Origin: Bacteroidota bacterium
GTDB taxonomy: Bacteria > Bacteroidota > Bacteroidia > Chitinophagales > Chitinophagaceae
NCBI GenBank assembly: GCA_029560415.1
Contig: JAKQKY010000393.1
Span: 1-64,000 of the forward strand
Reading direction: 5' to 3'
DNA length: 64,000 nt
Shown here: positions 1 through 64,000 of the stretch, in pieces
Layout: each line of letters begins with the position of its first letter
Numbering within the stretch: the first letter of the stretch is position 1
Made by a program: the position numbers and the translations under genes
The notes under the pieces: generated by a model
The model's input: the letters and a program-made list of their open reading frames with translations, nothing else
Databases searched by the model: none
What the model was told of the DNA's origin: nothing

Positions 1-525
1 CAGGCTATCGTATACGGCATCTATCCGTGGATCTTTGAGGTCAACTTCGGGGCGGGTTGTGGGTAAGAAAACCGTGTACACACCGAGGTTGCGCCCAAAT
101 TCCATGTCGCTGATAGTATTGCCCACCATGATGGATTTGGAAAGGTCAATATCCGGGAATTGACTGGCTGCTTGTAATCCCATGCCAGGGTTTGGTTTGC
201 GAAATGGGCTGCTGTCTTCAAGGTCGGCACAATAAAAGACTGCATCAATATGCCCGCCGGCCTTTTCTATTTCAAGTTGCATATTGGCATGTATGGTATG
301 CAGGTCTTCGAGTTTGGTAAGTCCTTTGCCGACACCTTTCTGGTTGGTTGCAATGATAATCCTGTGAAAGATGGAAGAAAAAATCCTGATCGCTTCCGTT
401 ACACCTTCATAAAACCTGAACTCATCCCAGGTATGGATATAATCCTTTTGCTTTTCGTAATTGATAACACCATCCCGGTCGAGAAAGAGGGTCCAGGTGG
501 AGTTTATGTTGTGGAGGGGAAGCAT
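1..525 (-). CDS. gmhB: HAD-family D-glycero-D-manno-heptose 1,7-bisphosphate phosphatase, partial (runs off left edge)
   Basis: Reverse-strand frame open from ATG at 525 to the window edge: MLPLHNINSTWTLFLDRDGVINYEKQKDYI... (DRDGVIN HAD motif I), ...NPGMGLQAA...MVGNTISDMEFGRNLG. Absent from the ORF track because it has no stop in the window. Confidence 0.85.
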   Translation of the reverse strand, partial: MLPLHNINSTWTLFLDRDGVINYEKQKDYIHTWDEFRFYEGVTEAIRIFSSIFHRIIIATNQKGVGKGLTKLEDLHTIHANMQLEIEKAGGHIDAVFYCADLEDSSPFRKPNPGMGLQAASQFPDIDLSKSIMVGNTISDMEFGRNLGVYTVFLPTTRPEVDLKDPRIDAVYDSL

Positions 526-540
526 TTTAATATGATGATT

Positions 541-1006
541 GTTTAATTTGAAAATTTGAAGATTGTTTGATTTGTTGATTTGGGGATTTGTTGATTTGAA
601 AATTGTTTGATTTGAAAATTTGAAAATGTGTAGACTACAATACTTCAAAGATTTCACATTAAAGTTTCACCTAATTTTCAAATAGATTCATCTTCAAATT
701 AATCCATTTTCAAATTTAATCCTCTGCTAATTTTCAAATCTTCAAATTGATATATCGTCAAATAGATTCATCTTCAAATTAATCCATCTTCAAATTTAAT
801 CTTCTCTTAATTTTCAAATCTTCAAATTGATACATCTTCAATTTAATCCATCTTCAAATTTAATCCTCTGCTAATTTTCAAATCTTCAAATTGATACATC
901 TTCAAATTGAGACATCGTCAAATTAATCCATCTTCAAATTTAATCCTCTGTTAATTTTCAAATCTTCAAATTGATACATCTTCAAATAGCTTCATCTTCA
1001 AATTAG
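541..1006. repeat. AT-rich degenerate repeat region built from TTTGAAAATTTGAAG / CTTCAAATTTTCAAA words, with opposite orientations in left and right parts
   Basis: Left part reads ttgaaaatttgaagattgtttgattt...; right part repeats attttcaaatcttcaaattgatacatcttcaaattaatccatcttcaaatttaatcctctg about four times. Confidence 0.85.
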
Positions 1007-1007
1007 T

Positions 1008-1730
1008 CTAATGATCAGCCGGGTTTATCTCCAGGTAACCAAATTCTGTATTGGCTTTTTCAAAATCTTCTGGTATTCCGATATCGATGAAGTATTCGTC
1101 TTGCATGAGCCCCATCATTTTTTCCGAAGCAAAATATTTTTCGAGGTATTCTTTTTCGAAGGAGAACTTTTCGGGCAGGTCAAGGGAAAGGAATTTCGGT
1201 ACATTCAGCGCATATACACCACCGTTGATGAGTCCTTGTTGGTAAAACTTTTTTTCCATGAACGACTGGATATATCCATCTTTGTTGATCTCCACAACGC
1301 CATATCGGTCGAAATCGTGCATGGGTTTCAGGGAAAGGGTGCATGCAGCTGCGTGCTGATGATGAAAGGCCGATAATTTGGCAAGGTCGGTTTTGTACAT
1401 GGTATCGCCGTTCAATACCAGCACATTTGGTTCGGTAGCTTTTTTGCAGGCCAGCCTGATGGCGCCACCGGTACCAAGCGGTTCCTCTTCTATGGAGAGC
1501 TGGTAATTGAGCAGGGGATAATGAGTGAGTAAAAATTCATCAATTACTTCGTGCATATAACCCAGAGAAAAGATGAAGCTTTCTATGCCCTGGGCCTGGA
1601 GGTAATTGATGACAAAATGCAGAAAGGGTTTGCCGGCAACGGGTGCCATACATTTGGGCGTATCGGGTACGGCACTGCGTAACCTGGTGCCCAAACCGCC
1701 GGCTAATATGATGCACTCCCTGATTGGCAT
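1008..1730 (-). CDS. hddC: Nucleotidyltransferase, D-glycero-alpha-D-manno-heptose 1-phosphate guanylyltransferase-like
   Basis: MPIRECIILAGGLGTRLRSAVPDTPKCMAPVAGKPFL (NTP_transferase signature); next to gmhA/gmhB. Start moved from 1781 to the MPIRE Met. Confidence 0.8.
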   Translation of the reverse strand: MPIRECIILAGGLGTRLRSAVPDTPKCMAPVAGKPFLHFVINYLQAQGIESFIFSLGYMHEVIDEFLLTHYPLLNYQLSIEEEPLGTGGAIRLACKKATEPNVLVLNGDTMYKTDLAKLSAFHHQHAAACTLSLKPMHDFDRYGVVEINKDGYIQSFMEKKFYQQGLINGGVYALNVPKFLSLDLPEKFSFEKEYLEKYFASEKMMGLMQDEYFIDIGIPEDFEKANTEFGYLEINPADH

Positions 1731-1735
1731 GTTAG

Positions 1736-2323
1736 TTATGATTTTGAGATTCCGAAATACTGTTCTTCTACCAATTGACAAACAATATGGCCAAGTAAGA
1801 TATGGCTTTCCTGGATACGAGGTGTATCGGTTGATGGAACGTTAATTAAAAAATCACTTAACTCTTTCATCTTACCACCTGTTGTACCTGTAAACCCGAT
1901 GGTCGTCATTCCTTTTTCACGGGCGGTTTCAAAAGCATTAATGATGTTGATGCTATTGCCCGATGTGCTGAGTCCGACCAATACATCTCCTTTACGCCCT
2001 ATGCCTTTTACCATTCTTGAATAAACCACGTCATAGCTATAATCGTTGGCAACGGCCGTAATATAAGAGGTATTTACATGAAGGGCTTCTGCGGGCAACG
2101 CTTCCCGGTCTACATAAAAACGACCGCTGAATTCTGCCGCCAGGTGCTGGGCATCCGCTGCGCTGCCACCATTGCCACAAAACAAAACTTTATTCCCGTT
2201 TTTAAAGGCAGTTACAATTACGTCAACACAACCTGCAATTGTTTGGTGCATGGCAGCATTGGCCAATACTTCCTGCTTTACACTGATGGAAGCTTGTATG
2301 ATATTTCTGATCTGATCGGTCAT
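1736..2323 (-). CDS. gmhA: Phosphoheptose isomerase (SIS domain)
   Basis: LFCGNGGSAADAQHLAAEFSGRF and STSGNSINIINAFETAREKGM signatures. Confidence 0.88.
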   Translation of the reverse strand: MTDQIRNIIQASISVKQEVLANAAMHQTIAGCVDVIVTAFKNGNKVLFCGNGGSAADAQHLAAEFSGRFYVDREALPAEALHVNTSYITAVANDYSYDVVYSRMVKGIGRKGDVLVGLSTSGNSINIINAFETAREKGMTTIGFTGTTGGKMKELSDFLINVPSTDTPRIQESHILLGHIVCQLVEEQYFGISKS

Positions 2324-2340
2324 GAATTAGTTCCTTTTTA

Positions 2341-2668
2341 AAAATGACCGTAAAGGTAGGAAAAAGTAGGGGTTTGGGGCGTTTAGGACGTTCGGGACGT
2401 TTAAGGGTTTAAGAGTTTAAGAGTTTAATGGTTGGAGGAGTGGGAATGTTAGGTCGTTCAAGACGTTCAGGACGTTCAAGACGTTTAAGTCGTTTGAAGG
2501 TTTAAGGGTTTAAGGGTTGGTGTGGAGGGTCGTTTCGAACTTTCGGGACGTTTAAGACGTTTAAGTCATTTAAGGGTTGATGGTGGAGGTTGGCACGATT
2601 GGAACGTCCTGAACGCCTTAAACCTTTAAACCTTTAAACCTTTTTCAACCCTTAAACCTTTCAACCAC
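2341..2668. repeat. Degenerate GTTCGGGACGTTTAAG / GGTTTAAGGGTTTAAG repeat, with inverse complement toward its right end
   Basis: gtttaggacgttcgggacgtttaagggtttaagagtttaag ... ggaacgtcctgaacgccttaaacctttaaacctttaaacc; the same words recur at 59215-59370. Confidence 0.85.
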
Positions 2669-2669
2669 C

Positions 2670-4103
2670 TCAATACTTCGTCAACTCCGGCTTCACCTCA
2701 TCAATATAACCCAGGATGCCACCTTTTAAATTGTATAAATTTTCGAATCCGAATTTTTCTTCCAGTTCCCGGATGGCTTTGGCACTTCGGCCACCCATTT
2801 TACAATGAATGACAACCCTGGTATCGCGACTGATGTTGGGCGCATATGCGGCAACGGTAGCCAGTGGTACCAGCTCGGCACCGATATTTACAATATCGTA
2901 TTCATGTGGTTCTCGTACGTCAATGATCTGAAATGCGTCTCCCTTTACCTGCCAGTCGTATAATTCTTTTGCCGAAATTTCTTTGATTGGTTTCTCTACT
3001 GCTTTCATGCCGCAGAACTGTTCGTAATCGATCAGCGTTTTAATTGTTGGGTTTTCACCATTGAGTGGATTGGCCGGATTGCGCCTTATATTAAAAGTGC
3101 GTGTTTCAAAACTGAGTGCATCAAAAGTGAAAAATCTTCCGCTGAGTGGTTCACCAACACCTGTGATCACTTTGATCACTTCAAGTGCCTGCAGGCTGCC
3201 GATGATGCCTGGCAACACGCCCAATACGCCTCCTTCGGCACAACTGGGTACAAGGCCAGGCGGCGGTGGAGTGGGATACAGGTCACGGTAATTTGGTCCA
3301 GGTTCACCCGCTGCATTTGTGTAATTAAATACTGATACCTGTCCTTCAAACTGGAAGATGGAAGCATAAACATTTGGTTTATTCAGCAACACCGACGCAT
3401 CATTCACCAGGTAACGGGTTGGAAAATTATCGGTGCCATCTGCTACAACATCATACTCCTTTATGATGTCAAGTGCATTTTGGGAATTGAGTTGTGTATT
3501 GTAAATATTTACCTGGATATGGGGGTTGAGTGACAGGAGTCTTTTTCGGGCCGCTGCTACTTTTGGCTGGCCTATTTCATCTACCCCGAACAATACCTGC
3601 CGATGCAGGTTGCTGTCTTCCACTACGTCAAAATCTACAATGCCAAGGGTACCAATGCCGGCTGCTGCAAGGTACAGGAGAACCGGGCTTCCGAGCCCAC
3701 CCGAACCGATTACCAGCACTTTAGCGGCTTTTAATTTCTGTTGGGCCTCTTTGCCAAATCCGGGTATGATGATATGCCGGTTATACCGTGCCAGTTCTTC
3801 TTTTGAAAATTCTACATTATGATGATCTCCGCTTCCACCTGCGATGGCTGGTACAATGCTTACCAGGGTATCATTGCTGAGCGTTGTATTTTCCTGCTGC
3901 AGGTTGCGGATATCATCGTCACCAACAAAGATATTTATGAACGAACGGATGTTGCCTGTTTCATCCTGCAGGTGTTTTTTCAGTTCAGGAAAATTGAGGG
4001 AGAGATCATTCACCAGTTCTTTCACAGTAGTTGCGTTTACACTAACCCGTGAGGCGTTGTTGGTGAATTTCCTGAGTGGAGTAGGGATGATTACAGTTGC
4101 CAT
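2670..4103 (-). CDS. Fusion protein: N-terminal CysO/MoaD-like ubiquitin-like domain + ThiF/MoeB E1-like adenylyltransferase + C-terminal rhodanese
   Basis: UBL: MATVIIPTPLRKFTNN...FINIFVGDDDIR...VSIVPAIAGG (GG at aa 89-90). E1: VLVIGSGGLGSPVLLYLAAAGIG, DGTDNFPTRYLVND, SCAEGGVLGVLPGIIGSLQALEVIK. Rhodanese: IIDVREPHEYD...VVIHCKMGGRS. Confidence 0.92.
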   Translation of the reverse strand: MATVIIPTPLRKFTNNASRVSVNATTVKELVNDLSLNFPELKKHLQDETGNIRSFINIFVGDDDIRNLQQENTTLSNDTLVSIVPAIAGGSGDHHNVEFSKEELARYNRHIIIPGFGKEAQQKLKAAKVLVIGSGGLGSPVLLYLAAAGIGTLGIVDFDVVEDSNLHRQVLFGVDEIGQPKVAAARKRLLSLNPHIQVNIYNTQLNSQNALDIIKEYDVVADGTDNFPTRYLVNDASVLLNKPNVYASIFQFEGQVSVFNYTNAAGEPGPNYRDLYPTPPPPGLVPSCAEGGVLGVLPGIIGSLQALEVIKVITGVGEPLSGRFFTFDALSFETRTFNIRRNPANPLNGENPTIKTLIDYEQFCGMKAVEKPIKEISAKELYDWQVKGDAFQIIDVREPHEYDIVNIGAELVPLATVAAYAPNISRDTRVVIHCKMGGRSAKAIRELEEKFGFENLYNLKGGILGYIDEVKPELTKY

Positions 4104-4104
4104 G

Positions 4105-4545
4105 TCATATTTTTTTTATGTGAACGGATTGTACAATATTTTCTTCCTCAAATTGATGTTCGTCATTCAAACGCCAGGACCGGGTAATCTCGAAACGTCC
4201 ATCCATCACCGACAGGATCAGGTAGGAAAAGTAAGGCTGGGCTGCAAGCCGGTCGTGTTCAGAAGGAATGGCCGGGTGATTTGGATGAGAATGATATACA
4301 CCCAATAACAGCAGGTTTCTTTCTTCAGCGAATCTTTCTGCTTTCATATAATCCGCGGATGTAATTTCAAATCGCCTTCGCTTATCGCCAGGCTTAGCAT
4401 TGTCTACAACCTGCATGCCAAGTATTAAGCGGTTTGTGCCAGATTCTTCGCCGAATACAAATCCACAACATTCATCCGGGAATGATTTTTCTGCATCTGC
4501 AATCATGTTTGCAAGGGCGTTGGGTTCAATTTGAAGGGCCATCAA
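4105..4545 (-). CDS. JAMM/MPN (Mov34, M67) metallopeptidase, Mec+-like
   Basis: DECCGFVFGEE and VYHSHPNHPAIPSEHD (E...HxH...SxxD JAMM motif). Confidence 0.9.
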   Translation of the reverse strand: MMALQIEPNALANMIADAEKSFPDECCGFVFGEESGTNRLILGMQVVDNAKPGDKRRRFEITSADYMKAERFAEERNLLLLGVYHSHPNHPAIPSEHDRLAAQPYFSYLILSVMDGRFEITRSWRLNDEHQFEEENIVQSVHIKKI

Positions 4546-5477
4546 AATAGTCTTGAAATGATGTCGGAATATTTATCAGAATTATCAGGCATCACGGTTA
4601 CTACTATTCCGCTTTTTAATGAATTTGCAATGCGAATGGCGCCTGCAATGTTCGCTGCAGATGATGGACTCACCAACAAACCCTCCTGTTGGTAGATCGC
4701 TACCAGTGTTTCAAAGGCTTCTTCTGTACTTACTTCAGCCGTTTCATCGGCCAGTACATCATCATAAATAGCAGGTACCATGGCTGTTTCCATGTGCTTC
4801 CATCCCTCCAATGCATGCATGGCCGAATCGGGTTGAAGGGAAATCAATTTTATATTTGGATTGTACTCTTTAAGTCTTCTGCCGGTGCCTACAAAAGTTC
4901 CACTGGTACCAAGTCCCGCCACAAAATGGGTAATGCCCGGGATAGCGTGATATATTTCTACAGCCGTTGTATGATAATGGGCTTTCCAGTTATTATCATT
5001 TTTATATTGATCGGCATAAAAATATTTATCCGGGTATTGTTCGGCCAGTTCACGGGCAACCTGTTGTGCGCCATCGGTGCCTTCGAAACGGGAAGTATAA
5101 ATGATCTCGGCACCCAATGCCTTGAGGATCTCTTTTCTTTCTGATGATGCATTTTCCGGCAGGCATAAGGTAACGGGTATGCCTAACTCTTTTCCCAGGG
5201 CTGCATAGGATATGCCGGTATTGCCGCTGGTAGCATCGAGCAGGGTCTTGTGTTCGTTGAGCCAGCCAAATTCAATGGCAGAGCGGAATATATAATAGGC
5301 TGCCCGCGTTTTTACACTGCCACCCATTTGCTGCCATTCTTTTTTTGCAAAAAGCATCACGCCTTTTTGCGGAACCATCCTGGAGAAATGGTGTAAGGGT
5401 GTATTCCCGAAATGCCGGTGTAATTTTTTGATCCTGTTGAGCAGGACTTCGCTTACAAATATTTCATCGGTTACCAT
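4542..5477 (-). CDS. cysM: PLP-dependent cysteine synthase, CysM family
   Basis: GNTPL, GGSVKTRAAYY (PLP Lys), DATSGNTGISYAALG, GLGTSGTFVGTGRRLKE; 4-nt overlap with the JAMM gene. Confidence 0.88.
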   Translation of the reverse strand: MVTDEIFVSEVLLNRIKKLHRHFGNTPLHHFSRMVPQKGVMLFAKKEWQQMGGSVKTRAAYYIFRSAIEFGWLNEHKTLLDATSGNTGISYAALGKELGIPVTLCLPENASSERKEILKALGAEIIYTSRFEGTDGAQQVARELAEQYPDKYFYADQYKNDNNWKAHYHTTAVEIYHAIPGITHFVAGLGTSGTFVGTGRRLKEYNPNIKLISLQPDSAMHALEGWKHMETAMVPAIYDDVLADETAEVSTEEAFETLVAIYQQEGLLVSPSSAANIAGAIRIANSLKSGIVVTVMPDNSDKYSDIISRLF

Positions 5478-5490
5478 ACGTGTACAAATT

Positions 5491-5518
5491 AAAAAAGCTC
5501 CACGGGCGGTGGAGCTTT
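5491..5518 (-). terminator. Intrinsic terminator hairpin immediately upstream of cysM
   Basis: Minus strand AAAGCTCCAC-CGCCC-GTGGAGCTTTTTT: perfect 10-bp stem, 5-nt loop, T6 tract; only 13 nt upstream of the cysM start. Confidence 0.75.
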
Positions 5519-5538
5519 ATATGAAATAGAAATTAAGT

Positions 5539-5634
5539 CTATATCTTAAGGCTGTTCTTCCACCAACATAACCAGTTCCTTTGTTGAATACAACAAGCAG
5601 GCTGATTAATAATATTTTTAGGTTGATTATGCAT
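5539..5634 (-). CDS. Candidate Cys-rich leader peptide MHNQPKNIINQPACCIQQRNWLCWWKNSLKI
   Basis: Short ATG-TAG ORF (31 aa, 3 Cys including a CC pair) between hddA and cysM, same strand, followed 20 nt later by a terminator hairpin. Confidence 0.3.
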   Translation of the reverse strand: MHNQPKNIINQPACCIQQRNWLCWWKNSLKI

Positions 5635-5753
5635 TGATATTGTGTGTTTATACATCGATATGGATGGAAGCTGCTACAAATTTGCAAAACATTTATCTGA
5701 AATGCAATAGCTGCGCATTATTATTTTATTAAATTTTGATTATATATGGCGTT

Positions 5754-6776
5754 TTAGGCTGTCCAACTGGTGAGTCCATACTTAATAAAGGAGTACTTTT
5801 TCACTTCACCGCCAAAGGATAATAAGGCTTTTTTAACGGCATAATTGCTGTTCCCCGGGCAATAGAAGATCATGAAACCTCCACCGCCGGCGCCGCTGAT
5901 CTTGCCCCCGGTAGCACCTGCCGCCTTGGCAGCATCATATATTTCTTCGATGCTGCTATTGCTGATATTGTCGGCCATAAGGCGTTTCTGTTGAAATCCA
6001 AAATCAAGGATCTCTCCGAACTCATGTAGCTTACCCATAAGCAGGGCCTCTTTCATCATATGGGCCTGCTCTTTCAACTGGTGCATAGCATCGATGCTTT
6101 TACTGTTTTTATTATTAACGTTCTTAACCTGTTCTTTGATGATGCTGGCGCTTTCACGGGAGGTTGAAGTAAAATACAGTACCAGGTTGTTCTCCAGTTC
6201 GTGCATGTATTGAGGCCTGATGCGTAATGGGTTCACGATCACTTTATCATCTTTCATAAATTCCATGTAATTCACCCCGCCAAAAGTGGCTGCATATTGA
6301 TCCTGTCGACCGCCGGCCAAACCGAGTTCATTGCGTTCGATCTCGTAAGCCAGGTGGGCAATGTCGTAATCGCCCAGGGGCAGTTTTAGCATTTCTACAA
6401 AGGCCCCAAGGATAGCTACCATTAAGGTTGATGATGTGCCGAGTCCCGATCCAGCTGGTGCATCTACAAAAGTGGATAAACGAAAACCGGTTTTGGGAAG
6501 ACCATATTGTTTATGGATGCGGTTATATACTCCTTTGAGCAGATCGAGTGTTCCATCAATAGGAAGTTGAGGTGCCCAATTAAATTTTTGTTGTTCGTTG
6601 CGATCGAGTGCTTCTACAATAATGGCCATTTCATTGATCGGTTCTATGCTGGCATAAGCCGATAACGAGATGGTTGCATTGAGGATGGCGCCGCCATAAA
6701 GATCGCAGTACGGACTCACATCTGTACCACCACCGGCGAGGCCTATCCGAAGTGGGGCTTTGCTTCTGTATATCAT
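5754..6776 (-). CDS. hddA: GHMP kinase, D-glycero-alpha-D-manno-heptose-7-phosphate kinase
   Basis: SKAPLRIGLAGGGTDVSPYCDLYGGAILNATI, DAPAGSGLGTSSTLMVAIL, KISGAGGGGFMIFYCP. Confidence 0.85.
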   Translation of the reverse strand: MIYRSKAPLRIGLAGGGTDVSPYCDLYGGAILNATISLSAYASIEPINEMAIIVEALDRNEQQKFNWAPQLPIDGTLDLLKGVYNRIHKQYGLPKTGFRLSTFVDAPAGSGLGTSSTLMVAILGAFVEMLKLPLGDYDIAHLAYEIERNELGLAGGRQDQYAATFGGVNYMEFMKDDKVIVNPLRIRPQYMHELENNLVLYFTSTSRESASIIKEQVKNVNNKNSKSIDAMHQLKEQAHMMKEALLMGKLHEFGEILDFGFQQKRLMADNISNSSIEEIYDAAKAAGATGGKISGAGGGGFMIFYCPGNSNYAVKKALLSFGGEVKKYSFIKYGLTSWTA

Positions 6777-6905
6777 GGTATGGTAAAATTAATGAAAAGC
6801 AGGCGGGGATTAAAAATTATCCATGTTGAGCGGGAAAAACGGATAGCTGAACTGGAAATGGATGTAGATGAATTGATATGTGTTGAATTTGGAAACTTTC
6901 CTGCA

Positions 6906-8060
6906 TCATTTCTTTACTACTGCAGCTAATTGAAGGATTTCCTTCAGCAGTATTTCCCAGCTGTATTTTTTCTTTTCTTCCTGCAAGCCGGGAATGAAAG
7001 TACTGCTGCCCATAGAAAAATATTTTTCAATGGCTTCGGCAATGGCAGGCGCATTAGGTTCGCAAACGATTCCGGCCTTTCCATTGGGAACCAGGGCTGG
7101 CAGACCGCCGACATTGGTTACAATCATGGGTATCTCGAAATGATAGGCCAGCGGTGTTACGCCACTTTGGGTGGCATTGCGGTAAGGTTGTATCACTACA
7201 TCTGCTGCACAGAGATAATATTTTACTTCACTGTCGGCAATGAATTCAGTATGCAGGAAAAGATTTTTTTCAATACCCAGTTGTTTGATCTGTTCATCAA
7301 AGGGTTTACGGTCTTCGTAAAATTCGCCGGCGATCAATAGTTTGATCTGCTGAGTTGCAGTTTTTTTCTGTAATAGTTGCATGGCGTCGAGGAGCATGTC
7401 TAATCCTTTATACTTCCTGATAAAACCAAAGAACAATGCGATGGGCTGATCGGCGGGTAATTTGAGATGCGCCCTTGCGGTTGACTGATTGATCTTTTCA
7501 CCAAAATTATCATAGAGTGGGTGGGCTATATGCGAGGCGGGTTTTGTAGTGGTAAAAGTGCGAAGGTCTGCCAGTACTTTATCGCTCATGGTAATAAATG
7601 CATCAATGGGTTTGATGAAATATTTTGTGAATGCATGATCGCCGGCCCGTTTTTCATGAGGGATGATGTTGTCGGCAATGCAGATGATCTTGGTATGATT
7701 ATTTTTCTTTACGATGCGTAGGATTGTTCCTAAGCATGGGCCCATGAAAGGTAACCAGTAGCGAACGATGATGATATCGGGCTTTTGTTTTTTTAAACGG
7801 TTGCCGATCCTGATCCAGTTGAGCGGGTTGACTGCATTTATCACAACTTGTATGTTGAGGTTTGCAGGCGCCGGTTCGGATGAATATTGTGTGGTGCCTG
7901 GGAATAGGAAACCGGGGTATTGTAACGAGAAGGTGTAGATGCCGACGTTGTGGCCTTGTTGTTGGGCTTCACGGGCGAGTCTTTCATTGAATGATGCGAG
8001 GCCTCCGCGTAATGGGTGTGCCGGGCCGAGGATGATGATATTTTTATTTCCTGGTTGCAT
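6906..8060 (-). CDS. Glycosyltransferase, GT4-like (GT-B fold)
   Basis: ILGPAHPLRGGLASFNERLAREAQQQGHNV; ALFFGFIRKYKGLDMLLDAMQLL; VIQPYRNATQSGVTPLAYHFEIPMIVTNVGGL. Confidence 0.85.
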   Translation of the reverse strand: MQPGNKNIIILGPAHPLRGGLASFNERLAREAQQQGHNVGIYTFSLQYPGFLFPGTTQYSSEPAPANLNIQVVINAVNPLNWIRIGNRLKKQKPDIIIVRYWLPFMGPCLGTILRIVKKNNHTKIICIADNIIPHEKRAGDHAFTKYFIKPIDAFITMSDKVLADLRTFTTTKPASHIAHPLYDNFGEKINQSTARAHLKLPADQPIALFFGFIRKYKGLDMLLDAMQLLQKKTATQQIKLLIAGEFYEDRKPFDEQIKQLGIEKNLFLHTEFIADSEVKYYLCAADVVIQPYRNATQSGVTPLAYHFEIPMIVTNVGGLPALVPNGKAGIVCEPNAPAIAEAIEKYFSMGSSTFIPGLQEEKKKYSWEILLKEILQLAAVVKK

Positions 8061-8061
8061 A

Positions 8062-8222
8062 CACGGATAATGATTGATACAAGGATGACGCGGATATTGA
8101 TAGATTCGCGGATGACGCAGATAACGCGGATGACAAGGATATTGATAGATTCACGGATGACTTGGATAAAGATTGAAGCACGGATGACGCGGATGACGGG
8201 GATGACACGGATGACACGGATT
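8062..8222. repeat. Degenerate CGGATGACGCGGAT / GATATTGATAGATTC repeat array (left arm of GxxExxY element)
   Basis: Repeated ggatgacgcggatattgatagattcgcggatgacgc...; about 9-bp ggatgacac periodicity at 8180-8222. Confidence 0.85.
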
Positions 8223-8277
8223 TTGGTGACGTGTAAAGGGTATTAACGGGTGTAAATTTATTTGTTGAGAGGTTCAA

Positions 8278-8658
8278 TTATTTTTGGTTGTTGGTTAATA
8301 CTTTTCTTTTAAAAGTAGGTTTTTCGCCAAAATGTAGCAGAAGTCCTACTTCATATTGAGTGGCTTTTAAATAATTTACTAACTGATATTCGTGTTGTGG
8401 GAGGATGCTGCCTTTCCCTGCTTTTATTTCAACGATCACTTCATCGTTTACCACGATATCGGAAAAATAAATGCCTACTTCGATGCCTTCGTATAATACA
8501 TGTACCCGTTTCTGTTGAAGGCAACTCACATGATTCTTCCTTAGTTCAACGATCATGGCATTTTCATATACTTTTTCCATGAAGCCATAACCAAGTGTAT
8601 TATAAACTTTATAAAAACTTTGAATAATGAACTCGGTCGTTTCTGATAGCAGCAACAT
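8278..8658 (-). CDS. GxxExxY protein (PD-(D/E)XK-like small protein)
   Basis: NTLGYGFMEKVYENAM contains GFMEKVY (GxxExxY); DIVVNDEVIVEIKAG fits a PD-(D/E)XK core. Confidence 0.88.
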   Translation of the reverse strand: MLLLSETTEFIIQSFYKVYNTLGYGFMEKVYENAMIVELRKNHVSCLQQKRVHVLYEGIEVGIYFSDIVVNDEVIVEIKAGKGSILPQHEYQLVNYLKATQYEVGLLLHFGEKPTFKRKVLTNNQK

Positions 8659-8748
8659 TTTTTTATTTCAATGTCGCAATAAATATTTTTATTTCAAGGT
8701 GAAACATCACACAATCCTCTGTGTTTTTCCTGCTACTTTCTTGCTTAA

Positions 8749-8795
8749 ATCCGTGTCATCCGTGAATCAATCAATATCCGCGTGATCCGTGTACT
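8749..8795. repeat. Right arm of GxxExxY element, reverse complement of left-array words
   Basis: atccgtgtcatccgtgaatcaatcaatatccgcgtgatccgtgtact; its reverse complement acgcggatattgattgattcacggatgacacggat matches 8089-8122. Confidence 0.8.
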
Positions 8796-8807
8796 AGTCC
8801 ATGTACA

Positions 8808-9749
8808 TCAAACCCCTAATTTTTCTTCGATCAAATAGTTATTTCTTTCCACCGAATTCCGTGAAATAAGTTCACCAATAAATCCTGCTAAAAATAACTG
8901 TGTACCGATGATCATTGCCAAAATTGCAAAGAAAAACAATGGCCGCTGCGTCATCCCGGTTTTATCTAAAAAGAATTTTGAAATACTGAGGTAGGTAAAC
9001 ACGAGTAAGCCAAACATGAACGACAATGTTCCCCATAAACCAAAAAAGTGCATGGGACGTTTACCGAATTTACCAACAAAGAATATCGTCATCAGGTCTA
9101 AGAAACCATTCACAAACCGACTCCATCCAAATTTGGTCACTCCATATTTACGGGCCCTGTGTTCAACTACTTTTTCACCGATCTTTCTAAACCCTGCCCA
9201 TTTGGCAAGCACCGGAACATAGCGATGCATTTCGCCGTACACTTCTATGCTTTTAACCACTTTGCGGCTGTAAGATTTCAACCCGCAATTAAAATCGTGC
9301 AGTTTGATTTTACTCATGCTTCGTGCCGCTGCATTAAATAATTTGCTGGGTATATTCTTGGTAAAGGTATTGTCGTAACGTTTTTTCTTCCACCCACTCA
9401 CCAGGTCGAACCCGTCGCGGATGATCATGTTGTACAGGTCTGGTATTTCATCGGGACTGTCCTGCATATCAGCATCCATGGTGATGATCACATTTCCCTG
9501 CGAAGCTTTGAATCCTTCATTGAGGGCAGCACTTTTTCCATAATTGCGTTGAAACTTGATCCCCTTTATATTGGCATTTCCCTGGCGAAGTTTTTCGATC
9601 ACTTCCCAGGAACGATCGGTACTTCCATCATCGATCATGATCACTTCATAGCTATATCCCTGGGCGTTCACCACCCGTTCGATCCATGCCGCCAGTTCGG
9701 GCAAAGATTCATCTTCATTAAACAATGGTATTACGATAGAAAGATCCAT
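8808..9749 (-). CDS. Glycosyltransferase family 2 (DPM1-like, C-terminal TM)
   Basis: MDLSIVIPLFNEDESLPELAAWI, MIDDGSTDRSWEVIEKL, MDADMQDSPDEIP; two C-terminal TM segments. Confidence 0.9.
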   Translation of the reverse strand: MDLSIVIPLFNEDESLPELAAWIERVVNAQGYSYEVIMIDDGSTDRSWEVIEKLRQGNANIKGIKFQRNYGKSAALNEGFKASQGNVIITMDADMQDSPDEIPDLYNMIIRDGFDLVSGWKKKRYDNTFTKNIPSKLFNAAARSMSKIKLHDFNCGLKSYSRKVVKSIEVYGEMHRYVPVLAKWAGFRKIGEKVVEHRARKYGVTKFGWSRFVNGFLDLMTIFFVGKFGKRPMHFFGLWGTLSFMFGLLVFTYLSISKFFLDKTGMTQRPLFFFAILAMIIGTQLFLAGFIGELISRNSVERNNYLIEEKLGV

Positions 9750-9806
9750 AGTATATATTTTCCCGGATGCTGTTGATCATGTTTTGCATCCTTTATTTTA
9801 TCAAAA

Positions 9807-10292
9807 CTATTTCTGCCTGCTGATCATCAGCGAAGCAATGGCAGTGACCATCGCACCAATTACCAGGTAACCAAAAATAGCCATTGAAGTTAACATCGGT
9901 ACAAAATATTTCTGTGCTTTCAGCACCATGCTGTCTATTTCCGAAGCAGTATAATTTCCTTTCAACACAAGATCGGCCCGGTAATTTTTACCCATCTCTT
10001 CTTCCAGTGACGGATTCATTTCCATAAATACCCATGTGAACACTACCATCAATAGGGTGATCACAATGAAACATTTAAAACCCTGTGAGAAATAATTTTT
10101 AAAGGTAAATGGTCCGCCGCCTCTTTTTTTATAATCAAGAAGTGTCCACAAAATGCCGCCGATGTACATCAGGTATACAATGTATTGCAGGTTGTTTTCG
10201 AAATTACCCATTACCTGGAAGATGCCGATCGAAGTGAGGATCATAACGATGCCCGTAATGAAGCCCTTTGTGGTAGCATTTAGTTTTTTCAT
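9807..10292 (-). CDS. DUF4199-type membrane protein
   Basis: Four predicted TM segments; GFKCFIVITLLMVVFTWVFMEMNPSL; located between GT2 and dihydroorotase. Confidence 0.65.
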   Translation of the reverse strand: MKKLNATTKGFITGIVMILTSIGIFQVMGNFENNLQYIVYLMYIGGILWTLLDYKKRGGGPFTFKNYFSQGFKCFIVITLLMVVFTWVFMEMNPSLEEEMGKNYRADLVLKGNYTASEIDSMVLKAQKYFVPMLTSMAIFGYLVIGAMVTAIASLMISRQK

Positions 10293-10295
10293 TTG

Positions 10296-11555
10296 TTATG
10301 CGTGGATAATGGTTTGGTTTTTATGAATGATTCCGATCACTGTTCCTTTCATGGATTTACCAATGAACGGACTATTGTGCGATAAAGACCTGATCATGGA
10401 TTGTTCAAATGTATACGTTCCTTCGGGATCGAACAGGGTGATGCAGGCAGGGGTGTCTATTTTTATTTCCGGGATCGTTAAGCCAACGATCTTCCTCGGA
10501 GCAAGGGTTAGCATGTTGATGAACTGATCGAGTGTAAGCCCGAAGTTATTCATTACGCCAAAAACCGTTTGCAGGCCGATGGCGCCATTTTTTGCATATT
10601 CAAATTCACATGTCTTGTCATCCCAGTGCTGTGGCATGTGATGAGAAGCGATGGCATCAACGTCACCTGCGAGTAAGGCTTCCCGTAAGGCCAGCCTGTC
10701 GTCGGTACTGCGTAACGGCGGATTCATCTTTAAATTGGTATCATACCCGGCCAGGTCTTCATCACAGAAAAAGCAATGATTGGGTGTGATGGAACAGCTG
10801 ATACTTAGTCCCTCTTTCCTGGCCGCTTTAATAAGTTCAATGCCCCTTCGGGTAGATACACCCGTTATGTGTAGTTTAGATCGGCTGTATTTAAGTAATT
10901 CAATGTCGCGTGCGATCATCAGTTCTTCAGCAATGGCAGGATTGCCGGGCAGTCCGAGCCGGGTACTCATCACTCCTTCATGCATCAGGCCATGTGCAGA
11001 TAAAGACTTATCGTCTGGCAATTGAAATATGGGAGCATCTATTGCCAATACATATTGTAAGGCTTTGGTTAACATGCCCGGGCTTTGAACGGGTTGTGTT
11101 CCGTCGCTAAAAGCTTTTGCACCACTATTGTACATATCATACATCTCGGCCAGTTCCTTGCCTTCGGCATTTTTGCTGATGGAACCGATGGGATGAATAT
11201 TAACCGGAAGGGTAGACGCTTTTTGAAGAATGTATTCCACCTGGCCCTTGGTAGAAATGGCCGGGTTGTTATTGGGGATGATCATCACATCGGTAAATCC
11301 GCCTGCCGCTGCTGCTGCTGCACCCGATTGAAGTGTTTCTTTTTGTTCATTGCCGGGGTCGTTGAAATGGGCGAAAAGATCCATCCAGCCGATGCTTACG
11401 TGCAGGTTATCCCTGCTGATCACCTGGTCGGCCTCACTGGTAACCTTATCGGCTATTTCGCTGATGATGCCATCAATAATAAGAATGTCTTTTACTTGCC
11501 TGTGATAGGCGGAAGAAGAGGAAATGATGCGGGCTTGCTTTAGTAAAACCTTCAT
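10296..11555 (-). CDS. pyrC: Dihydroorotase
   Basis: SIGWMDLFAHFNDPGNEQKETLQSGAAAAAAGGFT; HITGVSTRRGIELI; AIASHHMPQHWDDKTCEFEYAKNGAIGLQT. Confidence 0.85.
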   Translation of the reverse strand: MKVLLKQARIISSSSAYHRQVKDILIIDGIISEIADKVTSEADQVISRDNLHVSIGWMDLFAHFNDPGNEQKETLQSGAAAAAAGGFTDVMIIPNNNPAISTKGQVEYILQKASTLPVNIHPIGSISKNAEGKELAEMYDMYNSGAKAFSDGTQPVQSPGMLTKALQYVLAIDAPIFQLPDDKSLSAHGLMHEGVMSTRLGLPGNPAIAEELMIARDIELLKYSRSKLHITGVSTRRGIELIKAARKEGLSISCSITPNHCFFCDEDLAGYDTNLKMNPPLRSTDDRLALREALLAGDVDAIASHHMPQHWDDKTCEFEYAKNGAIGLQTVFGVMNNFGLTLDQFINMLTLAPRKIVGLTIPEIKIDTPACITLFDPEGTYTFEQSMIRSLSHNSPFIGKSMKGTVIGIIHKNQTIIHA

Positions 11556-11800
11556 TACGTTATGTGATTGCGCAAATATCGTAAAAATATCAGGGAAACA
11601 AGCGAATGGCCAATGAATAAACGTAACCGAAGGATTTATGTCGCAGGGAAACCATTAGGTTGGATCGGGCAGATGTTTCTGTCGATTATTTCAGCAAATT
11701 GTTACCAACAATACTGACAGGCAAAGTAGCAGGGCTCCAATGCAAATTCTCAGGCAGGTAACCAGGAAATGAAGTGAATGATGTTTCATGGTGATTCATT

Positions 11801-12028
11801 TTAATATTTTGCAATAGAAGGTACTGCCAGCACTGGATTCCAATCCATCCCTGTGTATGTTAAACTGCCATTGTATTGTTGGTTTACCAGTTCCCTGGCT
11901 GATTCGTGCCTGGCAGGTAAGGGTTTATGCCTGTTTTTATTACCGGGTTGTTGAATGCCCGCTATAAACAACAGTGGAAAAGCTGCCATAAGGATCAGCA
12001 TTACCAGGTTAAAAGTGAACTTTTTCAT
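11801..12028 (-). CDS. Small hypothetical protein with N-terminal signal/TM segment
   Basis: MKKFTFNLVMLILMAAFPLLFIAGIQQPGNKNRHKPLP...; internal Met used. Confidence 0.45.
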   Translation of the reverse strand: MKKFTFNLVMLILMAAFPLLFIAGIQQPGNKNRHKPLPARHESARELVNQQYNGSLTYTGMDWNPVLAVPSIAKY

Positions 12029-12186
12029 ATTAATTGATTGTTTTGTTTTCTGACGCAAAAATATCCTGTAATTCGCCCTGGTAAAAGGTTTGCATGTATG
12101 AAACGTTGTAAATGATGGATGGATTGAGTGGGGCAACTGCATTGAAACGCAAGCCAGGAACATTGAGTTTAGAAATGCTGGTATGT

Positions 12187-12873
12187 TTACTTAAAACCTT
12201 TTCGTATGGAAGCCAGGTGTGATAAAAATACAAGCGGCACCACGATCGTAGGCAACCAGATGTATGGGAAATAAAAGATGGCAATATTGGGTTGATCGAA
12301 TGCCAGTTGTTGAAAAGGCGAGGGTGCTGAAAGAATGGCATGGATCACGATATTCAGCAGTAGCAAAAGGGAAATGATATGCCAACCGATCCAAAGGCGT
12401 TTATGCGTGACCGTTTTACCTTTAAAACAAAGAAACCAAATGACGGGCGCCGTAATACCAGCTAGTATATCGAAATTCCTGCCGGCAAAAGTCATGAGTT
12501 CGGGCACCGCTTTCTGAAGAAACAGCCAGTACAAAACGAGTTCAACCGGGATGCGGATGATGCTGAGCAGGGTGAGCATCTTCAGATCCAGCTTATCCAG
12601 GAACCGGCGGCCAGTCCGGGATATGAAAAGATAGCCGATGACAATAAAGGATGGCAATACCACGAGCATAATCCGTGGAGGAATTGCCTCTAAATCAAGA
12701 AAAAAACTTTTCGCTGCCAGGATAGCGGTGATGGTCATCCAAACAGATAAAAGCAGGATGGTTCTTAGTTTATGGGTAGTTGAAGCAATGAAAAATGCCA
12801 GGCATGTAAAAACGGCCACTCCGAAAGTAACCGATATGTAAATTGGCAGATCGTGCATAGTTCCTGGTTGCAT
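12187..12873 (-). CDS. Hypothetical multi-pass membrane protein
   Basis: 228 aa with about 7 hydrophobic segments. Confidence 0.65.
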   Translation of the reverse strand: MQPGTMHDLPIYISVTFGVAVFTCLAFFIASTTHKLRTILLLSVWMTITAILAAKSFFLDLEAIPPRIMLVVLPSFIVIGYLFISRTGRRFLDKLDLKMLTLLSIIRIPVELVLYWLFLQKAVPELMTFAGRNFDILAGITAPVIWFLCFKGKTVTHKRLWIGWHIISLLLLLNIVIHAILSAPSPFQQLAFDQPNIAIFYFPYIWLPTIVVPLVFLSHLASIRKGFK

Positions 12874-12981
12874 GGCAAATATATCATTTCATGAGGCAAT
12901 GAAGGCGGGTTAGTTAAAATGTTCTACATAGTTGACCCTAAGGACTTTATGGTTATGGTCAGACCAGTTTACAACAGATAC

Positions 12982-13590
12982 TTATGCTGTTTTCACCATA
13001 TTCTTCAACATTGGATACTCCTGCTCCCTCCATGTCCCCAACGCCCTCTCAGCCTGGGCCATATGCCTGCTGATGTGCGCTGTATAAAATAAAAACACAT
13101 CCCCGAGTTTAAGTTTTATAAATGTTGCAATCGAAATCGGAACCTTTACCTGGTTTAGGTCAACATTCTTTGCCTGCATGATCAACATGCCTAGTGTTTC
13201 AAGTTGGCTGATGAATTCGTGCATAACAACAGAAGGATCGGGGAATGGTGCCGGTTGGTGATTTTTCGGGGATTGCATTTTTCTGGCCGGTTTTCCATCG
13301 TTTGGCAGGTTCATCAATGAATAAAAATAATTACCCAGCCACCCGCTTTTAAAAAATTGTGAAGGGCTTTTATCCTGGTTGGCCTGAATGGCCTTTTTGA
13401 TTTGGGGTAGGTAATAGCGCCCATAACTATTCAGGTGTTCAAGGCACTGAATGGCACTCCATCGGCCAGGGCCGGGAGAAGCAATGAGCATTTCGTACGG
13501 TAGTTGCTGCCAATCTGTAATTGCATTTGAAATCTGTTTTTCGGCCTGGTTGTGCAAGCCTTCTAGTAATTGTTCTGTCATGTATTTCAT
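12982..13590 (-). CDS. DinB-like superfamily protein
   Basis: PGPGRWSAIQCLEHLNSYGRYYLP...FYTAHISRHMAQAERAL (DinB-type His positions). Confidence 0.75.
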   Translation of the reverse strand: MKYMTEQLLEGLHNQAEKQISNAITDWQQLPYEMLIASPGPGRWSAIQCLEHLNSYGRYYLPQIKKAIQANQDKSPSQFFKSGWLGNYFYSLMNLPNDGKPARKMQSPKNHQPAPFPDPSVVMHEFISQLETLGMLIMQAKNVDLNQVKVPISIATFIKLKLGDVFLFYTAHISRHMAQAERALGTWREQEYPMLKNMVKTA

Positions 13591-13659
13591 ACTATTTCAT
13601 TTTTAGAATACAAAAATGAAACGTTGGACAAATATAATTCTTGGTAAAAACCATGATTT

Positions 13660-14241
13660 TCAGATCCGGATCTTTGCCAGCATTTTACTGAAATTGGTAG
13701 CATCTACACCCAGGTAACTCGCAATGTATTTATGGGGAACAAGGTTCAGCAGGTGAGGGCTCCTTGCAAAAAGCGACCTGAATTTTTCTTCGGCCGTGAA
13801 GCATTGCGTTTCTACTATACGGTGAAGAACACCCGAGAATGCATGATTGGTAAGTATCCTGATCATGCGTTCAATTTCATGATGAACCTTCATCAAGCCA
13901 TCAAGCTGATTAAAATCTGTTTTCAGAAACGAAGAAGGTGTTAAGGTTTCACAGGAAAAACGGGAGCTTGTTTGAGTGAGAAAACTGTCGGCCACTCCAG
14001 AAAATGATGGTGGATAGGTAAATACTATAGTTGCATCCCGTTCATCGTCACCTGTATAAAATACCCTTTGAATCCCTTCTATCACAAAATAAAGATGACG
14101 TTCTTTTTCACCTTCCCTTGAAAGCAGTGTTTTCCTTTTTGCATGGTAAGGTTGCCAGATAGAAAGAAACGCTTCCATATCCATTAATGGAAGGGGGTAT
14201 ACGGCGGCTATAAAATTTCTTAGTTGATCTCTTTCATCCAT
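13660..14241 (-). CDS. Crp/Fnr-type cyclic nucleotide-binding regulator
   Basis: LSREGEKERHLYFVIEGIQRVFYTGDDERDATIVF; C-terminal HLLNLVPHKYIASYLGVDATNFSKML. Confidence 0.8.
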   Translation of the reverse strand: MDERDQLRNFIAAVYPLPLMDMEAFLSIWQPYHAKRKTLLSREGEKERHLYFVIEGIQRVFYTGDDERDATIVFTYPPSFSGVADSFLTQTSSRFSCETLTPSSFLKTDFNQLDGLMKVHHEIERMIRILTNHAFSGVLHRIVETQCFTAEEKFRSLFARSPHLLNLVPHKYIASYLGVDATNFSKMLAKIRI

Positions 14242-14415
14242 CAGGATTGTTTAATTGCGAAACTATTGTTTTATGTGATTCGACGAAACAACAGGATTGC
14301 CTTTTCAGATCAATGAATCCATTCACCGTTCGTAAACTCAAAACTGCTACTGGTAAAATGAAATCATCAACATACCATTATATTAAACAACTTGTAAGTC
14401 AATTATTGAATCTGT

Positions 14416-15084
14416 ATGACCAATCTGGATTTGCACCAAACTACTGTTAAACCTGGCTTTTCTATGAGAGATCTACTTTTTGGCGATCTTCCTCTTGACA
14501 ACTGGGCTGCCATGGGAACCGATGTTGCACCATGGAATTTATTCTTACAGGCAAGTGTTTTAATGGCGAAAGGTGACAGGGATGAAGCTATTAAAATACT
14601 TCATGAGATCATAGGATTAAGAAACCTGGAATCAAGGCAATACCTTCAAGCATATAACGTTTTACGTGAATATAATGTGCCATTGTATAATGATGTAATT
14701 ATATTTGGTATCATAGCGGAAGTGGGAATGGAAGATGGATGGGACCAGGTAGCGATTTATGCCGATCATAGTGCACGATACATAAACTATTCCGGAAGTA
14801 TGATCATTTGGGAGCACCCGGATGACTCACTCAATAAGCAGGTTGACGAGATTCTTGAAATAGCAAAGGGAATGCTAAAGCTAATGGGTCCGTGGAATGG
14901 AAGAAGACCGGCGGCTCCCGGTAACGGCTATGCCCGAATTAATTTTCTTACTTCACATGGACTGCATTTTGGACAAGCAGCAACCAATGATTTGTTCAAT
15001 GATCAACAAGCAGCACCCATGATGTATAAGATGCTTGAAATGATGAAAACATTAATCAATAAAAATAATAATACCGTATTGTAA
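14416..15084 (+). CDS. Hypothetical protein (possible TPR-like segment)
   Basis: 222-aa ORF, no recognised domain; 1-nt spacing to next ORF. Confidence 0.6.
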   Translation: MTNLDLHQTTVKPGFSMRDLLFGDLPLDNWAAMGTDVAPWNLFLQASVLMAKGDRDEAIKILHEIIGLRNLESRQYLQAYNVLREYNVPLYNDVIIFGIIAEVGMEDGWDQVAIYADHSARYINYSGSMIIWEHPDDSLNKQVDEILEIAKGMLKLMGPWNGRRPAAPGNGYARINFLTSHGLHFGQAATNDLFNDQQAAPMMYKMLEMMKTLINKNNNTVL

Positions 15085-15085
15085 C

Positions 15086-15709
15086 ATGGAAACTTTTAGT
15101 TCGATGGAGTTATACCTTATGAATGGTGGTAATAAACAGTTTATAGGCCGCGATGGGTTTTGGGATGTATATCATGCTACGCCTGAAGAAGAAGCTACCT
15201 GGGATAAAGAGATTATACAAAAAGCACTTTGTCAACTTTCCCATGAAGTGAACATGCCTTTATGTAAATACGCAATTGATACCCTGGTTTTTCATGGTTA
15301 CAAAGGTTTGGAACAACTACTGCACCAATACCTGGCGGATGCCATTCCATCAAGGCAAATAGCATTAGCCACAGGTTTATGGATCCATTACCGTTACGTT
15401 GATAGCTTTCGCATCATTCATCAAATTCTGCAATCAAACAGGAAAGAACGCATAAACGATGTATTTATGGCTTTGATGGAATTTAAACATAATGATGATG
15501 CAAGAAGATTCATGATAGCCTGCCTTGAAGGAAATGATCCCGAACTGGCCATGAAAGCACATACCTGTATTTCATGTTGGGCATACACAGGCATTCCGCA
15601 ATTAAGAGAAAATAATATGATTGAAAATTTAATGCCAGGTAATGCAGCACCAGCAAATTATTCCGCTGCACTTGAGAACCTTAAAAGATTATTTTTCCCT
15701 TTTCAATGA
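15086..15709 (+). CDS. Hypothetical protein, HEAT-like helical repeats
   Basis: 207-aa all-helical pattern: CKYAIDTLVFHGYKGLEQLLHQYL...RINDVFMALMEFKHNDDARRFMIACL. Confidence 0.6.
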   Translation: METFSSMELYLMNGGNKQFIGRDGFWDVYHATPEEEATWDKEIIQKALCQLSHEVNMPLCKYAIDTLVFHGYKGLEQLLHQYLADAIPSRQIALATGLWIHYRYVDSFRIIHQILQSNRKERINDVFMALMEFKHNDDARRFMIACLEGNDPELAMKAHTCISCWAYTGIPQLRENNMIENLMPGNAAPANYSAALENLKRLFFPFQ

Positions 15710-15719
15710 GTACTTCTAA

Positions 15720-16004
15720 ATGAATTTCTTTCACCTGCTTTTGATATTTGATGCAATCGCTTCACTGGTTGTTCTATACTTCTTTTTTGTAGGACTCAAT
15801 GATGGGAGTGTATCTTCACGCAATATGGGATTGTGGCTGGCAATTATCGGCGTTATATGTATAGTATTGGGTGGTAGTTATTGGCTGAATTTGCACAATT
15901 ATCATTTATCTGCCAGGTTACTGTTAGGGGTACTCGCCATTCCGGCATTCCTATACCTTATTTTTATCCTTGTTTCCCTTACCAACAAGGGCAGGTGGAA
16001 TTGA
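15720..16004 (+). CDS. Small membrane protein (3 TM)
   Basis: 94 aa, three hydrophobic segments, same strand and tightly spaced. Confidence 0.55.
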   Translation: MNFFHLLLIFDAIASLVVLYFFFVGLNDGSVSSRNMGLWLAIIGVICIVLGGSYWLNLHNYHLSARLLLGVLAIPAFLYLIFILVSLTNKGRWN

Positions 16005-16062
16005 TTACTGAAATTTATTACCGGTTGTTCGATATTAATTTACATTATAGGCGCAAAGCTGA

Positions 16063-17424
16063 TTATTTTCCGGAAATGTATGCATCATATCCGCTTTTTT
16101 CAAGGAATTTTTTAGGGTCATTCATTTCTATGATATCAATGATAGCCTGTTTTTTATCTGCTTGCTTTTGATAGTATTCTTTGGCAATCCGGTAACCAAC
16201 ATAATAACCCATGTCAGCAGGTTTATCTTTTGCTGTGCTGTAATTATATAACCAGTTGGTTATCGATTTACTGCATAATTCTGTTTTAAATGTTTTCCAT
16301 AAGTCTTTTTCATGTGCATCGCCATAAGATGCAGCAACTTTGTTGATCTGGTTGCCTGCAACAAGTTCGCCAATGAAATCGCAGAAGCCTTCCTGCATGC
16401 AGGCATAGAGCAAATCGCATTTTTCAGCACCTGGTGCCAGGTTATTCTTTTGCTGCGTATGTACGCACTCGTGAGCCACTATGTTTTTTATTTTCTGTAC
16501 AATATCTGTTTCGCCGGCCAAAACCCTGCCCATGGCATCTCCGTTGAATTCGGAGAGATCGTTTGCAGCTGTAGATGTTGTGATCTCTGTACCAATGAGA
16601 ACGAATTTATCTGAAGTAGTTCCGCCAGTGCGTATTGTGCCGATGGCAAAACAAACTTTAAAGGGTTTAAAATTCGGGTATAATGATTTGAAATTTTTGA
16701 ATACTTCTTCAATCAATGGTTCAGCCTTTTTTACTTCATAGGTATTCTTTCTGATGGATTGATAGAATTTCGGAAATTTGCCGATCTTCCTTACATATTC
16801 TTCTGCGGTAAAATTCCTGGCCATGATAAAATCCTTCAGCCCGCTGGTAGCCTTGTAAATATAACGTTCCTGGAAAGATGCAACACTGTCTTCAAAACTT
16901 TTACAGTTTACCAGGTGGTCGTATGCATCCCAAAAATGATCAATGTCGAGGGTCTGCACATTTTTTTTATTCTCTGTTTCGAGTTCCATGGCGATCTTTT
17001 CCTTTTCCAATATCTTTTCCGGGCTTAGCTTTTTTATAGCAAGGGTATATTTTCCTTTTGCAGCGTTGCCCGAATCATCGAGTGGGAAAATGGATAGCTT
17101 GAATGCGCCGTTAATGGAAGGAGAGTAGTCAAAATTTTCGGGCCCGTTATTGCCATTGGGGGAATCCTGGTCAAGGATTTTCTTTCCGGTTGGATCTGAA
17201 AGTCTTACCAGGATATCAATACCATATTGGGTAATATAAAATTCATATTGCCCATTGGCTTCAAGGTTCACCGTAAATTGATGAACAGAATCTTTCGTGA
17301 GTTCAAAGATTGCTTTTTTGGTATTGGGTAACCAAACGCCTTTAAATGCACCAGGTGCATTTTCTTTTACCTGTGCCGAAGCGGAGGATATGATAAACAG
17401 CAATCCTATAATTAATCTTCTCAT
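16063..17424 (-). CDS. Secreted putative zinc protease (DUF2268-like) with N-terminal PPC-like domain
   Basis: Signal peptide MRRLIIGLLFIISSASAQ; HExxH in IVAHECVHTQQ; PPC-like EANGQYEFYITQYGIDILVRLSDPTGK. Confidence 0.7.
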   Translation of the reverse strand: MRRLIIGLLFIISSASAQVKENAPGAFKGVWLPNTKKAIFELTKDSVHQFTVNLEANGQYEFYITQYGIDILVRLSDPTGKKILDQDSPNGNNGPENFDYSPSINGAFKLSIFPLDDSGNAAKGKYTLAIKKLSPEKILEKEKIAMELETENKKNVQTLDIDHFWDAYDHLVNCKSFEDSVASFQERYIYKATSGLKDFIMARNFTAEEYVRKIGKFPKFYQSIRKNTYEVKKAEPLIEEVFKNFKSLYPNFKPFKVCFAIGTIRTGGTTSDKFVLIGTEITTSTAANDLSEFNGDAMGRVLAGETDIVQKIKNIVAHECVHTQQKNNLAPGAEKCDLLYACMQEGFCDFIGELVAGNQINKVAASYGDAHEKDLWKTFKTELCSKSITNWLYNYSTAKDKPADMGYYVGYRIAKEYYQKQADKKQAIIDIIEMNDPKKFLEKSGYDAYISGK

Positions 17425-17581
17425 ATATCGGTATCATTTATTTGGTAATAGATCTGACACTTCAGCAAGGTTTTTTCCCTGATGAAGATTATTTCGAATA
17501 CAAATATGAAATATCCAGGAATTATTTTCTACAAAATTCCGGATAAAATGTAAGGAAGGATGTATGAATTGAGGGAGTTGT

Positions 17582-18121
17582 TTATTTTTTAGAATCCTGC
17601 AGGAATGCCAGGATCGCTTCAATGGTATTATTTACTGTTCGGGCAGCAGCAGGTTCAGTGATCTCTCCCTGTACATTCATTTTTGCACGGATGAACGGGA
17701 TAAGGTGAACGGCGCCGGGAATCATATTGGCAGAAATAGCCACAAGAGTATGTTGCAGGGCCGCATGGGCTATTTCACCCATACTGGATGCAGTGATGAG
17801 CGCAACTGGTTTGCCTGTAAATTCGCCTGAAGATACGGTCCAGTCAAGTGCATTTTTTAAAGCACCGGGTATACCAAAAGCATATTCCGGGCTACAGATC
17901 AATACTACATCTGCGGCAGCAATGCTTTTCCTCCAGGATATAACAGTATCGGGTACCTCCTCACTGTCGTTAAAGGGCGGTATCTTATCTATCGCATTAT
18001 AAATAAAGTATTGAATATAGTCCGGCATCCGTTTACCAATTACCTGTAAGATTTTTGAATTAGATGAAGTAGGACGGAGGCTGCCAGATATGGCCAATAT
18101 GGTAAATGGATCTTCGTGCAT
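17582..18121 (-). CDS. NADPH-dependent FMN reductase family protein
   Basis: ILAISGSLRPTSSNSKIL; ICSPEYAFGIPGALKNALDWTVSSGEFTGKPVALITAS. Confidence 0.85.
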   Translation of the reverse strand: MHEDPFTILAISGSLRPTSSNSKILQVIGKRMPDYIQYFIYNAIDKIPPFNDSEEVPDTVISWRKSIAAADVVLICSPEYAFGIPGALKNALDWTVSSGEFTGKPVALITASSMGEIAHAALQHTLVAISANMIPGAVHLIPFIRAKMNVQGEITEPAAARTVNNTIEAILAFLQDSKK

Positions 18122-18148
18122 GATACTTTCAGCAATAAATATACATTA

Positions 18149-18183
18149 ATAAAGATCCCCGTGGATACAAAGGGGATCTTTAT
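18149..18183 (-). terminator. Intrinsic terminator-like hairpin
   Basis: ATAAAGATCCCC...GGGGATCTTTAT, perfect 12-bp stem, 11-nt loop, downstream of the glycosyltransferase stop. Confidence 0.6.
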
Positions 18184-18203
18184 AGCCTGTAGTCAACATG
18201 CCA

Positions 18204-19589
18204 TCAGTTTTCAATGAGCCGTCTTTCCTGTAAAGGCTTCCGGGCCTGTTTATTTTTCAGGATACGCTCAATATAGTATTGACAAAGAATGGTTGGGTCG
18301 TACTGGCCGAATTCATTTGCCAGGGCATCAACATTTCTTTTATATTGATTGTTCGCAAGTACTTCGTCTACGGCAGCTTTAAGCTGCAAAGGGGTTGGCG
18401 TTTCCGTTTTAAGGTTTATGCCAAGGTTGAAGTAGCCAATCCTTGCATTGATCTCATTTTTTCCTTCATGTTCCCCTGCAACAATCAGTGGCAACCTGTT
18501 CTGTATACCAAGCATCACACCGCCATATCCACCATTGGTGATGTAGGCATCCGCATATGGCATAACATCTTCAAAGCGGATAAAATCTTCAATGATGATA
18601 TTTTTTTGCGGATATTTTGCTTTAAGTTCCTGCGTTTGTGCACCACCGGTAGTTACAATCAATAGTGCATCAGTGTCTTTAAACGCTTCCAATGCAGGCT
18701 GTAATAATTTTGAAACATTTTTTTCCACGGTTCCCTGCGTAACCAGCAGTACTTTATCATATTCATGCAGCCTCTTGTCGAACCAGGATGCTACCTGTCC
18801 GGGAGAATGGTAAGGTAATAAGGGACCAATATACCTGATGTTGCGGCCAAGGTCTGATCGCTTATATTCAAACCCCGGGGTGCCGCTTTGAAGCAATAAG
18901 GCTGATTTTTTGATCAACAGATCAAACAGGTTCATGTTGTTTGTTTCGATGCCCTCCTTTGCCAGTACCAGTTTCATTTCCTTATTGGCCTGCCTGAATA
19001 AAAGATGATCGGCCAACAGGTGAAGGAATGAATGTTTTATTTTCCCGAAAATACCTTTAGCGGGAGTGAGGGCCAGTCCATTGGGAGCGAGGTCTTTCGA
19101 TTTTTCTGTTAATGGAAATACACCGATTGAAACGACAGGGATGTTCATTTTTTCGCTGATGAAGGGAATGGCAGTGAATGCACAATCTGCTATAACCATG
19201 TCGAATCGAAAGGTTTTATAAATGTCCTGGATATCTGCAAAATATTCCGGGCCCCTTTTTATAAAAAAATTAATGATGTCGAAATTGAGTTTTTTGACCG
19301 GGTTCTTAATAGCATCCCGTTCAGGGAAGGCCTGGTTTACATTATCTGCGGTTAATTCCATTGCCTTGTGAAAGGGATAGTGGGGTATTTGTAGTTTGTT
19401 TAGTTTGCCTGCATAGTTAACGGAAACATACCAGCGAACATCATAACCATTCGATTGAAGTTGTTTGGCGATTCCGGTTAAAGGATTGAAATGGCCATCG
19501 GCAGGTACACAGGCCATCAGCACACGTTTGCCGGGAGGCATATTGGATTTCAGATAATTCAGATCCAGGTTGATAGATTTGTTTTGCAT
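18204..19589 (-). CDS. UGT/MGT-like glycosyltransferase (GT1)
   Basis: RVLMACVPADGHFNPLTGIAKQLQSNGYDVRW; LVTQGTVEKNVSKLLQPALEAF; ITNGGYGGVMLGIQNRLPLIVAGEHEGKNEINARI. Confidence 0.85.
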   Translation of the reverse strand: MQNKSINLDLNYLKSNMPPGKRVLMACVPADGHFNPLTGIAKQLQSNGYDVRWYVSVNYAGKLNKLQIPHYPFHKAMELTADNVNQAFPERDAIKNPVKKLNFDIINFFIKRGPEYFADIQDIYKTFRFDMVIADCAFTAIPFISEKMNIPVVSIGVFPLTEKSKDLAPNGLALTPAKGIFGKIKHSFLHLLADHLLFRQANKEMKLVLAKEGIETNNMNLFDLLIKKSALLLQSGTPGFEYKRSDLGRNIRYIGPLLPYHSPGQVASWFDKRLHEYDKVLLVTQGTVEKNVSKLLQPALEAFKDTDALLIVTTGGAQTQELKAKYPQKNIIIEDFIRFEDVMPYADAYITNGGYGGVMLGIQNRLPLIVAGEHEGKNEINARIGYFNLGINLKTETPTPLQLKAAVDEVLANNQYKRNVDALANEFGQYDPTILCQYYIERILKNKQARKPLQERRLIEN

Positions 19590-19874
19590 GGTATACTTTT
19601 TAATGTTGATTATTTACTAATGGCTATCGACGTCTTTTTTATTGATTGAAAGGATGATGTAAAATTCTACGTTACCGCTATTATAATCAATACCAAGCTG
19701 CATGAGTAACGGAAACGGGCGCATGAAATGTTTTCTTTTGTGGATGAGTTGATAATAACCATTTCTGAATTAAAGCATGCCGTTTACCCGTGCAATTCAT
19801 GCAGCCTTTTATTCAATTCATGTAGCAGTTCAACAGTTCATCCCTGCTTATTACCACTATTTCGGCTGGTTGAG

Positions 19875-19882
19875 TATATTTG
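19875..19882 (+). promoter_or_regulatory. Candidate Bacteroidota -7 box TATATTTG
   Basis: Matches TAnnTTTG 24 nt upstream of the 19907 start; no convincing -33 TTTG seen. Confidence 0.3.
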
Positions 19883-19906
19883 AGAAGCCAAAACCATTAC
19901 ATCTAA

Positions 19907-22900
19907 ATGCGTCTTATTCTATTTCTATCAGGGATGTTCTTATGCATTTGTGGTTACCCTCAATCGCAGGAGAAATTTCTTTTCAATCATATAGGAACTG
20001 CAATAGGCTTGGTAACGGAAGAAACGATGGGTGTCGCCCAGGATAAACAAGGCTTTTTATGGATTGCCACACTCGATGGGCTTCAACGTTACGATGGGCG
20101 CCGGTTTCTGACTTTCCGGAGCAACCCGGTTATTTCAAACAGTCTGCCCAATGATAATATTCAGAGTATTTTTTTTGACGACAGCCAGAGGCTTTGGCTC
20201 AGGTGTGGCGGAAACAAGTTGGGCATTTTCAATACCAATAGTTTTACATTTCATGAAGTACCTGTCGATCTACCGGCCAATAAACTTAATACCGCCGAAA
20301 GTCGGTTTATAAAAGACCGCCAGGGTAATCTAATCCTTGTATTGCTTGGAATTGGGATTTTTACTTATAATGAAAAAGCGGATATTTTCTCTCAAAAATT
20401 CACACCGTTAAACATTCCACCAAAGTGGAAACCTTATTCGCTTGTACAGGATCCATTAAAACTTAATTATTGGATTGGATGTGATTCCGGCCTGGTTAAA
20501 TATGATCCAGGACGAAAGCTGATGTCTACCGGTAAAAACAATGCAGATCATGATAAGATCATTGAAGCCTTTAGCCAGGTGAGCAATGCGCTGATTCCGT
20601 TTATGGATACTAAAGGCCGATTCTGGTTACATGCATGGCCTCCTAATACCGGCGTTGCATTATATTGTTATGATCCAGGTGCTGGCAATTTGATCAATTG
20701 GGAATCATCTTTCAATAAAGCATTACAGGGCCGTTATCATGAGTACGACCCATTTTTTGAATCCAGTGACGGAACAGTTTGGGCAATGGGGAACAATGTA
20801 TTTGCCAGCTTCAATGAAAGTAAAAAAATGTTAGAGCCGATCATCAGCAACCAGCCTGGAGAGTACAGGATCCGGTACGACCAGGTGCGGCAAGTATTTG
20901 AAGACAGGGAACATAACCTTTGGGTTTGTACAAACAAGGGGTTGTTTCGTTTCAACCCTTCTCAACAGTTTTGTCATCCTACTCCAAATATGCGCCCGGG
21001 AAGTGATAGTATTTATACGCCAGATGTTTCGGATGTGATTCAAACAAAGGGTGGAGAGATACTCGTGAGTACCTGGGGTAATGGTTTGTTTGCGTATGAC
21101 AACCAGTTTAATCCCATCGCATCCCTGGTTACCAGGCAGGCTCAACAGCTTAAAGAGGGACTTACCTGGTGTATGGTAGAGCGTTCGAATGGCGATATCT
21201 GGCGTGGGAACCAGGATGGTATGCTTTTTATTTATCATGCAGGTACAAAGACCTCCGAAAAGATCCAACCGCCGGAGTTTAAAAAAGAAACCATCCGGCA
21301 GATGCAGGAAGACCGGAATGGAAATCTTTGGTTTGGAACCCAAGGTGGTGAATTGGTAAAATGGGATGCAGGTAAGCAACTATTCGTTACCGTTAAAGAC
21401 ATGCATTCGGTTATTCAAAGGTTGTATATCGATCAATCGGGAATGTTATGGGTTTGTTGCCTGATCGGCGGTGTGTATGCCTTTGATGTCAATTCAAATG
21501 AAATTCGCTATCATTTTACCAATGATGGTCCGGCAACACAAAGGTTGTTCAGGACCAACGTGTATGATATCATTCAGCATAACGATTCCCTGTACCTGCT
21601 GGCCAGTGGTTGCCTGAACCTGCTAAATATTAAAACAAAGCAGATCAGCTACCTGTCTTCGGACGACGGTTATCCGGCCAATAATGTAAACAACATCATC
21701 AAAGACCGTTATGGCTATTTATGGATCACTTCCATGTCGGGACTCTGCAGTATTAATTTTGAAAAGAACATTGTCACTACATACAATGAACGCGATGGGG
21801 TTCATACGAATGGATTCAACAGTGCTTCAGCAGGTATGCTCAATGATGGCCGTATTGTAATTGGAACAGCACATGATATGCTTGTTTTTGATCCATCTTA
21901 TTTATCCAGGACAGCGGTTAGTATCACACCTCCAGATATTACCATTACGGCTTTTACGCTGATGAATAAACGCTTGAAACTGGATTCACTTTTAAAGTTG
22001 CCTGTTATTGAACTTGATTATGATAAAACATCATTGGTCATTGAAATGTCTACACTCACATACCTGAACAGTTATGGAATTTTTTATATGATGGAGGGAT
22101 TGGATAAGGAATGGAAATTATCAAGCAATTCCCAACAGGCAATTTACAATTCTCTTCCACCCGGAACCTATACTTTCAAAGCCATTTGTAAGAATGGCGA
22201 TGGGGAAGAATCTAAACTGGTTGCGATGCTTCACATAAAAGTATTTGCACCTTTCTGGAAAACCTGGTGGTTTTATTTACTGGTTATCATTATGGTTGCG
22301 GCACTTGTTTATTGGATTGATCGTGAACGAATGAAGCGAAAGGAATCGCTTCAGAAAATGAGAAGCCAGATAGCCGGTAACCTGCATGAGGAAATAAACC
22401 TGGCTTTGAACAACATCAATATATTAAGTGAAATGGCCAGGATAAAGGCTGATAAAGAGCCGGAGAAATCAAAAGAGTATATTGAACAGATCCATAGCAG
22501 GAGTCACAATATGATCATTGCAATGGATGATATGTTGTGGAGCCTCGATCCTGTAAATGATAATATGCCTAAAACGCTGGAACGTATACGCGAATTCATT
22601 GATGCTTTGAAAAACCGGCACAAGGTGCATATTGATTTATCAGTAGATCCGAAAGTTGAATCATTGCACCTGAATATGAAACGCCGGCACGAGGCTTTCC
22701 TCTTATTCAAGGATGGTATCAGAAGCATCATTCTTTCAGGAGCTACAGAATGCCTTGTACACATCAGGCTTGAAAAACATACGATCCAGTTCAATATGCA
22801 ATTTAAAAATGCAGGTTGTAATTTCAATACCCTCAAGGGCCTGCTGGGCAGGGATGAAACCGAAAGAAGGTTGGAAACAACGGGGATCACTCTTCAGTTA

Positions 22901-22951
22901 CTGGAAGAAACCGGTGAATCCATTTTATCGATCCGGGTACCTATCGAATAG
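19907..22951 (+). CDS. Two-component-regulator propeller (reg_prop)/Y_Y_Y sensor with TM and degenerate histidine-kinase module (paralog 1)
   Basis: GVAQDKQGFLWIATLDGLQRYDGRRFLTFR; Y_Y_Y-like LDKEWKLSSNSQQAIYNSLPPGTYTFKAICKNGDG; TM WWFYLLVIIMVAALVYWI; GNLHEEINLALNNINILSEMA. Confidence 0.88.
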   Translation: MRLILFLSGMFLCICGYPQSQEKFLFNHIGTAIGLVTEETMGVAQDKQGFLWIATLDGLQRYDGRRFLTFRSNPVISNSLPNDNIQSIFFDDSQRLWLRCGGNKLGIFNTNSFTFHEVPVDLPANKLNTAESRFIKDRQGNLILVLLGIGIFTYNEKADIFSQKFTPLNIPPKWKPYSLVQDPLKLNYWIGCDSGLVKYDPGRKLMSTGKNNADHDKIIEAFSQVSNALIPFMDTKGRFWLHAWPPNTGVALYCYDPGAGNLINWESSFNKALQGRYHEYDPFFESSDGTVWAMGNNVFASFNESKKMLEPIISNQPGEYRIRYDQVRQVFEDREHNLWVCTNKGLFRFNPSQQFCHPTPNMRPGSDSIYTPDVSDVIQTKGGEILVSTWGNGLFAYDNQFNPIASLVTRQAQQLKEGLTWCMVERSNGDIWRGNQDGMLFIYHAGTKTSEKIQPPEFKKETIRQMQEDRNGNLWFGTQGGELVKWDAGKQLFVTVKDMHSVIQRLYIDQSGMLWVCCLIGGVYAFDVNSNEIRYHFTNDGPATQRLFRTNVYDIIQHNDSLYLLASGCLNLLNIKTKQISYLSSDDGYPANNVNNIIKDRYGYLWITSMSGLCSINFEKNIVTTYNERDGVHTNGFNSASAGMLNDGRIVIGTAHDMLVFDPSYLSRTAVSITPPDITITAFTLMNKRLKLDSLLKLPVIELDYDKTSLVIEMSTLTYLNSYGIFYMMEGLDKEWKLSSNSQQAIYNSLPPGTYTFKAICKNGDGEESKLVAMLHIKVFAPFWKTWWFYLLVIIMVAALVYWIDRERMKRKESLQKMRSQIAGNLHEEINLALNNINILSEMARIKADKEPEKSKEYIEQIHSRSHNMIIAMDDMLWSLDPVNDNMPKTLERIREFIDALKNRHKVHIDLSVDPKVESLHLNMKRRHEAFLLFKDGIRSIILSGATECLVHIRLEKHTIQFNMQFKNAGCNFNTLKGLLGRDETERRLETTGITLQLLEETGESILSIRVPIE

Positions 22952-23013
22952 CTTTTTAAGATTATCAGCGTGATGAAATAATAACCTTTCAACATTACTA
23001 ATAGTGAATTTCA

Positions 23014-26000
23014 TTGTTTAAAAGGATATACATATTATACATAAGCCTTGTTTTATTCCATGGTCAGATTATTGCTCAGCCTGAGAAGGTATATTCTTTC
23101 AAACATATAGATATCAGCAATGGTCTCGCATCGTATAACAGCAATGGTTGTGTGCAGGATAGCCTGGGTTATTTGTGGGTAGCCACTATCAACGGTTTAC
23201 AAAGATATGATGGATACCGGTTCACCACTTACAGGCATATTGATGGCGATTCGAATTCGCTAAGCAATAATTTTGTTACCCAGCTAATGATCGATAGCCG
23301 GCAAAACCTGTGGGTTACACTTGCCGACGGTAACATTGGTATATTCGATACAAAGCGTTTTAAGTTCCACAAAGCTAAACTGCTTCCCCGTAATGCCGCA
23401 GCTCACAAAATGAACAGGCGTATCATGGAAGACAGTCATGGAAATGTGATCTGCATTTTCGCCGGGTTGGAAGCGATTACTTTTCACCGTGAGCGAAATG
23501 AATTTTCTCCTCTTTATAATGTATTCCGTCTACCTGATAAATGGAATGTGGTGAGCATTGCAGAAGATAAGAAAGATAATAAATACTGGATCGCTACAGA
23601 TTCCGGTATGGTCATTTACAATTCTGTTTCTAAAAAGCTGAGTTATCGCGGTCATAATACGGAGCAGGAACCATTCGTTGAACTCCTGGGAGGCATTACC
23701 CATATTTCGGTATATGGGATTGATCGTAAACGACGAGTCTGGTTTTTTAGCTGGCCACCTGCCGGGGCAAGCAGGATTTACTGTTATAACCTGCAACAGA
23801 ACAGGGAGGTGCTGCATGCATATGCGCTGGACGCACGGATATCCACAGGATATATTGAACCGAGGAATATGATTGAACAGAAAGATGGAACTATTTGGAT
23901 TTATGGCCTCAATGTATTTGCCAGGTTTTCCGAACCTGAGAAAACCTTTTACCCGGTGCATAACGGTTATGTTAACATGCAGAGCATTGCATACGAAAAT
24001 ATAAATTTGTATGAAGACAGGGAACAGAATATCTGGGTGAGTACAAACAATAACGGGTTATATGTTTTTAACCCGGCCCGCCAGTTTTTTAACAGCATCA
24101 GGCATGTGAACAGGAAGACTGGTAAGAAAGCAGTAGGAGGGATGATGAGTTTTCTTGAATGTAATGATGGAAGCATTCTTGCAGGAGCCTGGAATGATGG
24201 ATTGTTCAGGTATGATTCGCAATTCAATAATATCCCGCTGGCTATTTCCGGGATTGATACGATGAAGGAACTATCGGTATGGGATATGTGTAAATCCAAT
24301 GATGGGCATACCACTTGGATAACAGGCCAGCCTAGTTTCGTTTGGTTATACGACCAACAATCCGGTATTGTTAAAAAGTATAATCCAACTGTATTTGAAA
24401 ACCGCACCATTAGACAGGTTGCAGAAGATAAGCAAGGGAATGCCTGGTTTGGTATGCATGGATCCGGGGTTGTAAAATGGTCGAAGCAAAAAGCTTCCGA
24501 TCGTTTTGAAGATGGGTTTTATAAGATCAGTGGAATTCCAAAGACACTCATCATACATATTGACGTAGACAGTAAAGGATATGTTTGGATCTGTACGGCA
24601 ACCCATGGCGTGTATAAGATAAACCCGGTTAACGATAGTATCATTGAACATATTACAGATAAAGGAACCGGGCAGAAAAGATTAATGACCAACAGCGTGG
24701 CGGTAGCTTTTGAATATGATGACAGCACCATGATCTTTATCAGCGGTGGCCTGAATATTTACCATCTTAACAGCAATACCATAGAATTCATGGGCGCATC
24801 ACACGGACTTCCATCGGAGATGGCAGTTGCAATGCAGAAAGACAGGAAAGGACATCTTTGGGTATCATTTGTTGATGGGATTTCCAGGATCAACCTGCAG
24901 ATGAAAACCTGCATTAATTACAACCGCAATGATGGGATATCCAATGATAATTTTGATGTTTCCGCTACAGCACAATTAAAAGATGGCAGAATCCTGTTTG
25001 GCAGTTCTGATGATTTTGTGGTATTTGATCCTGCAGATCTGAAGCGGTCTGAAATTCCTGTAAAGGCGATGATAACGGACTTCAGGATCAGGAATAAATC
25101 AATATCAGTAGATTCACTTTTTGGTCTTTCCCGCATTGAATTATCAGCCGACCAAAATAATATTGTAATTAATTTCTCAACCCTTACGTTCAGAACCAAA
25201 TTTCCCATCAGTTATAAACTGGAAGGGCTTGATACCGAATGGATCCGGGCGGGGGAATCAAGGCAGGCTGTGTACAATTATCTCCCGGCAGGTACTTATA
25301 CTTTTCAATTAAAAACAGAAAATGATGAAGGTGAATCTGCCGACAAAATAACCAGCATCATCATTGTAGTTAAACCACCTTTCTGGAAGACGTGGTGGTT
25401 TATTTGCCTGGTATTTTTGCTTGCCGGTAGCCTCATTTACTGGATTGATAAATTGCAGGTTAAGCGGAAAGAGGCTATCCTTCAAATGCGCAGTGACATT
25501 GCGGGTAACCTCCATGAAGAGGTGAATAAGGCATTGGGTAACATCAATATTTTGAGTGAAATGGCAAAGATCAAGGCAGATACTGAACCTGGTAAGTCTA
25601 AAGAATACATCGAACAGATCCATAGCCGGAGCCAGAATATGATGATCGCGATGGATGACATGCTGTGGAGCCTGGATCCGGAGAATGACAATATGCAAAG
25701 GAATATTGAACGAATGCAGGAATACATGGACGCCCTGCAACAAAGATATGCAGTTCGTCTATCGCTAACCGTTGATGAAGAAATTCCCGCATTGGAATTG
25801 AATATGAAAACCAGGCATGAATCATTTTTAATGATTAAGGAGTTAATGGTTGCCATGGTGCAGGCCGGGGCCACCGAATGTAAGATACTGGTGAGCCTTG
25901 AGAAATCGAATCTTCAGTTTGTAATGCAATTTGAAAATGCCGGTTCGGAACTGGGTTCTCCTACTAAATTGTTAGAGAGAACGGATATGAAGAAGAGCCT

Positions 26001-26079
26001 CGCATCCATCAATGGTATCCTGGATGCGCAGGTGCATAAAACCCATTCTATTTTTATTTTGCTTGTGCCGGTTGAATAG
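23014..26079 (+). CDS. reg_prop/Y_Y_Y sensor with TM and degenerate histidine-kinase module (paralog 2)
   Basis: Colinear with the previous ORF: YLWVATINGLQRYDGYRFTTYR; GNLHEEVNKALGNINILSEMAKIKADTEPGKSKEYIEQIHSRSQNMMIAMDDMLWSLDPENDNM. Confidence 0.88.
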   Translation: MFKRIYILYISLVLFHGQIIAQPEKVYSFKHIDISNGLASYNSNGCVQDSLGYLWVATINGLQRYDGYRFTTYRHIDGDSNSLSNNFVTQLMIDSRQNLWVTLADGNIGIFDTKRFKFHKAKLLPRNAAAHKMNRRIMEDSHGNVICIFAGLEAITFHRERNEFSPLYNVFRLPDKWNVVSIAEDKKDNKYWIATDSGMVIYNSVSKKLSYRGHNTEQEPFVELLGGITHISVYGIDRKRRVWFFSWPPAGASRIYCYNLQQNREVLHAYALDARISTGYIEPRNMIEQKDGTIWIYGLNVFARFSEPEKTFYPVHNGYVNMQSIAYENINLYEDREQNIWVSTNNNGLYVFNPARQFFNSIRHVNRKTGKKAVGGMMSFLECNDGSILAGAWNDGLFRYDSQFNNIPLAISGIDTMKELSVWDMCKSNDGHTTWITGQPSFVWLYDQQSGIVKKYNPTVFENRTIRQVAEDKQGNAWFGMHGSGVVKWSKQKASDRFEDGFYKISGIPKTLIIHIDVDSKGYVWICTATHGVYKINPVNDSIIEHITDKGTGQKRLMTNSVAVAFEYDDSTMIFISGGLNIYHLNSNTIEFMGASHGLPSEMAVAMQKDRKGHLWVSFVDGISRINLQMKTCINYNRNDGISNDNFDVSATAQLKDGRILFGSSDDFVVFDPADLKRSEIPVKAMITDFRIRNKSISVDSLFGLSRIELSADQNNIVINFSTLTFRTKFPISYKLEGLDTEWIRAGESRQAVYNYLPAGTYTFQLKTENDEGESADKITSIIIVVKPPFWKTWWFICLVFLLAGSLIYWIDKLQVKRKEAILQMRSDIAGNLHEEVNKALGNINILSEMAKIKADTEPGKSKEYIEQIHSRSQNMMIAMDDMLWSLDPENDNMQRNIERMQEYMDALQQRYAVRLSLTVDEEIPALELNMKTRHESFLMIKELMVAMVQAGATECKILVSLEKSNLQFVMQFENAGSELGSPTKLLERTDMKKSLASINGILDAQVHKTHSIFILLVPVE

Positions 26080-26106
26080 GTGTGTTTTAACCGCGAAGTT
26101 GTGAGG

Positions 26107-26144
26107 TTTCATGGTCTGACCAATTTAGTGGTCAGACCATGAAA
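26107..26144. repeat. Perfect 16-bp inverted repeat with 6-nt loop (REP/terminator-like)
   Basis: TTTCATGGTCTGACCA-atttag-TGGTCAGACCATGAAA. Confidence 0.8.
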
Positions 26145-26228
26145 GCAGAAGTACTTCTAGAGAAAATCACTCCAATTTTAAGATGAAAAACCCTTGCCCG
26201 ATTTACCCCTTTCTCCTAATTTAACATC

Positions 26229-26849
26229 ATGAATATTGAACTATCCCAGATGTACCATATTTACAACCAGGGAAATAACCGGGAAACGATCTTTCATGAA
26301 AAAGGCGACTACAAAGTATTCCTACGGGCCGTTAAAAAGTATATTCTACCGAATTGTAGCATAGTTGCATATTGCTTGATGCCTAATCATTTTCATTTTG
26401 AAATATACAGTAATAAAAGATCTGTGGAGAAGATCCCGCTGGGTGATATTAATGTTAGCCGGCTTAGCAACGGATTCAGGTTGCTGCAAAGTCATTATGC
26501 TCAATATTTTAATGATAAATATGCCAGAACGGGCTCTTTATTTCGTCAAAAAACAAAAGCCAAATCACTCGATTTCGGGAAAGAAAACAGCCGGCTTATT
26601 GCAATGCAGTATATACATCAAAATCCCGTAAAACACGGGTTAGTAAGAAATATAGCAGACTGGCCTTATTCATCAATAAGGGAATATATGGGATTAGTTG
26701 ATAAGGGAATTTGCAATAAAAAACTTGCCATGTCATTGATCGATCTTCAACAACGGGATTTCCAATGGGATGCTTATCAGAGCTATGATGAACTGGTCAT
26801 ACAATCCCTATTTAGCAGGAAATCGAGGGCCCGATATCTTTATACATAA
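26229..26849 (+). mobile_element. REP-associated tyrosine transposase (RAYT / Y1_Tnp, IS200-like HUH)
   Basis: YHIYNQGNNRETIFHEKGDY; LMPNHFHFEIYS (HUH); AMQYIHQNPVKHGLVRNIADWPYSS (catalytic Tyr). Confidence 0.9.
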
Positions 26850-26868
26850 TATGATTGTGAAAATGTAA

Positions 26869-27648
26869 TTATTTTCCCATCCATTTTTTAAATTCCGTCA
26901 CCTTCTCCCTGCTTACGAGCGCTTCTTTATCAACGGCTGGTTTCAGGTGCAGGATCAACCGGTTGCCAAAATAGTCATGAATCTGGTCTACACTACCGAT
27001 CGAAACATAGAATGAGCGGCTGATGCGGAAATATTTTTCGGGGTCAAGCATTTCTTCCAGTTCATCCATGGTGTAATCAACAACATATTTTTTATTGTCG
27101 GCTGACTTGAAAAAGTTAAGCCTGCCATCGCTGTAGAAGTAGGCTATTTCATCTACTTCAATGCTCACCAGTTTCTGTGCATGTTTCACCAGGAACCGTT
27201 TACGGAATTCTTTCGGTTGTAGTTTCTGCTGCAGTTCTTTTACCAGGTTTTCAACGTTCAATCCCGTATTATCGCTAGCATGACTATACGATTTTTTTAC
27301 CTGGTTAAATTTAGTCATGGCAGCCTGCAGTTCTTCTTTCTGAATTGGCTTTAGCAGGTAATCTACACTGTTTACTTTAAAAGCTTTTAAAGCATATTCG
27401 TCATATGAAGTGGTAAAGATCACCGGGCTTTTTATATCTACAAGGTTGAAAATTTCAAAACTTTGCCCATCCGCCAGCTCGATATCCATGAGGATCAGGT
27501 CTGGTGCGGGGTTGGCTTGCAGCCATTCAACAGTAGTTTTAATGCTATCGGTTATACCGATCACTTCTGCAGAAGGATCTACAGCAGATAAGGTTTTCTG
27601 TAGTTTTTTTACTGCCAGTTCTTCATCTTCAACGATCAGAATTTTCAT
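26869..27648 (-). CDS. LytTR-family response regulator
   Basis: REC: ILIVEDEELAVKKLQKTL...LILMDIEL...YLLKPIQ; LytTR: FLVKHAQKLVSIEVDEIAYFYSDGRLNFF...YFRISRSFYVSIGSVDQI. Confidence 0.92.
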   Translation of the reverse strand: MKILIVEDEELAVKKLQKTLSAVDPSAEVIGITDSIKTTVEWLQANPAPDLILMDIELADGQSFEIFNLVDIKSPVIFTTSYDEYALKAFKVNSVDYLLKPIQKEELQAAMTKFNQVKKSYSHASDNTGLNVENLVKELQQKLQPKEFRKRFLVKHAQKLVSIEVDEIAYFYSDGRLNFFKSADNKKYVVDYTMDELEEMLDPEKYFRISRSFYVSIGSVDQIHDYFGNRLILHLKPAVDKEALVSREKVTEFKKWMGK

Positions 27649-27698
27649 AATTGCATATTTTAATTATTCAGGTAATTGCGTTTATTCTTTGCCGTAAT

Positions 27699-28772
27699 TT
27701 ATTCTTCAATACTGCTTATCAATGGTTTTACCCTGGTATTGTTCCAGATCAAAGGAAGCACAACAGTGAAATTTTTTTCATCTTTCATTACATCAAAACC
27801 AGGGAGCTTCAGTAAGGCATATTTAGCCCTGATATTATCGAGCCCCACTTTATTACTTGGTGCTTTGATCAGTTTATGCTGCAGGTTATTATTCACCACC
27901 AGTTTATTGCCAGCTGTTGTAAAAATATCGATTACCAGTGGTTGGGCCTTTGAAAGAGCATTGTGTTTCACTACATTTTCTACCAGCAGCTGTAGTGATA
28001 AGGAGGGGAGCAGGTAAGGTTCATATCTTTTATCGATCTGCAAATGAAGTTTTACCGCATCACCGTGTCTTGTTTGTAAAAGTTTGAAATAGGATTGAAT
28101 GAATTTCAGTTCACTTTCCAGGGTACTCATACCATCTTCGTTGTTGCGTAACAGGTAGCGGTAAACTTTACTGAGTTCATTTAAAAATACCTCCGCTTTT
28201 TGCCTGTCTTCCGTAATAAGGGATGACAGTGTATTGAAACAATTAAACAGGAAATGTGGATTCACCTGGCTTTTCAGGGCGTCGAATTCATTCTGTGCCG
28301 ACAGGTTCTGGAAAGTTTCCTTTTCTTCCACGCTTTCCTTATATTTTTCCAGGATATAGTCTGCTTCAAATAAAGTTTCAAAGATCAGGTTCACTCCCAG
28401 GCCCACAAGCAATCCCAATTTAAGATCGGTTAATGCTAACTGGTATCCAAGTATATGAAAGTGATCATACAGAAAAAAAATCAGTGTCATTGAAAGCGAC
28501 ATGAACGGTATGATACAAAGCGCCATGATCAGCAGCCTTTTTCTTGTTTGCCTGATCAATGGATAAGTGATTTTTAATCCGTTGCTGATAATAGTATGAC
28601 CTTTCCAGGATACGATGCCAATAGCATAAATCAGCGGAAAAGATATGAGCCATATCTGTATGTCTTTAAAAATCCGTTGGTCAAATAGAATGTAATTGAG
28701 CAGGAAATCGATGATGGGCATCGAAGCAAGGAATGAAAACCACTGTAATTTAGTTGCCTTTGTAATTTTCAT
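27699..28772 (-). CDS. LytS-type sensor histidine kinase (His_kinase), paralog A
   Basis: LKSQVNPHFLFNCFNTLSSLI; N-box LLVENVVKHNAL; N-terminal TMs. Confidence 0.9.
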   Translation of the reverse strand: MKITKATKLQWFSFLASMPIIDFLLNYILFDQRIFKDIQIWLISFPLIYAIGIVSWKGHTIISNGLKITYPLIRQTRKRLLIMALCIIPFMSLSMTLIFFLYDHFHILGYQLALTDLKLGLLVGLGVNLIFETLFEADYILEKYKESVEEKETFQNLSAQNEFDALKSQVNPHFLFNCFNTLSSLITEDRQKAEVFLNELSKVYRYLLRNNEDGMSTLESELKFIQSYFKLLQTRHGDAVKLHLQIDKRYEPYLLPSLSLQLLVENVVKHNALSKAQPLVIDIFTTAGNKLVVNNNLQHKLIKAPSNKVGLDNIRAKYALLKLPGFDVMKDEKNFTVVLPLIWNNTRVKPLISSIEE

Positions 28773-29830
28773 ACAGCATCCTCCTCTTTTTTGGTCAATA
28801 AAGGCAGGATAATTGAACGTTCGGTGTCTGATTCTTCAATTAATACCATGCTGTCGTTTAACAACCGGTATTTATGGATCAGGTTATCGAGTCCCATTTC
28901 ATGATCAACCACTTCTGTCACAATCTTCAGTTGTATGTTATTGCTTACGATCAGTTCATGCTTTAAGCCTGAATGAATTTTAATTTCCAACGGACTTTTC
29001 TTACTGATGGTTTGCTGGTGAATGGCATTTTCAATGATCACCTGGAGGGTCAGGGGAGGAATGAATTTTGATCTGTCGGCTTCAATCACGTTGATCGATA
29101 CCCGCAAACCATCTCCGTACCGGGCTTTCAGCAGGTATATATAAGATTGCAGGAATTTTAATTCTGTTTCTACCGTCACCAGGTGGTCGTCATCATTGCG
29201 CAGCATGTACCGGTACACCTTGCTCATCTCATCCAGGAACTTTTCCGCTTCTTCTTCATTGTCGCTAATGAGACTTGAAAGTGAATTGAGGCTGTTGAAT
29301 AAAAAATGCGGGTTAACCTGGCTTTTTAAGCCCTGCAACTGGCTTTGACGGTACACGGCTTTCAATGCATCTGTTTCTCTTAAATTGGCCCGCCAGTTAT
29401 CAAACCTGGAAATTCCTTCATGAAGTATGGTGAGAAAAATATTCACAATACCCATGATGATGAAACTCCACACAAATCCCGTTTCGTAAAACCTATACCC
29501 AAAAAAATGGATCGCTTCATAACCCCTGTATAAGCCATAGAGGAAAAGGCCGGTGATCAACAGGAAAATGATGATCATGATCGACAGTCTTTGGGCTACC
29601 TGTTTTTCCAATGGCAACCTGCGTTTTAATGCTACGGCCACATACCCACAAAGAATAAAATCGATCGAAAATGCCACTGCCGTGATCAGTGTCCCCCAAA
29701 GAAAAACCTGCCAGCTTAAAAAATAAAGTTTACCAAACAGGATGCTGTTCAATAAAATGGCAACCGGGAAGATCACCATTAGCATCACATGATAATCCCT
29801 GCTTGAATATCGTGGCAGTGTCAGTCTCAT
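28769..29830 (-). CDS. LytS-type sensor histidine kinase, paralog B
   Basis: LKSQVNPHFLFNSLNSLSSLI; VIIENAIHQQ; 4-nt overlap with paralog A. Confidence 0.9.
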   Translation of the reverse strand: MRLTLPRYSSRDYHVMLMVIFPVAILLNSILFGKLYFLSWQVFLWGTLITAVAFSIDFILCGYVAVALKRRLPLEKQVAQRLSIMIIIFLLITGLFLYGLYRGYEAIHFFGYRFYETGFVWSFIIMGIVNIFLTILHEGISRFDNWRANLRETDALKAVYRQSQLQGLKSQVNPHFLFNSLNSLSSLISDNEEEAEKFLDEMSKVYRYMLRNDDDHLVTVETELKFLQSYIYLLKARYGDGLRVSINVIEADRSKFIPPLTLQVIIENAIHQQTISKKSPLEIKIHSGLKHELIVSNNIQLKIVTEVVDHEMGLDNLIHKYRLLNDSMVLIEESDTERSIILPLLTKKEEDAV

Positions 29831-29950
29831 ACCTTCTACAAAATACTAAGATTTAACATTCTAACCGCTACGTCTACCCATGGAACGTTTACCCGGGGGT
29901 ATGAATTGAGGAAATTGCTGTATGAATTGTACCGGTATCTATCAAGCAGG

Positions 29951-29988
29951 TTACCTGGACTGGTCTTCCATTTAACCAGTCCAGGTAA
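29951..29988. repeat. Perfect 14-bp inverted repeat (terminator-like hairpin without T-tract)
   Basis: TTACCTGGACTGGT...ACCAGTCCAGGTAA, 10-nt loop, between the cytochrome c stop and the kinase start. Confidence 0.7.
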
Positions 29989-29997
29989 TCCCAGACA

Positions 29998-30585
29998 TTA
30001 TTTCAGATCGGTGAAGGCCTTGATCGGAGGTTCTACATTTTTTACAGCTTTAGTAGACTTCAGGAATGTGTATATCGCCTTAACGTCGGTATCGGTATAA
30101 TGGCTGAAGTTCTGCCAGGGCATTGGTGGCATCAGGGTTCGGTTTCCATCCATGCCTTTCCATTTTCCTTCGCGGATGGCTTTGCTGAACTGTTCTTCTG
30201 TCCAGTTACCTATGCCGGTTTCATCACTGGTAAGGTTAGCCGCAAAGCTCGCACCCCATGGACCAGCCCAGCCTGTTAATTCGCCGTTGACCAACGCCCA
30301 GCCCGATTTAATGATATTGGTGTCTACAGAAGGGAAGGGTACATCGGAACGATAACCAGAAAGGCGTTTGTCCATATCCGGTTCAGGTCCCATTGGCCCC
30401 ATTTTTTTTGGTGTGTGGCAATCTTCGCAACCCGAAATGGTCACAAGGTATTCACCTCGTTTGATCAGGCTGTCTTTGCTGATGCTTCCGGATATTTCCG
30501 TTTTGGCCTGGCTGTTTTCGCAAGAGATCACTGCTGCGGCAACAGCAAGGATCATAGCAGAATGAATTAATACATTTTTTTTCAT
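29998..30585 (-). CDS. c-type cytochrome (lipoprotein signal, single CxxCH)
   Basis: MILAVAAAVISCENSQ lipobox; TISGCEDCHTPKKMGP; MPPMPWQNFSHYTDTDVKAIYTFLKS. Confidence 0.85.
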   Translation of the reverse strand: MKKNVLIHSAMILAVAAAVISCENSQAKTEISGSISKDSLIKRGEYLVTISGCEDCHTPKKMGPMGPEPDMDKRLSGYRSDVPFPSVDTNIIKSGWALVNGELTGWAGPWGASFAANLTSDETGIGNWTEEQFSKAIREGKWKGMDGNRTLMPPMPWQNFSHYTDTDVKAIYTFLKSTKAVKNVEPPIKAFTDLK

Positions 30586-30733
30586 GGTATAATTTTTATT
30601 AAATGATGTTTAAATTTTCAACAAGATAAATAGCTGCATTCCTGGCATCAACCAGAATTTGATCGAATTGATGAAATCCTTACATGGATTGATGTTATTG
30701 GAAAACCAGCTTTGGTTGATATGGTGCGTCGGC

Positions 30734-32083
30734 TTAATATTTTTCTTCAGATTGCTTCTGCGCTGCTTTTGCATCGCCGGTAATCGATTCCGATATCCTG
30801 GCTATTTGAACCATAAGGTCGTAGCTCCCGGAAATGGCAGTGGCCATTTTTGGTTCATCGTAAGTGCCATCAAACATTTGGCTTTCTTTTCCCTGGCCCC
30901 ATTTGAAATTTGATGCGAATTCATCTAATTCGCCTGTTGCAGCTTTTGAACCCGCAACGTAGTGTGCCCAGCTTATGGCCTGCATGGCGATCTCTGCCTT
31001 AGAAAGCTGGTAGTACATCATCATTGAAGTTTGGTGTAACGCCCTCATTTGTTGTGGATCTTTGTCATGACCAACTTCACCTAATTCTACCATTGGTATG
31101 CTTTTCACCGTTGCTTCTGCCCAGTTTTGGATATTGGTTTTCATGTTTTCGATCGCGTCTCTTGTCAACGAGATCATGCTGCTATAAACGGATGTAACTT
31201 CCTGCATCCGCTTGCCTGTTCGAAGTAAAAGTTCATCTACTTCGAAACTGGGTTTTTCCATCTTGCTATAATCCCTGTTGGCCACACCGGTAGCAGGTTT
31301 AATCGTCATATATTTTTTCATCTCTGCCTGTTTTTCAGACTCACTCATTTTCTTGAATTTTTCCTGGTAGGCTTTATCGTTCATCAGCTTGTACTGCATG
31401 TCACGCATACCTGCATCTCCGCCGGTTTGTGTAAGAAGGGAAGGATCCTGTTGTATATTTCTTTTCATCTTTTCAGCAGCCGCCTTTCGTTCAGCATCGG
31501 TCATATTCACCAATTGCTGTGTGCCACCCATTTGACGGACGACCGCACTTTTATCCGATGCTGCCATCGCTCTTTTTTCAAGACCCTGCTGGCCTTCTTT
31601 ATCATAAACCTGTTGATATAAATTGTGTTTATTTACCACGTCGCGTAGCTGGTTCTTGGCCCGCTCTACTTTATCATAGAATGGTTTGTACCGGGCATCA
31701 ACATCTGTATTTCCTGCAACGGGAAGTTCTGCTATTGGCGTAGGGATGCCTTGCATATGGGCAATCAGGTTCCAATCGCCCGCACTTCCATTGTTTTGTT
31801 TAGACCAGGTACGATAGCTCTTTTCCGACAATGCCGCCTGTTCGTTCATTGATTTTTTAGTTGAAGCCAGCTGGCCTTCGACCATTTTTTCTAAAAGGTT
31901 ATTTAATTTTTTAGACTGTTCAACAGAGGGATCAAGGGTCTTATTTGACTTAAGGGAACGGAAAACCGAATCTAGGCTTTTTTGGAAATTGTTATAAGTT
32001 GGTTTTTGTTGTGCAATGCCTGTTAAGGCAAACATTGCTGATACTAATACGGGAATTGTTTTTTTAATAAAATACTTTTTCAT
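30734..32083 (-). CDS. Hypothetical secreted coiled-coil-rich protein
   Basis: Signal peptide MKKYFIKKTIPVLVSAMFALTGIAQ; long helical charged regions. Confidence 0.6.
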   Translation of the reverse strand: MKKYFIKKTIPVLVSAMFALTGIAQQKPTYNNFQKSLDSVFRSLKSNKTLDPSVEQSKKLNNLLEKMVEGQLASTKKSMNEQAALSEKSYRTWSKQNNGSAGDWNLIAHMQGIPTPIAELPVAGNTDVDARYKPFYDKVERAKNQLRDVVNKHNLYQQVYDKEGQQGLEKRAMAASDKSAVVRQMGGTQQLVNMTDAERKAAAEKMKRNIQQDPSLLTQTGGDAGMRDMQYKLMNDKAYQEKFKKMSESEKQAEMKKYMTIKPATGVANRDYSKMEKPSFEVDELLLRTGKRMQEVTSVYSSMISLTRDAIENMKTNIQNWAEATVKSIPMVELGEVGHDKDPQQMRALHQTSMMMYYQLSKAEIAMQAISWAHYVAGSKAATGELDEFASNFKWGQGKESQMFDGTYDEPKMATAISGSYDLMVQIARISESITGDAKAAQKQSEEKY

Positions 32084-32120
32084 GTCAGTTATTATTTAAT
32101 CGTCATTATTTTGTACTGGT

Positions 32121-33404
32121 TTATTTTTTGATGAATTCTACACGGCGGTTGGAAGCCTTTCCTTCTTTTGTTTTGTTATCGGCCACGGGTTTCGTTTCTC
32201 CTTTACCGTCAGTGTCGAGTCTTTCGGCAGAAATGCCGAAATCGTTTACCAGAGCATCTTTTACGGCCGCAGCTCTTTTTTGCGAAAGCAAAAGATTCTC
32301 AGCATCCTGTCCGTCAGAGTCGGTATGCCCGATGATGGTCACATTGATGCCTGCACTTTTTTTGAGTACATCGGCGATCTCCTTCAATACACCACCTGAT
32401 TCTGGTTTGATGTTCGCAGAATTTATGTCGAACAGGATAGCCGTGGTACTGAACTTTCCTTCTTCTTCCAATCGATGCCTCGTGTCTGCCTTACCGGTAG
32501 CAGTCTTGATATTGCCGAGGTACATGGCATACTGGTTATCTTTATAATTTGTATTTCCTACCTGGAACAGCAGCTGGTTCATGGTTTGGTTGATCGGAAC
32601 GGCTTTCGGAATGTCGAATGCCTTGGTTTCATTGATCCACATCCTGAACCTTTCCTTTTGAACCTGGATGGCCACGTGCATGGGTTTGTGGTAATGATTT
32701 TCCAGTTCTTCAAAAACCTTTACGTCGCTGCTGAAATAGGCATTGTTGGTTAGGTAGGATTCTATTTTGATCTTACTGTTTTTGTATTCAGCGGGGTAGA
32801 TGGTGGCTAGTACGGCAGCATTCTTTTTATAGTTTTTAAGGAATTCATTACTGCCATTGGGTTCGCTATTGCTTGCAAATACGCCGGCCGTAAACGTCGG
32901 GTACATCCAACCGTTATTTTTCAACTGCATGACCACGTCAAATTCAAGGGTAAAATTCTCCGGCAGTTTCTGCTGGTTTCCGGAAAGATAGATGAAGGGT
33001 GCGTGTACCCTGAGCCATTTACCGGGTATCGATTCCAACGTTACTACTTCACCACTGCCACTGGTATTCCATCCTGCGGGTAATTCAGCAGTGGCTTCCA
33101 TGGCAAAATCATCATAATAGAGGATTTGCTCGCCGGGAATGAAATCATATTTAGAAAAACTCTTTACCACTGGTTGATCTGCGGAGGGGGTAGAAGTGCT
33201 TTCATTGCTGTTCGTTTCAACGTTTGTTTTAGCTGTTGGTTTACCTTCTGCCTTATCAAGTGCTTTGTCGATGGCTTTATCAGTTTTAACATCGGCTCGA
33301 TGAGTGATTTTGCTTTTTACTTTATTCACAAGGCCGCCTAGCTGTGCCATACTGGTTAATGAAATGAATGCCATTAAGAAAAGAAGGATCGGTTTTTGTT
33401 TCAT
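32121..33404 (-). CDS. OmpA-family protein
   Basis: C-terminal ILFDINSANIKPESGGVLKEIADVLKKSAGINVTIIGHTDSDGQDAENLLLSQKRAAAVKDALV...GKASNRRVEFIKK. Confidence 0.9.
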   Translation of the reverse strand: MKQKPILLFLMAFISLTSMAQLGGLVNKVKSKITHRADVKTDKAIDKALDKAEGKPTAKTNVETNSNESTSTPSADQPVVKSFSKYDFIPGEQILYYDDFAMEATAELPAGWNTSGSGEVVTLESIPGKWLRVHAPFIYLSGNQQKLPENFTLEFDVVMQLKNNGWMYPTFTAGVFASNSEPNGSNEFLKNYKKNAAVLATIYPAEYKNSKIKIESYLTNNAYFSSDVKVFEELENHYHKPMHVAIQVQKERFRMWINETKAFDIPKAVPINQTMNQLLFQVGNTNYKDNQYAMYLGNIKTATGKADTRHRLEEEGKFSTTAILFDINSANIKPESGGVLKEIADVLKKSAGINVTIIGHTDSDGQDAENLLLSQKRAAAVKDALVNDFGISAERLDTDGKGETKPVADNKTKEGKASNRRVEFIKK

Positions 33405-33613
33405 GATCTTTATATTTTGATCACAAACATACCCGGCCTGTTATGTTAACGAAAAGCAGAACGATATGAATTGATGAATTGACCGAATGAATTGATGTTG
33501 AATGTCAATGGTTCAACATTGTTATAACATATTTGCCTGACAGCGCTGTAATGCCCTGATATCAATCAATACAGCTTATGCATATAATCATGTAAACCTT
33601 TTATTATTCAAGG

Positions 33614-33621
33614 TATATTTG
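33614..33621 (+). promoter_or_regulatory. Candidate Bacteroidota -7 box TATATTTG
   Basis: TAnnTTTG match 16 nt before the first USP start. Confidence 0.35.
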
Positions 33622-33637
33622 AGTAAAATAAGGCGTT

Positions 33638-34459
33638 ATGAAAAAAATTATCATTGCGTTTGATGGACAACACTATTCAACATCAACAATGGAATTCGTG
33701 CTGTCTCTTAACCAAATGGAACGGGTTGCACTAACGGCTGTTTTCCTGAGTCCTGTTGATTATACCGCCATCTGGTCGTTCCCGATATTGCCGGGAGGTT
33801 CTGATATACTTTCTGCCACCGGCGATAATAAGTCAGAGAATGTGGTGTCGAATAATATGAAACGATTTGAAGAAACATGCCAGCTGCATCAAATTCCTTA
33901 TCGAATTCACAATGATATCAATGGAATGGTTTTTTCTTCGTTGAAAAAGGAAAGTCGTTTCGCCGACCTGCTCCTGGTGAGCAACCAGCTTTTCTATGAA
34001 CAAATTGGCAGGCAACCCAACGATTACCTGCAAAATATTCTACAGATCGTGGAATGCCCGGTATTGCTCATTCCCGAGAAGGGATTATTTCCCGAACGAA
34101 TTGTATTTGCGTATGATGGCAGCGAATCTTCCATTTATGCGGTAAAACAGTTTTATTATCTTTTTCCTTCCATGTGTCGATTACCTACTACATTGATGTA
34201 TGCCAAAGCAGGCAAGGATGAGATACCCGACCAGGTGAATGCAGAAGAATTATTACTGCGTCATTTTTCCGACCTGTCGATCGAATTACTGGATGATGAT
34301 AATCCCGCACACTTAGTAGAATGGATGCGTCAGCAACCATCAGCATTGTTGATCACAGGCGCTTATGGCCGATCGGGCATTTCGCAGTTATTCAGGAAAA
34401 GTTTTGCGAAAGAGATCGTTAAAGAACATTTCGTTCCTGTATTCATTGCTCATAAATAA
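33638..34459 (+). CDS. Universal stress protein, two-domain
   Basis: MKKIIIAFDGQHYSTSTMEFVLSLN; second domain RIVFAYDGSESSIYAVKQFYYLF; ITGAYGRSGISQLFRKS. Confidence 0.85.
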   Translation: MKKIIIAFDGQHYSTSTMEFVLSLNQMERVALTAVFLSPVDYTAIWSFPILPGGSDILSATGDNKSENVVSNNMKRFEETCQLHQIPYRIHNDINGMVFSSLKKESRFADLLLVSNQLFYEQIGRQPNDYLQNILQIVECPVLLIPEKGLFPERIVFAYDGSESSIYAVKQFYYLFPSMCRLPTTLMYAKAGKDEIPDQVNAEELLLRHFSDLSIELLDDDNPAHLVEWMRQQPSALLITGAYGRSGISQLFRKSFAKEIVKEHFVPVFIAHK

Positions 34460-34487
34460 TTGTTTTCGTCACTCTTAATTACCTGTC

Positions 34488-35327
34488 ATGAAAAATATTG
34501 TTTGGCTTATTAACCCGTTAACTTTTACTGAAAAGGAATTTGAATTTCCAACTTATATCTGCGAACAGATGAACGGGTTACTGAAAGTGCTGTTCCTGGA
34601 GAACGACAGTCTTGAATATATACCCTTTATTTCCAACGACCCGGTTTTTCCTACGGTTGAATATGGTATGGATACCAAGGAAATCAATGATAAGAATCAA
34701 AATCTGGCTGAAGAAAACAAAGCCCTGTTTTTCGATATAGTTAAAAAAAGAAACATAGCGCTAACGGTTCATAATGAAAATGGAACCCTGATGGAGCAGG
34801 TGGTTGAAGAAAGCCGGTTCGCCGATATGATATTGGTAAAAGCCTCTATGTCGGTTTCGTATGAAGATGACCGTTACCCCAGCAGTTTTGTGAAACAGGT
34901 ATTGACCAAAACGGAATGCCCGGTACTTATCATGCCCGAGGACAGCCAAACGATTAATGAAATATATTTTACTTACAATGGCGGACATTCATCTGTATTT
35001 GCGATTAAGCATTTCAGTTACTTGTTCCCCTCCTTTAAATACCTGCCTGTAACAGTATTGTATGTGAGTGAAGAAGAAAATAAAAAGGAATCAAAACATA
35101 TCAACGATATCCGGGAATTTCTGTATGCACAGTATAAGCATGTTACCGTAAAGGTTTTACAAGGTACTGCCGAAGCTGAACTTTTTAGTGAATTGGCCCT
35201 GAAGAAAAATATAATTGTCACGTTTGGCGCATTCGGCCGAAGCAGTCTTTCACGATTTTTCCGCAAAAGCAGCGCCAACAGCATATTGGAAACCATCGAT
35301 ATTCCGGCATTCATCACACATCCATAA
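34488..35327 (+). CDS. Universal stress protein, two-domain
   Basis: Paralog of the preceding ORF: EIYFTYNGGHSSVFAIKHFSYLFPSFKYLPVTVLYV; TFGAFGRSSLSRFFRKSSAN. Confidence 0.82.
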   Translation: MKNIVWLINPLTFTEKEFEFPTYICEQMNGLLKVLFLENDSLEYIPFISNDPVFPTVEYGMDTKEINDKNQNLAEENKALFFDIVKKRNIALTVHNENGTLMEQVVEESRFADMILVKASMSVSYEDDRYPSSFVKQVLTKTECPVLIMPEDSQTINEIYFTYNGGHSSVFAIKHFSYLFPSFKYLPVTVLYVSEEENKKESKHINDIREFLYAQYKHVTVKVLQGTAEAELFSELALKKNIIVTFGAFGRSSLSRFFRKSSANSILETIDIPAFITHP

Positions 35328-35336
35328 ATCAATCAT

Positions 35337-36179
35337 ATGATAAAGATCGTAGCGGTATTCGACGGGTTAAAATTTTCAGCTGCAACCCTTGACTATGCCA
35401 TTCATCTCTGTAACAAGCAATCAACCCACCTGGTGGCGGTTTTCCTTGATGATTTTACTTATCATAGTTACCGGGTATATCCCGACCTCATGAAAGATCC
35501 TCAGCCTGCCGAGAAGCAGGCCGAACTTGAAAAGAAAGACTCCGATACCCGGAAAGCTTCAAGGGAAAGATTTGAAAAAGCCTGCCATGAGCATGGCATT
35601 TCATATACCATTCATATTGATAAAAGCATTGCCTACCAGGAACTCATACACGAGACCATTTATGCCGACCTCGTTATCATTTGTTTCCAGGAAACATTTA
35701 CCAGGTATGACCCCGGGAGCCATCCTTCCGCATTTATACGCGACCTGATGGTACATACACAATGCCCGTTGTTATTGGTACCACCTGTGTTTCATCCTGT
35801 TGATCGCACCTGTTTTTTATTCAACGGCCAGCCTTCATCTGTATATGCATTGAAGCAATACAATTACCTCCTGGGCGCCGTCCATGCATTACCGGTAGAA
35901 GTGATCACGGTAAAAGATGATGATGCATCGAATCATTTGCCGGATAATCATTTGTTGAGAGAGTTATTGAAACGACATTACAAACAGGTTGATTATACCA
36001 TGCTTAAAGGAATGATTGCTGAAGTAGAAATTGTTGATCACCTGCGATCACGTACTGATCATCCATTGATTGTGTTGGGAGCTTATCAACGGGGAATGGT
36101 ATCACGTTGGTTCAGGCCAAGTATGGCGGATGAATTGATCAAAGAATTGAGCATCCCGATTTTTGTTGCACATACTTAA
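35337..36179 (+). CDS. Universal stress protein, two-domain
   Basis: MIKIVAVFDGLKFSAATLDYAIHLC; VLGAYQRGMVSRWFRPSMADELI. Confidence 0.83.
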   Translation: MIKIVAVFDGLKFSAATLDYAIHLCNKQSTHLVAVFLDDFTYHSYRVYPDLMKDPQPAEKQAELEKKDSDTRKASRERFEKACHEHGISYTIHIDKSIAYQELIHETIYADLVIICFQETFTRYDPGSHPSAFIRDLMVHTQCPLLLVPPVFHPVDRTCFLFNGQPSSVYALKQYNYLLGAVHALPVEVITVKDDDASNHLPDNHLLRELLKRHYKQVDYTMLKGMIAEVEIVDHLRSRTDHPLIVLGAYQRGMVSRWFRPSMADELIKELSIPIFVAHT

Positions 36180-36188
36180 ATTACCATA

Positions 36189-36686
36189 ATGACCGAAGAA
36201 AATATGCAGGTTGCCCGGCTTGCTTCTACGGCGGTATCTATAGTCTTACTGGCATTGTCTTTTGCCCGGCCAATGCTGGCAAGGATTTTATTCAGCATCC
36301 TTTTTTGCTGGGCAGCTTTTACCAATGCTTATACAGCAATTGATCATCCCAAAGTATACCTGGAGTATGCCAGCTTAACCCCGGTTGATGTTTACCGGGA
36401 ATTCATAGTCGGATATTTCAGTCAGCATATCCGGCTTTTTGTATTGCCGATCGCATTTGCACAATGCTTCGTTGCTATTTTTATATTGTACACAGGAGCG
36501 CTTATGAAACTGGCCATGATCGGGGCGATCACCTTCCTCTTGGCCATTGCACCACTTGGAATCGGTTCAGGATTTCCAAGTTCCGTTATCATGGCAGCGG
36601 CGGTTTTTATTCTTTTGCAAAAAGAAAAGGCCCATCAGAATATCCTGCTGGTATGGAAGCAAAAATTTACATCTAAACGTAGCTGA
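36189..36686 (+). CDS. Hypothetical membrane protein
   Basis: 165 aa, four hydrophobic segments; same strand, 9-nt gap after the third USP. Confidence 0.6.
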   Translation: MTEENMQVARLASTAVSIVLLALSFARPMLARILFSILFCWAAFTNAYTAIDHPKVYLEYASLTPVDVYREFIVGYFSQHIRLFVLPIAFAQCFVAIFILYTGALMKLAMIGAITFLLAIAPLGIGSGFPSSVIMAAAVFILLQKEKAHQNILLVWKQKFTSKRS

Positions 36687-36687
36687 T

Positions 36688-37788
36688 ATGATCCGTATAT
36701 TATTTGCAATATTGCTTTTCCTGCATGGATTCATACATGCAATGGGCTTTGCCATAGCATTCGGATATTTACACAACGCTGCTTTTACCAAGACAGTTTC
36801 TAAGTTTTCGGGAATAGCCTGGTTATTGGTTCTTGTGTTGTTTATCATTGCGGCCATCGCTTTTATTACAAGGAAAGACTACTGGCCGGTTATAGCGTTG
36901 ATAGCTGTCGTGATTTCCCAGGTGCTTATATTTATGGTTTGGAAAGATGCAAAGTTTGGTACCATTGCCAATCTTATAATTTGCTTCGTTGCCATCATTG
37001 GATGGGCAAATATCCGGCTGGATCAGAAAGTGCGGCAGCAAGTAAAAATAATGTTGCCAGTAACACTTCCTAAACCGAAGCTCATCGATCTACAAATGAT
37101 TGCCGGGTTGCCTTTGCCCGTTCAAAAATGGTTACAGGTTTCCGGGGTAGTGGGCACCAACACGGCTCATACCATACGATTGAAGCAGTTAGGTCGCATG
37201 TGTACCAAACCCGGGGGCAAGTGGATGGATTTTTCCGCCGATCAATATGTGAATACAGAACAAGCAAGTTTTATCTGGCATGCAAAAGTAGATATGATGC
37301 GATTGTTGTTCCTGCAGGGCGTAGACCAGTTTCATAACGGTCAGGGTGACATGCAAATAAAAATGCTGGGTATAAAATCATTCGCCCATGCAACCGGCAC
37401 TGAGACTTTGAACCAGGGAACACTGGTGAGATACCTCAGTGAGATGTGTTGGTACCCATCAGCCGTATTGCTCGACAATATCAAGTGGGAACCATCGGGC
37501 CCATCATCTGCGAAAGCAAGGATTGAAGTAGGTGGAACCAAGGCTACTGGTGAGTTTTACTTTGATGACAGCGGTATGATACGCTCTTTTGAAGCCATGC
37601 GTTATGGGGAATTTGACGGAAAATCTTCCATGGAAAAATGGCAGATCAATATGAACCATACGGCCGTATTTCATGGGATCCGCATACCTGATCAATGTAC
37701 CGTTACATGGAAATTAGCTGCAGGGGATTTTACCTGGCTGGAGCTTCAGGTTATTGATATTGATTATAATAGCGTGGAGCAATTTTGA
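36688..37788 (+). CDS. DUF6544-like protein with N-terminal TM region
   Basis: MIRILFAILLFLHGFIHAMGFAIAFG; LPVQKWLQVSGVVGTNTAHTIRLKQLGRM; internal start used because 36547 overlaps the upstream gene. Confidence 0.65.
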   Translation: MIRILFAILLFLHGFIHAMGFAIAFGYLHNAAFTKTVSKFSGIAWLLVLVLFIIAAIAFITRKDYWPVIALIAVVISQVLIFMVWKDAKFGTIANLIICFVAIIGWANIRLDQKVRQQVKIMLPVTLPKPKLIDLQMIAGLPLPVQKWLQVSGVVGTNTAHTIRLKQLGRMCTKPGGKWMDFSADQYVNTEQASFIWHAKVDMMRLLFLQGVDQFHNGQGDMQIKMLGIKSFAHATGTETLNQGTLVRYLSEMCWYPSAVLLDNIKWEPSGPSSAKARIEVGGTKATGEFYFDDSGMIRSFEAMRYGEFDGKSSMEKWQINMNHTAVFHGIRIPDQCTVTWKLAAGDFTWLELQVIDIDYNSVEQF

Positions 37789-37869
37789 CAGTTTGTTGAA
37801 TATGCGAATGAGTGAATCGCATTGCCTACTTTTACATGAGCAGATTAAAATAGATAACCTTTTACAAAT

Positions 37870-38880
37870 TTGGATTCACTCACACATATCGCATTGGGTG
37901 CCTGCATGGGAGAAGCTTTTGCTGGTAAAAAAGTAGGGAAGAAGGCCATGCTATGGGGAATCCTGGCACAAAGTATACCTGATATTGATTTTGTTACTGC
38001 CTTCTGGATGAATACCCCAGGCAATCTACTCGCTCACCGCGGCTTTACTCATTCGATTTTGTTCATGTTGATCATGGCAGTATTCCTGGCATTGATCGCA
38101 GAAAAATGGCACAGACCTCATAATATTTCCTTTAGAAGATGGTTGTTCTTTTTTGCAGCAGTGATCTCCGGGCATATTTTTATTGATGCATTCAATAATT
38201 ACGGAGTTGGTTGGTTTGAACCGTTCAGTCACATGCGCATTTCGTTCAATTCGATATATGTCGCCGATCCTTTCTTTTCTATCTGGTCGGCCATCGCCTG
38301 TATAGCCCTGTTGGTACTGGGTCGCAGGAGCCATAGCAGGAAAACCTGGTGGCGCTTCGGGTTGATCATGAGTGCTCTCTACCTTGGTTACTGTTCGGTT
38401 AATAAATGGAAAATAGATTCGGATGTAAACCGTATACTACACAAACAGGCGATTGTGCATTCCCGTTATTTTACCACCCCGGCACCTTTGCAAAACTGGC
38501 TTTGGTTTGTAGTTGCGGGTAACGATGAGGGTTATTATGTCGGTTTCCGGTCGTTGTTTGATAGTCAAAAGAAAATCGACTTTCAATATTTCCCCAGGAA
38601 TGATTCATTGCTCAAGCCAATGTCGGGCAACGAAGACCTGCTCAAACTCATTCGTTTTTCCAAACAGTTCTACACAGTAGAGAAATATGGAGATTCCCTG
38701 GTGTTCAACGACCTGCGCTTTGGACAAATCATCGGCTGGAAGGACCCAACGGAAAAATTTGCGTTTCATTATTTCCTCGATTATCCAAACGATAATAAGC
38801 TGGTCGTACAAAGAGGGCGATTTGCCAGGTGGGACTGGCAGGTGGCCAAATCCCTCATGAAAAGAGCCGCCGGAAACTAA
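37870..38880 (+). CDS. Membrane-bound metal-dependent hydrolase, YdjM/DUF457-like
   Basis: MDSLTHIALGACMGEAFAGKKVGKKAMLWGILAQSIPDIDF...LAHRGFTHSILF; TTG start. Confidence 0.85.
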   Translation: MDSLTHIALGACMGEAFAGKKVGKKAMLWGILAQSIPDIDFVTAFWMNTPGNLLAHRGFTHSILFMLIMAVFLALIAEKWHRPHNISFRRWLFFFAAVISGHIFIDAFNNYGVGWFEPFSHMRISFNSIYVADPFFSIWSAIACIALLVLGRRSHSRKTWWRFGLIMSALYLGYCSVNKWKIDSDVNRILHKQAIVHSRYFTTPAPLQNWLWFVVAGNDEGYYVGFRSLFDSQKKIDFQYFPRNDSLLKPMSGNEDLLKLIRFSKQFYTVEKYGDSLVFNDLRFGQIIGWKDPTEKFAFHYFLDYPNDNKLVVQRGRFARWDWQVAKSLMKRAAGN

Positions 38881-38886
38881 CCTTAG

Positions 38887-39435
38887 TTAGTGCGGAAGCT
38901 TTTCCCTGGTAAGTCCGTATACCCATGTACCCGCAATGGCACTGAATAGTGTAACGATCGTAACCGTTACCCCCGTTCCGATCTGCGCATATAACGGTCC
39001 CGGGCAAGCGCCCGTAAGGGCCCAGCCCAATCCAAATAACAATCCTCCCCATACCTGGCCAATGCTGAATGATTTTTTTGGGAATTCTATCGGCTCACCA
39101 TAGATCGTACGGATCTTATATTTTTTAATGATGTATATACTTAAGGCTCCAACCGCAATGGCCGATCCTATAACGCCATACATGTGAAAGTTTTGCAGCC
39201 TGAACATCTCCTGTATACGAAACCAGGAGATCACCTCCGATTTTACCAACACAATTCCGAAAAGCATCCCGGTTATGAGATATTTAAAGTTATACCACCA
39301 GGGATGTTTCAATTCCGATTCATTTACACACACAGCGTCAAGTGATCTTACTTCAAAATCGTTGTTGCCTGCTAAAAATGCATGATGTTCATGCTCGGTT
39401 GAAGACTTCTGTTTTCCAGGTTTGCCAGGCTTCAT
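38887..39435 (-). CDS. YeeE/YedE-type sulfur transporter half
   Basis: [21 protein letters not shown] motif, TM-rich. Confidence 0.82.
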
Positions 39436-40004
39436 ATAGTTAGTTTTAAAATATAGGGTAATATAAAATTTGCCATGATGAAACCACCTGCCATAAAACT
39501 CATAGTGGCTACCAACGATGGAAATTGCAGGTTAGATAATCCCATGATAGCATGACCACTTGTGCATCCGCCTGCGTACCTTGTTCCGAAGCCGACCAGG
39601 AAGCCACCCACCACCATGAGCATGAAACCTCTTAATGTAAGCAAGGATGACCAGTTGAAGAGATCTGTAAGAACGAGGTTTTGAAAATTGTAGATGCCAT
39701 TGGTTTGCAAAGAAGCTACCAGCCTGGGATCAACCTGCACCGGTTGGGGATTCAACATTACTGTTGCAGCCACAATGCCACCTAAAAAAATACCCGCAAC
39801 GAAGAAAAGGTTCCAGGTTTCTTTTTTCCAATTGTAATTAAAGAAAGGAATTTTGGCGGGGATACAAGCAGCACAAACATGTCTTAATGAAGAAGAAATG
39901 CCAAAGCTCTTATTACCAATTAAAAGTAATAAGGGAACCATCAGGCCAATCACTGGCCCTGATACATACCAGGGCCAGGGTGCGGAAAATATATGTAACA
40001 GCAT
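39432..40004 (-). CDS. YeeE/YedE-type sulfur transporter half
   Basis: [41 protein letters not shown]; 4-nt overlap with the other half. Confidence 0.85.
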
Positions 40005-40065
40005 ACCATAAAATTAAGGCATACCCGCTAATGGTAACGACTATACGCAGAAACTTTTACTAAGA

Positions 40066-40383
40066 TCATCCTTTAATCTTACCATACAGGCTGCTCCAAC
40101 CACCACCGTTGTATACTTCAAGTCCCTGCGCACCAAGGATCCGCTTGGCCATTGCGCTACGACTACCGCTACGGCAACAGGTGATGATCGGTTTCCTGGT
40201 GGCTTTTAATGCGGCGAGCTGGTTGCCAACTCTTTCAAGGGGAATATTAACTGCCCCGGGAATATGGCCCTCTTTAAATTCGGCTGCACTACGTACGTCT
40301 ATGATCCTGGCGCCATCCTGGTACAGTTTTTTATAATCTGTGACCGGCCCTTTCGTGAATATTTTCTTTATAAAGGATAACAT
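40066..40383 (-). CDS. Rhodanese-like domain protein
   Basis: IIDVRSAAEFKEGHIPGAVNIPLERV; PIITCCRSGSRSAMA. Confidence 0.9.
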   Translation of the reverse strand: MLSFIKKIFTKGPVTDYKKLYQDGARIIDVRSAAEFKEGHIPGAVNIPLERVGNQLAALKATRKPIITCCRSGSRSAMAKRILGAQGLEVYNGGGWSSLYGKIKG

Positions 40384-40417
40384 GATTTTTTTTTAATGAA
40401 GTAATAAGAGAATCAAA

Positions 40418-41833
40418 TTAAAGCAAGGTGCTCGGACAAACATATTCACTGATGTGTAATTTGCCTGTCTTTTTAATATCATTAAATCCACCCGATACAT
40501 TCACCAGGTTATCAAATCCCCTTGCTTTTAAAATAGAAATAAAGATCATGGAACGATAACCACCTGCACAATGCACATAATAGGTTTTATTTTTATCTAC
40601 AACCTGCATGCTGTTGTTTATATAATCGAGTGGTGCGTTTTCAGCGCCAATGATATGTTCAGCTTCGTACTCACTTTTTTTACGTACATCCAGGATCGCA
40701 ATTCCTGGGTCTTGAGATGCAACCTTTACAAATTCATCACTACTTAGTGATTGAATGCTGTCTGATTCTTTGCCAGCAAGCTTCCATGCTTCATAACCAC
40801 CTTTCAGGTAGCCGATCGAATGGTCATATCCAACACGTGCCAGCCTTGTTACAACTTCGGCTTCCATGCCAGCGTCTGTTACAATGAGAATCTGTTGTTT
40901 GATATCGGGTATCAGGGCGCCAACCCAAGGTGCAAAATTACCATCTATACCGATGTTGATCGAGTTGGGTATGAAACCTTTGGCAAAAACTTCTGCATTG
41001 CGGGTATCGAGTACAAGGGCACCAGTTTCGCTGGCAACGGTTTCAAATATTTCTGCCGTTAAAGCCTGTGTACCGCGTTTAATGATCTCCGTTATATTCT
41101 CGTATCCCTGTTTATTCAGCATCACATTCAACGGAAAATAGGATGGAGGTGGCATAAGTCCTGTTGTCACTTCTTTTACGAATTGTTCTTTTGTTTTGGC
41201 CTGCAATGCATAATTGCTTTCTTTCTGATGACCAAGGGTATCGGTGGTTTCCTTACTCATGTTTTTACCACAGGCGCTACCGGCACCATGGGCCGGGTAA
41301 ACGATGATATCGTTGTTCAGCGGTAGAATTTGAGTTTGAATAGATTCATATAGCAAACCGGCAAGTTCTTCCTGCGTCATATCTGCTGCTTTCTGCGCAA
41401 GGTCTGGTCGTCCTACATCTCCAATGAACAGGGTGTCGCCGCTGAACAAGGCAATGTCTTTTCCATTTTCATCTTTCAATAAATAGCAAGCCGATTCCAT
41501 CGTATGGCCGGGCGTGTGTAACAAGGTAAAACTGAGTTTACCCACCCGGAATGATTCACCATCATAAGCCACATGCGCCTTGAATCCAGGTTTTGCTGTT
41601 GGTCCATATACGATGGTTGCACCCGTGGCATTCGCCAGGTCAACATGGCCTGATACAAAGTCGGCGTGAAAATGAGTTTCAAATACATATTTGATTCGGG
41701 CATTGTTACGGGATGCTCTTTGCAGGTAAGGTTCAATTTCCCGGAGTGGATCAATGACAACGGCATCGCCATCACTTTCGATATAATAAGCCCCCTGGGC
41801 CAGGCATCCTGTATAAATCTGTTCTATGATCAT
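40418..41833 (-). CDS. MBL-fold persulfide dioxygenase-like protein with two rhodanese domains (CstB/Blh-like)
   Basis: THFHADFVSGH, HTPGHTMESACYLL, FSGDTLFIGDVGRPDL; rhodanese 1 ILIVTDAGMEAE (no Cys), rhodanese 2 YYVHCAGGYRS. Confidence 0.88.
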   Translation of the reverse strand: MIIEQIYTGCLAQGAYYIESDGDAVVIDPLREIEPYLQRASRNNARIKYVFETHFHADFVSGHVDLANATGATIVYGPTAKPGFKAHVAYDGESFRVGKLSFTLLHTPGHTMESACYLLKDENGKDIALFSGDTLFIGDVGRPDLAQKAADMTQEELAGLLYESIQTQILPLNNDIIVYPAHGAGSACGKNMSKETTDTLGHQKESNYALQAKTKEQFVKEVTTGLMPPPSYFPLNVMLNKQGYENITEIIKRGTQALTAEIFETVASETGALVLDTRNAEVFAKGFIPNSINIGIDGNFAPWVGALIPDIKQQILIVTDAGMEAEVVTRLARVGYDHSIGYLKGGYEAWKLAGKESDSIQSLSSDEFVKVASQDPGIAILDVRKKSEYEAEHIIGAENAPLDYINNSMQVVDKNKTYYVHCAGGYRSMIFISILKARGFDNLVNVSGGFNDIKKTGKLHISEYVCPSTLL

Positions 41834-41952
41834 GGTTATTTATTTAAGTTAATACAGCAAATGTCGGTAGATGGCAAATCTCTATCTATGACTTTTGTCA
41901 CCTAACCCGCTTTTTTTAATTAGCTAAATTTTACCCGGCTTTATAGATTTCA

Positions 41953-42744
41953 TTAAAAGAAGAGTTCTTTAACAATAATGTAACTACCCATGGCTAATAC
42001 GAACCAGCCGAATGCTTTTTTGAGATGAGCATTATTGATCTTTAAAGATAATAGGGTGCCAATTATGATGCCAACGATGGCGAGTAAAGTGACTGTTATC
42101 AAGAGTCGATAATCAATATTTGCATGGCCGATGTCGCCTGTAAACCCGATCAAAGAATTTACAGATATGATCAGTAAAGAAGTACCGATGGCTTGTTTCA
42201 TAGTAAGTCTGCAGATGAGAACGAGTACCGGTATAATGAGAAAGCCTCCGCCGGCACCCAGGAAGCCCGTTACCAGCCCGATGCCGGTTCCATACAATGC
42301 CAGCCTGAAATAATTGATTTTTGCTTTTCCGTTTTCTTCAACCCTTGTTTCCCTGTTGCGGATCATCGAATAAGAAGCCAGTAACATCAATATGGCAAAC
42401 AACAGCATGGTAGCCAGGTTCAGGGTGATGATGGAATCACCGATACTGAATAAGACCTGCGGAACCCGGGGCATGATAAATTTGCGGGTAACAAACACCG
42501 TTATGATCGAAGTGCTCCCGAAAAGAGCAGCTGTTTTGAAGTCAATTCCATTTTTACCTGCCCGTGTAAAAACACCTGCCAGGCTGGTACATCCCACCAC
42601 GAACAAAGAATATGAAGTGGCCAGTTGCGGCGACACAGCGAATAGATATACCATTACCGGCACCGTTAAAATGGAACCACCACTGCCTATTAATCCTAGC
42701 GAAATGCCTATCAAAACGGATGCGATATAACCGAGTACTTCCAT
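41953..42744 (-). CDS. TauE/SafE-family sulfite exporter-like permease
   Basis: GISLGLIGSGGSILTVPVMVYLF; GLVTGFLGAGGGFLIIPVLVLICRLTMKQAIGTSLLIISVNSLIGF. Confidence 0.88.
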   Translation of the reverse strand: MEVLGYIASVLIGISLGLIGSGGSILTVPVMVYLFAVSPQLATSYSLFVVGCTSLAGVFTRAGKNGIDFKTAALFGSTSIITVFVTRKFIMPRVPQVLFSIGDSIITLNLATMLLFAILMLLASYSMIRNRETRVEENGKAKINYFRLALYGTGIGLVTGFLGAGGGFLIIPVLVLICRLTMKQAIGTSLLIISVNSLIGFTGDIGHANIDYRLLITVTLLAIVGIIIGTLLSLKINNAHLKKAFGWFVLAMGSYIIVKELFF

Positions 42745-42813
42745 ATTGTTTCAAATTCAAAAGGCAAAGCTGGTTATTTAAAATGAACTGTTTAGTGATA
42801 TTAGTTACCTGTG

Positions 42814-43437
42814 TCAGGAAACGCCTAAGAATTCAATTGAATTGCGATGGAGCTTACATTTTCCAAGCTGTTCCATTTTTTTAAGCAGTCTCGATATCAC
42901 TTCCCTGGAAGAATTTAAATCATCAGCAATTTGCTGGTGGGTGAGGGGCAACAGGTTACCCAGGTTCTCTGCCTGTCGTTGCAGGTAAAATTCAAGTCTT
43001 TCATCCATGTTACGGAAAGCCACATCATCAATGGTGGTGAGCAATTCCTCGAACCTGGCCCGGTAAGTCCCCAAAACAAAATTGGCCCAGCTTTTATAAG
43101 TTCCCATCCAGGTATCCATCAGGGTAAGCGGGATAGAAACCAGGATCGAATCTTTAACGGCAATGGCCATGATGCCACTGGTTTCGTGCCGCATGGCACA
43201 GATCATCGACAAGGCACAGGCTTCGCCAGGTTGCAGGTAGTACATAAAAAATTCATTGCCTTCATCATCTTCCCGGTAAATTTTCACAAGTCCCTCAATA
43301 ACCAGCATGGTTGATTTAAAATATTGCCCTTTGCGCAACATTACCTGGCCCTCCTTAAAAGTCACGATTTCGGCATGTTCACGAATCTCTGCGATCAGCC
43401 CTGGTTCAAACTCCGGGAATAGTTGTTCTATCTGCAT
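42814..43437 (-). CDS. Crp/Fnr-family transcriptional regulator
   Basis: cNMP fold plus HTH LTHQQIADDLNSSREVISRLLKKMEQLG; no N-terminal 4Fe-4S Cys set. Confidence 0.88.
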   Translation of the reverse strand: MQIEQLFPEFEPGLIAEIREHAEIVTFKEGQVMLRKGQYFKSTMLVIEGLVKIYREDDEGNEFFMYYLQPGEACALSMICAMRHETSGIMAIAVKDSILVSIPLTLMDTWMGTYKSWANFVLGTYRARFEELLTTIDDVAFRNMDERLEFYLQRQAENLGNLLPLTHQQIADDLNSSREVISRLLKKMEQLGKCKLHRNSIEFLGVS

Positions 43438-43469
43438 GTGCTAAAATATTCTTTTTACTGGAATCATGG

Positions 43470-44672
43470 TCATTTCTCCTGTTTGAAATAAAAGGTGAAG
43501 AGTTTAAAAATCAACCGGGTAAATTTATAGGAAAACCATCTCGAAAACTGTTTAAAAATATTCTTCGACCGCAAATGCGTTTCCCTGGTGATGGGGATAC
43601 AATTTTCGGCAATGATCTTTTCCAGCTGCTGATCGGTATAGGCGGCAAAGGCTGCATCCTGTATATCCAGGTTGAGTTCAATGCTGGCATAGGCACTCAG
43701 GTCATTCACGTTATACGATCCGATAGTCATCCACTGGTCATCGCAAACCGCCAGTTTTCCATGCAGGATATTGTCCTGGTATTCGAAGATTTGTACCCCG
43801 TTTCGAAGCAACCAGTCGTACATAAACCGCTCGGCGGCCTTACTGAGCGCAAGGTCTGACAATCCAGCCACAATAACCTTTATGATTACCCCACGTTTGA
43901 TGGCATCCCGGATATTTCTGCGGATAACCCTTCCCGGTATGAAGTAGCTGCTGAGAATGGTAATGTGCGACTGAGCATTGTGGAACATGGTCATATAGGT
44001 TTTGGAGATCTGGTTCTTACCCCTTACCCAATCGTTGCGCCTGCTTCGGATACCGATATTTGCATTTCCTTCCAACCCATTTATGGGAACTTTGTTTTCA
44101 CAGGTGAAGGTTGGCATGCCCGATGCATATCCATTCCAGGTTTTCCAGCAAAGAATACATAGATCTTCTGCAACAACACCCTCTACATATACGGCGAAAT
44201 CGAGCCAGGCTTTTTTACCCGGCATGTCATTATATTTATTGGAAATGTTCATGCCACCCACGAGGGCCAGGCTACTGTCGGCTACCACAACTTTATGATG
44301 CATCCTGCGGCCGAAGTAAAAATAACTGCTCTTGAATACCGGTTTAAAAAAGCGAAAATTGATTGAAGCATCGGTCAGTCTTTGAATGTATTCATCTTCG
44401 AGACCCTGTGAAGCATATCCGTCGGCCATCACATATATTTCTACTTTCCTGGCCGCCGCCCGAACGAGTGCATCGGCAACTTCATTGCCTGTTTCATCAT
44501 TGTCAAGGATATAAACCTGCAGGTGGATGCATTGCCTGGCAGCATCGATGAGTTTAACAAGCCTGTTAAAATAATCCTTGCCTCCACGAATCAGTTCCAC
44601 ATTATTTGGATACCGGAATTCGTTGCCAGTTTTTTTTGTGCCGGATGGGCTGCTCATTTCGCGTTGATTCAC
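43470..44672 (-). CDS. Phospholipase D / cardiolipin synthase-like protein
   Basis: Two HKD motifs: MHHKVVVADSSLALVGGMN and LHGKLAVCDDQWMTIGSYN. Confidence 0.88.
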   Translation of the reverse strand: MNQREMSSPSGTKKTGNEFRYPNNVELIRGGKDYFNRLVKLIDAARQCIHLQVYILDNDETGNEVADALVRAAARKVEIYVMADGYASQGLEDEYIQRLTDASINFRFFKPVFKSSYFYFGRRMHHKVVVADSSLALVGGMNISNKYNDMPGKKAWLDFAVYVEGVVAEDLCILCWKTWNGYASGMPTFTCENKVPINGLEGNANIGIRSRRNDWVRGKNQISKTYMTMFHNAQSHITILSSYFIPGRVIRRNIRDAIKRGVIIKVIVAGLSDLALSKAAERFMYDWLLRNGVQIFEYQDNILHGKLAVCDDQWMTIGSYNVNDLSAYASIELNLDIQDAAFAAYTDQQLEKIIAENCIPITRETHLRSKNIFKQFSRWFSYKFTRLIFKLFTFYFKQEK

Positions 44673-44816
44673 TCCTGTTAAAATAGACTAATTCCCCGTA
44701 TTTGCAAATTTATGGTTCGATGGCTTTAAAATGATTTGAATCAACAACTGTATTGACCTTCCTCAGTAAACCAATTCCCGAATCATCGTTAGTTTGTAGA
44801 GAAACAGACATTTGCC

Positions 44817-45314
44817 ATGACAGATATCTTTCATACGGGTAAAAAATCAGATAAGCAGGTTTTCTTCGAAGTGCAGGTAAACTGGCTGGACGATAATAAA
44901 GGTCTTTTATCGGCAGATGATATTTCTCATCCGCTGACCGTTGCATTACCTCCCGAATTCGGTGGAGAAGGAAAAGAGTGGAGCCCCGAACACCTGTTCT
45001 TAAGCGCACTAACAGGCTCTTACATGACAACGTTCCTCGCCTTTTGCAGAAAACTCGGCATTGCGTTATTCCAGTTTGAATGCAGCGCTATCGGGCAGAT
45101 AGAAATTGTTGATGGTCAATACGCCTTTACTACCATTAACCTGTACCCGATAATTTTTATAACAGATGAAACTTCCAGGGAACTGGCGGCTACCGCCATG
45201 GAAAAAACGAGGAAAAGCTGTTTGGTAGGAAACTCCATTAATGCCAGGATCATCTATCATGGTGAAATAAAACTGCACCACCTGTTGCACAATAGCCAGG
45301 AAGACCAGTTTTAA
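44817..45314 (+). CDS. OsmC family protein
   Basis: PEFGGEGKEWSPEHLFLSALTGSYMTTFLAFCRKLGI; EKTRKSCLVGNSI. Confidence 0.85.
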   Translation: MTDIFHTGKKSDKQVFFEVQVNWLDDNKGLLSADDISHPLTVALPPEFGGEGKEWSPEHLFLSALTGSYMTTFLAFCRKLGIALFQFECSAIGQIEIVDGQYAFTTINLYPIIFITDETSRELAATAMEKTRKSCLVGNSINARIIYHGEIKLHHLLHNSQEDQF

Positions 45315-45400
45315 CATAAAATACCAGCATCTGATCTTGATAGATCAGACCTTTATATGAGCTCATTTCAGTTTGGATTTAAGAAATTAAAACGCTTCAC

Positions 45401-45766
45401 ATGATCATTGAAATCGACGATACCAAAATCATCGGGGATGTACAGGATAAGTTCAATGAATTCTTCCCATACCTTCAGCTCGAATTCTATCATGAGCCGC
45501 ATCATTGGTATGAAGGATCTGAAGAACGCAATAGCATCCCGGCTGATAGTAAACTTGGGGAAGTAAGAAAAATACATGAGCATGGCGACCTGGAGATTCA
45601 TAGCTGGACTAAGACCGGTGACCTGGAAGAACAATTAAAAAAACATTTTGGATTATTTGTACAGGTACTTCGTAGGCAGGGAGATGAATGGCTACAAACC
45701 ATTCGAACCGATAAACTGAGCTTACATGATCAGAATGAACTGGGGCGGAAAACGCAATTGATGTAA
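45401..45766 (+). CDS. Hypothetical protein, paralog of 53512..53934
   Basis: VQDKFNEFFPYLQLEFYHEPH...HFGLFVQVLRRQGDEWLQTIRTDKLSLHDQNELG. Confidence 0.65.
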   Translation: MIIEIDDTKIIGDVQDKFNEFFPYLQLEFYHEPHHWYEGSEERNSIPADSKLGEVRKIHEHGDLEIHSWTKTGDLEEQLKKHFGLFVQVLRRQGDEWLQTIRTDKLSLHDQNELGRKTQLM

Positions 45767-45817
45767 TTATTAATTCTTAATTACTAATTCCTAATTAATA
45801 ATTGTACCAGGCATCTT

Positions 45818-46855
45818 CTACCTGCTCAATAAAAGATTTATTGGTTTCAACGAATCAATTTCATCACTGAAAAGTTTCAGAATGCCGAGGAAGGGAATGA
45901 AAAGGATCATACCCGAAACGCCCCACAATATTCCGCCGGCCAGGATGGCCACCAGCGTAGCCCAGGTGCTGACGTTTAATTGAGAGCCAACGACTGAAGG
46001 AAATATGATGTTGGCCTCCAGGTATTGTACGATCGTGAAAATGGCGATTACCCCTAACGGGTACCATGCGGAGTCTTTGGTGATCCAGGCAACTGAAATA
46101 GGAAGCAGGGCACTGAGGATGATACCAACATAAGGAATGATCGTCATTATCGCGGTGAGCATACCAAATAGAATTGCATGTTCAATGCCTAACAGCAGCA
46201 GCCCCACGCTGTTCAAAATGCCCACAATGATGTATACCATCACCATTCCCCTGATAAATTTATGATAACTGTGTGTAACCTGTTTCAATAACGGGGGTAA
46301 CTTCGCTTTCATTGATTGGCCCGCCATGGCCATGATGCCTGCTACAAAGGTACTCCGGTTATAAAGGAACAAAGCAGCAAATACAGGAACCAATAGCATG
46401 GTAAAAGCTCCGTTTATGATTCCACGGATGATCGATTGTACAAATGACTGCATATTGCCAGCCGACATAAGTTGTTGCCAATAGTTTTCCTGCGATGTAA
46501 TGCTGATATTGAAAGTTGCGTCTATCCATTGCTGTATGCCAGGCAGGGAAGCTGCCAGTTTATCCCGTAGCATAGGAATGTCTTTACTAAAAGTTTGCCA
46601 CTGCCAGGCAAAAAGAAAAACAAGTGCAGCCATTAATATCATCACTATGCTCAACGATAGAGCAATGGCCAGGCTCCTCGGGAGTTTTTTTATTTCAAGC
46701 CATTTACAAACCGGGTATAGCACAATGGCAATCAGTAGTCCGAAGAAAAGCGGTATAAAAAGACTTCTCCCCGTATATAACAGGAAAACAATGCATACAG
46801 ATGCCAGGAGATATTGCACGATCTTATCTGTTCTATATGGCTGTGTAGATGACAT
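45818..46855 (-). CDS. AI-2E-family transporter (permease)
   Basis: Multiple TMs; MTIIPYVGIILSALLPISVAWI; LVAILAGGILWGVSGMILFIPFLGILKLF. Confidence 0.85.
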   Translation of the reverse strand: MSSTQPYRTDKIVQYLLASVCIVFLLYTGRSLFIPLFFGLLIAIVLYPVCKWLEIKKLPRSLAIALSLSIVMILMAALVFLFAWQWQTFSKDIPMLRDKLAASLPGIQQWIDATFNISITSQENYWQQLMSAGNMQSFVQSIIRGIINGAFTMLLVPVFAALFLYNRSTFVAGIMAMAGQSMKAKLPPLLKQVTHSYHKFIRGMVMVYIIVGILNSVGLLLLGIEHAILFGMLTAIMTIIPYVGIILSALLPISVAWITKDSAWYPLGVIAIFTIVQYLEANIIFPSVVGSQLNVSTWATLVAILAGGILWGVSGMILFIPFLGILKLFSDEIDSLKPINLLLSR

Positions 46856-46985
46856 CAGGTAGTATTTGATGCAAGACTACCTTTAATCAACGCCGGTTTC
46901 CATGAGTTTTATTAGTTGAATGTATGATGCTCATCATTTAACAAAAATGGATGGTAGGGTAATTTTGATGTATAAAAATTATATC

Positions 46986-47480
46986 ATGTTAGGAACACTT
47001 ACTCCCAATGAAATAGAAATTGTTTTGAAGAGCCAGGTAATCGGCCGTATCGGCTGCAGCAATGGTGAAGAGATCTATGTAGTGCCAATGAGTTACGTTT
47101 ACGAACCGGGTTGCATTTATGCTCATACCTGGGATGGAAAAAAGGTAGCGAATATGCGTGCCAGGCCTAAAATATGTTTTGAAGTTGAACAGGTGATGGA
47201 TATGGCCAATTGGAAATCGGTGATGATCCAGGGTGAGTTTGAAGAATTAATACCTGGTTCGGCTGACAGGAAACATGCATTGGAACTGCTTATTGAAGGG
47301 ATCGTACCACTTCGGTCTAGTGCAATTGCCCGCAGCCTGGCGCCGGAATGGCCTTTTCCTCCAAAGGATATTGAACAGGTATCTGGCATCGTTTTCAGGA
47401 TTCGCATCAAAGAAATGACCGGAAGGTTTGAAAAGGAAGCAGATGCAATCGATTTCGATAAGGATATTAAAACACTGTAA
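46986..47480 (+). CDS. Pyridoxamine 5'-phosphate oxidase-like flavin-binding protein
   Basis: LKSQVIGRIGCSNGEEIYVVPMSYVYEPGCIYAHTWDGKKVANMRARPKICFEVEQV. Confidence 0.82.
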   Translation: MLGTLTPNEIEIVLKSQVIGRIGCSNGEEIYVVPMSYVYEPGCIYAHTWDGKKVANMRARPKICFEVEQVMDMANWKSVMIQGEFEELIPGSADRKHALELLIEGIVPLRSSAIARSLAPEWPFPPKDIEQVSGIVFRIRIKEMTGRFEKEADAIDFDKDIKTL

Positions 47481-47534
47481 CCAAAAGGTTAGTAAAATGA
47501 ACTTTTAAAAAGCGTTGGAAAGTAGCTATCTTAT

Positions 47535-48539
47535 ATGATGAAAATTCTTGTTTATAGTGCTAAGAAATTTGAAGTCGATCATCTTTTGGAAGCCAATGCC
47601 GAACGTTTCGAAATAACCATGACCGATCGGTCACTTAGTATTGATACTGTAGATGAAGCCAGGGGGGCCAGCTGCATCAGTATCTTTGCAGGTGACGATG
47701 CATCTGCACCCGTGCTTGGGGCACTTCATCAAATGCAGGTGAAAATGATCGCTATCCGCTCAGCGGGACATGACAATGTAGATATTTCCAAAGCAGAATC
47801 GCTGGGCATAACAGTAGCTAACGTTCCGGCCTATTCGCCGAATGCCATCGCTGAACATGCTGTTGCCATGATGCTTGGAATGAGCAGGCATCTGGTAAAG
47901 GCAAGCCAACAGGTGAAGCAACATGATTTTAGGGTAGATGCACTCATCGGGTTCAACCTGGAAGGTAAAACAGTAGGGATCATTGGCACAGGGAAAACCG
48001 GACGATGTGTTGCAAAGATCCTTCATGGATTCGGTTGCAACATCATTGCATTTGATCTGGTAAAAGATCCGGAGCTTGAAAATACATTAGGTGTTGCGTA
48101 TACGTCCCTTCATGAAATTTGCAGTTCCAGTGATATCATTACCATACATACTCCTTTGAACGCTGCCAGCCGGGGAATGATCTGCAGGTCTGTGATCGAT
48201 ACCATGAAACCCGGTGTGATGCTCATTAATACAGCCCGTGGTGCCATCGTTAATACCGCAGATGTGATAGAAGGATTGCTGCAAAAGAAGATCGGCAGTT
48301 TTGGTGCCGATGTATATGAACATGAAAAAGGTATTTTCTTTTTCGACCGGAGAGATGATTTTCCCGATGACCCCATGTTGCAACAATTGCTCGACATGCC
48401 AAATGTAATGGTTACGCCACACCAGGCCTTTGCCACACAGGAAGCATTAAAAAATATTGCGGATACTACTTTTGAAAACATCAGTTTTTTTGCAAATGGG
48501 GACCGGCCAGAACATGCATTAACCAAGCCTAATATTTAA
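47535..48539 (+). CDS. D-isomer 2-hydroxyacid dehydrogenase (D-lactate dehydrogenase-like)
   Basis: KTVGIIGTGKTGRCVAKILHGFGCNIIAFD; HTPLNAASRGMICRSVIDTMKPGVMLINTARGAIVNT; AHD-type C-terminus with FFFDRRDDFPDDP. Confidence 0.88.
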   Translation: MMKILVYSAKKFEVDHLLEANAERFEITMTDRSLSIDTVDEARGASCISIFAGDDASAPVLGALHQMQVKMIAIRSAGHDNVDISKAESLGITVANVPAYSPNAIAEHAVAMMLGMSRHLVKASQQVKQHDFRVDALIGFNLEGKTVGIIGTGKTGRCVAKILHGFGCNIIAFDLVKDPELENTLGVAYTSLHEICSSSDIITIHTPLNAASRGMICRSVIDTMKPGVMLINTARGAIVNTADVIEGLLQKKIGSFGADVYEHEKGIFFFDRRDDFPDDPMLQQLLDMPNVMVTPHQAFATQEALKNIADTTFENISFFANGDRPEHALTKPNI

Positions 48540-48543
48540 AATC

Positions 48544-49512
48544 ATGCCTTCCATAATCACTATCACATTTAGTCCCTGCATCGACAAAAGTGCCCGGGTA
48601 CACACGATGGTTCCTGAAAAAAAGATGTCGTGTTATGATCCGGTGCTTGAACCGGGTGGTGGTGGCATCAATGTTGCCAGGGCTATTCATAAACTTGGCG
48701 GAGAAGCTACAGCGGTATACCCGGCCGGTGGTTACACAGGTGCTTTTTTTAATCACTTGCTGCAAAAAGAAAATATCCCTGCCGTTGTCATAGATACCGA
48801 GAACCATACACGCGAAAATTTTATGATCCTCGATGAACTTGCCAACCAGCAATATCGTTTCGGTATGCCAGGCACGTTGCTGATGGCCGAGGAATGGAAG
48901 CGGATACTCTCTGTGATAGAGGGAATGCACGATGTATCGTATATCGTCGCCAGTGGAAGCCTTCCGCCAGGTGTTCCTGCCGATATCTATGCAAGGATCG
49001 CAGCCATTGCAAAAAATAAGCATGCACGGTTCATCGTGGATACCTCGGGCGAAGCCCTGAAACACGCTGTTGCGGAGGGCGTCTTCCTCGTAAAACCAAA
49101 CCTGGGTGAATTGAGTTCACTCATCAATCATGAACACATCGATATAGCAAAAGTACCCGAGATTGCCCGGCGATTTATTCATCGTGGCCAATGTGAGGTG
49201 ATGCTGGTATCGATGGGAAACCAGGGCGCCCACTTGATTACAGCCGATCAACAGTATCATGTGCTGCCACCACCAGCCGAACGAAAAAGTACAGTAGGTG
49301 CAGGCGACAGCATGCTGGCCGGGTTTGTATTGAAGCTATCAGAAAACCGGCCACTCAGGGAAGCCTTGCAATATGGAGTAGCTGCAGGTACTGCCGCAAC
49401 CATGAATGCAGGCACCGCGTTGTGCTCCTTACAGGATACCGAAAAATTATTTGCATTGATAAAAGAAAGCCAATCAAATAAGCATGTAGACTTAACCGGT
49501 AGTAAAATATAG
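48544..49512 (+). CDS. PfkB-type sugar kinase (1-phosphofructokinase/Pfk-2 class)
   Basis: ITITFSPCIDKSARVHTMVPEKK; EPGGGGINVARAIHKLGGEA; STVGAGDSMLAGFVLKLSE. Confidence 0.88.
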   Translation: MPSIITITFSPCIDKSARVHTMVPEKKMSCYDPVLEPGGGGINVARAIHKLGGEATAVYPAGGYTGAFFNHLLQKENIPAVVIDTENHTRENFMILDELANQQYRFGMPGTLLMAEEWKRILSVIEGMHDVSYIVASGSLPPGVPADIYARIAAIAKNKHARFIVDTSGEALKHAVAEGVFLVKPNLGELSSLINHEHIDIAKVPEIARRFIHRGQCEVMLVSMGNQGAHLITADQQYHVLPPPAERKSTVGAGDSMLAGFVLKLSENRPLREALQYGVAAGTAATMNAGTALCSLQDTEKLFALIKESQSNKHVDLTGSKI

Positions 49513-49515
49513 ATT

Positions 49516-52008
49516 ATGGATGACAACAAGGTTTCGTTCACCGGCCTCAATGAAGCTGATATTCGCGGGCTTCGTAAACAATATGGTTTCAATAGCGTTA
49601 CTGCAGTTCGTAAACATCACCTGTTCCACATCATTGCGGGCATTGTTCGTGAACCAATGTTCATCATGCTCATACTGGCCTGTACTTTTTATTTTATACT
49701 TGGCGAAACCAATGAAGGTATTCTGATGTTACTGGCCATGGTATTTGTATCAGCGATTTCTGTTTACCAGGAAGTAAAAAGCAACAAAGCGCTTGAAGCA
49801 CTCAGGAAATATACCGAAACAAAAGTAAGTGTCATCCGGGATGATGCATTGAAAGTGATCCTTTCAGAAGAACTCCTGCCGGGCGATGTGATATTGCTGG
49901 AGGAAGGCAAACGGGTTCCTGCGGATGCAAAGATCATTCAGCAGAACGACCTTTCAATAGATGCGTCTATCCTTACCGGTGAGTCGGTGCCGGAACAAAA
50001 ACAGGTTGACGAAATTATTTACCAGGGAACAGTGGTCAATTCCGGTCAGTGCTATGCTAAAGTGGAATTCACCGGGAATGATACAGCGCTGGCCAAGTTG
50101 GGTAAAACCGTCAGCAGCATGTCGGGCTCAAAAACGCTGTTGCAGGACCAGATTGGTCGATTCGTAAAAAAAATGGCCTTCATTGGCATCATTGCTTTTT
50201 TACTGGTGTGGTATTTTAATTATCTGCATGATAAAGAATTAATAAAAAGTTTATTGTTCGGGCTCACCCTCGCCATGTCGGTTCTGCCCGAAGAGATTCC
50301 TGTTGCGTTCACTTCATTCATGGCACTGGGCGCTTATCATATGTCGAAACTCGGCATCATTACCCGTCAGCCCCAGACGATTGAAAATCTTGGTGCGGTT
50401 AGTGTGATCTGTCTCGACAAAACAGGAACCATCACCGAAAATAAAATGACCGTTAAAGCCATTTATGCTTTCCACGAAGGAAGCTATGAAATGAGTGAAG
50501 ACCTGCAATTGAAGGAGAACCGGATGCTTTTGTATTATGCAAGACTTGCGAGTGAAACCGATCCTTTCGACGCCATGGAACAAGCCATCACCAGGGAATG
50601 GCAAAATACGGATGCGATTGCCAAAGATCCACTCGGACCAATGATCCATGAATATCCTTTGCAAGGCCAACCGCCAATGATGACCCATGTGTACCTGGAT
50701 GCCGGCAAAAAAATAGTTGCTGCGAAAGGAGCGCCGGAAAGGATATTAAAAGTTTGTTCACTGAAAGAAGAGATACTTCAGCCATTGCGGGAGTTAATTG
50801 TAAAGATGGCATCTTCAGGTTACCGGGTGATAGCCGTTAGCAGCGCAACACTGAAAACAGGAGAAGCTTTTCCGGAAGCACAGGATGATTTTAACTGGCA
50901 GTTTGAAGGATTGTTGGCATTATATGACCCTCCGAAACAAAATGTTCATACACAATTTTCTACATGGTATCGTGCGGGCATCGATATTAAAATGATCACC
51001 GGCGATTTTTCTGAAACAGCTAACAATATTGCAACCCAGGTAGGCATCAAGCATTTGAATAAACCATTAACCGGGGAAGAAGTAATGCAATTACCGCAAG
51101 AAGCCTTACAGGAAAGGGTAAAACAGGCAAGTGTTTTTGCAAGGATGTTTCCGGATGCAAAACTTAAGGTGATTGAAGCATTGAAAGCGAACGATGAGAT
51201 CGTGGCCATGACGGGCGACGGAGTTAATGATGGTCCGGCTTTAAAATCGGCCCATATCGGCATTGCGATGGGCGACAGGGGAACCGAGCTTGCCAAAGAA
51301 GCTGCCGACCTGGTGATCACGGATGATAACCTCGAAAAGATCTCAGCGGCCATACAGCAGGGTAGAAGGATCTATAGCAATTTTAAAAAGGCAGTTCGCT
51401 ACATCATTTCAATTCACATTCCCATCATTTTAACTGCTTCATTGCCTTTATTATTGGGATGGAAATTCCCCAATATATTTACGCCTATACACGTCATTTT
51501 CCTGGAGTTGATCATGGGGCCAACCTGTTCGGTTTTTTACGAACGCGAACCGGTAGAACCTGGTATCATGCACAATCCACCGCGGAAGCGTACATTGAAC
51601 ATGTTCTCTGGCAAAGAACTGCTTATCAGCATCGTGCAGGGATTATTTATTACCATGGCTTTACTTGGCATTTATTATTATTTTATGACCCTGGGATTTC
51701 AAATTGAATATGTGCGAACCATGGTTTTTACCAGCCTGATCCTCGCCAATTTATGGCTGAGTTTTGAGAACCGTTCCTTTGAAGAAAGCCTTTTAAAAAC
51801 GATTCGTTATAAGAATCCATTGGTACCATACCTGTTGCTTATTTCTGCTGGCTTCCTGTTGGCTATTTTATTACTTGAGCCTGTACGACAACTTTTTAAA
51901 TTACAGCCGATCAGCTTTGTTCATTTCCTGTTGGCAGTTGGCATCAGCTTTATCAGTGTAATCTGGTTTGAAGGATATAAATTTTTGTTTCGACAGAAAA
52001 CAACTTGA
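49516..52008 (+). CDS. Cation-translocating P-type ATPase (Ca2+-ATPase-like, P2)
   Basis: ICLDKTGTITENKMTVKA; ILTGESVPEQKQ; AMTGDGVNDGPALKSAHIGIAMGDRGTELAKEAADLVITDD. Confidence 0.92.
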   Translation: MDDNKVSFTGLNEADIRGLRKQYGFNSVTAVRKHHLFHIIAGIVREPMFIMLILACTFYFILGETNEGILMLLAMVFVSAISVYQEVKSNKALEALRKYTETKVSVIRDDALKVILSEELLPGDVILLEEGKRVPADAKIIQQNDLSIDASILTGESVPEQKQVDEIIYQGTVVNSGQCYAKVEFTGNDTALAKLGKTVSSMSGSKTLLQDQIGRFVKKMAFIGIIAFLLVWYFNYLHDKELIKSLLFGLTLAMSVLPEEIPVAFTSFMALGAYHMSKLGIITRQPQTIENLGAVSVICLDKTGTITENKMTVKAIYAFHEGSYEMSEDLQLKENRMLLYYARLASETDPFDAMEQAITREWQNTDAIAKDPLGPMIHEYPLQGQPPMMTHVYLDAGKKIVAAKGAPERILKVCSLKEEILQPLRELIVKMASSGYRVIAVSSATLKTGEAFPEAQDDFNWQFEGLLALYDPPKQNVHTQFSTWYRAGIDIKMITGDFSETANNIATQVGIKHLNKPLTGEEVMQLPQEALQERVKQASVFARMFPDAKLKVIEALKANDEIVAMTGDGVNDGPALKSAHIGIAMGDRGTELAKEAADLVITDDNLEKISAAIQQGRRIYSNFKKAVRYIISIHIPIILTASLPLLLGWKFPNIFTPIHVIFLELIMGPTCSVFYEREPVEPGIMHNPPRKRTLNMFSGKELLISIVQGLFITMALLGIYYYFMTLGFQIEYVRTMVFTSLILANLWLSFENRSFEESLLKTIRYKNPLVPYLLLISAGFLLAILLLEPVRQLFKLQPISFVHFLLAVGISFISVIWFEGYKFLFRQKTT

Positions 52009-52173
52009 AATACAATTCCTGACAATTGAATGACATGATAATATCAAACTGGCAGGATTTATGTAGAAGACATTTTATGCTGATATATTTCATATAAACA
52101 TATTTTGCATATCAGCGGAATTCAATCCAAAAAATCGTACATTGAATTATTGATTCATCGCTCTTTAAAATAA

Positions 52174-52629
52174 ATGCATATGGAAACAAATACCAACTAC
52201 CACAGCCATAATTGCACATTATACCCAGGTGATTATTTCCCGATTCTTAACCCGGAAGAAATCATGACGGAACTGAAGAAGCCACACGAAGGGGATCGAT
52301 TGCAGCCATTCATCAACGTTAGTTACCACGAAAATTACTTTAAGGTGGAAGCCGCAATTCCAGGGCTTAAAAGAGAAGATTTCTTCATTAGTGTTGATGA
52401 TCATGTTTTATCTATATCTGTGCTTCATAAGAAGACCACGGATGATGTGAATAAGCAATTTCAGTTACATGAATTCAATTATGAATGTTTCAGCAGGAAT
52501 ATTCCATTACCAGATAATATTGAAACGGAATTTGTAAGGGCAGATTACCTCAATGGTATCCTGAGCATTTATTTCCCCAACAGCAATGCTGTGCAAAAAC
52601 ATGCCCATACACACGTAGTGGTTTATTGA
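52174..52629 (+). CDS. Hsp20/alpha-crystallin small heat shock protein
   Basis: YFKVEAAIPGLKREDFFISVDDHVLSISVLHKK...FSRNIPLPDNIETEFVRADYLNGILSIYFP. Confidence 0.88.
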   Translation: MHMETNTNYHSHNCTLYPGDYFPILNPEEIMTELKKPHEGDRLQPFINVSYHENYFKVEAAIPGLKREDFFISVDDHVLSISVLHKKTTDDVNKQFQLHEFNYECFSRNIPLPDNIETEFVRADYLNGILSIYFPNSNAVQKHAHTHVVVY

Positions 52630-52662
52630 TGTCAGATCATTAAATTTAAGCTCTAGAACATC

Positions 52663-52691
52663 ACACCTTACCAGCACGGTAAGGTGTTTTT
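52663..52691 (+). terminator. Intrinsic terminator downstream of Hsp20
   Basis: ACACCTTACC-AGCAC-GGTAAGGTGTTTTT. Confidence 0.8.
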
Positions 52692-52863
52692 GTTTGGGAT
52701 ACTTTACTATATGACCAATCTCATTCAACAACCTGATGTAGGTTTCCAATTTCATTTAGCCGGCAGTTTATATTTGAACAGGTAATATGCAAATCAATGT
52801 TTGAACAGTTGTTATCAGGGATTGCGGCTGTGCATTTGCATCTTGATCTATAAATTAAGCGAT

Positions 52864-53505
52864 ATGAAAAAAATAGCCGGTTTGCTCTTGATCATTTTTT
52901 TGTTTGCTGGTTGTACATCATCACACATTATTTCTACCTGGAAGGCAGAAAATACCCGGCCAGGTGCTTATCAAACGATCATGGTGGTTGCGCTTTTTAA
53001 TGATTCAACCAGGATCTACCGTGAAAAAATGGAAGAACATCTTGTTGGCGATCTGAAGAATATGGGTTTTAAAGCCATGTCATCTTACCAGGTTTTTGGC
53101 CCACGGGCATTTGATAATATGACAGAGGATGCTGTAATAGCTAAATTAAAAGACAAAGGAGTTGATGCGGTTATCACTGCAGTTTTACTGAGTAAAGAAA
53201 AAGAAAGCAGGTATATTCCAAGCCATGTTTACCGAACCCCATTTGCGGTGAACCAGCGCCGATTTTATGGATATTATAATACGTTAAATGAGCGGATATA
53301 CAGCCCTGAATATTATGTAGAGAATTCCCGGTATTTCTGGGAAAGCAACCTGTATGATATGACCACAAAGGAATTGATTTATTCTGTTCAGACAGAAAGT
53401 TTCGATCCCGCCTCACCAGCCAAGTTGGGCCATGAATATGGAAAACTCATCGTAAAGAATATGCAGGATAATGGAATGTTATCTGCGCCATCAACCTTAA
53501 AATAA
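52864..53505 (+). CDS. Predicted lipoprotein (DUF4136-like)
   Basis: MKKIAGLLLIIFLFAGCTSSHIISTWKAEN lipobox; internal Met used. Confidence 0.7.
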   Translation: MKKIAGLLLIIFLFAGCTSSHIISTWKAENTRPGAYQTIMVVALFNDSTRIYREKMEEHLVGDLKNMGFKAMSSYQVFGPRAFDNMTEDAVIAKLKDKGVDAVITAVLLSKEKESRYIPSHVYRTPFAVNQRRFYGYYNTLNERIYSPEYYVENSRYFWESNLYDMTTKELIYSVQTESFDPASPAKLGHEYGKLIVKNMQDNGMLSAPSTLK

Positions 53506-53511
53506 TCTTAT

Positions 53512-53934
53512 ATGAATTTGCATATTAAAACAGAATCTTTCCTGAAAGAAATACAGGCAGCTTTCAATCAACATTACCCGTATTTAAAGATTGAATTCTT
53601 TTCGAAGCGACATGCCGATCGTAAACTTTCACCCGAAACGGCAAAACTTGATAATGGTAAAACAATTCGTGATGCGGCAGTGTTTTTTGATCCGGCAGAC
53701 ATTAGTATCAACGCTGATCGTACCGTTTCAGCGCTGGAAAAGGATTTTTGGATCCAGTTTGGCCTGGCCATACAGGTATACCGAAACTCAAACGGACTTT
53801 GGCTCGAAACTTCTGCGACCGATACCTGGTCACTCGATCAACAGAACAGGGCCGGCGAAGCTTCCTGTAAACGAAACGATGGTAAGAGCCTGGAGGAAAG
53901 ACTGGAAGATACCCGGTTCGACGAAGAGAGATAA
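53512..53934 (+). CDS. Hypothetical protein, paralog of 45401..45766
   Basis: IQAAFNQHYPYLKIEFFSKRH...FWIQFGLAIQVYRNSNGLWLETSATDTWSLDQQNRAG. Confidence 0.65.
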   Translation: MNLHIKTESFLKEIQAAFNQHYPYLKIEFFSKRHADRKLSPETAKLDNGKTIRDAAVFFDPADISINADRTVSALEKDFWIQFGLAIQVYRNSNGLWLETSATDTWSLDQQNRAGEASCKRNDGKSLEERLEDTRFDEER

Positions 53935-53987
53935 GTGGCTATGAGATCTTATGGTAAACGGTAAGGCATAAACGAAAACATATCGTC

Positions 53988-54377
53988 ATGTTTGAAGAAC
54001 AGTCAAAAAAAATTGCTGACCTGGCAGATAACCTGAAAGCCTATGTTCAAACAAGGATAGAACAGGCTAAACTCAGTATCGCGGATAAAGTATCCCGCCT
54101 GATCGCCGACATCCTGGCGGTGGCCATCGTATTTTTCATCGCTTCATTTTTCATCCTGTTGGCCAGCATGGCTTTGGCATTCGCCCTGGGCCGTTGGATG
54201 AACGATACTGCACTGGGTTTCGCCATTGTATCACTTTTATATTTATTGCTTGGAATTTTTGTGTGGACAAAACGCGACCGGCTATTGCGTATCCCGATCC
54301 TCAATGCCCTCATCGGCAGCTTATTTAATAAAGAGGAAGATAAAAAAGATAACGATCATGAACCGCATACCAAATAA
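53988..54377 (+). CDS. Phage_holin_3_6-like/superfamily III holin-like membrane protein
   Basis: ADNLKAYVQTRIEQAKLSIADKVSRLIADILAVAIVFFIASFFILLASMALAFALG...LYLLLGIFVW. Confidence 0.65.
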   Translation: MFEEQSKKIADLADNLKAYVQTRIEQAKLSIADKVSRLIADILAVAIVFFIASFFILLASMALAFALGRWMNDTALGFAIVSLLYLLLGIFVWTKRDRLLRIPILNALIGSLFNKEEDKKDNDHEPHTK

Positions 54378-54660
54378 GGAAGCGTTAACCAACCAGCGGT
54401 TACAATTGAAGCTGCGGCAAATGGAACTGGAAAAAAGGATCAGTTCAGATTGGCAGGCTTTATCTAAAAGTTTTCAGCCGGGGAATGTCTTTAAAAAAAC
54501 CAGTGAGCCTGCTACAAAACAGAATCGTCACTGGATACTGGATGCCTTGCAAGCCGGGAGTTTATTTTTAACCGATAAGCTTACCGAGAAGGCGGCTGAT
54601 ATTGTGCATGGCCTTGTTGAAAAATCAATTCAAACTTTTCGATCTCATCGAGAGGACTAA
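54358..54660 (+). CDS. Hypothetical protein overlapping the holin-like gene
   Basis: MNRIPNKEALTNQRLQLKLRQMELEKRISSDW...; 20-nt overlap, same strand. Confidence 0.6.
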   Translation: MNRIPNKEALTNQRLQLKLRQMELEKRISSDWQALSKSFQPGNVFKKTSEPATKQNRHWILDALQAGSLFLTDKLTEKAADIVHGLVEKSIQTFRSHRED

Positions 54661-54667
54661 ATTATAG

Positions 54668-54772
54668 GAGTTGACATCTCCCGAGTTGACATCTCTTGAG
54701 TTGACATCTCCTGAGTTGACATCTCTTGAGTTGACATCTCTTGAGTTGACATCTCCTGAGTTGACATCTCCC
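54668..54772. repeat. 15-bp tandem repeat GAGTTGACATCTCYY, 7 copies
   Basis: Seven consecutive exact 13-mers GAGTTGACATCTC followed by CC,TT,CT,TT,TT,CT,CC. Confidence 0.95.
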
Positions 54773-54795
54773 GAGTTCTCAACCATCCACCACCC

Positions 54796-54825
54796 AAAAA
54801 AAATCCCCGCATAAATGCAGAGATT
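54796..54825 (-). terminator. Intrinsic terminator downstream of tRNA-Pro
   Basis: Minus strand AATCTCTGCA-TTTA-TGCGGGGATTTTTTTT (10-bp stem with two G-U). Confidence 0.75.
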
Positions 54826-54835
54826 CCTTGTATTG

Positions 54836-54909
54836 TCGGGCGAACAAGATTCGAACTTGCGACCCCACGCCCCCCAGACGTGTGCGCTACCGGGCTGCGC
54901 TACCGCCCG
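54836..54909 (-). tRNA. tRNA-Pro, anticodon GGG
   Basis: CGGGCGGTAGCGCAGCCCGGTAGCGCACACGTCTGGGGGGCGTGGGGTCGCAAGTTCGAATCTTGTTCGCCCGA; anticodon stem CACGT/GCGTG, loop CTGGGGG; TTCGAAT T-loop; CCA not encoded. Confidence 0.93.
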
Positions 54910-54966
54910 AACTGTTTTAATTTCCGGATTGCAAATGTAATGGCAATTGGCATAATTTCAAAATGA

Positions 54967-55749
54967 TTACCATCGCTTCAACTCATCCGTTGCGAAAGTA
55001 TACTCCGGTGTTACCATCTTGTTTCCCAACGGCAATGCATACCAGGGAGAGAGCGCATCATCCACCGGATTTACCAGCAGATGAATATCCTGTGCCGGCA
55101 TATAACTCTGCGCCAGTAGAAATCTTTTCGCTCCCTTTTTGTCCATGGCCACATCCACCACCATCACAGCATGCCCTGGAAATCCGCCGCGGATAAATAC
55201 ATCGCCGGGTTTTATTTCAGCCATGTCTGAAACATGCTTCAACTGCTTACTCAAAGATGCTGTGCCACACATACCAAATACCTGTTGAAGATAACTGTCC
55301 AGGTGATCCCTGGAAAAAGGTGCAGTAAACCGGTAAGCCTGTTGTTCATTGTCAACAAAAACGATGCTATCGTATTGGCCCCGGTCAAATAAATAAGAAG
55401 CCCGTAGTCGCATCACCGCATCGGCACATTGCTGCAGGTCTTTCGTTCCAACCGGGATATCCAGCACCGCAAATTGCGCAAGCTGGTTGGCTTTCGGCTT
55501 TCCATTATACAGAAATACCGTTTTGTTTTTCTTCAGTGGCAGGTTTTGTAACCATTGTGAAAAAGAGCTACCGGAATCTTTCATTCTCTCAAATCCAACA
55601 GGAGTCGGAATTTCACCGATCGATGCATACAAATTTTCCTGCATATTTTGATCTTCTGTCGCAAGTACTGCATCCTGTTGTTGCGATTGGCTGTCGCTGC
55701 AAGCGCATAAAACAACTATAAAAATGATTGCCATCGGTTTTAACTGCAT
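54967..55749 (-). CDS. DUF4846-like lipoprotein
   Basis: Lipobox IVVLCACSD; SFSQWLQNLPLKKNKTVFLYNGKPK; IKPGDVFIRGGFPGHAVMVVDVA. Confidence 0.8.
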   Translation of the reverse strand: MQLKPMAIIFIVVLCACSDSQSQQQDAVLATEDQNMQENLYASIGEIPTPVGFERMKDSGSSFSQWLQNLPLKKNKTVFLYNGKPKANQLAQFAVLDIPVGTKDLQQCADAVMRLRASYLFDRGQYDSIVFVDNEQQAYRFTAPFSRDHLDSYLQQVFGMCGTASLSKQLKHVSDMAEIKPGDVFIRGGFPGHAVMVVDVAMDKKGAKRFLLAQSYMPAQDIHLLVNPVDDALSPWYALPLGNKMVTPEYTFATDELKRW

Positions 55750-55812
55750 AAATCATTATTTTTGAAGGATTGGATGCAGTATTTGCATATTTCCACATAA
55801 ACCAGTAACAGC

Positions 55813-56976
55813 ATGGCGAGTATTCTAATCATTGACGATGAAAAGGCGATCCGGAAAACACTGTCGGAGATCTTAAGTTTTGAAGGATATAAAATTGATG
55901 AAGCAGCAGATGGTGAAGAAGGATTGAAAAGATTCAGCGAAAAAAACTATGACCTGGTTTTATGCGATATCAAAATGCCAAAGATTGATGGCATCGAATT
56001 TTTGGAAAAAGCCAAAGAGATCAATGCCGATGTGCCCATCATCATGATCAGCGGACATGGTAATATTGATACCGCCGTTGAAGCCGTGAAAAAAGGAGCA
56101 TTTGATTACATCAGCAAACCACCGGATCTGAATCGCCTCCTCATCACCTTACGTAACGCTGCCGAAAAGCAAACCCTGGTTTCGGAAACCAAAGTGCTCA
56201 AACGCAAAGTGAGCAAAGTGCAGGAAATGGTTGGCGAAAGCAGCCCCATCGGTAAAATAAAAGATACCATTGAAAAAGTGGCGCCAACCGATGCACGTGT
56301 ACTCATCACCGGTGAAAATGGCGTGGGTAAAGAACTCGTTGCCCGATGGATACATGAAAAAAGCAATCGCAACAGCGGTCCCATGGTGGAAGTAAATTGC
56401 GCAGCCATTCCCGGTGAACTGATCGAAAGCGAATTGTTTGGTCATGAAAAAGGATCCTTCACCTCGGCCATCAAACAACGCATTGGCAAATTTGAACAGG
56501 CCAATGGAGGTACCTTGTTCCTGGATGAGATCGGCGATATGAGTTTAAACGCCCAGGCCAAAGTTTTAAGAGCTTTACAAGAAGGAAAGATTACCAGGGT
56601 GGGAGCCGATAAAGACATTAATGTGGATGTTCGCGTGATTGCCGCTACCAATAAAGACCTGCTTAAAGAAGTTGATGATAAAAATTTCCGGCTCGATCTG
56701 TATCATCGTTTAGGCGTGATCATCATTCATGTACCATCACTCAATGAACGAAGGGAAGACATTCCTCACCTCGTAAATTATTTCCTGGAACTTATTGCTA
56801 CCGAGTACGGACAGCCAAAAAAAGCCATCGAAAAAAATGCCATGGAGGCGCTGCAGACTTATAACTGGACGGGCAATATCCGTGAATTAAGAAACGTGGT
56901 AGAAAGGCTGATCATCCTTTCCGGCAAATCGATAAATGCTGAAGATGTTGCCAGTTTTGTATTGCCGCGAAAATAA
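55813..56976 (+). CDS. NtrC-family REC-AAA+ sigma-54 activator lacking a C-terminal HTH
   Basis: REC ILIIDDEKAIRKTL; AAA+ ITGENGVGKELVARWIHEKSNR, ELFGHEKGSFTSAIKQRIGKFEQANGGTLFLDEIGDM; ends ...NAEDVASFVLPRK. Confidence 0.9.
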   Translation: MASILIIDDEKAIRKTLSEILSFEGYKIDEAADGEEGLKRFSEKNYDLVLCDIKMPKIDGIEFLEKAKEINADVPIIMISGHGNIDTAVEAVKKGAFDYISKPPDLNRLLITLRNAAEKQTLVSETKVLKRKVSKVQEMVGESSPIGKIKDTIEKVAPTDARVLITGENGVGKELVARWIHEKSNRNSGPMVEVNCAAIPGELIESELFGHEKGSFTSAIKQRIGKFEQANGGTLFLDEIGDMSLNAQAKVLRALQEGKITRVGADKDINVDVRVIAATNKDLLKEVDDKNFRLDLYHRLGVIIIHVPSLNERREDIPHLVNYFLELIATEYGQPKKAIEKNAMEALQTYNWTGNIRELRNVVERLIILSGKSINAEDVASFVLPRK

Positions 56977-57068
56977 ACGGTTATCATTGTACACTATATA
57001 TATTGTTAAATCTCTATAGCGGAGTGCCTGTTTTTCAATTTAATCGTACAATATTAAATATGGAATGT

Positions 57069-57076
57069 TACTTTTG
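57069..57076 (+). promoter_or_regulatory. Candidate -7 box TACTTTTG upstream of lepB
   Basis: TAnnTTTG match 19 nt upstream of ATG. Confidence 0.3.
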
Positions 57077-57095
57077 GCACGATAAAAATTAACTT

Positions 57096-58595
57096 ATGGG
57101 CATTGGTTCTATTATTTTTCTTGTTGGCGCAATCGGTTGGCATGTAGGTTTATATGGTATGTTTAAGAAAGCGGGCATCGAAGGCTGGAAGGCATTCATC
57201 CCGTTTTACAATACCTGGTGCATGGTTGAAAAGATGCGCTTACCAAAGCTTTGGTTTTACCTGCAGTTTATTCCGATAGCAGGACAATTCATCACCATCT
57301 GGATCACCATTAAATTCGTTGAACATTTTGGCCGCTTTGGTTTTTTACATCATGCAGCCACCGTACTCGTTCCCTTTATTTATTTTCCATATCTCGGTTT
57401 TTCAAAAAATGAAAAATACGCAGGAGCACTGGTGGTTGATAATTACAAAAAATCAGGTGCCCGCGAATGGGTAGATGCAGCTTTCTTCGCCATTGTAGCG
57501 GCAACGATTATACGCACTTTTGTATTTGAGGCATATACCATTCCTACACCTTCGATGGAAAAGACTTTGCTCGTAAACGATTTCCTGTTCGTGAGTAAAT
57601 TTAGTTATGGTCCACGCATTCCCAACACGCCATTGGCCATGCCGTTTGTGCATCATACGTTGCCGGTTACCAATAGCAAGTCATATGTTGAGTGGATCAA
57701 GATTCCTTATACACGCTGGTTTGCAAGCCCGGTAAAACGCAATGATGTAGTGGTGTTCAACTTCCCGGTGAATGATACACTCATCAATGACGAAGAAAAT
57801 TTCGGCAGCAAACGAACCTATTACCAGGCTGTGAGGGAGATGGGCAGGGATAAGGTGTGGGAAGATTTTAATGACATCATCATTACCAGGCCCGTTGATA
57901 AAAGAGAGAATTTCATCAAACGATGCGTAGGCATTGGTGGTGATATGCTGCAGATCGTGAATGGTAAAGTACTCATCAACGGTAAACCGCAGGATGTGTT
58001 TCCTCAATCGCAGCGTTATTATAAACTTGAAGTGCCGGCCGATGCGTATATCGACAATGAAAAATTAAAGGAGATGGGCATTGCCATCAGGGAAGAGCAG
58101 GGCGATAAAATGCAACTGAAGGCTAATCTTTACCTCGTAAATATTACCAATGAAGAAAAGGCAAAACTGAAACTTCCGGCAGGATATACCCTAACCGATT
58201 TCATCATGGAACCCGATAACGGCCTGTTCCCATATTACAATCCTGCATCGGGATGGTCGGCCGATAATTTCGGTCCGCTTTTAATACCAGCAAAAGGATC
58301 AACCATTGAATTAACGCCGGATAACCTCATTCGTTACCAGCGTTGCATCGAAGTGTACGAAGGCAATAAAGTTGAGAATCGTGGCAACCAGGTCTTCATC
58401 AATGGTGCAGCAGCCACTTCCTATACTTTCAAAATGAATTATTACTGGATGATGGGAGATAACAGGCACAATTCACTCGACAGCCGTTATTGGGGCTTTG
58501 TTCCCGAAGATCATATTGTGGGAAAAGCTTCTTTGATCTGGTTCAGCTGGGAAGGCGGTCCACGCTGGAAACGACTCTTTAATTCGATAAAATAA
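57096..58595 (+). CDS. lepB: Signal peptidase I with N-terminal multi-TM extension
   Basis: YTIPTPSMEKTLLVNDFLFVSKFSYG (Ser box); RENFIKRCVGIGGDMLQI (Lys box); YYWMMGDNRHNSLDSRYWGFVPEDHIVGKA. Confidence 0.92.
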   Translation: MGIGSIIFLVGAIGWHVGLYGMFKKAGIEGWKAFIPFYNTWCMVEKMRLPKLWFYLQFIPIAGQFITIWITIKFVEHFGRFGFLHHAATVLVPFIYFPYLGFSKNEKYAGALVVDNYKKSGAREWVDAAFFAIVAATIIRTFVFEAYTIPTPSMEKTLLVNDFLFVSKFSYGPRIPNTPLAMPFVHHTLPVTNSKSYVEWIKIPYTRWFASPVKRNDVVVFNFPVNDTLINDEENFGSKRTYYQAVREMGRDKVWEDFNDIIITRPVDKRENFIKRCVGIGGDMLQIVNGKVLINGKPQDVFPQSQRYYKLEVPADAYIDNEKLKEMGIAIREEQGDKMQLKANLYLVNITNEEKAKLKLPAGYTLTDFIMEPDNGLFPYYNPASGWSADNFGPLLIPAKGSTIELTPDNLIRYQRCIEVYEGNKVENRGNQVFINGAAATSYTFKMNYYWMMGDNRHNSLDSRYWGFVPEDHIVGKASLIWFSWEGGPRWKRLFNSIK

Positions 58596-58638
58596 AATAT
58601 ACATTTTTAGAAATTAATCTGTATTTTCAATAATCATT

Positions 58639-58671
58639 ATCCTCTCTACAGCAATGCAGAGAGGATTTTTT
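58639..58671 (+). terminator. Intrinsic terminator after lepB
   Basis: ATCCTCTCT-acagcaatgc-AGAGAGGATTTTTT. Confidence 0.78.
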
Positions 58672-58686
58672 ATCTAAATCATTTTT

Positions 58687-59172
58687 ATGCAAAAAGAAGA
58701 ATATCGTTTTGGATTTGATGTATACTCATCCAGTAATGAACTTCTGCCCGAAGATGCGGTGCTGGTTGAAGCGGCACGTAAAGTAACGGAGAAAGCGTAT
58801 GCACCATATAGCCAGTTCCAGGTGGGCGCCGTGGCAAAACTTAATAATGGCGAAACCATTTCTGGTACCAACCAGGAAAACGCTTCCTATCCCGTAGGCA
58901 TATGCGCAGAAAGGGTTTTGTTGGCATCTGCCAGCATGCTGCACACCGATGTTCCTGTTCACACTATGGCCATTGCCTATCATAATTTAAATGGAGAAAG
59001 CGGCCACCCGGTTTCCCCCTGTGGTATGTGCCGTCAATACATTGCTGAGTACGAAACCCGCACCAATCAACCCATCCGCCTGATCCTAACGGGTATGGAA
59101 GGGAAAGTATATGTAATAGAGAAAGCGAGCCAGTTGTTGCCGTTGTCGTTTGGTAGTGCAGATTTGAAGTAA
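58687..59172 (+). CDS. cdd: Cytidine deaminase
   Basis: AYAPYSQFQVGAVAKLNNGETISGTNQENASYPVGICAERVLLASA; SPCGMCRQYIAEY. Confidence 0.92.
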   Translation: MQKEEYRFGFDVYSSSNELLPEDAVLVEAARKVTEKAYAPYSQFQVGAVAKLNNGETISGTNQENASYPVGICAERVLLASASMLHTDVPVHTMAIAYHNLNGESGHPVSPCGMCRQYIAEYETRTNQPIRLILTGMEGKVYVIEKASQLLPLSFGSADLK

Positions 59173-59214
59173 AGGCAAAAGGATATTCAAAAAAGGCAAA
59201 AGTTAAAAGTGAAA

Positions 59215-59370
59215 ACCAAAAAGTTTTGAACGTTTCAAACGTTTTGAGGGTTCCAATCGTTTCGGACGTTCCGAGCGTTCCAATTATTCTAAAACGTCTT
59301 AAACCTTTAAACCTTTAAACCTTTAAACCCTTAAACCCTTAAACCTTTAAACCCTTAAACTTCTCGAACC
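59215..59370. repeat. Second copy of the GTTTAAG/CGTTCGGGACGTT repeat family, including (ACCTTTAA)n-like run
   Basis: gttttgaacgtttcaaacgttttgagggttccaatcgtttcggacgttccgagcgttcc ... aaaacgtcttaaacctttaaacctttaaacctttaaaccctt. Confidence 0.85.
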
Positions 59371-59372
59371 TC

Positions 59373-60557
59373 CTAACCCCCCCGATACACAATCCTATAC
59401 ACTGCCCCATTATAATCATCGCTTACCAGTAAGGCACCATCAGGCATCACGAGCACATCAACCGGTCTGCCAAGTACCGTTCCATCGGGTTGCAGCCATC
59501 CTTCTGCAAAGGGCGCATAGGATAGGGCTTTGCCGGCTGCGTCAAGTTTTACCAGGCTTACCCGGTAACCAATGGGAACATTCCGGTTCCAGCTGCCATG
59601 TTCGGCAAGGAAAACCTGGTTGGTATAGTTTTCAGGGAACATAGAGCCGGTGTAAAAGCGCATGCCAAGGGCTGCTACGTGCGGACCAAGCACTTGTACC
59701 GGTGGGGTGTAATCGCTGCAGGATTTGTTCTTCCCAAATTCCGGATCGGGAATATTACCCTGGTGGCAGTATGGATAACCAAAATGCATACCCGAAGATG
59801 GGGCAGTATTGAGTTCGTCGCCGGGGACATCGTTCCCCAGGTTGTCGCGGCCATTTTCGGTAAACCATATATTTTTAGTCTGCGGATGCCAGCTAAAACC
59901 AACCGTATTGCGGATACCCCGTGCAAATATTTCCATGCCGGTACCATCGGAATTTATGCGGGTAATGGAAGCATAAATGGGATTGCTTTTATCGCAATTA
60001 TTACAGGGTGCGCCAACAGGCACATATAATTTTCCATCAGGTCCAAATGCAATGAACTTCCAGCCATGGTGGGTTTCGGTTGGATATTTATCATACACAA
60101 CCACCGGCTTGGGCGGGTTGGCCAGTTGTTTGTCTATGTCGTTAATCCGTAGAATGGTTGATATGCAGCCAACAAAGAGATTCCCGTCTTTAAAGGCCAC
60201 GCCATTGGGGGTATTCAGCCCTGAGGCAACCGTGTAGATCTTATCGCCTTTACCATCTTTGTTCTCATCAGTAACAGCATATACTTTATTGCCACTCCGG
60301 TTACCTACATACAAAACACCGGATGGTGAAAGCGTCATGCTGCGTGCATCTGGAACTTCGGCATAAACACTGATGCTGAACCCAGGGGGTAGCTTGATCT
60401 TATCGAGTTTATACTTCTTTTGAAAGCTGAGGCTGTCTTCATCACCCAGTTTACTTACCGTTTTTGATGAACTGTTGTTGCACGAATAGAGCAAGGGATG
60501 CAAACCCAGGCAAGCCAGGAGTGCCACGTTCTTTAAAAGGGATGGAATGAGCAACAT
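59373..60557 (-). CDS. PQQ-dependent sugar dehydrogenase / sorbosone dehydrogenase-like
   Basis: KIKLPPGFSISVYAEVPDARSMTLSPSGVLYVGNRSGNKVYAV; ETHHGWKFIAFGPDGKLYVPVGAPCNNCD; GRPVDVLVMPDGALLVSDDYNGAVYRI. Confidence 0.9.
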   Translation of the reverse strand: MLLIPSLLKNVALLACLGLHPLLYSCNNSSSKTVSKLGDEDSLSFQKKYKLDKIKLPPGFSISVYAEVPDARSMTLSPSGVLYVGNRSGNKVYAVTDENKDGKGDKIYTVASGLNTPNGVAFKDGNLFVGCISTILRINDIDKQLANPPKPVVVYDKYPTETHHGWKFIAFGPDGKLYVPVGAPCNNCDKSNPIYASITRINSDGTGMEIFARGIRNTVGFSWHPQTKNIWFTENGRDNLGNDVPGDELNTAPSSGMHFGYPYCHQGNIPDPEFGKNKSCSDYTPPVQVLGPHVAALGMRFYTGSMFPENYTNQVFLAEHGSWNRNVPIGYRVSLVKLDAAGKALSYAPFAEGWLQPDGTVLGRPVDVLVMPDGALLVSDDYNGAVYRIVYRGG

Positions 60558-60606
60558 AAAAATAATTTATTGAGTGATTCAATCATATGCCGTTTAAACA
60601 AAGCAA

Positions 60607-61101
60607 TCAGAACAAAGTTTGCACGCCGTTGCCAAACCTTGCCTCATGCCCGAGCAGCCATTTTTTCCGCCAAAGAGAACCTGCATAACCTACCAGGGTG
60701 CCATCGCTGCCTATTACGCGGTGACAAGGTACTATGATGGCGATGTTGTTCCTGCCATTGGCAGTTCCGGCTGCCCGGATGGCCTTTGTATTGCCAAGCC
60801 GTTTACTGAGCTCGAGGTAACTGATCGTTTTACCGTATTTTATATGGCAAAGTTCGGCCCAAACTTTATGTTGAAAATCTGTGCCGGGCTGGTCAAGTAA
60901 AAGATCAAATGAAAAAAGCCTGCCTGCAAAATAATCATCCAGCTGTTGACAGCAACGGGAAAGGGTAGAAGACGTGGGTTTATTGTATTTCAGGTCAACT
61001 TCATCCGGCTCCTTCACAAAGGAAACGGTTGTGATGGCTTGTTCCCGGGCAGCAACGAGGAGTGGGCCCAGCGGACTGTTATAATAAAATGTTTCCTCCA
61101 T
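60607..61101 (-). CDS. ogt: Methylated-DNA-[protein]-cysteine S-methyltransferase
   Basis: IAIIVPCHRVIGSDGTLVGYAGSLWRKKWLLGHE. Confidence 0.92.
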   Translation of the reverse strand: MEETFYYNSPLGPLLVAAREQAITTVSFVKEPDEVDLKYNKPTSSTLSRCCQQLDDYFAGRLFSFDLLLDQPGTDFQHKVWAELCHIKYGKTISYLELSKRLGNTKAIRAAGTANGRNNIAIIVPCHRVIGSDGTLVGYAGSLWRKKWLLGHEARFGNGVQTLF

Positions 61102-61152
61102 GAAGTATATAAATGTACAAAAACTTTCGGGTAGGCATCGGCTGCATTATCT

Positions 61153-61455
61153 TTGCAGTTGATGCAAACCATTAAAAAAACCGATCATCATTTTGTTGAA
61201 AAAGCCATGTCGGCCATTGCGGATCCATACCGAATGAGCATCCTGCGGGAGATTCTTGAAAAAGGGTCGATCCGTTGTTGCGATGTGGTATCGCTGACGG
61301 GCCTTTCACAGCCAACCTGTTCCCATCACATCAAGTTATTGGCCGAAAGTAATCTCATCGAAAGCAGGAAGGAAGGACGAAATAACTTCTTTACCATCAA
61401 CAAAGAAAATTTTAAGAAACTGGGTAATTATTTCGAGAAATTCGCTGATTGTTAG
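61153..61455 (+). CDS. ArsR-family HTH regulator
   Basis: ADPYRMSILREILEKGSIRCCDVVSLTGLSQPTCSHHIKLLAESNLIESRKEGRNNFFTI. Confidence 0.88.
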   Translation: MQLMQTIKKTDHHFVEKAMSAIADPYRMSILREILEKGSIRCCDVVSLTGLSQPTCSHHIKLLAESNLIESRKEGRNNFFTINKENFKKLGNYFEKFADC

Positions 61456-61781
61456 CCAATTTTATCTCCGTTAGTTACTGGCATAGAGGGATTTAACAGC
61501 ACTACTTCATTTTGTTGATTATATACACCCAGCACGAGGCATTCACTGAAAAAATTGGCGATCTGTTTGGGAGGAAAGTTGATGATCGCCACTACCTGCA
61601 TGCCAATTAGCGATTCTTTTGTGTACAATGTCGTGATCTGTGCAGAGGAATTTTTGATACCCAGTTCCCCAAAATCGATCTTTAACTGGTAGGCCGGTTT
61701 CTTTGCTTTTTCAAAATCACGAACCTCCAGGATCGTACCTGCCCTGATATCTATTTTTTCAAAATCATCCCAGCTGATCAT
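61452..61781 (-). CDS. csaA: tRNA-binding domain protein, CsaA-like
   Basis: FEKIDIRAGTILEVRDFEKAKKPAYQLKIDFGELGIKNSSAQIT...NFPPKQIANFFSECLVLGV. Confidence 0.88.
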   Translation of the reverse strand: MISWDDFEKIDIRAGTILEVRDFEKAKKPAYQLKIDFGELGIKNSSAQITTLYTKESLIGMQVVAIINFPPKQIANFFSECLVLGVYNQQNEVVLLNPSMPVTNGDKIG

Positions 61782-62071
61782 ATTGCTTCTGTTTTTACCA
61801 CCGCATCAAGGTTCAGCGGTCCAAAAAGATGTGGGAACATTTCATTCACCGAAGGGGCCAGTTCGTAACGCAGGGGAGCAGTAAGCTTATCTTCATCGAT
61901 GTGCAACAACAACAAGTCCTTTTCATTGCGGTAATAACGGTCCAGTACACCCGCTACCTGTTCTGCTGTACTGTTGTGAATAAAACCTTCCGATTGCAGG
62001 GAAGCGGCCTCATAACGGCCAAGCAACAACGCATTTTCCCAATCAGTCTTGCTGGTTACATGGTATATCAT
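61778..62071 (-). CDS. DUF952-family protein
   Basis: MIYHVTSKTDWENALLLGRYEAASLQSEGFIHNSTAEQVAGVLDRYY...FPHLFGPLNLDAV. Confidence 0.85.
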   Translation of the reverse strand: MIYHVTSKTDWENALLLGRYEAASLQSEGFIHNSTAEQVAGVLDRYYRNEKDLLLLHIDEDKLTAPLRYELAPSVNEMFPHLFGPLNLDAVVKTEAI

Positions 62072-62937
62072 GCATCAATCATATTGGCGAGTGATAATAA
62101 TTCTTCCATCTTGTAATGGTTGTTGCTGTTGTCGAAGCACTTACTCATCTCTTCGAGCAGGAATTGTATGATGCGCTTATTGTTCATCGGCCTGAAATAC
62201 GAATTAACAGGAGGAACCGATAGTCTTTTGAAATAATTTTCTATGTCCTTGTGCGAATACATCTGGCCCGTAAGCGGATCAATATAAAAATTGATCTTTT
62301 CTGAATTGTGGCCGGTTGGGTTCAATAATTCATACTGGTTGTTGAAATATCCCATAATAAATTGCCGTGGAATATTGATAGCCTTGATGGGAATATCCAA
62401 CAGTTCGCAAAGCACCAGGTAAATAATACCATTGCTGATGGAATTGCCTTTTCGGCTTTCCAGCGTTTTATTGATCAGGAAGGTATCCGGCGTTTCATAG
62501 CTGATCTCAACCCCCTTTTGTTTATAGTAATTATAAAAGATGCTGTTGAGTACATTCACCCTTTCCATCGGCGTGAGATAACTGTTCAGTTCGAGCCAGA
62601 TATTGCGACGCAGTTTTTCAATTTCCTGGTGAATAACAGTCGGCTGCAGGTCGGGGTAGTGATACTTGGCCACAATGATGGCACCCGTGAGCAGGTCGGC
62701 TTCTCCATCTTTCCAGGCTACAAATTCATCGGTAAGATCACGGAAATGCAGGCGGTGGATCAGCAGTTCGATCCTTTCCTGGGTATCTTCATTGCTGATG
62801 CTCTCCCATAGGTTTTCCAGGTTGGGGATGATGTCTTTACCAAAGCTGATGATCTTATCACTCACGGTATTGTATACATCCTCATCCGGGTCATCGATCA
62901 GGTTCAGCAAGGCCGTTATTTCTTTATTTTCTTTCAA
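62068..62937 (-). CDS. Transglutaminase-like/SirB1-type protein
   Basis: GNSISNGIIYLVLCELLDIPIKAINIPRQFIMGYFNNQYELLNPTGHNSEKINFYIDPLTGQMYSHKDIENYF. Confidence 0.75.
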   Translation of the reverse strand: MKENKEITALLNLIDDPDEDVYNTVSDKIISFGKDIIPNLENLWESISNEDTQERIELLIHRLHFRDLTDEFVAWKDGEADLLTGAIIVAKYHYPDLQPTVIHQEIEKLRRNIWLELNSYLTPMERVNVLNSIFYNYYKQKGVEISYETPDTFLINKTLESRKGNSISNGIIYLVLCELLDIPIKAINIPRQFIMGYFNNQYELLNPTGHNSEKINFYIDPLTGQMYSHKDIENYFKRLSVPPVNSYFRPMNNKRIIQFLLEEMSKCFDNSNNHYKMEELLSLANMIDA

Positions 62938-63018
62938 GTAGCAGATGGTATTTAAGTAATAACGTCAAGATCGGCAAGAAATGATACATTCAAAACGGTT
63001 AATTTTCCACAAGGGTGA

Positions 63019-63576
63019 CTAACTTTTAAGCAGGTGGCCTAATTCGGCATCAAATGACAGTTGCTGGGCGAGTAATTTATCTAGTTGAGATTTGACTTCG
63101 GTGTTTTGCAAATGTTTTTTTGGAATGATCACGGCCTGGATGGCATTTAAGAACAGGAAATAATACAAAGCACTTTCCTGTTTTTTTACAAATGCCTTCC
63201 ATTGATACCTGGTTTCCTTCATCTCATCTTTGATCGTGATACCTGTTTCAGAAAAGCTGAGCTCCGTCTCCAAAAATATTGAACCATTAGCCGGATCATC
63301 TGCAACTTTTTCGGCAAGGCGTACACTATTGCTTCGTACACCCATCAACGATAGCAGGGTAGTGAGCAGTAAAAAACCGGCGATCACCATGATGAATAAA
63401 CTGTTTCGCTGAAACAGCCCGGTATAATAAAATGCCGTCAGAAACAGCACGATCGGCACTACCTGTTTCGCATAGTAGATCATCCGCTTCTTCCTGTTCT
63501 CCGGCGCATCCCACGTTACATAGGTATAGTAATTCACGTAATCTTCCTTTGTCAGCGCATAGTTAAGCGTTATCAT
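63019..63576 (-). CDS. Hypothetical membrane protein, YcxB-like
   Basis: Two N-terminal TMs, then ELSFSETGITIKDEMKETRYQWKAFVKKQESALYYFLFLNAIQAVIIPKK. Confidence 0.6.
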   Translation of the reverse strand: MITLNYALTKEDYVNYYTYVTWDAPENRKKRMIYYAKQVVPIVLFLTAFYYTGLFQRNSLFIMVIAGFLLLTTLLSLMGVRSNSVRLAEKVADDPANGSIFLETELSFSETGITIKDEMKETRYQWKAFVKKQESALYYFLFLNAIQAVIIPKKHLQNTEVKSQLDKLLAQQLSFDAELGHLLKS

Positions 63577-63587
63577 GACTCATGGTT

Positions 63588-64000
63588 TTACGCTTTTTTC
63601 TTTTTAGGTGCTGCTTTTTTGGGCGCTGCTTTTTTGCTGGCCGGTTTCTTTGCGGTTGATTTTTTATCAAATGCTTTTGGATCCTGTAAGAGGATCATTT
63701 TCTTAATGTCCTCCAGTTCTATCGTGGCCAGCTGGTCTGCAGTATATTTCCCTTCCGGACCGGCAGTAAGCTTCAGCATTTTTTTACCAAACCGAATGAA
63801 TGGACCCCAACGTCCGTTCTCAATGGCGATCTTTTCCTCGGGCCATTGCCTGATGAAACGATTGGCTTCTTTCTCTATCTTTTTTTCGATCAGCTCATTG
63901 CAATCCTGCTGGGTAAGCGTATCAAAATTATAAGCCCTGGGTATGTTGATGAACAGGTCGTTCCATTTTATGAATGGACCAAAACGTCCTTTGCCTTTGG
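63588..64000 (-). CDS. topA: DNA topoisomerase I, C-terminal part (runs off right edge)
   Basis: Minus frame open to the window edge; repeated topo-repeat segments (KGRFGPFIKWNDLFINIPRAY..., GRWGPFIRFGKKMLKL...) and KKSTAKKPASKKAAPKKAAPKKKKA tail. Confidence 0.85.
   Translation of the reverse strand, partial: KGKGRFGPFIKWNDLFINIPRAYNFDTLTQQDCNELIEKKIEKEANRFIRQWPEEKIAIENGRWGPFIRFGKKMLKLTAGPEGKYTADQLATIELEDIKKMILLQDPKAFDKKSTAKKPASKKAAPKKAAPKKKKA

Follow-up and report, generated by a model that had tools for sequence, protein, structure and literature searches.

A carrier-protein pathway to cysteine is known from Mycobacterium tuberculosis, where its components are CysO, MoeZR, CysM and the JAMM protein Mec+. 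In that organism CysO is thiocarboxylated by MoeZR, and MoeZ-type enzymes are without the CXXC motifs of MoeB (PMC3227635). A related gene set is the class 4c operon of Iyer et al. 2006, which consists of a separate ThiS/MoaD gene, an E1-rhodanese, a JAB protein and a cysteine synthase; the same source contains the suggestion that JAB enzymes may free fused Ub-like domains (PMC1779556). In Streptomyces platensis, carriers with a capped GG are encoded beside a JAMM gene, and loss of the JAMM gene abolishes the thioacid products attributed to these carriers; the QbsE/QbsD and PtmS2/PtmS1 pairs likewise involve residues past the GG that a JAMM must remove (PMC6006322). Linear fusions of a carrier to a partner protein that are cut after GG have also been described. 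The function of M. tuberculosis MoaX, a MoaD-MoaE fusion, requires a cut between Gly82 and Ser83 (PMC4326299), and a Deinococcus JAMM cuts MoaD-MoaE (PMC8832034). Finally, the Iyer et al. account includes Campylobacter-type UBL-ThiF fusions, in which the Ub-like domain is N-terminal to the E1 and which are found in thiamine operons alongside a ThiS encoded separately (PMC1779556).

The window analyzed here, a 64,000-nucleotide stretch of the genome of a Bacteroidota bacterium, shares with the M. tuberculosis pathway a CysO-like carrier, a MoeZ-type E1-rhodanese, CysM and a JAMM. As read from the genes alone, it differs in that all parts lie in one operon (Table 1) and in that the carrier forms the N-terminal portion of the E1 chain and has an internal GG. 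The operon is thus a variant of the known CysO/MoeZ/CysM/Mec+ system, the new element being the joining of the carrier to its activating E1. The gene set is that of class 4c, for which the available part of the source lists a separate carrier and does not mention a fusion to the E1-rhodanese (PMC1779556). As proposed here for the window, QbsE and PtmS2 need a JAMM to remove the residues after GG, but their caps are 1-2 residues long, whereas the "cap" in the window is a whole E1. The MoaX junction, GG followed by Ser, is the same as in the window; the fusion partner in MoaX and MoaD-MoaE is, however, MoaE, a sulfur user, rather than an activating E1 made of ThiF and rhodanese. The Campylobacter-type proteins have the same domain order, but the genome studied here has no second CysO-like carrier and the operon no thiamine context. 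A literature search, largely outside subscription papers, found no account of a carrier joined to its own E1-rhodanese and no test of this pathway in Bacteroidota.

Table 1. Features of the fusion operon and its leader region (window coordinates)
Feature	Coordinates	Strand	Basis or remark
Leader peptide ORF MHNQPKNIINQPACCIQQRNWLCWWKNSLKI	5539..5634	(-)	tandem Cys codons 5595-5590
Intrinsic terminator hairpin, 16 nt before cysM	5494..5518	(-)	5' arm TCCACC (5513-5508)
cysM-type PLP enzyme, 311 aa	4542..5477	(-)	Pfam PALP 4.4e-64
JAMM/Prok-JAB metalloprotease	4105..4542	(-)	Prok-JAB 6e-23; ATG start 4542, TTG 4545 possible
Fusion ORF, 477 aa	2670-4103	(-)	CysO-like carrier, MoeZ-type E1 and rhodanese
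CysO-like carrier domain, residues 1-90, terminal PAIAGG	3834..4103	(-)	Pfam ThiS, residues 4-90 (E 2.3e-8)
Linker SGDHHNVEFSKEELA, GG to E1	3789..3833	(-)	without in-frame start codon; predicted JAMM cut Gly90/Ser91
MoeZ-type E1 (ThiF) domain, without MoeB CXXC motifs	3075..3788	(-)	Pfam ThiF, residues 107-343 (1.8e-78); GPNYRDLYP replaces CXXC-bearing segment
C-terminal rhodanese, CKMGGRS active loop	2673..2975	(-)	Pfam Rhodanese, residues 377-467 (8.9e-11)

The Pfam domains and the same-strand neighbors bear out the proposal of the first-pass annotation that carrier, E1 and rhodanese form one polypeptide in an operon with JAMM and CysM genes, both of which lie directly upstream. When the carrier-family profile was compared with solved chains, the top match was M. 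tuberculosis CysO (3dwg_C, 6.1e-17). The Gly89-Gly90 codons (3839-3834) lie inside the fusion ORF, and the chain runs on as SGDHHNVEFSKEELARYNRH; there is no stop, no restart and hence no free C-terminal GG. The same annotation had seen no start codon for a separate E1, and this is confirmed for the window: no in-frame ATG, GTG or TTG occurs 3' of the GG before residue 129, which is already within the nucleotide-binding domain of the E1, and an internal translation start for this E1 is thereby ruled out. A few relatives have a TTG, GTG or ATG within the linker, and in these a separate E1 start is conceivable. Cys434 of the rhodanese loop is kept in the window and is invariant among the fused relatives. 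A structure model of the fusion (mean pLDDT 75.7, from 9 sequences) was too weak for placing the carrier on the E1, with low confidence at residues 85-93, the GG-linker region.

The JAMM has an intact metal site (E plus HSHPx7SxxD) and is the sole Prok-JAB protein in its genome; the solved chain nearest to its profile is 2kcq, a bacterial Mov34/MPN protein. For CysM, the best NCBIfam match is cysM, at 287.8 bits, below the equivalog cut-off of 394.2; the nearest solved structures are of E. coli CysM, and M. tuberculosis CysM was matched as well. Of the gene boundaries first put forward, the single nucleotide between the JAMM stop (4107-4105) and the fusion ATG (4103) stands, but the 4-nt overlap of CysM and JAMM presupposes the TTG at 4545. 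The more likely JAMM start is the ATG at 4542-4540, which shares a single nucleotide with the CysM stop. The operon is flanked on the same strand by sugar genes that resemble a heptose pathway (1008-2323 and 5754-6776; nucleotidyltransferase, SIS-type isomerase, GHMP-type kinase). Directly downstream of it is a tandem repeat array (2376-2666) that is rich in GTTTAAG and has units of about 76 nt and of 8-18 nt. Elsewhere in the window, a Ser-rich low-complexity ORF (8044-8658) adjoins a GxxExxY-like protein of 126 aa.

Most Bacteroidota that have this operon show the order cysM, JAMM, carrier and E1-rhodanese; a separate gene of about 90 codons encodes the carrier, which closes with PAIAGG. A search for the fused architecture, as the first-pass annotation had proposed, found the carrier-E1 fusion in 17 of the 83 operons compared in the tree set. 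Two cultured isolates, Taishania pollutisoli and Flavitalea sp. BT771, have it, and the fused and separate states change at least 8 times on the tree (7-10 over 1000 bootstraps), the direction of gain or loss being unreadable. Given this count, the isolates and a minimum of 7-8 changes, the fusion is real and recurrent, and its presence in independent genomes is far beyond chance. The JAMM metal-site residues are intact in all fused operons checked. Carriers with other fusion partners were also seen. In a Saprospiraceae genome (L074:4501-5412) a 1-Cys-peroxiredoxin-like protein takes the place of the E1 as the fusion partner, a JAMM lying upstream and a separate E1 downstream; in Sumerlaeota (L107:4501-5022) the carrier continues into a C-terminal segment resembling a NIL domain and is followed by JAMM and E1. 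An Endomicrobia fusion of carrier and E1 (L112:4507-5553) has CXXC motifs and no rhodanese, and a JAMM lies elsewhere in that genome (L189), among apparent sulfate-assimilation genes.

The fused carrier is under strong purifying selection. Pairwise dN/dS is 0.02-0.11 for the fused carrier, similar to the 0.03-0.06 for the E1-rhodanese (computable pairs), and both the GG and PAIAGG are invariant across all aligned fused proteins; the GG is invariant among the relatives in general. Linker dN, by comparison, is usually about two to six times carrier dN. From the GG to the conserved RYxRH motif there are 9-45 residues, with no shared sequence except a frequent Ser after the GG, a position that Ile, Ala or Leu can also occupy in fused forms. 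A variable linker next to an invariant GG is more in keeping with a free-form connector destined for cleavage than with a tether of fixed geometry.

Residues beyond the GG together with a JAMM, the combination known from QbsE and PtmS2, are present in the window, and separate carriers are also usually capped, with 1-12 aa beyond the GG (for example L, SH, KQ, IVF, YA or SR). Carrier and JAMM co-occur closely: among 399 genomes of the order Chitinophagales, 70 have both, 1 has the carrier only, 2 have the JAMM only and 326 have neither. In the lone carrier-only genome the carrier is uncapped, and its contig starts within a repeat array a short way upstream; the missing JAMM may reflect an assembly gap. 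When 101 distinct carriers were sorted, 85 were capped or fused with a JAMM, 1 was capped without one, 5 were uncapped with a JAMM and 10 uncapped without. At loci with no JAMM beside the carrier, many of them from other phyla, a JAMM (E at or below 1e-12) was found elsewhere in the genome for 12 of 13 capped or fused carriers and for 0 of 10 uncapped ones (Fisher p 1e-5), a comparison with two borderline cases, a partial JAMM match near a contig start (L078) and a match of 9.5e-12 in the genome of an uncapped carrier (L080). A tree-aware pair test of cap against JAMM was not significant, having only 2-4 supported independent pairs, nearly all of them consistent with the association. The JAMM is also needed for freeing cysteine from the carrier, and co-occurrence alone is therefore no proof of a role in maturation.

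The region upstream of cysM (5494-5634) is a candidate cysteine attenuator of a kind that is widespread among relatives. Its terminator arm TCCACC can pair alternatively with GGTGGA (5564-5559), but no more than two Cys codons stand side by side in the window leader, and this antiterminator pairing taken alone is not significant (p 0.06). Among 73 related leaders, an ORF with two or more Cys codons side by side occurs in 52, against a mean of 9 in shuffled sequences, and runs of four or more occur in 41, against 0 in shuffles; the longest run is of eight (L059). A candidate antiterminator pairing at p<=0.05 was found in 23 of the 47 leaders with both a Cys run and a terminator, a count that serves as a guide only, near-identical relatives being included. 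An Rfam search of the leader region matched no family. Cys-codon leaders have been described before, in Actinobacteria and for cysS of Rhodobacterales (PMC1262725, PMC8632094). Since most operons of this type open with a Cys-codon leader and a terminator, as would be expected of genes for making cysteine, the leaders support cysteine as the probable product.

Besides the fusion, the genome contains a single ThiS-family gene; it encodes a MoaD with a terminal GG and lies beside moaE and a moaC-like gene. This MoaD falls outside the carrier profile, and no second CysO-like carrier was found in the genome with that profile. The first-pass annotation had named a stand-alone CysO or MoaD serving CysM as an observation that would tell against its reading; with only the moa-operon MoaD present, a separate carrier for CysM is ruled out. 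The fusion is, however, the only MoeB/MoeZ-type E1 in the genome, the other ThiF gene being TcdA-like by sequence. By analogy with MoeZR, the fusion E1 probably serves MoaD and molybdenum cofactor synthesis too, and to call the cysteine system "self-contained" was too strong. Neither a PAPS-reductase family gene nor a CysE scoring above the family cut-off was found in the genome, which suggests that the sulfur comes from something other than sulfate and that CysM may use O-phosphoserine.

From these observations we consider it likely that the operon makes cysteine by way of a carrier protein, in the manner of CysO/MoeZ/CysM/Mec+, and that this carrier is made as the N-terminal pro-domain of its own E1 and is freed by the JAMM. 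Every catalytic step of this scheme, the cleavage included, is one that we infer. The JAMM would cut between Gly90 and Ser91 to yield a free carrier that ends in GG and an E1-rhodanese that begins near SGDHHNVEF. The E1 would then adenylate the freed carrier, and the rhodanese persulfide would convert it to the thiocarboxylate, which CysM would couple to activated serine. The same JAMM would hydrolyze the resulting carrier-Cys, releasing cysteine and regenerating the carrier, and a shortage of Cys-tRNA would raise transcription of the operon through the leader peptide and terminator. A further idea, which we think unlikely on balance, is that the pro-domain acts as a zymogen control: the carrier tail would occupy or mask the E1, and the JAMM cut would activate the E1 and fix a 1:1 supply of carrier and E1. 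The repeated origin of the fusion would then reflect a JAMM that, being needed already for cysteine release, removed the need for a stop codon between carrier and E1.

A permanently tethered carrier, offered at first as an alternative, would work in cis without cleavage, and the synthesis of carrier and E1 at 1:1 in one chain would suit it. In the chemistry of MoaD, ThiS and CysO, however, adenylation and thiocarboxylation require a free C-terminal carboxylate. The invariant GG, the purifying selection and linkers of such varied length and sequence also argue against a tether, and MoaX, the closest tested fusion, is inactive when uncut (PMC4326299); we regard this reading as highly improbable. 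It is also very improbable that the fused carrier is inert and that the E1-rhodanese acts only on other carriers. The GG-ended MoaD and the absence of any other MoeB/MoeZ-type E1 would give such an enzyme a use, but they leave unexplained the strong selection on fused carriers with their invariant GG and PAIAGG, the lack of a second CysO-like carrier, and the retention of JAMM, CysM and the Cys-codon leader.

Release of the carrier by something other than the JAMM, either a housekeeping protease or self-cleavage, is improbable in our estimate. The protease that cuts MoaX was left unidentified in the source paper (PMC4326299), which leaves room for other enzymes, but a JAMM is present in every genome with a checked fused carrier, and it is for JAMMs that the cutting of such fusions and caps has been demonstrated. 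Self-cleavage is unlikely: it depends on a Ser, Thr or Cys following the GG, and the residue at this position varies. An assembly error or a decaying gene might be suspected in an assembly of 515 contigs with an estimated contamination of 7.3%, yet the frame here is undamaged, and the same architecture occurs with intact frames in many independent genomes, the two isolates among them; an artefact has a negligible probability and can be ruled out. Recurrence, selection, the association of caps with JAMM and the Cys-codon leaders, all of them read from sequence, instead favor the original proposal of a CysO-type cysteine system with the JAMM as its likely maturation protease.

Within Bacteroidota, the Cys-codon leaders link this type of operon to cysteine. 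The association of caps with JAMM may provide a rule that forecasts, from sequence alone, which sulfur carriers require maturation, and the recurrent fusions are natural experiments on the tolerance of JAMM proteases for residues after the GG. Ubiquitin precursors are made fused to other proteins and then cut free, and ubiquitin activation is thought to have descended from sulfur-transfer systems. The fusion operon would be a bacterial parallel to these precursors, lying within the sulfur-transfer systems themselves, in which a deubiquitinase-like enzyme would free the carrier.
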